Assembly: GCA_937966115.1 (NCBI GenBank)
Contig: CALCKX010000105.1
Span: 1-34,870, forward strand
Direction: 5' to 3'
From: an uncultured Chloracidobacterium sp.
Lineage (GTDB): Bacteria; Acidobacteriota; Blastocatellia; Chloracidobacteriales; Chloracidobacteriaceae
DNA length: 34,870 bases
Shown: positions 1-34,870 of the stretch, one piece after another
How the letters are laid out: every line of letters starts with the position of its first letter
Position numbering within the stretch: the first letter of the stretch is position 1
Translations under genes and position numbers: made by a program
The notes under the pieces: model-generated
Databases searched by the model: none
Told to the model about the DNA's origin: nothing
Seen by the model: the letters and a program-made list of their open reading frames with translations, nothing else

Positions 1-1
1 T

Positions 2-511
2 CCGCCGCCGGTTGGCCGGGTCGGCTGCGCCGCTTTCATCGTCGCCACGGTTCCGCTGGAAGAAGGGCGGATGAACATCCTCACCACCGGTCTGATGCGC
101 TACCATGCGCTGGAATACTTTCAAGACGAGCCCTACCTGGAGGGGCTGGTCACGTTCTTCGACGACCAGCCGGCGCGCGAGGACTTGACGAAAGTCGCGG
201 ATGCCGTGCGCGCGACCTTCCGCCGCACCATCAAGGCGATTCGCGCGATGAGTCGCGAGGACGACAACTTTCCTGACGAGCTGCCGGACGACCCGCGGGC
301 TTTATCTTTCCTGGTGGCTTCGCTTTTGCAGATGAGCGACGAGCAAAAGATGGCGCTCCTGGAGCTAACCGACACGGGCGAGCGCCTCGATCGGTTGCGC
401 CGGCTGTTAATCCCGGCGGTGGAGAAATATGAGTTGCGCGCAGCTGTCAACGAGCTTGCCAAGACGAATGGGCACGGGCCGCGCGGGGCGCTTGAGCGCC
501 TTGACCCATGA
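2..511 (+). CDS. Lon N-terminal (substrate-binding) domain protein, 5' end missing
   Basis: The reading frame is open from the first bases of the window and reads PPPVGRVGCAAFIVATVPLEE before the internal Met at 71, so the gene starts upstream of the window. The stretch GRVGCAA...VPLEEGRMNILTTGLMRYHALEYF matches the core of the Lon N-terminal domain (Gly-Arg-x-Gly, then hydrophobic strands and GRxNIL). The C-terminal 100 residues are helical and acidic. No AAA+ or protease domain follows before the stop, so this is a stand-alone Lon-N (LON_substr_bdg, YcaM/YpjN-like) protein, not the Lon protease. Such proteins are widespread in bacteria and their role is poorly defined. The next gene's longest frame overlaps its last 83 bases. 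Family assignment is confident; function is not known. Confidence 0.8.
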   Translation, partial: PPPVGRVGCAAFIVATVPLEEGRMNILTTGLMRYHALEYFQDEPYLEGLVTFFDDQPAREDLTKVADAVRATFRRTIKAIRAMSREDDNFPDELPDDPRALSFLVASLLQMSDEQKMALLELTDTGERLDRLRRLLIPAVEKYELRAAVNELAKTNGHGPRGALERLDP

Positions 512-1538
512 TGTCGCGCCAGGGCGGACGGGCTGCGTCGCCTGGCGAGCGGCGGCGCTCGCCCTGTGGGCGTGGTGGGCGCTCGGCGCATGGGCGCTGA
601 GCGCCTTCGCTCAAGAGCGTCCGCCAGTTCCTGAAGACACGCTCGTGACTTTGCGCGCCCAGCAGGTGATTGTCTCCTTTACGGTGGCGGATCGCCTGAA
701 TCGCCCCGTCACCGAGCTTTCCGCGGATGAGGTCAAGCTCTTCGAGGACAATGTCGAGCAGGAAATCATCTCGCTCCAGCGCGCGCCGAGCCTGCCGGTC
801 ACGCTCGTCATCGCGCTCGACTGCAGCGGCAGCATGGCGCGCCGTCTTCCATTGGCGAAACGGGCCACGCTGGCTTTTCTAGAGCGCATCTTGCGCTTGC
901 CGCAGGATCAGGCGGCGCTCATCGCCTGCCAGCAGGACCTTCTGCTGGCGCAGCCGCTGACCGGCGAGCTGGCGGCATTTCGGCAGTCGCTGGCGACGCT
1001 CGATGAGCGCTTGCCGACGCCCCTTGGTCGGGTGGCGCCCTTTGACCCAACGAAGGTTTCGCCGCCTGGAACCGCCTTGCACGCTGCGATTTACGCTGCG
1101 ATTGACCTGCTGGCGGGCCTGGGCGGCGAGGATGAGCGGCGGCGCATCGTGGTGGTCATCAGCGATGGCTTCGACAGCGAGGGGCTGATCCGGCCGGGCG
1201 AGGTGATCGAGCGCGCGTGGCGCGGCGGCGTGAGCGTCTACGCGCTGGGCATTGGGCAACCCGAGCTGACGGCCGCCGATACCAATCAGACGGTCAATCG
1301 AGCGGAGCTTGAGCGCCTCTGCGCCTCGACCGGCGGGCAGGCGTTTTTCCCGCGTCTTGACCGGGAGTTTTTTACGGCCTTTGATCGGATTGAAACGGAT
1401 TTGCGGCAGCGCTTCGTCCTGGCGTACGCGCCGACGAATGAATCCGCCGCCTTTCGCGCCATTCGCATTGAAGTTCCGCGGCATCCTGACTGGAAGACGC
1501 GCCACCGCGCCGGTTACTACGCCAATCCCAATGAGTGA
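429..1538 (+). CDS. Secreted VWFA-domain protein (acidobacterial VWFA-related family)
   Basis: The protein is 369 aa in its longest form. A hydrophobic Ala/Trp/Leu segment at about residues 41-61 ending in AFA|QE looks like a signal peptide, so the protein should be exported. A von Willebrand factor A domain follows, with the metal-ion-dependent adhesion motif DCSGS (D131, S133, S135), a downstream GTALHAA threonine and VVVISDGFDSEG. The arrangement of strand, DVKLFEDN-like segment and VWFA fits the VWFA-related domain family common in Acidobacteria. The start is uncertain: ATG 429 has a GGAG four bases upstream but overlaps the previous gene by 83 bases and gives an unusually long n-region. 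ATG 468 or a later TTG would also keep the signal peptide. Ligands are unknown. Confidence 0.85.
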   Translation: MSCAQLSTSLPRRMGTGRAGRLSALTHDVAPGRTGCVAWRAAALALWAWWALGAWALSAFAQERPPVPEDTLVTLRAQQVIVSFTVADRLNRPVTELSADEVKLFEDNVEQEIISLQRAPSLPVTLVIALDCSGSMARRLPLAKRATLAFLERILRLPQDQAALIACQQDLLLAQPLTGELAAFRQSLATLDERLPTPLGRVAPFDPTKVSPPGTALHAAIYAAIDLLAGLGGEDERRRIVVVISDGFDSEGLIRPGEVIERAWRGGVSVYALGIGQPELTAADTNQTVNRAELERLCASTGGQAFFPRLDREFFTAFDRIETDLRQRFVLAYAPTNESAAFRAIRIEVPRHPDWKTRHRAGYYANPNE

Positions 1539-1547
1539 CGCCCCCCT

Positions 1548-2096
1548 ATGAAAGCTTGCTCTCCGCATCTGTCTCTCTGGCTGGGCCGGACCGTCCGGCG
1601 GATGGTCGCGGTCGGCTGGGTTGTGGTTGCCCTGAGCGGAATGAGCGGGTTCGCGCAGATGACCCGCCCAGCCGCCAAGCGCAAAACGGCGCAATCGGCT
1701 GCGCCGGAAAGCCGTCCGCCGGAGCCGGTCGAGGCGGCGCCGCGCGCCTCGAAAGACAAGTATCCGCCGGTCGAAGCGCGCATCGCCGCCTACCGCGAGC
1801 AGCTCGAAGCCAAGAAAATCAAGCGCGAGGACACGCTGCCCTATCTCGTCGCCGGGGTTGACGTGATCGGCATTTCCGAGACGGCGCGTGGCTATACGGC
1901 TTTCATTCGCGTCGAGGACGCGACGACGCTGGTCGCTCGCCCTGGCATGCGGTTCTATGATGGCGTGATTGAGCGTATCGAGCCGGGGCGGATTGTTTTT
2001 CGCCTGCATAACCGGCGGCTGGTCGAAAAGCGCTATGGGCAGGCGATTGATGCCGAGCCAGACCAGCCGCGCCCGGAGCGGTCGCCGCAGCTCTAA
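1548..2096 (+). CDS. Secreted hypothetical protein
   Basis: The protein is 182 aa. Residues 1-37 form a signal peptide: basic start, hydrophobic core VAVGWVVVALSG, and a cleavage-like FAQ|M. A Lys/Ala/Pro-rich linker follows, then a compact domain of about 120 residues (DKYPPVEARIAAYREQLEAK... to ...YGQAIDAEPDQ) with alternating beta-like stretches such as GYTAFIRVEDATTLVARPGMRFYDGVI. I do not recognise a family. It begins 9 bases after the VWFA gene and is probably co-transcribed with it. The repeated hydrophobic/charged pattern suggests a small periplasmic beta domain, possibly pilus-assembly or PilP-like, but that is only a guess. Confidence 0.7.
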   Translation: MKACSPHLSLWLGRTVRRMVAVGWVVVALSGMSGFAQMTRPAAKRKTAQSAAPESRPPEPVEAAPRASKDKYPPVEARIAAYREQLEAKKIKREDTLPYLVAGVDVIGISETARGYTAFIRVEDATTLVARPGMRFYDGVIERIEPGRIVFRLHNRRLVEKRYGQAIDAEPDQPRPERSPQL

Positions 2097-2130
2097 CCCT
2101 TTTTTGAACATAATCCTCCTTGAAAAGGGA
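2097..2130 (+). promoter_or_regulatory. Hairpin that can mask the glmS ribosome binding site
   Basis: CCCTTTT (2097-2103), directly after the stop of the upstream gene, is perfectly complementary to AAAAGGG (2123-2129). The right arm contains the AAGGGA Shine-Dalgarno sequence of glmS, eight bases before its ATG. In mRNA this 7-bp stem would hide the ribosome binding site. There is no T-run after it, so it is not a standard terminator. The complementarity is seen; the regulatory role is inferred. Confidence 0.4.
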
Positions 2131-2138
2131 CGCCGTTT

Positions 2139-3995
2139 ATGTGCGGTATCGTGGGCTATGTCGGCGCGAAGCCGGTCGTTTCAGTCCTGCTGGACGGTCT
2201 CAAGCGCCTGGAATACCGGGGCTATGACTCGGCTGGCATCGCCGTGGTCGCCGATGGGCAGCTTCACGTCCGACGCGCTTCGGGCAAGCTTTTCAACTTG
2301 GAAACCGCAATTCAGCAGGCGCCGCTGGAGGGCAGCTATGGCGTCGGGCATACCCGGTGGGCGACGCACGGTCGGCCAACCGAGGAAAACGCCCATCCGC
2401 ACCGCGACGCGACCGGCCGGGTGGTGGTTGTCCACAACGGCATCATCGAGAATTACCTGCCGCTCAAGCGGGCGCTGGAGGGCGAGGGCCACGCCTTCGC
2501 GACGCAAACCGACACGGAAGTGATCGCGCATCTCATCGGCAAGCACCGGCAAGCGGGCCTGCCGCTAGCCGAGGCGGTTCGGCGCGCGCTGGCGGAGCTG
2601 ACTGGCATGTTCGCCATCGCGGTCATTTCGTCCGATGAGCCAAACACGGTCGTGGCGGCGCGCTCGGGCCCGCCGGTCGTCGTGGGGCTGGGACAGGATG
2701 AAAGCTTCGTGGCGTCGGATGTCACGGCGATTCTGCATCACACGCGGGAAGTGGCGTTTCTCGACGATGGCCAGATGGCGATTGCGCGTCCCGACGGCGT
2801 CGCGTTCACTGACTTTGCCGGACGCGCCGTCGCGCTTCCGGCGCAGCGCGTGACCTGGGATCCGATCCTGGCGGAGAAAGGCGGCTTCAAGCACTTCATG
2901 CTCAAGGAAATCCACGAGCAGCCGCGCGCCATCCGCGACACCCTGGCCGGACGGGTCAGTCTGGACGAAGGGCGGGTTTACCTCGATCCGACGGCCATTC
3001 CCGAAGCCGCCTGGAAAGCCTTTGACCGCGTGACGATTGCCGCCTGCGGCACGAGCTGGCATGCGGCGCTTGTCGGGAAGTCGTTCATCGAGGAGCTGGC
3101 GCGCATTCCAGTCGAGACGGATTACGCCAGCGAGTTTCGCTATCGCAATCCGCTGCTGGATGAGCGGACCCTGACGGTGGTCATCACGCAGTCGGGCGAA
3201 ACTGCCGATACGATTGCCGCGCTGCGCGAAGCCAAGCAGCGCGGCTGTCAGACGTTCGCCATTTGCAATGTGCCCGGCTCGATGGCGGCGCGCGAGGCCC
3301 ACGGCGTCTTGCTGACGCATGCGGGGCCGGAAATCTCGGTGGCCTCGACCAAGGCCTTCACCGCTCAGCTCGTCGCGCTCTACCTGTTGGCGCTGCGCCT
3401 TGGGCAATGCCGCGCCACGCTGCCGCCCGCCGTCGCCACGAAGCGCATCGAGCAGCTACTGACGCTGCCGACGAAGCTGGAAGCCGCGCTGGGACAAGAC
3501 GCGGCGGTGGCGGAGCTGTCGAAGGAATTCTTCCGCGCGTCGGACTTTCTCTATCTCGGCCGCGGCGTGCACTTCCCCATCGCGCTCGAAGGCGCGCTCA
3601 AGCTCAAGGAAATCAGCTACATCCACGCCGAGGGCTTTCCAGCCGGAGAAATGAAGCACGGGCCAAACGCGCTGATTGACGAGCGTTTGCCGGTGGTCAT
3701 GGTCATGCCGCGCGAAGCGGGCAATCCGGCTTCGGAGGCGCGCTATGAAAAGACGCTGTCGAACTTGCAGGAAGTCAAGGCGCGCGATGGGCGCGTGATT
3801 GCCATCGTGACCGAGGGCGACACGGAAGCGGCGGCGCTGGCCGAGTATGTCATCCCCATCCCGCCCGCGAGCGATGCGCTGTCGGCGGCCCTGGCGGTCG
3901 TGCCGTTGCAGTTGCTGGCGTACCATATCGCCGTGCGGCGCGGATGCGATGTCGACCAGCCGCGCAATCTCGCCAAGAGCGTGACGGTTGAATAA
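2139..3995 (+). CDS. glmS: Glutamine--fructose-6-phosphate aminotransferase (isomerizing)
   Basis: GlmS makes glucosamine-6-phosphate from fructose-6-phosphate and glutamine, the first committed step to UDP-GlcNAc, peptidoglycan and lipid-linked amino sugars, in the cytosol. The protein starts MCGIVGYVG, giving the N-terminal nucleophile Cys after Met removal. The glutaminase domain shows [19 protein letters not shown] and [11 protein letters not shown]. Two SIS sugar-isomerase domains follow ([70 protein letters not shown]), ending in the canonical [11 protein letters not shown]. Its 618 aa match the usual length of about 610. SD AAGGGA lies eight bases before the ATG. There is no space upstream for a glmS ribozyme, so any control must be of another kind (see the preceding hairpin). 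Confidence 0.98.
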
Positions 3996-3998
3996 GGC

Positions 3999-4769
3999 AT
4001 GTTCCAGGTCGAGAAGTTTCTTGCGCCGCTTTTTTTCCCCCTGTCGCTGACGCTGCTTGGGCTGGCGGCGGGACTCGGCCTGCTGTGGTTTTCGCGTTGG
4101 CAGCGCGCCGGCAAGGCGGTCGTCGCCGCGTCCGGCGCGTTTCTGGCCATCATCAGTCACGGCTGGACGGCCAATGCCCTGCTGCGGCCGCTGGAGCGCG
4201 GTCAGGCGGCGTTTGCCCCGACCGGGGTCGTCCCGCCGGAACAGCGCGGCGCGCGCTGGATCGTCGTCCTGGGGGGCGGCGCCAGCGCGGATGAAAGCTG
4301 GCCGCCGACGCAGCGCTTATCGAACGCTTCCCTCCAGCGGCTGGCGGAGGGCATTCGCTTGCAGCGCCTGCTGCCAGCGGCGCAACTGGTGACTTCCGGC
4401 GGCGCGGTCTTCGCCGCGCGGCCGGCTGGCGAAGTCATGCGCGACGCCGCCTGCGCCTTGGGCGTCCCGCCGGAGCGCGTCACCGCCCAGCCGGCGGGGC
4501 GCAACACGGTCGAGGAAATCGCGGCGCTCGCGCCGCTCGTTGGGACGGATCCGTTTCTGCTGGTGACTTCCGCCGCCCACATGCCGCGCGCCCTGGCCGC
4601 TTGCCAATCGCAGGGCCTCCGCCCGCTGCCGGCCCCGACTGACTTTCAGGCGACCGGCGGGGATGGCGTCTGGACGCCGGGCGATATTTATCCCAGCGGC
4701 GCGGCGCTGCATCAGTCGGAGCGCGCCGCGTATGAATACTTGGGACGGCTGCGCCGACGGGAGCGGTGA
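3999..4769 (+). CDS. DUF218 / ElyC-SanA-YdcF family membrane protein
   Basis: The protein is 256 aa and starts three bases after the glmS stop, so the two are probably one transcript. Two hydrophobic segments lie at residues 6-30 and about 41-57. The soluble DUF218 domain follows, with IVVLGGGASADESWPP, an Arg/Leu-rich helix, LVTSGGAVF, NTVEEIAAL and LLVTSAAHMPRALAACQSQGL, the standard landmarks of the ElyC/SanA/YdcF family. Members of this family are linked in enterobacteria to cell-envelope integrity and undecaprenyl-phosphate metabolism. Position behind glmS fits an envelope role. The enzymatic activity is unknown. The last 58 bases overlap the convergent VanZ-like gene. Confidence 0.85.
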   Translation: MFQVEKFLAPLFFPLSLTLLGLAAGLGLLWFSRWQRAGKAVVAASGAFLAIISHGWTANALLRPLERGQAAFAPTGVVPPEQRGARWIVVLGGGASADESWPPTQRLSNASLQRLAEGIRLQRLLPAAQLVTSGGAVFAARPAGEVMRDAACALGVPPERVTAQPAGRNTVEEIAALAPLVGTDPFLLVTSAAHMPRALAACQSQGLRPLPAPTDFQATGGDGVWTPGDIYPSGAALHQSERAAYEYLGRLRRRER

Positions 4770-5221
4770 GTTGCCATCCAGGCGCGCCCGGCGCGCGCGA
4801 GGTACAGCGCGCCAATGCCGGCAACGCTGAGTAAAACGCCCAAGCTATCAAGCGCGACATCGGCCAGCGAGCCGCTGCGCTCCGCCGTGAAGGTTTGTCG
4901 CCATTCATCCAGCCCGGCGTACAGGATGGAGATGATGGCCGCGCCAAGTCCGGCTTGCCAGGGCGACCAGCGGCTCGCGCGCCGCAGGGCGATGTGCCAA
5001 AAAAGCGCCAGCAAGGCGTATTCCGTGACATGGCCCAGCTTGCGGCTAAAGAGATGCAGGGTCTCGATGGATTGGGGATCGAGATTCGGCAGCCACCAGC
5101 GCAGCCAGCGCCCTGCCAGCGGCGAGGTGTTGCGCCAGGACAGCCAGTCGCTTGAGAAAACAAAAATGGCCGCCATCCAGCCGAGGGGCAGTAGGAGCCA
5201 CCGCCGTTTAGGATTGGTCAT
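4712..5221 (-). CDS. VanZ-like family membrane protein
   Basis: The protein is 169 aa with about four hydrophobic helices (LLLPLGWMAAIFVFSS, HVTEYALLALFWHIAL, AGLGAAIISILYAGLDE, DSLGVLLSVAGIGALYLA). The VanZ signatures are visible: RKLGHVTEYALLA, ILYAGLDEWRQTFTAERSGSLADVALDSLG. The basic tail THRSRRRSRPKYSYAARSD lies in the region that overlaps the end of the convergent DUF218 gene. The start codon overlaps the stop of the upstream SDR gene in an ATGA, which indicates translational coupling. VanZ in Enterococcus gives low teicoplanin resistance; the biochemical role of most family members is unknown. Confidence 0.85.
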   Translation of the reverse strand: MTNPKRRWLLLPLGWMAAIFVFSSDWLSWRNTSPLAGRWLRWWLPNLDPQSIETLHLFSRKLGHVTEYALLALFWHIALRRASRWSPWQAGLGAAIISILYAGLDEWRQTFTAERSGSLADVALDSLGVLLSVAGIGALYLARAGRAWMATHRSRRRSRPKYSYAARSD

Positions 5222-5958
5222 AGCGAGAGCCGTTTGAAGATCGGTTCGGGAATGATCCGGATAACCAGCATGATGAAGCGCCAGAAAAACGGCGTGTACA
5301 GGTCGCCGTCGGCGCGCTCCAGCGCGCGCGCGATGTCGCGCGCCACGCGCTCGGGCTTGACCGCGATTGGCGGCAGCTTCAGCCCGTCGGTCATCGGGGT
5401 ATCCACGATGCCCGGCTTGATGGTCACGACCCGCACCCCTTTCTTGAATAGCCGTTGCCGAAGCCCCTGGCAGAAAGCTGTCACGCCGGCTTTGGCCGAC
5501 CCATAGACATAGTTGCTTTGGCGTCCGCGGTCGCCGGCGACCGAGGAAATGACGCCAATGACGCCGCCGCCCTGAGCTTCAAAGTAGTTCGCCGCGTGCG
5601 TCGCGACGGAGACCACGCCGGTGTAGTTGGAAGCGATCATCGCGGCGGCGGCGAAGACGTCTTGTTCCGCCTGTTTTTGGTCGGTCAGCGCGCCGAAGGC
5701 AACGAGAACGCCATCCAGGCGTCCGGCGCGCTCAACCGCGGACGCGAAAACGGCGGCATGGCTGGCGAGGTCACAGGCGTCGAAGGCGACGCTATGGGCT
5801 TGAATGCCATGCCGCAACCGGGCGTCGGCTGCGATGCGCTCGACTTCGGAAAGGTTGCGTCCGGCAAGCACCAGCGTCGCGCCGCGCTTGCCCAGTTCCG
5901 CGATGACGGCGCGCGCGATGCCTGAAGTCGCGCCAAAAATGGCAAAGCTTTGCGCCAT
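5218..5958 (-). CDS. Short-chain dehydrogenase/reductase (SDR)
   Basis: The protein is 246 aa, a classical SDR. The N-terminal nucleotide-binding loop is FGATSGIARAV, the adenine-site Asp lies in VAFDACDL, the substrate strand is GVISSVAGDRG and the catalytic pair YGSAK gives Tyr-x3-Lys. VTIKPGIVDTPMT follows in the expected place. A hydrophobic C-terminal stretch FMLVIRIIPEPIFKRLSL may touch the membrane. Overall it resembles DprE2-like decaprenylphosphoryl-2-ketoribose reductases and other lipid-linked sugar SDRs, but the substrate cannot be fixed. It overlaps the VanZ-like gene by 4 bp and lies six bases downstream of the FAD oxidoreductase gene, forming a minus-strand operon. Confidence 0.88.
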   Translation of the reverse strand: MAQSFAIFGATSGIARAVIAELGKRGATLVLAGRNLSEVERIAADARLRHGIQAHSVAFDACDLASHAAVFASAVERAGRLDGVLVAFGALTDQKQAEQDVFAAAAMIASNYTGVVSVATHAANYFEAQGGGVIGVISSVAGDRGRQSNYVYGSAKAGVTAFCQGLRQRLFKKGVRVVTIKPGIVDTPMTDGLKLPPIAVKPERVARDIARALERADGDLYTPFFWRFIMLVIRIIPEPIFKRLSL

Positions 5959-5964
5959 GAGGCT

Positions 5965-7122
5965 TCAGATGACGGCGGTTTCGTGCAGCAACTCGCCTTT
6001 GGCAAAGCGCTCAATGGAAAGCGGCGCGACATCGAGCGAGCGGGATTCGCCATATAGGATCATTTCCGCCACGGCCGTTCCCATCGCCGGCGAGTGCATG
6101 ATGCCATGCCCGCTGAAGCCGGCGCACACATAAAAGCCCTCGACGCCCGGAACAGGCCCGACAATGGCGTGGTGATCCGGCGAAATGTCGTAAAGCCCGC
6201 CCCAGCAGCGGCGCAGATTGATGGAGGCGTTTTCGAGGCAGGGGACGCGCGGCAGGGCGCGCTCGATGATGGCGTCGATGAAGTCGGGGTTGAAAGTCGT
6301 ATCGAAGCCTTCCGGCTCGTTCGGATCAGCCCAGCCAAGCATGACGCCGTCGCCCTCCTTGCGCAGGTAGCAGCCGGTGCCCAAGTCGACGAGCATGGGC
6401 AGCTCGCGGGGCAACTCATCAAATCGCTCCGTCGTCACGATCTGCCGTTTGGTAGGGCGAATGGGAATGTCCACGCCCAGCTTCCGCCCGACCAGATGCG
6501 CCCAGGCGCCGGCGGCGTTAACCACCGCGCCCGCGGCGAGGTGGCCCCGGCTGGTGACGACGCCCGTGACGCGGCCCCGCTCAACCGTGAAGTCCAAAAC
6601 CTCCGTTTCCAGCTCGATGCGAGCGCCCTGCTCGCGGGCTTTGCGGTTGAAGCCCTGCATGACGCTGTAGGGATCGACGAAGCCATCCGTCGGGCAGTAG
6701 GTTCCGCCCAGAACATCCTCGACATAGAGTTGCGGGACAAGCCGGGCGATGTCCTCGCGCGAGAGAAACTCCGCCGGGACGCCCTCCGTCTGTTGCACGC
6801 TCAGGTTGTGGCGCAGGTAATCCGCTTGCGCCGGGTTCGTCGCTAGAAAGAGGTAGCCATAGCGCCGATATTCAGGGTCCTGCCCGGTCAGCTCCTCGAA
6901 GGCGTTGAAAAAGTCAATCGAAAACCGCGACATGCGGATGTTGACCGGCGTGGCGAACTGCTGGCGGACGCCGCCAGCGCTGCGTCCGGTCGAGTGCTTG
7001 CCCTGGAAGTTTTCGCGTTCCAGGATGAGAACGTCGCGGCAGCCGTGCCGGGTGAGAAAATAGGCAATGCTGCACCCAATCACGCCCCCCCCGATGATGA
7101 CGACTTCAGCTTGCTTGTTCAT
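5965..7122 (-). CDS. FAD-dependent oxidoreductase, DAO/sarcosine oxidase beta-like family
   Basis: The protein is 385 aa. The N-terminal VVIIGGGVIGCSIAYFLTR is a Rossmann GxGxxG FAD site, followed by ILERENFQGKHSTGRSAGGVRQQF, typical of sarcosine oxidase beta subunit and related amine oxidases. A second dinucleotide segment VVNAAGAWAHLVGRKLG lies mid-protein. The C-terminal FYVCAGFSGHGIMHSPAMGTAVAEMI is the family's closing FAD motif. Such enzymes oxidise secondary amines or D-amino acids and pass electrons to oxygen or a partner. No alpha/gamma/delta sarcosine oxidase subunits are nearby, so it probably acts alone. Start ATG at 7122 has no clear SD. Substrate unknown. Confidence 0.88.
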   Translation of the reverse strand: MNKQAEVVIIGGGVIGCSIAYFLTRHGCRDVLILERENFQGKHSTGRSAGGVRQQFATPVNIRMSRFSIDFFNAFEELTGQDPEYRRYGYLFLATNPAQADYLRHNLSVQQTEGVPAEFLSREDIARLVPQLYVEDVLGGTYCPTDGFVDPYSVMQGFNRKAREQGARIELETEVLDFTVERGRVTGVVTSRGHLAAGAVVNAAGAWAHLVGRKLGVDIPIRPTKRQIVTTERFDELPRELPMLVDLGTGCYLRKEGDGVMLGWADPNEPEGFDTTFNPDFIDAIIERALPRVPCLENASINLRRCWGGLYDISPDHHAIVGPVPGVEGFYVCAGFSGHGIMHSPAMGTAVAEMILYGESRSLDVAPLSIERFAKGELLHETAVI

Positions 7123-7205
7123 AGATCAAGGGTTTCGCAGTCAGAATTCCTATTCAAAATGCGCCTGCGTCGCGCGTGCGCCCAAGCGGCGGCGCCTGGC
7201 GCGCG

Positions 7206-7385
7206 CTATGCGTCCACGTCTTCTTTCTCGCGCTCGAGCTCTTCGAAAAGATTGTCATAGCAGGCCTGGCACACCGACCGATAGCCAAACTGGCGAACGA
7301 CCTCGGCTAGCTCTGGAATGCGCGTAATATCAAAAAGCTGTCGGGCGGGTTCGTCGCAGCAGTCGCAGAAAGCTCGCGTAGGCAT
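7206..7385 (-). CDS. Small cysteine-pair (zinc-ribbon-like) protein, 59 aa
   Basis: This frame encodes MPTRAFCDCCDEPARQLFDI and onward for 59 aa. There are two cysteine clusters, FCDCCDE near the start and VCQACYD about 30 residues later, which is the spacing of a small four-Cys metal knuckle. The tail FEELEREKEDVDA is strongly charged. An AGGA sequence lies about ten bases upstream of the ATG. The start chosen is the second of two closely spaced ATGs; the first one, at 7395, is in another frame and closes quickly. I do not recognise a named family. It could bind zinc and act as a regulator or chaperone partner. It lies 83 bases upstream of the FAD oxidoreductase gene on the same strand. Confidence 0.65.
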   Translation of the reverse strand: MPTRAFCDCCDEPARQLFDITRIPELAEVVRQFGYRSVCQACYDNLFEELEREKEDVDA

Positions 7386-7452
7386 CGTCGTTCATCCTGG
7401 AAAGGAAAGCGGCCAGGGAAACCGCTGGGCGGTCAGCCAAGCCGAAAGCTGA

Positions 7453-7477
7453 GTGAGGCTACCGAGGTGAGGCTACC
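7453..7477. repeat. Period-14 tandem duplication
   Basis: GTGAGGCTACC occurs at 7453-7463 and again at 7467-7477, a period of 14 bases with 11 identical positions. It lies between the divergent small cysteine gene and rlmN. It is one of a set of similar microduplications in this window. Confidence 0.7.
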
Positions 7478-7545
7478 TATGCGTGATGAGTCGTCAACCG
7501 GGACGATAAACGTTCCCTCGTTAGGATAAGCCGAAACTGGAAACA

Positions 7546-7577
7546 TTGTGCGTGGCGTAACGCACTTTGGCTACAAT
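7546..7577 (+). promoter_or_regulatory. Candidate promoter with palindromic operator
   Basis: TTGTGC (7546-7551) and TACAAT (7572-7577) resemble -35 and -10 boxes, although the 20-base spacing is long. Between them lies a perfect inverted repeat GTGCGT-N6-ACGCAC (7548-7565), which overlaps the -35 box and could bind a dimeric regulator. The long spacing would suit a DNA-distorting activator, but this is inference. Confidence 0.35.
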
Positions 7578-7857
7578 TCATAAAACCGCGCAATGTCTAA
7601 AAGCCCGCTGTCTGAGCGCGCCACGGGCGTCTCGGGCAAAGCCTTTGGCGAGAGCCGCCCAGCCCCGAAGCGACTGTCAGCTCGAGCGCGCAAGCTTTCG
7701 AGCCGGTCGGAGTCGTCTTTGCCGCCGCCGCGTCCGCCGGTCCGGCTTTGCCGGGCGCGGGAGACGCGCTTTAATGGTCAAGCTGTATGGCTGCACTGTA
7801 TCGCTGCGAGTCGCGAAAAGCATAGCGTCGCGAGAGCCGCGCGGCGCGCCCGCCGGC

Positions 7858-7898
7858 GATGCGCAAGCCAAGGGAGCGAGATGCGCAAGCCAAGGGAG
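7858..7898 (+). repeat. 22-bp tandem duplication carrying the rlmN ribosome binding site
   Basis: GATGCGCAAGCCAAGGGAG occurs at 7858-7876 and 7880-7898 with period 22. Both copies contain AAGGGAG. The second copy is the functional SD, nine bases before the rlmN ATG at 7908. The first copy is a duplicate SD with no gene behind it. Confidence 0.85.
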
Positions 7899-7907
7899 TG
7901 ATCGGAC

Positions 7908-8996
7908 ATGGCATCCGCGCTGGACGCCGGGTTGGGCGAGGAGTGGCTGGGGCTAACGCGCCAGCAACTGTGCGCGCGCGTCGCCGAGCGCGGGCTTCCG
8001 GCCTATCGCGGGCGACAAATTTTTCAGGCCCTTCACGGGCGGCTCGTCGAAACGCTCGATGAAGTCCGCGAGCTGCCGAAGCGCGCCCGCGCCGAACTCG
8101 GCGCTGCCGCCGCCCTTTCGCCCTTGCGGCTCGACCAGGTTTTTGACGCCGCGGACGGGGCGCGCCGCTATTTGTTTTCAGTCCGCGGCGGACACGCGAT
8201 CGAGACAGTGTGGATTCCCGACGGCGAGCGGGTCACGCTGTGCCTCTCGTCGCAAGCCGGCTGCCCGATGCGGTGCGCCTTTTGCGCGACGGCGACGCTA
8301 GGGCTTCAGCGCAACCTGACCGCCAGCGAGATCGTGGCTCAGGTCTTGTATGTTCTCCGCGACGCTGGTCGCCGGTCGGGATCGCCGCGCCCGGCGACGG
8401 TCAACCTCGTGCTGATGGGCATGGGCGAGCCATTGCTCAACTATGACCAGGTGCTCCAGGCGCTGCGCATTCTGGCTGATCCGGATGGGCTGCATATCGT
8501 TCCGCGCCGCGTGACGCTTTCGACCGTGGGCATCGCGCCCAAAATCGCGGCGCTGGGGCGCGAGCCGGATCGTCCCCGCCTGGCCGTTTCGCTGACCGCG
8601 CCGACCGATGCGCTGCGGGCGCGGCTGATGCCGGTCAATCTGACGTACCCGCTGGCGGACCTGCAGCAAGCCTGTCTGGATTTTCCCCGGCGCGACGGCG
8701 AGCGCATCACCTTCGAGTATGTTCTGCTCGACGGCGTCAACGACGGCGAGGCCGAGGCGCGGGCGCTGCTGCGCTGGCTGTCGCCGTTGCGCGCCCGGGA
8801 AGCGGCCAAGGTCAACCTCATTCCGCACAATCCCGCGCCTGGCCTTCCCTTTCGCCCCTCGCCCCCGGAGCGCATCGCGCGGTTTCAATCCGCGCTGCGG
8901 GCGAAGGGCCTGCCGACATACGTTCGGCGTCCGCGCGGGCGGGATATTTTCGCCGCCTGCGGGATGCTTGCGGCCACCTCGTCGCCGTCGGCATAA
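7908..8996 (+). CDS. rlmN: Dual-specificity 23S rRNA A2503 / tRNA A37 C2-methyltransferase
   Basis: RlmN is a radical-SAM enzyme that methylates C2 of adenine in 23S rRNA and some tRNAs. The protein is 362 aa. The [4Fe-4S] cysteines are C119, C123 and C126 (GCPMRCAFC). The two catalytic cysteines of the family are also present: C112 in LCLSS and C351 in the closing IFAACGMLA. Further landmarks are VNLVLMGMGEPLLNYDQV, RRVTLSTVGIAPKI, LAVSLTAP and ITFEYVLLDGVND. SD AAGGGAG lies nine bases upstream of the ATG. All catalytic residues are present, so it should be active. Confidence 0.96.
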   Translation: MASALDAGLGEEWLGLTRQQLCARVAERGLPAYRGRQIFQALHGRLVETLDEVRELPKRARAELGAAAALSPLRLDQVFDAADGARRYLFSVRGGHAIETVWIPDGERVTLCLSSQAGCPMRCAFCATATLGLQRNLTASEIVAQVLYVLRDAGRRSGSPRPATVNLVLMGMGEPLLNYDQVLQALRILADPDGLHIVPRRVTLSTVGIAPKIAALGREPDRPRLAVSLTAPTDALRARLMPVNLTYPLADLQQACLDFPRRDGERITFEYVLLDGVNDGEAEARALLRWLSPLRAREAAKVNLIPHNPAPGLPFRPSPPERIARFQSALRAKGLPTYVRRPRGRDIFAACGMLAATSSPSA

Positions 8997-9031
8997 TGCC
9001 AGGATAACAGTTCCAGTCGCTCGCGCTCATA

Positions 9032-11329
9032 ATGCTTGGTTTGGGAGGACCCTTCCCTGTGTCGCTGCGGATATGGGTTTCTAAGTCGCTCGCGCCAGAG
9101 TTGATTGTCCGACTTCGGGAATGGGTCCTCGACTTATCGCGTCAATTGGGCGATGCCCCGCTGGCCGCCGCCTTTTTCGATGACGAGCGATTTCGCGTGC
9201 TGGCCTCGATTGGGTACGCGGGGTTTGCCCGCGAGCGCCTGGAAATCATCCTGACCAGCCGCCTTGCCGCCATTCGGGCGAATGCGGTCACGGAGGCGGC
9301 GCGCGAGACCTTGCCCAGCTTCCCGAGCGCGGCGCCCGACGGCGCGAGCGTCCTCCTCCAACGCTTGTCGCTCGAGCATCGGCTGTGCGGCGCGCTGTTC
9401 GTCGAGGGCGCGGCGCCGGCGACGCTCGCCGCGGCGCTGGAAGCCCGCCTCCCGGCCTGGTCCTTTCTCGTGCGCGAGAGCGGATGGTGCGCCCGTCTGA
9501 CCGAAGCCGAGGCGCAAATGGCTGAAATGGGACGGCAGCTTGAAGCGATGCGCCACGCGGTCGAGCGCCTGACCGAGTTTGGCGAGCAGGCGATCCAGGA
9601 CCGCGAGCGGTTCGTCGCCAGTGTCGATTATGAGCTGCGCGCGCCGCTGACGACGGTGCTCGGCTACTGCGAGATGCTTCAGGACGCTTCGTATGGCTCG
9701 CTGACCGATGTGCAACGCGAGTTTGTTCGCTACATCGAGTCAGGCGGTCAGGCTTTGCTGCACATCGTGGACAATCTCATGCGATTGGCGCGGCTCGACC
9801 GGAACAGCGACGCGCTGGACATTCGCGAATTCTCCGCGGCGAGCCTATTCCAGTCGCTCCGGTCGTCGTTTGCGCCAGTTGCCGAGCGTCGCCAGGTGAA
9901 GCTGACCGTGACGCTTGACCCAGCCTGCGAGATGCTGGTCGGCGATGAAAGTCAGCTCCAGGAGGCTTTTTCCCAGCTTTTGGATGACGCCCTGCGGCAT
10001 CTGCCGCGGGGGGGGGCGCTCTCCCTGACCGGCGCGCTGCGCCAGATATCCCGCAATGTGCAGAGCCTCGAAATAACGCTTCAGGACAACGCGACCGGCA
10101 TAGTCGCCGAGCAGCGGCTGGCGACCTACCGCAACCTGATGCAGAGCGCGGTCAGCGTCCCCGAGCGGGGGCTTGCCCTTGGGCTGAGCGTGGCCCGCCG
10201 CATCTTGCAGCTTCACGGCGCCACGCTGACGGTGGACGGCGATGTGGCCCGCGGCTGTCGCCTCGCTTGTTCCCTGCCGCATCGCCTGACGGCGCCGCTG
10301 ACGGAGGCGCCGCGGTTGCTCATCGTGGATGCCAGCGTGGAGAGCGGCAGCCTGCTGCGGACGATTCTGGAAAGCGAAAGCCTCAAGGCGCAGCTCGTCG
10401 TGGCCTCAAGCAACGATACGGCCGCCGCGCTCCATGCCAACTGCTTTGGCGCGTCGTCGCGGCTGCCGGATGTCGTCATCATTGACGCCGCGCTGCCGAT
10501 GTCGGATGGCTATGAGCTATGCCGCCTCATCAAGCAGGCTGAGGCGACCCGGTATCTGCCGGTGCTCATGCTCACCGCTTCCCCGGAGACCGCGGAAAAG
10601 CTGCATGGCTTGGAAGCTGGCGCGACGGATGTCTTGGCCAAGCCGGTCAATCGCAAGGAATTGCTCATGCGCGTCCGAGCGTTGATTGCCCAGAAGCGCG
10701 AGTTTGAAGCGATGCTGCGCGCCTATCACAGCGCCAAGCACCGCGCCATCACGGATGGTCTGACGGGGCTGTTCAACCATGCCTACTTTATGGAAAAGCT
10801 GGCCCGGAAGGCTGAGCTGACCGAGCGCGCCGGCCAGCCGCTCTCCATCATCATGCTCGACGTGGATCGCTTCAAGCGCTTCAACGACACCAACGGGCAC
10901 GAAGCCGGCAATGAGTTGCTCAAGGACCTGGCCCGCCTGATGGAGCGCTGCTTCCGGCGCAGCGATCTGCTGGCGCGCTATGGCGGCGAGGAATTCGTGG
11001 TGCTGCTCCCCAACACGCCCAAGAGCCAGGCGGCGGTTTTGGCGGAGCGACTGCGGCAGCGCGTGGCGGAATACCCGTTTGTCGGGCGCGAGTCCCAGCC
11101 CGGCGGGGCGCTCACCGTCAGCCTTGGCGTCGCCTCGCTGCCCTCCGACGCCAGCGACGCCAAGCAGCTTCTGGAGCTGGCTGACCGCGCCCTGTACCGC
11201 GCCAAGCAAAACGGGCGCAACCAGGTCTGCGTCGTGGAAAGCGAGCCCGCTGGGCGGCCGCGCCCCAGCGGCTTCTGGAAGCATCCAACCCCGTCCGGAG
11301 TGGCCGCCCCCAATCCATCGCTGGCCTGA
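9032..11329 (+). CDS. Degenerate histidine kinase - receiver - GGDEF hybrid, probable diguanylate cyclase
   Basis: The protein is 765 aa. Residues 1-150 are an unassigned sensory region. A helical linker at about 155-195 leads into a HisKA-like helix, but the phosphoacceptor His is replaced: the block reads VDYELRAPLTTVLGY with Y200 where SHELRTPLT is expected. The ATPase domain is also degraded: SQLLDDALRH lacks the N-box Asn, and DNATGI replaces DNGxGI. The receiver domain (about 430-550) keeps its Asp (D485 in IIDAALPMSDGYE) and the Lys in LAKPVN. The GGDEF domain keeps GGEEF at 651-655 and LDVDRFKRFNDTNGHEAGN, so it should make cyclic di-GMP. The start is uncertain: GTG at 9059 has GGGAGG ten bases upstream and may be the true start, while ATG 9032 has no SD. 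Confidence 0.9.
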   Translation: MLGLGGPFPVSLRIWVSKSLAPELIVRLREWVLDLSRQLGDAPLAAAFFDDERFRVLASIGYAGFARERLEIILTSRLAAIRANAVTEAARETLPSFPSAAPDGASVLLQRLSLEHRLCGALFVEGAAPATLAAALEARLPAWSFLVRESGWCARLTEAEAQMAEMGRQLEAMRHAVERLTEFGEQAIQDRERFVASVDYELRAPLTTVLGYCEMLQDASYGSLTDVQREFVRYIESGGQALLHIVDNLMRLARLDRNSDALDIREFSAASLFQSLRSSFAPVAERRQVKLTVTLDPACEMLVGDESQLQEAFSQLLDDALRHLPRGGALSLTGALRQISRNVQSLEITLQDNATGIVAEQRLATYRNLMQSAVSVPERGLALGLSVARRILQLHGATLTVDGDVARGCRLACSLPHRLTAPLTEAPRLLIVDASVESGSLLRTILESESLKAQLVVASSNDTAAALHANCFGASSRLPDVVIIDAALPMSDGYELCRLIKQAEATRYLPVLMLTASPETAEKLHGLEAGATDVLAKPVNRKELLMRVRALIAQKREFEAMLRAYHSAKHRAITDGLTGLFNHAYFMEKLARKAELTERAGQPLSIIMLDVDRFKRFNDTNGHEAGNELLKDLARLMERCFRRSDLLARYGGEEFVVLLPNTPKSQAAVLAERLRQRVAEYPFVGRESQPGGALTVSLGVASLPSDASDAKQLLELADRALYRAKQNGRNQVCVVESEPAGRPRPSGFWKHPTPSGVAAPNPSLA

Positions 11330-11352
11330 GCTGGAATCCCTGAGCTGGAATC
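11326..11352. repeat. 14-bp tandem duplication spanning the GGDEF gene's stop
   Basis: CTGAGCTGGAATCC (11326-11339) is followed directly by CTGAGCTGGAATC (11340-11352). The first copy contains the TGA stop of the GGDEF gene, so the stop and its downstream bases are duplicated. Confidence 0.9.
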
Positions 11353-11394
11353 GCCGGCCGGCGCGCGGCGCGGCTGGCGTCCGGCCCGGACCCG

Positions 11395-11416
11395 GGTCAA
11401 GCTTTGGTCAAGCTTT
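11395..11416. repeat. 11-bp tandem duplication just after the Nudix gene
   Basis: GGTCAAGCTTT occurs at 11395-11405 and 11406-11416, two perfect adjacent copies. Read on the minus strand, they lie immediately behind the stop of the Nudix hydrolase gene. Confidence 0.85.
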
Positions 11417-11859
11417 CAGTCAAACTGTGGGCGCAGACCTTCGGGGCGGGCGGCCAGTTGACGCAAGCGCGCCACGACCGGCGCGTTCGGCGCCAAAATC
11501 GCCATCTCCGCCATCTCCGCCGGATGAACCCAGCGCGCGGCTTGAACGCCGCGCAGGGCGAGCGTCCCGCCCGCGATCCGCGCCCAGTAAAACATCACGG
11601 CGAAGGCGTGGCGCGCCTCCAGCGCGTAATGGATGACGTGGAGTGGCCACCCGACTTCAATCGCGACGCCCAGCTCTTCGTCCAGCTCGCGGCGCAGCCC
11701 CTGCTCCGGGGATTCACCCCACAGGAGCTTGCCGCCGGGAAATTCCCACTGATTGGCGAAGCGCCCGGTCGGCCTGCGCTGCGTCAGGAGGACGCGCGGG
11801 CCGTCCACGCACACCGCCGCCGCGACAAGGGTGGTCGTCGGCTGGATTGACTCGGTCAT
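11416..11859 (-). CDS. Nudix hydrolase, MutT-like (8-oxo-dGTP diphosphatase type)
   Basis: The protein is about 147 aa from ATG 11859. The Nudix box is complete: GGKLLWGESPEQGLRRELDEELG matches G-x5-E-x7-R-E-x2-E-E-x-G. The preceding VLLTQRRPTGRFANQWEFPGG and the length are typical of MutT-like enzymes that remove oxidised nucleotides such as 8-oxo-dGTP, a reasonable need in a light-harvesting cell, although substrate specificity in this family is variable. A GTG start at 11871 would overlap the prfA stop (GTGA) and add four residues. Either start puts it in an operon with prfA. Confidence 0.88.
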   Translation of the reverse strand: MTESIQPTTTLVAAAVCVDGPRVLLTQRRPTGRFANQWEFPGGKLLWGESPEQGLRRELDEELGVAIEVGWPLHVIHYALEARHAFAVMFYWARIAGGTLALRGVQAARWVHPAEMAEMAILAPNAPVVARLRQLAARPEGLRPQFD

Positions 11860-11867
11860 GGTCGTTC

Positions 11868-12941
11868 TCACGCCGCGGCGTCAGCCTGCATCTTGAGCGC
11901 CTGAAAATGCGCCGTGAGCGGGTCGAGCAGCCCGTCCAGGTCGCCCTCCATCACCGTGTCGAGCTGGTGCAGCGTCAAGCCAATGCGGTGGTCGGTAATG
12001 CGGTTTTCCTTGAAGTTATAGGTGCGGATCTTTTCGCTGCGCTCGCCGCTGCCCACCTGCGAGCGGCGCTCGCCCGCAATGGCCTCGTGCTGCTTCTGGC
12101 GCTCCAGATCGAGCAGCCGGGCGCGCAGAATCCGAAACGCCTTTTCGCGGTTTTTGATCTGTGATTTCTCGTCCTGCATCGAAACCACAATCCCGCTGGG
12201 AAGGTGCGTGAGTCGCACGGCGGAGTAGGTCGTGTTGACCGACTGCCCGCCCGGGCCGGAAGAGCAGAACGTGTCGATCCGAACGTCTTTCGGGTCAATT
12301 TCGACATCCACCTCTTCGGCTTCAGGCAGCACGGCGACCGTGACGGTCGAGGTGTGAATGCGTCCGGCGGACTCGGTCGCCGGCACGCGCTGCACGCGGT
12401 GGACGCCAGACTCGTGCTTGAGCCGCGAATACGCCCGCGCGCCCTCGATGAGCGCGATGCCCTCCTTCAGGCCGCCGACTTCCGACAGCGACTCGTCTAG
12501 CATCTGCACGCGCCAGCCGTGCCGCTCGGCATAGCGCAAATACATGCGCAATAGCTCGCCGGCAAAGAGCGAGGCTTCATTGCCGCCTGTGCCGGCGCGA
12601 ATTTCGAGGAGGACATTCTTCCCGTCGTTGGGATCCTTGGGCGTCAGCAGCCGCTCGAGCTCAAGTCGGCAGGTCTCCCGCTGCGCTTCGAGGATTTCAA
12701 TCTCCTCGCGGGCCAGGCTCGCCATCTCCGCGTCATCGGTTTCAGCGAGAAGCTCGCGCGCGCCGGCGAGGCTGGCATTGATGGCCTTGTAGGCGCGAAA
12801 CTTCTCGACGACTTCCGCCAGCTCGCTGTGCTGCTTGGCCAGCTTGGCGTAGCGCGCCGCGTCGGACACCGTCTCCGGGTCGCTGAGTTGCGTAGTGAGC
12901 GCGTCGTATTTTTCTTCAAGCGCGGTCAGTTTGTCGAACAT
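11868..12941 (-). CDS. prfA: Peptide chain release factor 1
   Basis: RF1 ends translation at UAA and UAG. From ATG 12941 the protein is 357 aa, the normal RF1 length; an upstream TTG would add 13 residues without homology. The codon-recognition tripeptide PAT (187-189, in [16 protein letters not shown]) marks RF1 rather than RF2. The peptidyl-transferase motif GGQ (231-233) lies in [12 protein letters not shown]. The N-terminal coiled-coil domain begins [15 protein letters not shown]. Its stop is shared with the possible GTG start of the Nudix gene. No prmC methyltransferase gene is next to it, although prfA-prmC is a common pair elsewhere. Confidence 0.97.
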
Positions 12942-12990
12942 AAGGCTGGAACGATTGGCAGCGTCAGGCTGGCTCGTCAAGCGCGGTCAC

Positions 12991-13026
12991 GGTTAGCGCC
13001 GACCGGTTAGCGCCGACCGGTTAGCG
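12991..13026. repeat. 14-bp tandem repeat, 2.5 copies, spanning the glycosyltransferase stop
   Basis: GGTTAGCGCCGACC occurs at 12991-13004 and 13005-13018 and continues as GGTTAGCG at 13019-13026. On the minus strand each copy carries CGCTAACC, and the first of these supplies the TAA stop of the glycosyltransferase. The stop codon and its surroundings are therefore present three times. Confidence 0.9.
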
Positions 13027-14043
13027 ATGAAAAGCCGGCGCGGCTGCCGGCGGGCGCGCCGACGGGCGGCGCGTGATCTTTTCAACCGTGTAAATGGGCT
13101 GCCCCTGCGACTCGAAGTAGGTGCGCGCGAGTAGCTCCGCCACCAGCCCGGTCGAAAAAAGCTGAATCCCGGCCAGAATCAGCAGCGTGCCCATCATCAT
13201 CCAGGGCGCGTGAGCGGTAAAGACATCGCCGCCGCCGAGGAGCTTTTTCATCGCCAGAACGACCCAGATGCCGCCGCCGATGAAAAGCGCCAACAGGCCC
13301 GGCATCCCGAAGAAGTGCAGCGGGCGCGTGACATACTTGAGCAGGAAACGCACCGTGACCAGGTCGAACAGCACGCGAAACGTCCGCGAGATGCCATAGT
13401 GCGACTGCCCGTCCTCGCGGTTGATGTTCTTGATGGGGACTTCAATGATCCGGGCGCCATTCCAGCTGGCGAGCGCCGGAATGAAGCGGTGCAACTCGCC
13501 ATACAGCCGAATGCGCTTGATGGTGTCGCGCCGATAGGCTTTGAAAGTCGTGCCGAAATCGTGCAACTCGACGCCCGAAAGCTTGGCCATGAGCCAATTC
13601 GCCACCCGCGACGGAAGGCGGCGCATCACCAGGTTGTCTATCCGCCGGCGCCGCCAGCCGCTGGCCAAGTCATAGCCGGCCTGAACCGGCGCGATGAGCG
13701 TCGGCAGATCGTCCGGGTCATGCTGGAGGTCGCCGTCCATGGAAACGATGATCTCGCCGCGGGCGTAGTCAAACCCAGCCGCCAGGGCCGGCGTTTGCCC
13801 GAAGTTTCGCTTGAGCCGGATGACCGTCACCCGCTCGTCGCCAGCAGCGATGTCGGTCAGCAGTTGATGGGTCTGGTCGCGGCTGGCGTCATCCACGAAA
13901 ATGATTTCAAACGATGGATAATGCGCTTCGAGCACGGCGCACAGCCGCTGGTAGAGCTTCTCGACGCTCCCTGCTTCATTGTGCATCGGGATGACGACCG
14001 AAATTTCCGGCGCGGGCGGGAGGCGTTCAGCATCGTCGAGCAT
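13021..14043 (-). CDS. Family 2 glycosyltransferase, polyprenyl-phosphate type, membrane-anchored
   Basis: The protein is 340 aa. The GT-A catalytic domain shows ISVVIPMHNEAGSVEKLY, FEIIFVDDASRDQT, LKRNFGQTPALAAGFDYA and VSMDGDLQHDPDDLP (DxD metal site), then GYDLASGWRRRR. This is the DPM1/ArnC/GtrB-like branch, which charges undecaprenyl phosphate with sugars from nucleotide donors. Two C-terminal membrane segments (MPGLLALFIGGGIWVVLAM and MMMGTLLILAGIQLFSTGLVAELLA) fit that branch. It starts two bases after the stop of the ChbG/HpnK-type deacetylase, so the two probably act together on a lipid-linked amino sugar. Confidence 0.9.
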   Translation of the reverse strand: MLDDAERLPPAPEISVVIPMHNEAGSVEKLYQRLCAVLEAHYPSFEIIFVDDASRDQTHQLLTDIAAGDERVTVIRLKRNFGQTPALAAGFDYARGEIIVSMDGDLQHDPDDLPTLIAPVQAGYDLASGWRRRRIDNLVMRRLPSRVANWLMAKLSGVELHDFGTTFKAYRRDTIKRIRLYGELHRFIPALASWNGARIIEVPIKNINREDGQSHYGISRTFRVLFDLVTVRFLLKYVTRPLHFFGMPGLLALFIGGGIWVVLAMKKLLGGGDVFTAHAPWMMMGTLLILAGIQLFSTGLVAELLARTYFESQGQPIYTVEKITRRPSARPPAAAPAFHR

Positions 14044-14045
14044 GG

Positions 14046-14930
14046 TCAGTCGTTTCGATTCAGATCGGCAAAGTTCACGAGTTCAATCCCCTGCCGCGCC
14101 ACTTCGTTCGCGACGCGGGCGTCGGTCAGCGCTGCCAGCTCCCGGACGCGCGCCGCCTTGAGGCGCGTTCGGGAGCGCCGCAGCGTGTCATCCATGGCGG
14201 AGGGGTGGCACATCAGCTCGCTGGTCCCGACGGGCAAAAGACGAAGCATATAGCAAATGAGCGCCGGGTTGAGCAATCCGGTGTGGGCGAAGCCGAAAAA
14301 GGCCTCCGGCGCACGGGCGCCGGAGGCGCGCAGCCGCGCCAGGAAAGCCGCCTCGTAGCGGGCCAGCGCCAGCGCGCTGGCTTTCTGCTTGAGGAAGGTC
14401 GCGACTTGCGCCCACCCCAGACCCGCCGCCGAGATAAAGGTCAGCCGCTCGTAGGGGCGCCGGATGTGCGCGATGCCATAGGCTTCCGCCGCCCGCAGCA
14501 GGGCTTCCAGCACCGCCGGGTGCGCGTGGGCATGCTTGTGGCTGTCCAGGTGCGTGGGGCGCAGCCCGGCCGCAAGCGCCTTCTCAATCTGCGCCCGAAA
14601 CTCCGTCTCGATTTCAGACAGACGAAGCTCCTGGCGCAGGAGCCGCCGTAAAAAAACGCCAAAGTCGTTTGGCATCGCGCCGTCCGGCCCGATCAGGCTG
14701 CGCACCGCGCCTGGCGGCGCGACCGGCGGTCCGCCCAGCAGCGTGAGATGGATGCCCACGCCCAGCTTGGGACAGTCGCGCGCGCGAGCCACGGCGTCGT
14801 CAAAGGCCGGGCCATTGACCATGATGGTCGCGCTGGTGACAATCCCGGTCTGGCAGGCGCGGATGATGCCGGCATTGACGCCGACGCACATGCCGAAGTC
14901 GTCCGCGTTGACGATGAGCTTACGGCGCAT
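14046..14930 (-). CDS. ChbG/HpnK family carbohydrate deacetylase
   Basis: The protein is 294 aa from ATG 14930. The N-terminus MRRKLIVNADDFGMCVGVNAGI carries the ADDFG metal-binding Asp pair. GIHLTLLGG and THLDSHKHAHAHPAVL supply the metal-binding histidines of the YdjC/ChbG/HpnK deacetylase family, which removes acetyl groups from N-acetylglucosamine units, in hopanoid or chitobiose metabolism. The start overlaps the end of the TrmH-type gene by 11 bases, and the glycosyltransferase gene follows after two bases. The adjacent GT2 supports a role in lipid-sugar modification. No other hpn genes are in the window, so the hopanoid link is only a possibility. Confidence 0.86.
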   Translation of the reverse strand: MRRKLIVNADDFGMCVGVNAGIIRACQTGIVTSATIMVNGPAFDDAVARARDCPKLGVGIHLTLLGGPPVAPPGAVRSLIGPDGAMPNDFGVFLRRLLRQELRLSEIETEFRAQIEKALAAGLRPTHLDSHKHAHAHPAVLEALLRAAEAYGIAHIRRPYERLTFISAAGLGWAQVATFLKQKASALALARYEAAFLARLRASGARAPEAFFGFAHTGLLNPALICYMLRLLPVGTSELMCHPSAMDDTLRRSRTRLKAARVRELAALTDARVANEVARQGIELVNFADLNRND

Positions 14931-15744
14931 CGGCGACTCTCCGAGCCTGTCCCGTCGCCCGTTGCCGGCGGGCTTCATAAAGCAGCAGCGCGCCGGCCAC
15001 GGCCACATTCAGCGATTCGACCGCCCCGGCCATGGGGATGGCCAGCCGGACGTCAAACTGGCCCTCGCTGGCCGCCAGCCCGTGACCTTCCGAGCCAAGC
15101 CAAACCGCCACGGGAACGCGCCAGTCAAAGGCGTCATACGGCGTGTCGCCCCGGCTGTCGGCCGCCGCGATCCGGATGCCTTGTCGTCGCAGCTCCCGAC
15201 ACAGGCTGGCAGCCGATTCGCCTGCGCCAATCGGCAGGCGGAAGGCTGACCCGGCGGCGGCGCGCAGCGCCTTGGGCTGGAACGGATCGGCCGTGCCGAC
15301 CGTGACCAGGACGCCAGTCGCTCCGGCGGCTTCGGCCGTCCGAATCAGCGCGCCGAGATTGCCTGGCGACTGCAACCCGTCAGCCAGAACCAGCAGCGGC
15401 GGATGCGGGTCCCGCGCTGCCAGCGGCGACGCGGCTGGGCGGGCGCCAAGGGCGATGACGCCGGGGGCGGTCTCGACGTCGCTAATGTGCGCCATGACCT
15501 CCTCGGTCAGCATCGCGCCCCGGCAGGGCTGGCGCTGCAACTCATCGAACAGCGCCGCGCCCCGCGGCGTATCCCGCAGGCGCGCGCTGTAGGCGACGGC
15601 TTCGAGCTTGACCTGGCTGCGCAGGGCTTCCTCGACTAGGCGCGCGCCCTCGATAAACATGACCTGCCGCTCGCGGCCCGCGCGCGCGGCGACAAAGCGC
15701 TTGACAAATGGGTTGCTTCGGCTGGCAATGGTTTCAATGAGCAT
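14920..15744 (-). CDS. TrmH-family (SpoU) RNA 2'-O-ribose methyltransferase
   Basis: The protein is 274 aa. The SPOUT motifs are all present: LADGLQSPGNLGALIRTAEAAGA (motif 1), VAVWLGSEGHGLA (motif 2) and ESLNVAVAGALLLYEARRQ (motif 3, in the trefoil knot). The N-terminal SNPFVKRFVAARAGRERQVMFIEGARLVEEAL is the SpoU substrate-binding domain. It methylates ribose in rRNA or tRNA; the target cannot be told from sequence. It lies first in a minus-strand set with the deacetylase and glycosyltransferase, with an 11-base overlap. Confidence 0.9.
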   Translation of the reverse strand: MLIETIASRSNPFVKRFVAARAGRERQVMFIEGARLVEEALRSQVKLEAVAYSARLRDTPRGAALFDELQRQPCRGAMLTEEVMAHISDVETAPGVIALGARPAASPLAARDPHPPLLVLADGLQSPGNLGALIRTAEAAGATGVLVTVGTADPFQPKALRAAAGSAFRLPIGAGESAASLCRELRRQGIRIAAADSRGDTPYDAFDWRVPVAVWLGSEGHGLAASEGQFDVRLAIPMAGAVESLNVAVAGALLLYEARRQRATGQARRVADAP

Positions 15745-15783
15745 GGATCCTTGACGGCGCGCCCGGCGCCTGGAACGCGCGCC

Positions 15784-15803
15784 GACCCGCGGGCGAGCGG
15801 GTC
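15784..15803 (-). terminator. Hairpin at the end of the 217-aa gene
   Basis: GACCCGC (15784-15790) and GCGGGTC (15797-15803) form a perfect 7-bp stem with a six-base loop. It sits at the stop of the minus-strand gene 15802-16455 and before the TrmH-type gene. There is no T-run, so if it terminates it would need help; it may instead protect the mRNA end. Confidence 0.4.
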
Positions 15804-16455
15804 AGGCTGGCGGATGACGCAGGGCATCGGATAGCTCGCTCCAGTTGACGGACGAGCGGACGACAAAGTGCCCCGTCGCCGGGGTTATCGAGTCAATCGT
15901 GACGAAATGCAATGGCCGCAGCCGGCGGCCGGCAACCGCGTATTCCACATTGAGCGCCGCCCGCACTTCTGGAATCTGGTTGAGGTCGATTTCCAGGCCG
16001 CGCCCGTCATAGCGGATGCCCGCCGCCGGGTCGCCCGCTTCGCGCAGGGCCTGGGCGTCGCCCAGCACATGACGAAAGAGCAGGCTCAGAGTATGCGCCG
16101 CGGCGCGCTGCCAGAGCGTGGCGCCGTGAACCGAGACGCGACCGGCCGGGACGAGGCGGACGCGTCGCCGGTAGCGCGTGAACGTAACGCTCTCGATGCG
16201 CAGGGGAACGCTGACGCGCGCCAGAAAAAACCGCTCGCTCTGGGCCGAAATCGTGAAGCTCCCATCGTGGGTGACGAGCGAGGCTTCCCGCGCGCCGCGC
16301 AGCGGCGTCGCCGCCATGACCGCATTGAGATGGTCTTCGGAAACGCGGATTTCGCCGGCCGCCAGGCGCGCCAGCGTGTTATCCGCGTGAAGTCTGGCTA
16401 AGATGTCGAGCGCGCTTTCGCTGCGCTCCCAGGCGCTTCGCAACCACTGCCACAT
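15802..16455 (-). CDS. Hypothetical protein, possibly DUF2993/LmeA-like
   Basis: The protein is 217 aa with no signal peptide or clear membrane segment. It has repeated strands such as GEIRVSEDHLNAVMAATP, DGSFTISAQSERFFLARVSVPLRIESVTFT and RYRRRVRLVPAGRVSVHGA, with a long central helix AAAHTLSLLFRHVLGDAQAL and the conserved-looking GRGLEIDLNQIPEVRAAL. The long strand/helix layout with a DLNQIP segment resembles lipid-binding tubular folds, but I cannot confirm this. It is divergent from the Ser/Thr kinase gene at 16639 and 57 bases upstream of the TrmH-type gene. Function unknown. Confidence 0.65.
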   Translation of the reverse strand: MWQWLRSAWERSESALDILARLHADNTLARLAAGEIRVSEDHLNAVMAATPLRGAREASLVTHDGSFTISAQSERFFLARVSVPLRIESVTFTRYRRRVRLVPAGRVSVHGATLWQRAAAHTLSLLFRHVLGDAQALREAGDPAAGIRYDGRGLEIDLNQIPEVRAALNVEYAVAGRRLRPLHFVTIDSITPATGHFVVRSSVNWSELSDALRHPPA

Positions 16456-16487
16456 CGTTTGGGGGAGAGCGTCCGCTGCGCTTCGTT

Positions 16488-16515
16488 GTTCAGCCTTCCG
16501 AGTTCAGCCTTCCGA
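16488..16515. repeat. Perfect 14-bp tandem duplication
   Basis: GTTCAGCCTTCCGA occurs at 16488-16501 and 16502-16515, with no mismatch, between two divergent genes and eight bases upstream of the candidate kinase promoter. Confidence 0.9.
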
Positions 16516-16523
16516 CAGTCGGT

Positions 16524-16553
16524 TTGACAATGGAAAGAGGGCTTCTGTACAGT
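16524..16553 (+). promoter_or_regulatory. Candidate sigma-70-type promoter of the Ser/Thr kinase gene
   Basis: TTGACA (16524-16529) is a perfect -35 consensus. TACAGT (16548-16553) matches the -10 consensus at four of six positions with an 18-base spacer. The kinase ATG lies about 80 bases downstream. Confidence 0.5.
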
Positions 16554-16638
16554 CTGCCACGTCCTGTCAATCAGGTGGCTGTCTGATCGCGCGACCCTCG
16601 TCTCGTCCTTCCGCTCAGTTTTTCATCCGAATAAAGCC

Positions 16639-17850
16639 ATGAAGCGCTGCGTCATCTGTGGCAAGGAGTTCGATGACAACTTGCGGTTTTGCCCGTTTGA
16701 CGGCGGCAGTCTGGAGACAATCGAGAGCGACGCGTTCATTGGGCGAAACCTCGATGGAAAATACCACATCGAGGCCAAGATTGGCGAAGGCGGCATGGGC
16801 GCGGTTTACCGCGCGCGGCATGTGCTGATGAACGCCCCGCTGGCCATCAAGGTGCTCCATCCGTCGCTCGTATCGGACGCCACCTCGGTCGCCCGCTTCC
16901 AGCGCGAGGCGCAGGCGATGGCGCGCATTCGGCACTCGAACGCCATTGCGGTCAGCGACTTCGGCGTGACTGACGACCAAGTCAACTACATCGTGATGGA
17001 GCTGTTCGAGGGCGAGTCGCTGCGAAAAACGCTTGAGCGCGAGAAAAAGCTGTCATACGCGACGGCTATCGCCATTGCCCGGCAGGTGTGCGGCGCGCTG
17101 GAGGCCGCGCACCGGAGCGGCGTGATTCACCGCGACATCAAGCCGGAAAACATCTTTGTCTCGCTCCAGCCGGATGGGTCGTATTTCGTCAAGGTGATTG
17201 ACTTTGGGATTGCCAAAATCGTGACGAACGCCGCCAAGGACGGCCCGCCGCTCACGCGCCAGGGGATGATCATCGGCTCGCCGCACTATTTGTCGCCGGA
17301 ACAGTGTACTGGACAAGACCTTGATGCCCGCTCGGACATTTATTCGCTTGGCATCGTGCTGTTCGAGATGCTGACCGGACGAGTGCCGTTCACGGCGGTG
17401 ACGCCCGTGGCGGTCGCCCTGCTGCACGCGAACGAGCCGCCGCCCAGCCTGCGCAGCGTCTGTCCCGAAATCCCGGAGGCCCTGGACCGGCTTGTGATGC
17501 GGGCGCTGGCGAAGTCCAAAAATGACCGCCCGCCGAGCGCCCGCGAGTTCGCCGAGGAGCTGGAGCGCGTGGCGCGCCTAGTCAGCCCGTCGTTCGATCC
17601 GGTGACGCCGCTTGTCGGGAAAATTCTGGATGCCTCGCTGGCAAGCGCCAATGGCGGGCCGGCGCCCGTTCCCGCGCCCAGCCCGCCGCCCAGCGCCGCG
17701 CCGGTCGGCGGAAGCGCCTGGACGGGCGGCAGCTTCGCCACCTACGGACAATCCGCCGCCGATGACCGGTCCCGGGTGCGCTGGATTGTCGCGGCTGCCG
17801 TGGCGGGCGTGTTCGCGCTCATTGGCCTTCTGTTGTATCTCTTCTCGTAA
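16639..17850 (+). CDS. Tail-anchored Ser/Thr protein kinase with N-terminal zinc ribbon
   Basis: The protein is 403 aa. Residues 1-25 (CVICGKEFDDNLRFCPFDGG) form a C-x2-C...C zinc-ribbon-like start. A Hanks-type kinase domain follows: glycine loop IGEGGMGAVY, AIKVLH, catalytic HRDIKPEN with D166, DFGIAKIV, then GSPHYLSPEQCTGQDLDARSDIYSLG. A Pro/Ala-rich linker at about 335-365 leads to a single C-terminal membrane helix (RWIVAAAVAGVFALIGLLLYLFS) that ends the protein, so the kinase faces the cytosol and has no extracellular sensor. This is the PknB/StkP-like acidobacterial kinase type. The next gene encodes an exported STN-TPR protein. Confidence 0.94.
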   Translation: MKRCVICGKEFDDNLRFCPFDGGSLETIESDAFIGRNLDGKYHIEAKIGEGGMGAVYRARHVLMNAPLAIKVLHPSLVSDATSVARFQREAQAMARIRHSNAIAVSDFGVTDDQVNYIVMELFEGESLRKTLEREKKLSYATAIAIARQVCGALEAAHRSGVIHRDIKPENIFVSLQPDGSYFVKVIDFGIAKIVTNAAKDGPPLTRQGMIIGSPHYLSPEQCTGQDLDARSDIYSLGIVLFEMLTGRVPFTAVTPVAVALLHANEPPPSLRSVCPEIPEALDRLVMRALAKSKNDRPPSAREFAEELERVARLVSPSFDPVTPLVGKILDASLASANGGPAPVPAPSPPPSAAPVGGSAWTGGSFATYGQSAADDRSRVRWIVAAAVAGVFALIGLLLYLFS

Positions 17851-17874
17851 GCGGGCGCCCGGCGCTGCCCGCGC

Positions 17875-17896
17875 AAGGGGAAAAGAAGGGGAAAAG
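17875..17896. repeat. Perfect 11-bp tandem duplication
   Basis: AAGGGGAAAAG occurs at 17875-17885 and 17886-17896, 25 bases behind the kinase stop. Both copies are purine-rich; an AGAGGA about 20 bases further down is the likely SD of the next gene. Confidence 0.85.
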
Positions 17897-17924
17897 CAAG
17901 GTAATAAAGAGGACTAGTTCGCCC

Positions 17925-19316
17925 ATGGCCTACCCACGCTTCGTTATCGCTTGGCTTTGCTCGCTTTGGCTTTGCTCGCTCACGACCTGGCCCCTCGCTC
18001 AGACCGCGTCCCAAGCCGAGCCGGCGCCGCGCTATGGCGATCCCGGCTATGTCGGCCAGCGCATCGCCTTCGACTGTCGCGCTTGCTCCCTGCCGGACGT
18101 GATCCAGGGCATTCTGGTCAAGGCGCGCATCCGGTTCGAGTTTCCCGAGGCAAGCCAGTGGCAGCGCGTCTCCGACACGGTGGCGGTGGCCGACGAGCCT
18201 TGGAACGTGGTGTTGGACGCCGTTCTGGCTCGCCACCAGCTTCAAGCGACATGGTCGGAGCTGGGGCGGCTGATCATTACGCGGCGGATGACGCCGGTCG
18301 CTACCGGCCCGGGAAAGCTCGGGTCGCTGCTGGCCGGGCTGCCGTCTGTGCCGGCGACGGTCACCCTGCTCAGCCCCTCCTCGCGCGCCATCGAGGGCGA
18401 GCGGTTCTTCAAGGAAGGTCTCGGCTATTTCCTGCTGGCTAATCCCGACGATTCGCGCGTCGCGCTCGCGCGCTTTGCCTGGGCGACGCGCATTTTCGAC
18501 GAGATTGAATACGGCGGGCGCGAGGCGTCGGCGCTGTATATGCTCGGCGCCGCCTTCCTGGACCTTGGGCTGCCGGATCGCGCGCGCGCGGCGTTCGCCC
18601 TGGCGCGCGACTTCGGGCGCAATGCCGGCAATCAGCGCGCGAGCTTGTTGTCGGAGGCCGGCCTGGCCTATCTCGACCTGCTCGACGGAAAATCCGACGC
18701 GGCTGAGCGCGCCGCCAGAAACGGCTTTGAATTTGTGCAAAGCGCCACGGCGCGCACCAAGCTGCGCGGGCGCCCGCTGGTGGATCAGGAGCTGGACGCC
18801 TTGCTCGTCACGCTAGCTGGGCGGATTTTCTTTCGGCTGGGCGATATCGAAGCCGCCTGCCAGGCTTTTGAAATGGGCCTTGACGCCTACCTGGGGCTGG
18901 ACGACGGCGCGCGCGGCGCCATTGAAAACGCCGTCTGGCTACAACAGTCGGCTTTGCGCCTCGGGCGCGCCGCGGATGCCGAGCGGGCCATCAAGACGGG
19001 ACGCAACCTGCAGTCCGGCGCCCGCTCAACGCGTCTGCAAATCGCTTTTCTAGCCTGGATGGGCGTCGTGTATGGCGAGACGGGCGCTTTGGAGAAGGGG
19101 GTCGAGCTTCAGCGCGAAGCCCTCGCCGCCCTCCGCCAGTTGCCGGACCGAACCCTGGAAACCGGAGTGCACTGGAACTTGGCGCGCGCGCAGGCGGCGC
19201 TACGCAAGTATGCCGAAGCCCGTCGAAGCTACGAGGCCGTGCTTCAGTTGAATGAGAAGGACGACGATCCCTTCTGGCGCAATCAGGCTCAGGCGGCGCT
19301 CTCGCGCTTGCCGTAG
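17925..19316 (+). CDS. Exported STN-domain and TPR-repeat protein
   Basis: The protein is 463 aa. A signal peptide covers about residues 1-26, and contains an in-frame duplication WLCSL-WLCSL coded by a 15-bp DNA repeat (17951-17980). Residues 43-125 resemble a secretin/TonB short N-terminal (STN) domain: IAFDCRACSLPDVIQGILVKARIRFEFPE, then VAVADEPWNVVLDAVLARHQLQATW and GRLIITRR. The rest is helical TPR-like: ASALYMLGAAFLDLGLPDRARAAFALARDFG, and a final LNEKDDDPFWRNQAQAALSRL. It is probably periplasmic and bound in an envelope machine such as secretion or a TonB-type signalling path. It follows the Ser/Thr kinase by 74 bases. No secretin is near. Confidence 0.75.
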   Translation: MAYPRFVIAWLCSLWLCSLTTWPLAQTASQAEPAPRYGDPGYVGQRIAFDCRACSLPDVIQGILVKARIRFEFPEASQWQRVSDTVAVADEPWNVVLDAVLARHQLQATWSELGRLIITRRMTPVATGPGKLGSLLAGLPSVPATVTLLSPSSRAIEGERFFKEGLGYFLLANPDDSRVALARFAWATRIFDEIEYGGREASALYMLGAAFLDLGLPDRARAAFALARDFGRNAGNQRASLLSEAGLAYLDLLDGKSDAAERAARNGFEFVQSATARTKLRGRPLVDQELDALLVTLAGRIFFRLGDIEAACQAFEMGLDAYLGLDDGARGAIENAVWLQQSALRLGRAADAERAIKTGRNLQSGARSTRLQIAFLAWMGVVYGETGALEKGVELQREALAALRQLPDRTLETGVHWNLARAQAALRKYAEARRSYEAVLQLNEKDDDPFWRNQAQAALSRLP

Positions 19317-19349
19317 CGGATGTCGGGCGGACTGGGCGTCCCGCTGACT

Positions 19350-20297
19350 TCATGCCGGGCGCAGCGCCTCGCTCGGGCGCAGGTAGCGGATAGTCCGCCC
19401 GGCGAAGTCGATGTCGGGCAGATAGACGACCGATTGATGCCCGTGAGCGGCGAACCGCGCCTGAATGGCCGCGGCGATGCTCTCGAGGTTGCGCGACGCC
19501 AGCGCCAGCGCCGATGGCCCGGCTCCGCTGAGCGCCGTCGCCCACAGCCCGTCGTGTTCCAGCTCGAGAATCTCCGCTAGGCCAGGGACAAATGGCGCTC
19601 GAAACGGTTGGTGCAGGTGATCGCGCATCGCTTCGCGCAGCAGCTCGTAGCGATGGTGCTCCAGCGCCCCCACAAACATCATGACGTGCTGCATTTGGAA
19701 AATGGCTTCCGCGCGCGGAATGGAGGCGGGTAAAATTTCCCGCATGCGCTCGGTGGGCAGCGCGAAGTCCGGCGTGACGAAAATTAGGCGAATGTCGGTC
19801 GGGAAGGCGCGCTGAAACAGAATCGGAGCGCCATTGGCGCGCCCGCAGGAGGTAATCCATCCGCCGTAGCGCGCCGGAGCCAGATTGTCGGTGTAGTTCT
19901 CAAACGCCATCGCATGGCGCAGAAGCTCGCTTTGCGCAAACTCCATGCCGGTGACGGCCTCGACGAGCGATACGCCGGCGATGATGGCGGCGGCGCTGCT
20001 GCCAAGCCCGCTGCCAAGCGGAATGTCGTTGATGATGTGCAGGTCGAGCGCCGGCAGATTGACATAGGCGCCCGCCGCCGTGTGGCGCGCGACGCGACAA
20101 ATGAGATTGTCCGCCGGGTCGAGCGGAATGCCGTCGGCGCGCGCGCCCGCGACGGAAAGCCTCCAGGTTTCGGCATCGGTCTGAATCTGTCCCCGAACCT
20201 TGAGGTAAATGCCCACGGCGAGACCCATGGTGTCAAAGCCAGGACCCAGATTGGCGGTTGACGCCGGAACGCAGATCTCGAATTTTCGCTCCGCCAT
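19350..20297 (-). CDS. thrB: Homoserine kinase
   Basis: ThrB phosphorylates homoserine in threonine synthesis. From ATG 20297 the protein is 315 aa; AGGAAG lies about nine bases upstream. The longer frame adds 27 residues without homology. It is a GHMP kinase: EICVPASTANLGPGFDTMGLAVG, the ATP loop DIPLGSGLGSSAAAIIAGV, and the late LSGAGPSALAL. The N-terminal and glycine-rich motifs are those of homoserine kinase rather than mevalonate or galactokinase branches. No thrA or thrC is in the window. Confidence 0.93.
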   Translation of the reverse strand: MAERKFEICVPASTANLGPGFDTMGLAVGIYLKVRGQIQTDAETWRLSVAGARADGIPLDPADNLICRVARHTAAGAYVNLPALDLHIINDIPLGSGLGSSAAAIIAGVSLVEAVTGMEFAQSELLRHAMAFENYTDNLAPARYGGWITSCGRANGAPILFQRAFPTDIRLIFVTPDFALPTERMREILPASIPRAEAIFQMQHVMMFVGALEHHRYELLREAMRDHLHQPFRAPFVPGLAEILELEHDGLWATALSGAGPSALALASRNLESIAAAIQARFAAHGHQSVVYLPDIDFAGRTIRYLRPSEALRPA

Positions 20298-20383
20298 GCT
20301 GTATGGCTTCCTATGCTGGATGCCGCGCGCCAAGTCGGCGCGCGGCGACTCCCTATCGCTTTCGTCCCCGCTCGACAACGACG

Positions 20384-21220
20384 ATGCCGTTTCTCGATAC
20401 CGATAGCGTCCGTCTCTATGTGCAGGTGGTGGGCGACCGGGGTTTGCCCGTCATCTTCGTCAACGGCTGGACGGCAACCTGTCAGATGTGGCTGCCGTTG
20501 GTCAAGCGCCTCTCCAAGGCGTACCGGTGCGTTCTGTATGACCCGCGCGGAACGGGGCGGTCGCTGTCCGCGGCGCGCGGCGCCAGCTTTGAGGTGGAAG
20601 ACGCGATTGCCGACCTGCACGCCGTGCTTCGCTATGTCGGCGGCTGGGACGCCCACGTGGTGGGGCAGGGCACGGGAGCGGTGGCGGGCTTGCTGGCGGC
20701 GCGCGAGCGCCCGCAGAACTTTTCCTCGCTCACGCTCATCGGCGCCGAGTGTCCACCGCCGCCGGCGGGACTCGACCGCGAAGTGGAAGTCGATCTGCTG
20801 CTGACTCAGGCGCGGGTGTTGCTTCAGGAGGCGGCGACCTTGCCCTACGCCCGCCAGTTGCTGCTGTGGCGCTATCGGCGAGCGCCCGAGCCCTACCGGA
20901 CGAGGCTGTACGAGGATTTCGCCGCCGCCGACCCGCGCGCCGCCTATGGCCTGGCGCAGTCGGTTCGCGATGTCGTCATTCGCGGCCGCTTCTGGGATGC
21001 GCTCGGACAGGTGCCGCTGCCGATTTTGCTCGCGCGCGGCGCGGCGGACGAAGTGCTCTCGGCGACGGCGCATCGGGCGATGTTTGATCGCATTCAGCGG
21101 GGGCAGACGGCGACGGTGCGCGGCGCCGGCCATTTGCCGACGCTCGAGTACCCCGAGGAATGCGCCAAGTTGCTGATAAACTTCTTCCGCACGGAGTCGC
21201 TTCCCGCTTATCGCCCCTGA
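20384..21220 (+). CDS. Alpha/beta-hydrolase fold protein with Gly at the nucleophile position
   Basis: The protein is 278 aa from ATG 20384; the upstream frame extension is the antisense of thrB. It has the core alpha/beta-hydrolase landmarks: VIFVNGWTATCQMWLPL (oxyanion region), YDPRGTGRS, and the late LLARGAADEVL and GAGHLPTLEYPEEC (acid and His). At the nucleophile elbow, however, the expected G-x-S-x-G reads GQGTG (G94 to G98), so the serine is Gly96 (codon GGC at 20669). Haloperoxidase, esterase and MhpC-like relatives all need that residue. It may be inactive, or it may bind ligands or work through another residue. Divergent from thrB. Confidence 0.82.
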   Translation: MPFLDTDSVRLYVQVVGDRGLPVIFVNGWTATCQMWLPLVKRLSKAYRCVLYDPRGTGRSLSAARGASFEVEDAIADLHAVLRYVGGWDAHVVGQGTGAVAGLLAARERPQNFSSLTLIGAECPPPPAGLDREVEVDLLLTQARVLLQEAATLPYARQLLLWRYRRAPEPYRTRLYEDFAAADPRAAYGLAQSVRDVVIRGRFWDALGQVPLPILLARGAADEVLSATAHRAMFDRIQRGQTATVRGAGHLPTLEYPEECAKLLINFFRTESLPAYRP

Positions 21221-21259
21221 GTCTCGCCCCCGCGCGCCGGGCGCGCTTCAGAAGGGGCT

Positions 21260-22978
21260 TCACGCCGGAAGGCGACGCAGCAGCACCAGGGTCAGGTCAT
21301 CCGCGGCCGGCGCGCGGCCAACGAACCGGCTGACCGCTTCGTCCACGCGGTCGCGCAGGCGCGAGGCGCTCAGCCCGCGATGCTTGACCACGGTTTGCGC
21401 GAGGCGCTCGACGCCAAAGATTTCTCCCTGCTCGTTGAGGCTCTCGGTCAGGCCGTCAGTATAAATGACCAGCGCGTCGCCGGGCATCAGTTGAACCTCG
21501 TCCATGCCGGGCGCGAAGCCTAGGGCAATCCCGACCGGGATGCTCTGGGCGGACAGCGCGAGGCAGGCGCCATCCGCGCGCGCCAGGAGGGCTGGGTCGT
21601 GACCCGCGCTGGCGTAGCGGAGTATCCCGGTCGTCGGATCCAGCTCGGCGCAGAAAAGGGTGAGAAACTTGTTCTCCGGCGAGTTTTCGACCACGTAATC
21701 ATTGACCGCGGACACGATGTCGGTTAGCGAGCGCTCGGTCTGCGCCTGAGCGCGCAGCGCCGCATGCACGCTCGACATCATGAGCGCCGCGCCCATGCCC
21801 TTGCCGGCAACGTCGCCGACGGCAATGAGCAGCTTGCCATTGGCGCGCGGGATGAAGTCATAGTAGTCGCCGCCAATCTCGCGGCAGGGAAAGCTCAGGC
21901 CGGCGATGTCGTAACCGGCGAGGCGCGGCGGGCGCGTCGGGTGCAGGCTGAGCTGAATTTCGCTGGCGACTTTGAGTTCCTCTTCAAAGCGGCGCGTTTC
22001 GAGGCGCGCTTCGAGCAGGCGGGCGTTTTCGACCTTGATGGTGGCGACGCGGGCGATGGTGGTCAGCAGGTTGAGGTCGTCCTGGCTAAAGCAGCCGACC
22101 GCGAACGGGCTATCCATGTAAAGCATTCCAAGCGCTTCGCCGCTTCCGATAAGGGGCGCCGCGATGAGCGACAGGGCTGAGGCGTCGCCGCGAATGCGCT
22201 CGTCTTCCTGAGCGTTCGACACGAGGATCGGCTGGCTGTCGCGCATGACGCAGGCGTAAATCGACCACGGCAGCGTGACTTCCCAATGGGCGGTTCGCTC
22301 GGTGGCGCGATACGCCTGGGGCTGAAGCGAGCCATGGGCGTCCGTGAGCAAAAGGTAAGCGCGCTCCGCCGGGAGGGCCTCGAAGGTCAGTCCAAGGATG
22401 GTATCCAGCGTTTCATCGAGCGACTGATCCACCAGCAGCGTTTCCACGACCTTGCTGAAGAGGCCGAGCCAGTCCTGCGAGTGAAGCGACGGGCGGACGG
22501 CGGCCGAGCGCGGGGGCGACAGGGCGGCGGTCGCTGACTCCAGGGGCGGCGCAAGGGCGGAGAGCTGAGCCGGCGTGTGCCGGGACGTCAGAGTTTCCGT
22601 CGGGGCGGTTTGCTCGCCTTCCATGAAGCGAAACGCGGGCGGCGAAATATGCGAGCCAGAGGCGCTTGTCGCGACATCGGCGAGGTGAAGCTCCGTTTCG
22701 CCAATGCGAATGATGTCGCCAAACTGGAGCGGCGCGCTGGATTCGATGCGTTGCCCGTTGTGATAGGTGCCGTTGGCGCTGCCGCTGTCGTAGAGGACGA
22801 AGTCGGCTCCATCCCGGCGAATTTCAGCGTGAAGCCGCGAAACAAAGGGATCGTTCAGGCACAGATCGTTGCGCGAGGAGCGCCCAATGGTCAGTCGGAC
22901 GCCTTTGAGCAACACATCGAATGAGGCCCCCGACGGCGGGCGAACGTGAATCGCCGGGGGTAACTTGCGTGAAATCAT
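21260..22978 (-). CDS. FHA - GAF - PP2C (SpoIIE-type) phosphatase
   Basis: The protein is 572 aa. Residues about 20-95 are an FHA domain (LTIGRSSRNDLCLNDPFVSRLHAEI, SGSANGTYHNG), which reads phosphothreonine. A linker leads to a GAF-like sensor domain (about 170-315) with LTDAHGSLQP and YMDSPFAVGCFSQDDLNLL. The C-terminal third is a SpoIIE/RsbU phosphatase: CREIGGDYYDFIPRANGKLLIAVGDVAGKGMGAALMMS and VIYTDGLTESLNEQGEIFG, with the metal-binding aspartates. It probably dephosphorylates a partner protein, possibly an anti-anti-sigma factor. It lies downstream of the kinase-FHA and FHA genes in the same direction. Confidence 0.93.
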   Translation of the reverse strand: MISRKLPPAIHVRPPSGASFDVLLKGVRLTIGRSSRNDLCLNDPFVSRLHAEIRRDGADFVLYDSGSANGTYHNGQRIESSAPLQFGDIIRIGETELHLADVATSASGSHISPPAFRFMEGEQTAPTETLTSRHTPAQLSALAPPLESATAALSPPRSAAVRPSLHSQDWLGLFSKVVETLLVDQSLDETLDTILGLTFEALPAERAYLLLTDAHGSLQPQAYRATERTAHWEVTLPWSIYACVMRDSQPILVSNAQEDERIRGDASALSLIAAPLIGSGEALGMLYMDSPFAVGCFSQDDLNLLTTIARVATIKVENARLLEARLETRRFEEELKVASEIQLSLHPTRPPRLAGYDIAGLSFPCREIGGDYYDFIPRANGKLLIAVGDVAGKGMGAALMMSSVHAALRAQAQTERSLTDIVSAVNDYVVENSPENKFLTLFCAELDPTTGILRYASAGHDPALLARADGACLALSAQSIPVGIALGFAPGMDEVQLMPGDALVIYTDGLTESLNEQGEIFGVERLAQTVVKHRGLSASRLRDRVDEAVSRFVGRAPAADDLTLVLLRRLPA

Positions 22979-23031
22979 GAAATCTCAGCCGCGGCTACCC
23001 TGCGGAAACCACAGCTCAGCGCTAGATCAAG

Positions 23032-24375
23032 TTATCGCGCCGTGAAGCGAATGCGCGTTTCGCCGAGCTTGAGTTCATCGCCGTCTTGCAAAGGGTGGGG
23101 CGTTTTGGGCGTCAGCCGAGTCAGTCCATTGAGGAAAGTCCCGTTGACGCTCGATAAGTCCTCGATGAAAAACCGCCCGCTCTCTTGAAACAGCCGTGCG
23201 TGGCGGCGTGAAACCTTGGTTTCGAAGTCGTGTGGCGTCAGGTCGATTTCAGGGAAGTTGCCCGTGTGCGGGTCAGTCCGACCAAGCAGCATGGTTCCCT
23301 TGACCAGCTCGTAGGCTGCCGCGACATCCCCCTTCCCATCCAGCACTTGGAGGCGAGCCACAGGCCGCGCGCCGGCGCCGCGCGCGTTGGCGCCCGGCTG
23401 CGGGGCGCCGCAGTGCGGGCAGAAGGCGTCGTCCGGCGCAATGCTTTCGCCGCAGGCGACGCAGATGGTCCGGTCGGGCTTGGGAGTCGAATTATCGCGC
23501 GGCTGCGGATTATCGAGCCAACGAAGGTGCTCTTCGAGCAGGCGCTTCATCTTGGCCGCCGAAGCCGGGCGATCCTGCGCCTTGTGAGCGACGGCCTGGA
23601 CCACGATATTCTCGATGCCCTGGCTCAGCTTGGGATTGATCTCGCGCGGGCGCGGGTAGCGGTCGAAGTCGAAAATCAGCAGCGGGTTGTCCTGCGGGTC
23701 CGCCCCAGTCAGCAAGTGAAACATCGTCGCGCCAAGGGAATAGAGATCGGAGCGCGGCTCGACTTGACCCGAAAAGAGTTCCGGCGGCGCATAGCCCATC
23801 GTGCCAATCGCCGTAACCCCCTTCTGCGTTGGCGAGACGAAGCGGGCAATCCCGAAGTCGATCAGCATGACCCGCGCCGGCGTCCGGCTGTCGTCAAGCA
23901 TGAGGTTGGCCGGCTTGAGGTCGCGGTAGATGACCGGCGGATTCTGGCTGTGGATGTAGTCTAGCACATCGCAAACCTGGATGGCCCACTCGGTCACGGT
24001 TCGCTCTTCAATGTAGCCGGACTGGCTTTCCTTGAGCTTTTTCGCCAGATCGCCGCCGGGAACGTACTTCATCACCAGGTAGTATTTGCCATCATTGATG
24101 AAGTAGTCGTACACGGTCGGGATGGACGGGTGCTCCAGGCTCGCGAGAAGCTGCCCCTCGCGCTGGAAGTCTTCAATTGCCTTCTGGCGCTGGGCGGCGT
24201 CGGTGAAGACATCAAACATCTCCTTGACCGCGCGGCGCGTTTTGTCGTTGGCTGGCCCGAACTTTTGATCATAGGCCAGGTAAACGCTTCCCATGCCGCC
24301 GCCGCCAATGCGCTTGACAATACGATAGCGTCCTTCGAGCAGCGTTTCCGGCGCGAGTTGTTTTTGGTTCACCAT
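23032..24375 (-). CDS. Ser/Thr protein kinase with C-terminal zinc ribbon and FHA domain
   Basis: The protein is 447 aa from ATG 24375; a TTG at 24423 would add 16 residues. The kinase domain comes first: LLEGRYRIVKRIGGGGMGSVYLAYD, catalytic loop VIYRDLKPANLML (Tyr in place of the usual His before Arg-Asp), LIDFGIARFV and GTMGYAPPELFSG. A four-cysteine zinc ribbon follows (CVACGESIAPDDAFCPHCGAP), then an FHA domain (LGRTDPHTGNFPEIDLTPHD, VSRRHARLFQ, LSSVNGTFLNG). No membrane helix is seen, so it is a cytosolic kinase that can bind phosphopeptides itself. It lies between the FHA protein and the phosphatase. Confidence 0.93.
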   Translation of the reverse strand: MVNQKQLAPETLLEGRYRIVKRIGGGGMGSVYLAYDQKFGPANDKTRRAVKEMFDVFTDAAQRQKAIEDFQREGQLLASLEHPSIPTVYDYFINDGKYYLVMKYVPGGDLAKKLKESQSGYIEERTVTEWAIQVCDVLDYIHSQNPPVIYRDLKPANLMLDDSRTPARVMLIDFGIARFVSPTQKGVTAIGTMGYAPPELFSGQVEPRSDLYSLGATMFHLLTGADPQDNPLLIFDFDRYPRPREINPKLSQGIENIVVQAVAHKAQDRPASAAKMKRLLEEHLRWLDNPQPRDNSTPKPDRTICVACGESIAPDDAFCPHCGAPQPGANARGAGARPVARLQVLDGKGDVAAAYELVKGTMLLGRTDPHTGNFPEIDLTPHDFETKVSRRHARLFQESGRFFIEDLSSVNGTFLNGLTRLTPKTPHPLQDGDELKLGETRIRFTAR

Positions 24376-24437
24376 GGTTGGCAACGCTGGCAGGGGCGAG
24401 CCTTTTCGCGGGAAGCTCGCCAAGCGCGAAAAGGCCT

Positions 24438-25211
24438 TCAGCGAATATAGTGAAACTTCAAAAAGGTTTTGCCGACGATGATCTCGTCGCCATCATTGAG
24501 CGGATGCCGGTTGCCGGGCAAAAGCCGCCGCCCGCGGTTGACAAACGTGCCGTTCGTGCTGCCGAGATCCTCGAGAACATACTGCCCATCTTGACAAACA
24601 ATGCGCGCATGGCGGCGCGAAACCTTCGCCTCCGGATCGTCCTGGTCGAGGTCAACGTCCGGGAAGATGCCGCCGTCGGCATCCCAGCGCCCAATGTTTG
24701 ATTCCGTTTCCGTGAGCACGAACTCCTTGCCGATGGTCCCTCCGCGCTGAATGACCAATTTAGCGCGCAAGGCGGAGGCGGGCGCGGCTGGCTTTGCCGC
24801 CGGGGCCGGAGCGGGCGCCGCCTCCTCCGGGGCCTTGGATGGCGAGCCAGGCGGCGGCGCGGGAGCGAGAGCGGGAGATGGGCGCGGGGCAACCGCGAAG
24901 ACATCGCCCATCAGCGGCGGCGCCGGCGGGGCGGGGCGGGGCGGGGGCGCCATCGGAATGGATGGAATGTTGGGGACGGGTGGCGGAAAGCTTTCCGCCC
25001 TGGCGCCGCGCGCCGCGGCCAGCGGGCTTTGCCCCCCCACGGCGGGCGCGACGCCAAAGGATGCGTCGCGCGCCGGCGGGGCTACGTCAATGCCGGGCGG
25101 AGCTGTGACTGGCGCCGGACCGCCATGGACGGCAGAGAGTTGATAGCCGCACTCGTCGCAGTACTCCGATCCATCGAGATTGTCTGTGCCGCACTGCGGG
25201 CAGCGTATCAT
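24438..25211 (-). CDS. Zinc-ribbon and FHA-domain protein
   Basis: The protein is 257 aa from ATG 25211, which has GAGG nine bases upstream. A zinc ribbon begins it (MIRCPQCGTDNLDGSEYCDECGYQL). A long Pro/Ala-rich disordered region covers about residues 30-150. A C-terminal FHA domain carries SNIGRWDADGGIFPDVDLDQDD, VSRRHARIVCQDGQYVLEDLGSTNGTFVNRG. Its FHA motif matches the one in the neighbouring kinase (DVDLDQDDPEAKVSRRHARI against EIDLTPHDFETKVSRRHARL), suggesting duplication. It probably acts as an adaptor or substrate of that kinase. Confidence 0.92.
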   Translation of the reverse strand: MIRCPQCGTDNLDGSEYCDECGYQLSAVHGGPAPVTAPPGIDVAPPARDASFGVAPAVGGQSPLAAARGARAESFPPPVPNIPSIPMAPPPRPAPPAPPLMGDVFAVAPRPSPALAPAPPPGSPSKAPEEAAPAPAPAAKPAAPASALRAKLVIQRGGTIGKEFVLTETESNIGRWDADGGIFPDVDLDQDDPEAKVSRRHARIVCQDGQYVLEDLGSTNGTFVNRGRRLLPGNRHPLNDGDEIIVGKTFLKFHYIR

Positions 25212-25454
25212 CGCGCGTGACCTCAATCATGGAAATGACGTGTGATGCCGGGAAACCGAGGCGATGAGGGATTATAGTCAAAACCATGCCAGGGGCAAGC
25301 CGCTTTCCAGGCCGCTTTGCCAGGCTGTCTCTCCAGGCTTGACAGAAGGCGGCGCGGCTTGTCTCGGCCAGCTTTCCCGATTCTTTTCCCGCCGCCCGTC
25401 CCCACGCCCGGCGCGATTGCGCCGCCGGCGAGCGCGGCTCGCGAATTCGGCGCG

Positions 25455-25485
25455 CAACCGAAGCTTGCCCATTCAGCTTCGGTTG
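25455..25485 (-). terminator. Hairpin with stop codon in its loop (small membrane protein gene)
   Basis: CAACCGAAGC (25455-25464) and GCTTCGGTTG (25476-25485) form a perfect 10-bp stem with an 11-base loop. The loop contains the TGA stop (25473-25475, minus strand) of the gene 25473-25658, so the last codons of the gene form one arm. No T-run follows. Confidence 0.55.
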
Positions 25486-25658
25486 TGCGCCCAATCCCGC
25501 ATCAGGAATAAGTAAAGGAGTGGTCCGATAACCGGAAAAGCGATGATGAGCGCCACCGAGATGACTTTTCGCCCCAGCGTTCCGCCACCGCGAATGGCGT
25601 CGGCCAGGGCGACAATCCAGAGCGTGGTCGTGATCAACCAGAATGTGTAGCGAATCAT
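25473..25658 (-). CDS. Small PLDc_N-like membrane protein, 61 aa
   Basis: The protein reads MIRYTFWLITTTLWIVALAD and onward, with two membrane segments (TTTLWIVALADAI and VALIIAFPVIGPLLYLFLM). The PVIGPLLYLF stretch is characteristic of the phospholipase-D-nuclease N-terminal (PLDc_N) family of short membrane proteins. A textbook SD GGAGG lies seven bases before the ATG. A longer frame exists upstream, but its first 81 residues are low-complexity and not supported. It lies between the FHA gene and tpiA. Function unknown; most such proteins are small membrane proteins of unknown role. Confidence 0.82.
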   Translation of the reverse strand: MIRYTFWLITTTLWIVALADAIRGGGTLGRKVISVALIIAFPVIGPLLYLFLMRDWAHNRS

Positions 25659-25980
25659 AGCGAGCCTCCGGTCTGCGGCTGATTGGCCAAGTGGCGCGGG
25701 GGCTTGGCTGCTCCCGCCCCCGCTCCCCAAGCCGCTCGTTTTACGCCCGAGGCGGGGAAAAAGTTGCTTGACCCTGGCTCGCCCGTCAGTCAGCGCGTCA
25801 GTCAGGCGGCGATCCGCGGAAGCGCCGCTTCGAGCCCCGTTGAGCTTGCGCGCATTGCCGGGGTCGCCTCGCGGTTCCTCGTCGTTTTTCCTTGGCTGCA
25901 CAGCAACGGCGCGCTAAAGTCGCCGAAAAGTTGCCGGGGCGCGGCTTAGATTCCGCCTGGATGTGGATGGAAAGATGCTC
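25659..25980. other. Gap of about 320 bp upstream of tpiA
   Basis: No gene is supported. The gap holds a G/C-rich hairpin (GCGGGGGC at 25696-25703 with GCCCCCGC at 25716-25723, loop 12) and Pro/Arg-coding-like GC-rich sequence in several frames. The promoters of the divergent small membrane gene and of tpiA should lie here, but I see no convincing -35/-10 pair. Confidence 0.35.
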
Positions 25981-26784
25981 ATGCGCTCGCCGCTCATCGT
26001 TGGAAACTGGAAAATGCACAAGACGGTCGCGGAGGCCCTGGGCTACGTGACGGCGTTGTTGCCGCAACTCGCCGAGCTTCGGGGCTGCGACATCGCCGTG
26101 GCGCCAGTCTTCACCGCCCTTTCAAGCGTGGCGGCGGCGGCAGGCGGCGCGCCGCTCCAGGTCTTTGCGCAAGATGTCGCCGCGGAAGGCCCGACCGGAG
26201 CGTTTACCGGAGAGGTTTCAGCCGAGATGGTCAAGGAAGCCGGCTGCCAGGGAGCGCTTATCGGTCATTCCGAGCGTCGCCGTTACTATGGCGAGACGGA
26301 CGCCGTCGTGTCCGCCAAGACGCGGCGGGCGCTTGACGCCGGCTTGCTGCCCATTGTCTGCCTAGGCGAGACGTTGGCCGAGCGCGAGTCGGGCGCGGCG
26401 CTGGAAGTCGTTGAGCGTCAACTGCGGGCGATCGCCGACGCGTTGACAGAAGATGACGCGCGACGTATAGTAATCGCTTATGAGCCGGTCTGGGCGATTG
26501 GAACCGGTCGAGCCGCGACGCCTGAGATCGCGCAGGCTATGCACCGGCAGATCCGCTCCGTCTGGGAGGCGCTCTTCGGGGCGGGCGCGGCCTTGCGCGT
26601 TCTGTATGGCGGAAGCGTGACGGCGGAAAACGTCGCCGATTTTACCGCTCTGCCGGACGTGGATGGCGCGCTCGTCGGCGGCGCTAGCTTGTCGCCGCTG
26701 GGTTTCGCCCAGCTTATCCGACAGTCGCAGGCAGGGGCGCCCGCCCGTCAAGCGGCGAAGCCGAGTCGGGAGGCGGACGGCTAA
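25981..26784 (+). CDS. tpiA: Triosephosphate isomerase
   Basis: TpiA interconverts dihydroxyacetone phosphate and glyceraldehyde-3-phosphate. From ATG 25981 (MRSPLIVGNWKMHKT) the protein is 267 aa. Active-site residues are seen: Lys in GNWKMH, His in IGHSERR and Glu in AYEPVWAIGTG; the phosphate loop is VLYGGSVTAENVADF. The C-terminal tail (QSQAGAPARQAAKPSREADG) extends about 15 residues beyond the usual end. GTG 25963 and ATG 25975 are possible upstream starts, but 25981 gives the standard N-terminus. secG follows. Confidence 0.96.
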   Translation: MRSPLIVGNWKMHKTVAEALGYVTALLPQLAELRGCDIAVAPVFTALSSVAAAAGGAPLQVFAQDVAAEGPTGAFTGEVSAEMVKEAGCQGALIGHSERRRYYGETDAVVSAKTRRALDAGLLPIVCLGETLAERESGAALEVVERQLRAIADALTEDDARRIVIAYEPVWAIGTGRAATPEIAQAMHRQIRSVWEALFGAGAALRVLYGGSVTAENVADFTALPDVDGALVGGASLSPLGFAQLIRQSQAGAPARQAAKPSREADG

Positions 26785-26832
26785 CTTGGCGCTGGCTTGG
26801 TAACGATGCGGTTTGGGAGCGATATCTCGTAA

Positions 26833-27303
26833 ATGCCCTGGTACGCCTATGCGCTTTACGCGCTCTTCGTGATTGTTTGCCTGCTGCTGATCGGCGTGGT
26901 GTTGCTTCAGCCCGGCAAAGGCGACATCGCCCTCTTTGGCGGCGGCAGCCAGACGGCTTTCGGGCCGCGCGGCGCTCAGAAGCCGCTGGAGCGCGTGACC
27001 TTCGCCCTGGCTGGCGTCTTCATGGCGCTGGCGTTCTTGTTTTCCGTTCCCGGCATCCTGTCGCCGCGCTCAGTGGCTTCGGGCATCAAGGACGAGCCGC
27101 CAGCCAAAGAGCAAAAGCCCGAGGATAAGAAACCTGAGGACAAGAAAGAGCCGGGCGCCGCAGGCGCGCCTGGCGACGCCGCCCCGGCGCCAGACGCCGA
27201 CCCAGGCAAGGGCGCGTCATCTGGCGAGTCGAAAGCCGACCCGAACGCCGCCCCGGAAGGCGCGAAAGGAAGCGGGGGACAGCCTGAAGACGTGAAAAAG
27301 TGA
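26833..27303 (+). CDS. secG: Preprotein translocase subunit SecG
   Basis: The protein is 156 aa. It has two membrane helices ([20 protein letters not shown] and [24 protein letters not shown]) and the family signature [24 protein letters not shown] between them. The C-terminal 80 residues are a long Lys/Pro/Glu/Asp-rich tail ([10 protein letters not shown] repeats) that most SecG proteins lack. A GGGAG lies about 13 bases upstream. The tpiA-secG order, followed by tRNA-Leu, is a widely conserved bacterial layout. Confidence 0.93.
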
Positions 27304-27309
27304 GAGCTT

Positions 27310-27337
27310 GGCTTGCCCCTTCCGGCGGAGGCAGGCC
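27310..27337 (+). terminator. Stem-loop between secG and tRNA-Leu
   Basis: GGCTTGCC (27310-27317) pairs with GGCAGGCC (27330-27337) through one G-U pair, with a 12-base loop. It lies seven bases behind the secG stop and six bases before the tRNA, and could act as a terminator or as a processing signal for the tRNA 5' end. Confidence 0.4.
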
Positions 27338-27343
27338 ATCAAT

Positions 27344-27426
<83 letters not shown>

Positions 27427-27434
27427 TCTGGTAG

Positions 27435-27465
27435 CGAATGGCGCGTCAAGCGGGCGCGCCATTCG
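27435..27465. terminator. Bidirectional hairpin with the pdxT stop in its loop
   Basis: CGAATGGCGCG (27435-27445) and CGCGCCATTCG (27455-27465) form a perfect 11-bp stem with a nine-base loop. It lies between the tRNA-Leu 3' end and the convergent pdxT gene, and the loop contains the pdxT stop (27446-27448). It probably serves both transcripts. ACTTTAT follows on the plus side, a weak T-rich stretch. Confidence 0.6.
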
Positions 27466-28057
27466 ACTTTATGCCGGATGGCTTGAGATCGAAGACGAAT
27501 TCGTGGACGCGCGTGTCGTCGGTCATTTCGGGATGAAAGGCGGCCGCGAAAACCCGCCCCTGACGAACCCACACCGGGTGACCGCCATACTCGGCCAGGG
27601 TCTCGACGCCAGGGCCGACGGTTTCGATGATGGGCGCCCGAATAAAGACGCTTTCCAACGGCTTCGGGCCAAGCGCCGCCACGGGGATGCGGGCTATGAA
27701 GCTGTCGACCTGCCGCCCGTAGCCATTGCGCTGCACGGTCATATCCAGTAGTCCGAGCGACGCCTGGGGCGGGCGAGTGACGACGCGGGCGAGCAGGATG
27801 GCCCCGGCGCAAGTTCCGAAAAGCGGGCGCCCGGACGCGGCGAACTCCCGCAGGGCGTCAAACCAAGGCTCGGCGCGCAGAAAGCGGAGCATGGTCGTGC
27901 TCTCGCCCCCAGGCAAAATCAGGCCGTCCAAGCTGGCGAGCTCGGCTATCCGGCGTATGCAGCGCGGCGTGGCGCCCGCTCGCTCGAGCGCTTGGGCGTG
28001 GGCGGCGAAATCGCCTTGAAAGCTCAGGATGCCAATGGTGCGCGGGTGGTCGGTCAT
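27446..28057 (-). CDS. pdxT: Pyridoxal 5'-phosphate synthase glutaminase subunit PdxT
   Basis: PdxT feeds ammonia to PdxS to make pyridoxal phosphate. From ATG 28057 (MTDHPRTIGILSFQGDFAAH) the protein is 203 aa, the normal length. The class I glutaminase nucleophile lies in LFGTCAGAILLA and the His-Glu pair in AAFHPEMTDD. LILPGGESTTM is a family signature. The start is inferred from homology, since no SD is seen and the frame is open 53 codons upstream. No pdxS gene is in the window, although the two usually sit together. Confidence 0.92.
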   Translation of the reverse strand: MTDHPRTIGILSFQGDFAAHAQALERAGATPRCIRRIAELASLDGLILPGGESTTMLRFLRAEPWFDALREFAASGRPLFGTCAGAILLARVVTRPPQASLGLLDMTVQRNGYGRQVDSFIARIPVAALGPKPLESVFIRAPIIETVGPGVETLAEYGGHPVWVRQGRVFAAAFHPEMTDDTRVHEFVFDLKPSGIKSNGAPA

Positions 28058-28162
28058 GGCGTTGGCGGCGGCGGCGCGCCCGCTCGCAACCGTAGCATGA
28101 CCGCCGCCAAGTGAATAGCGCCTGCCAGCAGAGCGCGGCCCGCCCCAAAGCCTGACGCCGAA

Positions 28163-28209
28163 GTAATGTTTGACCTTGGTTTTACGCCAAAGTAGGTTGA
28201 AATCATTAC
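28163..28209. promoter_or_regulatory. Long interrupted inverted repeat between pdxT and pscA
   Basis: Nested complementary blocks are seen: outer GTAATG (28163-28168) with CATTAC (28204-28209); middle TTTGACC (28169-28175) with GGTTGAA (28195-28201), including G-T pairs; inner TTGG (28176-28179) with CCAA (28187-28190), loop TTTTACG. Bases 28191-28194 and 28202-28203 bulge. This gives about 17 pairs. It lies about 105 bases upstream of pdxT and 200 bases upstream of pscA, and could be an RNA element or a protein-binding site for either. Confidence 0.5.
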
Positions 28210-28354
28210 GGTACACGCGTGTCTGCCCGTTGCCGCTCGCCGCTACGCACTAGTTTTCCTCGATAAAACGGGCGACGCCGCGGATTGCGCCTTTCGCGCC
28301 ATTCTTTCGTTTCCGTCCCCGCTTCGACGTCCCCGTGAGTCAGGTTGCTGATGA

Positions 28355-28377
28355 CGCCGCATTTGCTGAGCGCGGCG
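28355..28377 (+). promoter_or_regulatory. Leader hairpin of pscA
   Basis: CGCCGC (28355-28360) and GCGGCG (28372-28377) form a 6-bp stem with an 11-base loop, 20 bases before the SD of pscA (GAGGGAG, 28397-28403). The loop and left flank hold two copies of TTGCTGA (28345-28351 and 28363-28369). The whole gap 28058-28409 contains no gene; it also holds a palindrome ACACGCGTGT (28213-28222). Confidence 0.4.
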
Positions 28378-28409
28378 GGTGAGAGAGTCCTCTACAGAGG
28401 GAGTTGCTT

Positions 28410-31004
28410 ATGGCTAGCTTTTCGTCCTATGCCAACGGGGTGAAGCGGTGGTACCAGAAACTGGAACTGCCGATGCCGCCGGAACGCATTTTCGGCGCGC
28501 ATATGATGTTGATTGGTGGGCTGGCATGCCTGATTGGGACGTACTTTTTTGCCAGCATGACGATGTGGAACGATGGCTACGTGAATATCACGCTGCGTCC
28601 GCGTCTCATCTCGCTGGGAATTTACGACCCCTATGACACCGAACAAATCCAGAGGGTTTGGCTGCCGCTGATTGGCGAGTTCAGTACCAAGTCGCTTCCC
28701 TTCTTCGGGCAGTACCCTCTGACCATGACGGATTTCCGGCTCTTTGGCTGGGGGTCGTTTCACATTGGGCTGGGACTCTGGCTCATCTATGCTGGCGCCG
28801 CGCACTACTACGGCGCGCGCGGCGGCGCGACCATTGGCGAAATCTTCTGGTTGCTGCCATACGTGCCGGGCTTGAAGGGTCTATGCCAGATCAAGTGGTT
28901 CACGCCGGAAGGGCCGTGGTACAAGGTGGGACTGCCCTGGGGCAGCTTCGCCAATACGCCGTGGCCAATTCTGCGGCGAACCTATGCGGACGCGCTGAGT
29001 CCGCACACCATCTACATCGGGTTGCTGTTTTTCATCTGGGGAGCGGTGCTGTGGCTAGTCCTCGACAAGCCGCCCGTGCCGATTCAGCCGGCGCAGGTCA
29101 TGACGCCCGATGGGATGATGCCTATCGAGCAGGCGCAGTTCCCGTATGGCTGGTATGACCCCTACCTTCAGCAAGTCATGCACCCGATGAACACTATCAA
29201 CGGCGAAACCACGATGTGCTTCGTCTGGGGCGTGCTCTTCGTCGCGCTGGGCGCGTACTGGTGGTACCGGCCGCCGCGCAGCGTCAACATCACGCATTTG
29301 GAAGACACGAAAGCCGTTTTCCACGTGCACTTGACGGCGATCGGATATGTGAGCTTCGCGCTCGCCATCGTGGGCTTCCTGGCGCTGCGCAACCATCCGT
29401 CGTACCTGATGCTCAACGACATGAACGTCATCATCTACGGGAAGAAGATCGTCAATCCCGGTCGGATGATTCACAACATGATCACCTTCAACCACGTGCA
29501 GGTTGGCCTGATCTACGTGGCAGCGGGCGTCTTCCACGGCGGGCAGTACCTGCATGGGCTGAACATTTCCGGGGCGTACCGACAGGCGCGCTCAAAGTTC
29601 ATCACCTGGTTTCAGAATCCCGACCTTCAAACGAAGATCGTCGGCACGACCATGTTCGTCAGCTTCGTGACCGTGGTGTTCGGCTATGGGATGATTTGCT
29701 GGAACACCGGCTCCGAACTGGACCTCAACTTCGGCATCTACCAGTTCCGCTCCTACCGCGCGATTCAAATGGATGGCGAGGCTGGGAACGTCGGCTATCG
29801 AGTCTTTCGCCCGCAGAATGCCTGGGATCCGACGGCCGGCGGGGCATGGGTTGTCAATCCGGATGGCACGACGCTGGTCAAGGCGCGTAACTTGCAGGTC
29901 GGCGACCGAATCCTCAACGAGGAACTCGGCATCGGCTCGTCTCCGACCTATAGCTTCACGACCATCGAGGAAATTAACTACAAGCCTGAATGGGGGCAGT
30001 CGAAGCTCTACGCCGTCCAGTGGGGCAGCTGGACGCACTTCCTGCGCAAGGTCAATCCGCTGTTCTGGGTGGATAAAGGCATCTGGTATCTCCAAAATCA
30101 GAAGACGTTCGAGGCCTCGCGCAAGGCCGATGAGGCCTACCTGGCCGCTCACCTCAAAGCGGTGAGCCTGCTGAACAGGGTTGACGAAGAGAAGACCGAG
30201 GAAGCCAAGAAGGCGGCGCAGGCGGAGTTAGACAAATTCCGCCCCGAGCTCGAAAAAGCCCATGCCAACATGCTCGAGTGGAACGAGCGGCTGGCGAACA
30301 CGCCGGCGGTGCTCTATTCCAACCTGCGCGACCAGCACCGGGACGGCGAGATCAACGACGCCATTTTCTTCTGGCTGATGATTGGCGGCTGGCTGTTTGG
30401 CTTCATCCCGCTCCTGCGCATCGCTTTCCACAACTACCAAAGCCCCTGGTATCGGGACTTTGAATGGCGCAAGCAATCGCCGGACTTCCCGTGCATCGGG
30501 CCGGTCAAGGGCGGCACGTGCGGCGTCTCGATCCAGGATCAGCTCTGGTTCTGCATCCTGTTCTCCATCAAGCCGCTATCGGCCATCGCCTGGTATCTGG
30601 ACGGCGGCTGGATTGCAACCATGATGGCGCGCGGCAACGAGGCCTACTACCTGACGCACAACATCAGCCACACCGGCGGCGTGTTCCTCTATATGTGGAA
30701 CGAGACGACGTGGATTTGGACCGACAACCATTTGACGGCCATGCTGCTGCTCGGACACCTCATCTGGTTCGTGAGCTTCGCGCTCTGGTTCAAGGATCGC
30801 GGCTCGCGCGCGGAAGGCGGCGACATTCAGAGCCGCTGGGTGCGCCTGATGGGCAAGCGGCTCGGCATCAAAACGCTTCAGGAAGTGCGCTTCCCGGTCT
30901 CGAACTTGGCCACCGCCAAGCTGTGGGGAACGGTGTTCTTCTACACCGGGACGTTCGTGCTGGTCTTCCTGTATTTTGCCGATGGATTCTTCCAGAATCG
31001 GTAG
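28410..31004 (+). CDS. pscA: Type I photosynthetic reaction-centre core protein PscA
   Basis: PscA forms the homodimeric core of the type I reaction centre and binds the special pair, antenna bacteriochlorophylls and the FX iron-sulfur cluster. The protein is 864 aa and starts at ATG 28410, six bases behind a strong SD. The FX-binding motif FPCIGPVKGGTC gives C695 and C704; two subunits supply the four ligands of the shared [4Fe-4S] cluster. Many hydrophobic helices with histidines fit the 11-helix fold, for example HNMITFNHVQVGLIYVAAGV and HLTAMLLLGHLIWFVSFAL. A large hydrophilic insert at about residues 434-645 lies between helices, including a charged coiled-coil-like segment (DEEKTEEAKKAAQAELDKFR). 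It leads the pscA-pscB-fmoA set. Confidence 0.97.
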   Translation: MASFSSYANGVKRWYQKLELPMPPERIFGAHMMLIGGLACLIGTYFFASMTMWNDGYVNITLRPRLISLGIYDPYDTEQIQRVWLPLIGEFSTKSLPFFGQYPLTMTDFRLFGWGSFHIGLGLWLIYAGAAHYYGARGGATIGEIFWLLPYVPGLKGLCQIKWFTPEGPWYKVGLPWGSFANTPWPILRRTYADALSPHTIYIGLLFFIWGAVLWLVLDKPPVPIQPAQVMTPDGMMPIEQAQFPYGWYDPYLQQVMHPMNTINGETTMCFVWGVLFVALGAYWWYRPPRSVNITHLEDTKAVFHVHLTAIGYVSFALAIVGFLALRNHPSYLMLNDMNVIIYGKKIVNPGRMIHNMITFNHVQVGLIYVAAGVFHGGQYLHGLNISGAYRQARSKFITWFQNPDLQTKIVGTTMFVSFVTVVFGYGMICWNTGSELDLNFGIYQFRSYRAIQMDGEAGNVGYRVFRPQNAWDPTAGGAWVVNPDGTTLVKARNLQVGDRILNEELGIGSSPTYSFTTIEEINYKPEWGQSKLYAVQWGSWTHFLRKVNPLFWVDKGIWYLQNQKTFEASRKADEAYLAAHLKAVSLLNRVDEEKTEEAKKAAQAELDKFRPELEKAHANMLEWNERLANTPAVLYSNLRDQHRDGEINDAIFFWLMIGGWLFGFIPLLRIAFHNYQSPWYRDFEWRKQSPDFPCIGPVKGGTCGVSIQDQLWFCILFSIKPLSAIAWYLDGGWIATMMARGNEAYYLTHNISHTGGVFLYMWNETTWIWTDNHLTAMLLLGHLIWFVSFALWFKDRGSRAEGGDIQSRWVRLMGKRLGIKTLQEVRFPVSNLATAKLWGTVFFYTGTFVLVFLYFADGFFQNR

Positions 31005-31013
31005 CTGACGCGC

Positions 31014-31047
31014 CGGCGGCGGAGATTGGCTTGACTATCCGCCGCCG
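31014..31047 (+). terminator. Strong hairpin between pscA and pscB
   Basis: CGGCGGCGGA (31014-31023) and TCCGCCGCCG (31038-31047) form a perfect 10-bp stem with a 14-base loop, ten bases behind the pscA stop. CTTTCCC follows, a weak T-rich tail. It could be an attenuator or a 3'-end stabiliser that separates pscA from pscB output. Confidence 0.6.
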
Positions 31048-31113
31048 CTTTCCCGGCCGCGCGCCGAGTCATGTAATAAAGTTCACATTGCCGCCGGTGA
31101 CGGTTGTGGACAT

Positions 31114-31137
31114 TTTTTCAATACGGGCCTTGAAAAA
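31114..31137 (+). promoter_or_regulatory. Palindromic site upstream of pscB
   Basis: TTTTTCAA (31114-31121) and TTGAAAAA (31130-31137) are a perfect inverted repeat with an 8-base spacer, about 40 bases before the pscB start. Twofold symmetric AT-rich sites of this size are typical of dimeric regulators. The regulator is unknown. Confidence 0.45.
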
Positions 31138-31175
31138 GTATCCGTCATTCTCCGGTGTGAAAGGCAAGAGTCACC

Positions 31176-31709
31176 ATGGCAGAAGAGAAAGCAGAAACGA
31201 CCAGTGGCGCGACGGCGGAAGCTCAGGCGGCTAAAGCGCCGGCCAAGGCGGCCGCCAAAGCCCCGGCCAAGGCGCCCGCCAAAGCCCCGGCCAAGGCGCC
31301 CGCGAAAGCGGCGCCACCGCCTATTCCAGGTCCGCCGAATCGGTTGTCGCGCCCGAAGACGGCAGCGCCCAAGCGGAAGCGCGATAGGCAAATTTACACC
31401 ATCATCGAGGAGTTGTGCATTGGCTGCGGCTTCTGTACTGACGAATGCCCGCCCAAGGTCAACGCCATCCTGCCGCGCGATGTGGAAGCCGTTCTCGATG
31501 GCGGCGAAACGTACTGGATTGATCAGGCGCGGTGCATCAGTTGCTCGCTGTGCTTTGTGGCTGGAACCTGTCCCACGGATGCAGTGGTGTTCACGGAAGG
31601 CGGCGTCTCGCGCACGCAATACATGGAAGACTACATGCATATCGAGATGGTGAATCAGCCATACTGGCGCGAACGGAATGAATTGTCCCGGATTGGGTCA
31701 ATCCTTTGA
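31176..31709 (+). CDS. pscB: Reaction-centre iron-sulfur subunit PscB (FA/FB ferredoxin)
   Basis: PscB carries the FA and FB [4Fe-4S] clusters that take electrons from FX. The protein is 177 aa. Its N-terminal 50 residues are a repeated Ala/Lys/Pro segment (AKAPAKA units), coded by a 24-bp DNA repeat. The first cluster motif is CIGCGFCTDECP (C81, C84, C87, C91). The second is CISCSLCFVAGTCP (C120, C123, C126, C132), in which five residues instead of the usual three separate the third and fourth cysteines. A C-terminal extension (EDYMHIEMVNQPYW) follows. It lies 172 bases downstream of pscA and 266 bases before fmoA. Confidence 0.96.
   Translation: MAEEKAETTSGATAEAQAAKAPAKAAAKAPAKAPAKAPAKAPAKAAPPPIPGPPNRLSRPKTAAPKRKRDRQIYTIIEELCIGCGFCTDECPPKVNAILPRDVEAVLDGGETYWIDQARCISCSLCFVAGTCPTDAVVFTEGGVSRTQYMEDYMHIEMVNQPYWRERNELSRIGSIL
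31230..31301 (+). repeat. 24-bp in-frame repeat coding the PscB Ala-Lys-Pro tail
   Basis: Three consecutive 24-base units (31230-31253, 31254-31277, 31278-31301) encode AKAPAKA(A/P) blocks. The last two units are identical; the first differs at a few positions. A partial fourth unit follows. Copy number may vary between strains. Confidence 0.85.
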
Positions 31710-31975
31710 AGTACATTGGAAGCGTGAGCGCCTCCCAAGCTGCGGCGCGCGCTTTCCAGGTCTGAACCCCGGAGCTGGCCGCAGTAGCTTTTAGGCGTTA
31801 GCCCTTCTCGCTACTGCAGCTCGGACGGATGGAAGCCCCGTCCTAAAAATCAGGTCTTCCGCTCTCTGCGTCCCCTGCGCTCGAAACCCCGTGCTGTGGA
31901 TTGAAACGGGGCGCCGAGGCCGGCTCAGCGGCTGATCGCCGGCCTGTCACCTTCCTTCTTGCAGGAGACTGCCGT
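31710..31975 (+). other. Structured leader between pscB and fmoA
   Basis: The 266-bp gap contains no gene but four successive predicted stem-loops. A: GAGCT (31772-31776) and GCAGTAGC (31781-31788) pair with GCTACTGC (31810-31817) and AGCTC (31818-31822), with an inner GGC/GCC hairpin. B: GGACGG (31823-31828) with CCGTCC (31838-31843). C: CCCCGT (31887-31892) with ACGGGG (31906-31911). D: AGGCCGGC (31917-31924) with GCCGGCCT (31938-31945), with inner TCAG/CTGA. The fmoA SD (AGGAG) lies 18 bases behind D. Hairpin D with CTTCCTTCTT behind it could be an attenuator. Confidence 0.6.
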
Positions 31976-33073
31976 ATGGCAAGCAAACTCACGACCTCAA
32001 ACTATGACCTTGACCTTGACGCAACAGGTTGGGGGACGCTCCGCGCTGAAGCCCGAATTTCCAACGTGCCTTCAGCTTCCCCGCTTTTACCGATTGATGG
32101 CGAGCTGAAGCTCGAAGCCAAAAAAATAGAAGACGATGTGGTGCGGCTCACGTTCTTTGGACAATCCATCGTGGACGGCATTCTAGGCCGCGTCGAGGGG
32201 GAGTCGGACATCGCCAACGAGTCGCCGACGCGCCGGGTCGCGGCCGGCGATGGCAAGATCACCGTTGGCAAGTTCTCGCATCGTTTCGAGTTTGAAGGCG
32301 TTGTGGATTGTCTGCGCTACTGGCGGTCAAAGGCCATTGACGACAACATCATCGCGCGCAAGCAGCGCCTTTTGTGCGGCAACTTGTTTCACGATCTCTC
32401 GATTCGCGTGCCGCTCGACAGCGAGGAAGTCATTGACACATGGCTCGAAATGCAGGACGCCTTCCGCAACTCGCCCAACTTCGGCGATTACATCAAGGAT
32501 GTCTGGCTCATCGGGCCGCTCTGGAACGCCCTTGAGCAAACTGGGCAAAGCCTTGACAACATTGACGTTTACTATTTCTCGGAGGTCGAGGGCGGCGAAA
32601 AGTCGCGGATTGACTTCCGCTTCGCGGGCGGCGGCACGGGGATTGTGGACTCCATCAGCCGCTGGCTCGAGCTGTTCCCGATTGACGGGCTAGGCAAGCC
32701 GGTCAACCAGGGCGGGCGCGTCGCGCGGCTGCAAGGAAACTTCAATGCCAGCGTGCAGGGCGTTGAGGTCAAGCTCTTCGTCGAATTGCCGGGCTTCACC
32801 GTCCCGATTGAAGGCGGCAAGCGAAAGATTCTCAATCATCCGCTCGTGCCGCTGGCGCACCATGGCATCGCCGTTAACTCCGAGCCGGCCGATCTCGGCA
32901 TTCGCTTCAAGGTTTCCATTCCCAAAGGCAAGAAGTTCGTCGAAACCGCCAATAGCTTCGAGTGGGACCGCGTCGCCGAAAACGTGCGCGTCTTCACTGG
33001 CGGGCGCTACAAGGCTTGGGCCGAGGGCATCTGCAAGGGCAGTTACTCGCCGTTTGACATTTTCTTTGGATAA
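31976..33073 (+). CDS. fmoA: Fenna-Matthews-Olson bacteriochlorophyll a protein
   Basis: FmoA is a trimeric water-soluble antenna that passes excitation energy from the chlorosome baseplate to the reaction centre. The protein is 365 aa (green sulfur forms are about 366), from ATG 31976 with AGGAG eight bases upstream. Bacteriochlorophyll ligands of the C-terminal block are seen: NHPLVPLAHHG gives H288, H295 and H296, with the same spacing as the known 290/297/298 histidines. FLFVELPGFTVPIEGGKRK-like strands and the ending SYSPFDIFFG fit the family's beta-sheet shell. A longer frame upstream (from 31901) is a leader, not a signal peptide. Confidence 0.97.
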   Translation: MASKLTTSNYDLDLDATGWGTLRAEARISNVPSASPLLPIDGELKLEAKKIEDDVVRLTFFGQSIVDGILGRVEGESDIANESPTRRVAAGDGKITVGKFSHRFEFEGVVDCLRYWRSKAIDDNIIARKQRLLCGNLFHDLSIRVPLDSEEVIDTWLEMQDAFRNSPNFGDYIKDVWLIGPLWNALEQTGQSLDNIDVYYFSEVEGGEKSRIDFRFAGGGTGIVDSISRWLELFPIDGLGKPVNQGGRVARLQGNFNASVQGVEVKLFVELPGFTVPIEGGKRKILNHPLVPLAHHGIAVNSEPADLGIRFKVSIPKGKKFVETANSFEWDRVAENVRVFTGGRYKAWAEGICKGSYSPFDIFFG

Positions 33074-33199
33074 CGCGCTCTCTGGGCGAGGACGCTTCCG
33101 CGACGCGGCGGCGCCTTGACCCAAGCGTTGCGGGAAATAGCGGTCAAGTTTAGCTGCCGGCGCGCGGAGCAGGGGCTGCGCGCGCCGGCCGGGGCAATC

Positions 33200-34462
33200 A
33201 TGACAGGCACACGAGTCATTATCTATTCCGGTAAGGGCGGCACGGGGAAAACGACCGTCTCGGCGGCGACTGCCGTGACGCTGGCGGCGGCCGGGAAAAG
33301 AGTTCTGGTCATTTCAAGCGATCCGGCCCACTCGCTTGGGGACGTGTTTCAGGTATCGCTTTCGCGGACTGAGCCGACCCCGATTGCCGAGAGCCTCTTT
33401 GGCTTGGAAATCGACACGCTCTACGAAGCCAAGCGCAACATGGGCAACTTCGAGAAGTTCGTATCGGAAAGCTATGAAAAGCGCGGCATTCGCTCTTCGG
33501 TGGCTTCCGAGCTTTCGACGCAGCCCGGACTCGATGAAATCTTCTCGCTGGTGCGCCTGCACCGGGAAGCGCTGTCTGGTCACTGGGATGTCGTGATTCT
33601 CGACACGTCGCCCACGGGAAATACGCTGCGCTTGCTAGCCTATCCGGAGCTCATCGTGGGCGGCAGCACCGGAAAGAAGCTCTTCCGCGTGTATCAGGGC
33701 ATGTCTTCCATGATGAAGCCGTTTGGCTCGTCAAATGGGCCGGATCCGGAATTTTTCAACGAAGTCAATCAGCTGCTCGACGCGATGAATCAGGTGAGCG
33801 CGTTTCTCACCGGAGAGAAGGTCACGCTACGCCTCGTCATCAACCCGGAAAAGCTTTCGATTCTTGAAAGCAAGCGCGCCTATACCTTTACGCACATCTA
33901 TGGGCTGACCATTGACGCAGTGGTCGTCAACAAGATTTACCCGGTTGGAGATGCGCTTCACGGCGCGGAGCTGGGAAGCTATTTTGACTACTGGTCAAAG
34001 CTCCACGGGCGCTATCTAGAGGACATCGAGGCGGCTTTCGCGCCGCTGCCGATTTTCAAGCTATTTCTTGAGCCCTGCGAGCCGCTGGGCGTATCCGCGC
34101 TGCGGCAAGTCGGCGTCAAGGCGTTTGGCGCGGCGGACATCGGAGCGGTGCTCTACAACAAGAAAAACATGTGGGTTGAGGAGCGGCAGGCCGCCGACGC
34201 GCCGGATATTCGGCGGTTTGTCGTGCGGATTCCGTTTCTGGCGGAAAGCGAGCGCATCGAGGTGCAGCGCGTCGGCATGGACCTGTACCTGTGCATTGGG
34301 CGGATCGCTCGCAGCGTCTCGCTGCCGAGGATTTTGTCCAACGCTGACTTGGTTGGCTACGTGGCGGAAGGCGAGCTGCTGACGGTGACATTCCGCGAGC
34401 GCGCCCGCGAGCCCGAGCCGCCTCGCTTGACGCGGCTGAGACGTTCCCCGGCCGGCGCTTGA
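33200..34462 (+). CDS. ArsA/Get3-like ATPase with HSP20-like C-terminal domain
   Basis: The protein is 420 aa from ATG 33200; a longer TTG frame adds 28 unlike residues. The deviant Walker A is SGKGGTGKTT, followed by VISSDPAHSLGDVF and VVILDTSPTGNTLRLLAYPE, which place it in the ArsA/Get3 family. Only one ATPase domain is present, so it would work as a dimer, like Get3. The C-terminal 70 residues (FVVRIPFLAESERIEVQRVGMDLYLCIG to LLTVTF) form an HSP20-like domain often attached to bacterial ArsA-type ATPases. No arsenic genes are near. It follows fmoA by 126 bases and may help assemble or target photosynthetic proteins. Confidence 0.9.
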   Translation: MTGTRVIIYSGKGGTGKTTVSAATAVTLAAAGKRVLVISSDPAHSLGDVFQVSLSRTEPTPIAESLFGLEIDTLYEAKRNMGNFEKFVSESYEKRGIRSSVASELSTQPGLDEIFSLVRLHREALSGHWDVVILDTSPTGNTLRLLAYPELIVGGSTGKKLFRVYQGMSSMMKPFGSSNGPDPEFFNEVNQLLDAMNQVSAFLTGEKVTLRLVINPEKLSILESKRAYTFTHIYGLTIDAVVVNKIYPVGDALHGAELGSYFDYWSKLHGRYLEDIEAAFAPLPIFKLFLEPCEPLGVSALRQVGVKAFGAADIGAVLYNKKNMWVEERQAADAPDIRRFVVRIPFLAESERIEVQRVGMDLYLCIGRIARSVSLPRILSNADLVGYVAEGELLTVTFRERAREPEPPRLTRLRRSPAGA

Positions 34463-34477
34463 CGAGCCGACGCTTGA
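34452..34477. repeat. Period-15 imperfect duplication at the ATPase stop
   Basis: CCGGCGCTTGA (34452-34462) and CCGACGCTTGA (34467-34477) repeat with period 15 and one mismatch. The first copy contains the TGA stop of the ATPase gene; the second gives another in-frame TGA. Confidence 0.7.
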
Positions 34478-34528
34478 TTTGTAGCGCGGGGTTGGCTTCG
34501 AGCGCCCCGCCGACGCGAGGTTGAGATC

Positions 34529-34870
34529 ATGAAAAACGTAAAAATCCTGGCGCTGGGCTGCGCTCTGGCCCTTTTTGTCGGCGGCTGCTTTGTCGGCTCG
34601 CGCGACCCGAATGAGACCCGTTACCCGAAAGATCCCATGCCGCTTCAGAACCAGACTTCCGTCAGAACGGCCGAGGAAATCGCTCGCGAGAGCATCGCGC
34701 AGAATACGCCGAGCGCGCGTGAGGCGGCGGCGTTGCGCGACCGCGTCACGCCAGTCAACTTGCAGCAGGTCAATGAGCAGGATGTCGCCGGCAACGATCC
34801 CATGGGCTCGCCGGCCCGGGTCGAGCTCAACGAAGGCGAAATGTATCGCGATCCCCTCGAGATTTATCGC
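34529..34870 (+). CDS. Lipoprotein, 3' end outside the window
   Basis: The frame from ATG 34529 stays open to the last base of the window, 114 codons. It begins MKNVKILALGCALALFVGGC, a lipoprotein signal with lipobox VGGC, so Cys20 should be lipidated and the protein anchored to a membrane. The rest is polar (DPNETRYPKDPMPLQNQ, then TAEEIARESIAQ) with no recognised domain. GAGG lies about nine bases before the ATG. It follows the ATPase by 66 bases. Function unknown; its place behind the photosynthesis genes is only suggestive. Confidence 0.8.
   Translation, partial: MKNVKILALGCALALFVGGCFVGSRDPNETRYPKDPMPLQNQTSVRTAEEIARESIAQNTPSAREAAALRDRVTPVNLQQVNEQDVAGNDPMGSPARVELNEGEMYRDPLEIYR

Follow-up and report, generated by a model that had tools for sequence, protein, structure and literature searches.

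An uncultured Chloracidobacterium sp. carries the gene for its FMO antenna protein directly behind the genes for its type-1 reaction centre, and the stretch that separates them raises the question of what it contributes to the amount of antenna that is made. No description of the balance between FMO antenna and reaction centre in chlorophototrophic Acidobacteriota was found in the open-access literature. Within the window, i.e., the whole 34,870-nt stretch of DNA that was analysed, the upstream cistron pscB (31176–31709, + strand), coding for the Fe-S subunit of the type-1 reaction centre, was recognised by its open reading frame, gene order and conserved cysteine motifs. It is followed by fmoA (31976–33073, + strand), coding for the 365-aa FMO antenna protein, and the corresponding proteins of seven relatives are 95–99% identical. 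The gap measures 266 nt (31710–31975) from the pscB stop to the fmoA ATG at 31976, exactly as given in an earlier note on this DNA.

Eight fmoA-bearing genomes were found and compared, namely the organism's own (G000, a 2.8-Mb draft, 85% complete), six more of the genus and one from another genus of the family (G008); the comparison covers no more than eight sequences, and a single genus supplies seven. The order pscA-pscB-fmoA is kept in all eight, each has a homologous pscB-fmoA gap of 245–317 nt, and a DNA search placed the gap once in every genome of the genus, at the orthologous place. A search from 30950 to 33300 detected neither a sigma-70-like promoter nor an intrinsic terminator, and conserved leaders stand at all three cistrons of the apparent pscA-pscB-fmoA operon. 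One long message in which every cistron has its own conserved leader would suit this arrangement, and co-transcription is inferred. The gap is a conserved structured RNA element and not a chance cluster of hairpins. It is very probable that this element is functional in some way; probably it helps to set the amount of FMO antenna protein made, and it might thereby set the antenna-to-reaction-centre ratio.

Conservation and hairpins of the gap

The earlier note had drawn four consecutive stem-loops, A to D, and had described the gap as having almost no sequence outside them. All four can be drawn, with the correction that hairpin A has 11 positions including a mismatch and not 13 clean pairs. 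Folded as a whole, the gap has only a small advantage over its dinucleotide shuffles (z −1.56, 7/100); four stacked hairpins alone are therefore not significant, and comparative evidence is needed. As a group, the hairpins held up in part: hairpin A is significant in eight species, whereas the whole gap barely beats shuffles and hairpins C and D mostly do not.

Conservation across the gap, expressed as identity to the window among the eight genomes, is very uneven. The region of hairpin A is 23–67% identical, mostly below the third codon positions of fmoA (57–73%), the region of C and D is strongly diverged (29–64%), and the pseudoknot region (see below) retains 64–88% within the genus. The blocks CCCCGGAG and TGCGTCCCCTGC and the fmoA ribosome-binding site GCAGGAGAC are unchanged in 8/8 genomes. 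The first belongs to a conserved single-stranded island, AACCCCGGAG (31765–31774, + strand), the second occupies 31867–31878 and the third is the fmoA Shine-Dalgarno (SD) region at 31961–31969, both on the + strand. Contrary to the description of a gap made up of hairpins, its most conserved parts, 31765–31774 and 31853–31878, lie outside them, and these invariant single-stranded islands are parts of interest along with the eye-catching hairpins. In G008 (L009), the conserved core of the gap is surrounded by several GATTGAAGATTTTCGATT-like repeat copies, which occur in either orientation.

Hairpin A (P1, 31778–31820, + strand) is long and GC-rich, and its pairing is kept while its sequence varies. 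The strands, 31778–31788 and 31810–31820, contain one C.A mismatch, and in 8/8 fmoA genomes the hairpin is placed between the two invariant islands, with the same SD. The P1 segment after CCCCGGAG folds better than shuffles in all eight species (p 0.001–0.008); the segment before hairpin A is mostly not significant in the same comparison. In a structural alignment of P1, 63 of the 64 cells over eight pairs are standard pairs, two-sided changes occur at seven of these pairs, and the exchange of strands between species lowers pairing to 57.6%. This alignment was made by hand and fitted to the structure, and is accordingly biased towards it; the shuffle test is independent of the alignment and hence unaffected by that bias. 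These results are strong evidence that RNA structure at P1 is under selection.

Hairpin B, or stem S1 (31823–31843, + strand), pairs GGACGG with CCGTCC over six base pairs (31823–31828/31838–31843) and has the loop ATGGAAGCC. In G003 the stem reads AGACAG/CTGTCT and is compensated at two pairs. The earlier note had let its RNA reading depend on compensatory changes in the homologous gaps; they are present in hairpin A, at 7/8 pairs, and weakly in B. Covarying structure, comprising P1 and two pairs of S1, thus precedes fmoA in several of the species, as is general for cis-regulatory leader RNAs.

The GGAAGCC of the hairpin B loop (31831–31837) is complementary to a downstream GGCTTCC within GGTCTTCC (31853–31860), and this second helix, S2 (31831–31860, + strand), would make an H-type pseudoknot with S1; the first loop of this pseudoknot would be short and its crossing loop (31844–31852) mostly A-rich. 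A strict version of the pseudoknot (S1 of at least 5 bp, S2 of 7 bp) is present at the expected place in five of the eight species, and in the shuffled gaps of those five it arises anywhere in 3–7%. S2 has a one-base bulge in G000, is partial in G005 and is absent in G008. As the changes in S2 are one-sided only, the pseudoknot is probable and not proven.

Hairpins C (P3) and D (P4) together span 31887–31945 (+ strand). The former has 6 bp (31887–31892/31906–31911) and the latter 8 bp (31917–31924/31938–31945). Hairpin D stops 17 nt short of the AGGAG core, almost the 18 bases to the fmoA SD that the earlier note had counted. Compared with shuffles, the C/D region is near chance in the window (G000, p 0.26) and gives p 0.002–0.23 in the other species.

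Possible masking of the fmoA Shine-Dalgarno region and its alternatives

A function for the invariant blocks is suggested by the pairing of TGCGTCCCCTGC, the proposed anti-SD, with GCAGGAGAC. It is predicted in every species, across 79–101 nt of diverged intervening sequence that in G008 is unalignable. The predicted helix consists of CCUGC/GCAGG, an A.C mismatch and GUC/GAC, with two further pairs in most species; it would enclose hairpins C and D, has a duplex energy of −12.8 to −14.6 kcal/mol and, with folding started at the motif, shows a pairing probability of 0.41–1.00 in 8/8 species. With the 12-mer shuffled, the SD was on average more accessible in each of the eight. When the entire gap is folded, G003, G005 and G008 show the pairing strongly, G001 (0.14) and G004 (0.06) show it weakly, and G000, G002 and G006 are intermediate at about 0.4–0.6. 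In three species (G003, G006 and G008) the SD also has a slightly better partner in a different 12-mer of the gap. Neither strand of the helix varies, so that covariation cannot test it, and the A.C mismatch in its middle is invariant too. The complementarity by itself is modest (p 0.02–0.04) and the strands do not vary, and for these reasons we favour only tentatively the proposal that the gap is a cis-acting leader which masks the fmoA SD and gates the translation of FMO.

In the proposed mechanism, the gap would be transcribed within the pscA-pscB-fmoA message and act as a cis-acting fmoA leader. P1 and the pseudoknot-like S1/S2 domain would adjoin, on the upstream side, the 12-nt strand 31867–31878, and this strand would pair, as GCGUC-C-CCUGC with GCAGG-A-GAC, over the fmoA SD and mask it. 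Masking would lower initiation until the leader is refolded, cleaved or bound by some factor, and FMO output could in this way be tuned separately from the reaction centre; hairpin A may also stabilise the message. Lying immediately before fmoA, a conserved leader RNA of this kind offers a concrete and testable control point. It is rather unlikely, in our judgement, that the leader is in addition a ligand- or protein-sensing switch, in which P1 and the pseudoknot would sense a signal of the photosynthetic apparatus (e.g., a pigment precursor or cofactor) and free the fmoA ribosome-binding site. Such a switch, if real, would mean that the antenna is made in step with the pigment supply, and like leaders before pscA and pscB would then place the whole type-1 reaction-centre operon under translational gating. 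An alternative "on" pairing, of GGACG with the CGUCC of the anti-SD, was rejected as it fails in G003.

The main rival to SD masking is an intercistronic processing or stability element similar to that of puf, in which cleavage within the gap leaves P1 at an RNA end, where it protects one segment and gives the antenna and reaction-centre messages different decay rates. We consider this explanation somewhat less likely than SD masking. It builds on P1, the best-supported part of the gap, which depends on structure and not on sequence and which is, as in puf, a stable hairpin between cistrons; a long hairpin of variable sequence also starts the pscA-pscB gap in most species, and there is precedent in the segmental stability of puf mRNA and the puf intercistronic hairpin region (PMC6238624). 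Nevertheless, a stability element alone leaves the invariant CCCCGGAG and TGCGTCCCCTGC and the pseudoknot unexplained, and no AU-rich RNase E-type site was seen conserved beside P1. SD masking and a puf-like stabilising role of P1 could both be true.

Short invariant blocks between variable sequence could also be protein sites at the level of DNA, serving a regulator or an RNA polymerase that transcribes fmoA separately, and the antenna might be expected to need more transcript. Such an internal promoter or operator is improbable, since the gap is devoid of promoter-like hexamers, yet a conserved TTGACC-17-TAGGTT is found upstream of pscA, and the covariation of P1 pairing is a signal at the RNA level. 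The stacked hairpins of the gap had also led the earlier note to consider an attenuator, next to a processing or stabilising region. A regulatory or processing RNA is supported by the covariation of hairpin A. GC-rich hairpins are present in the gap, but a transcription attenuator in the form of an intrinsic terminator between pscB and fmoA is very unlikely: no stem followed by a T run was found, against 3.4 expected in shuffles. The earlier note had offered the remnant of a mobile element of IS200/IS605 type, on account of the superficial likeness of GGACGG...GAAGCCCCGTCC to the ends of such elements, a likeness without computed support. This origin, like that from a REP-like element, can be dismissed, as the gap is a single copy in the genome and lies at the orthologous place in all eight fmoA-bearing genomes, and Y1 transposase (PF01797) was not detected in G000 (85% complete), G002 or G006. 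Eleven matches to this transposase family, many of them truncated or with stops, were observed on several contigs of G003.

Several further candidates were examined and rejected. A CsrA site was suggested by the repeated GGA; PF02599 was matched in none of ten genomes of the family, and control genomes were matched. A small open reading frame from the ATG at 31829 has neither a conserved frame nor a conserved stop, and G005 and G008 are without an ATG there. At the other places with TGCGTCCCCTGC in the genomes the remaining parts of the element are missing, and several of these places resemble coding sequence. Finally, the CTTC...CGTCCCC motif common to the pscA and fmoA leaders occurs at the level of reversed controls in most genomes.

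Relation to known RNAs and to the other leaders of the operon

Among Rfam families, only a tRNA was matched in the window, and a search over 31000–32100 with E up to 10 gave no credible match; weak matches to CRISPR-repeat and other families had E above 0.5 and were discarded. The only strong matches to a covariance model of 31823–31878 were those at fmoA within the genus (1e-14 to 1e-18, as rough E-values), and the site of G008 itself matched it at chance level (0.88). Other matches to this model among 118 genomes were weak, and the best two of them, in G021 and G048, turned out to be simple-repeat sequence and a long open frame, respectively. By the covariance model, the element is a single locus per genome. 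No description of such an element was found in the open-access literature, and it is apparently undescribed.

The psaA, psbNH, PhotoRC-I and PhotoRC-II motifs (RF01752, RF01753, RF01716 and RF01717) are leaders of cyanobacterial photosystem genes (PMC2864571). The fmoA element resembles them as a candidate cis-regulatory leader RNA obtained by comparative genomics in one group of phototrophs (PMC2864571). It differs from them in having no Rfam match, another structure and another phylum, and it sits between two cistrons of an apparent operon, ahead of an antenna gene. Few RNA leaders are known for photosystem genes, and the fmoA leader would extend them beyond the cyanobacteria.

In Rhodobacter puf, a hairpin lies between the light-harvesting and reaction-centre cistrons, and segmental mRNA stability contributes to their ratio, as stated with reference to Klug et al. 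(1987) in PMC6238624. The likeness consists in a hairpin between antenna and reaction-centre cistrons (PMC6238624). Here, in contrast, the gene order is reversed, with the reaction centre first, and the fmoA element additionally has invariant single-stranded islands and a strand that may mask the SD.

The SAM/SAH and preQ1 translational riboswitches employ a compact H-type pseudoknot upstream of the ribosome-binding site (PMC7367207, PMC11625349). The fmoA leader shares with them a probable compact pseudoknot upstream of the ribosome-binding site, but its SD is located about 100 nt downstream, outside the pseudoknot, and the element is without family match or known ligand and has one target gene only. 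A further H-type pseudoknot translational riboswitch is SAM-II.

Conserved sequence was also observed around the other cistrons. In the pscA-pscB gap, a long hairpin of variable sequence (31005–31064) follows the pscA stop in most species; hairpins between cistrons therefore recur in the operon. The 3′ 114 nt of the same gap (31065–31178) are 89–94% identical in BLAST matches, even above the fmoA leader, and form a single-copy block in seven genus genomes. This block can form a hairpin (UGACGG/CCGUCA, UUUUUUCAA/UUGAAAAA), partly compensated in G008, with an outer helix that adjoins the pscB ribosome-binding site; alternatively, its GGUGAC can pair with GUCACC just before the pscB ATG. Its fold energies are near shuffle level. 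Upstream of pscA, further blocks common to the seven genus genomes are present at 28166–28409, and the promoter-like TTGACC-17-TAGGTT pair of the window is closely kept in the other genomes of the genus. After this pair, AACGGGCGACGG is complementary to CCGTCCCCG, two copies of CGTCCCC occur, and CCTCT/AGAGG is found around the pscA ribosome-binding site.
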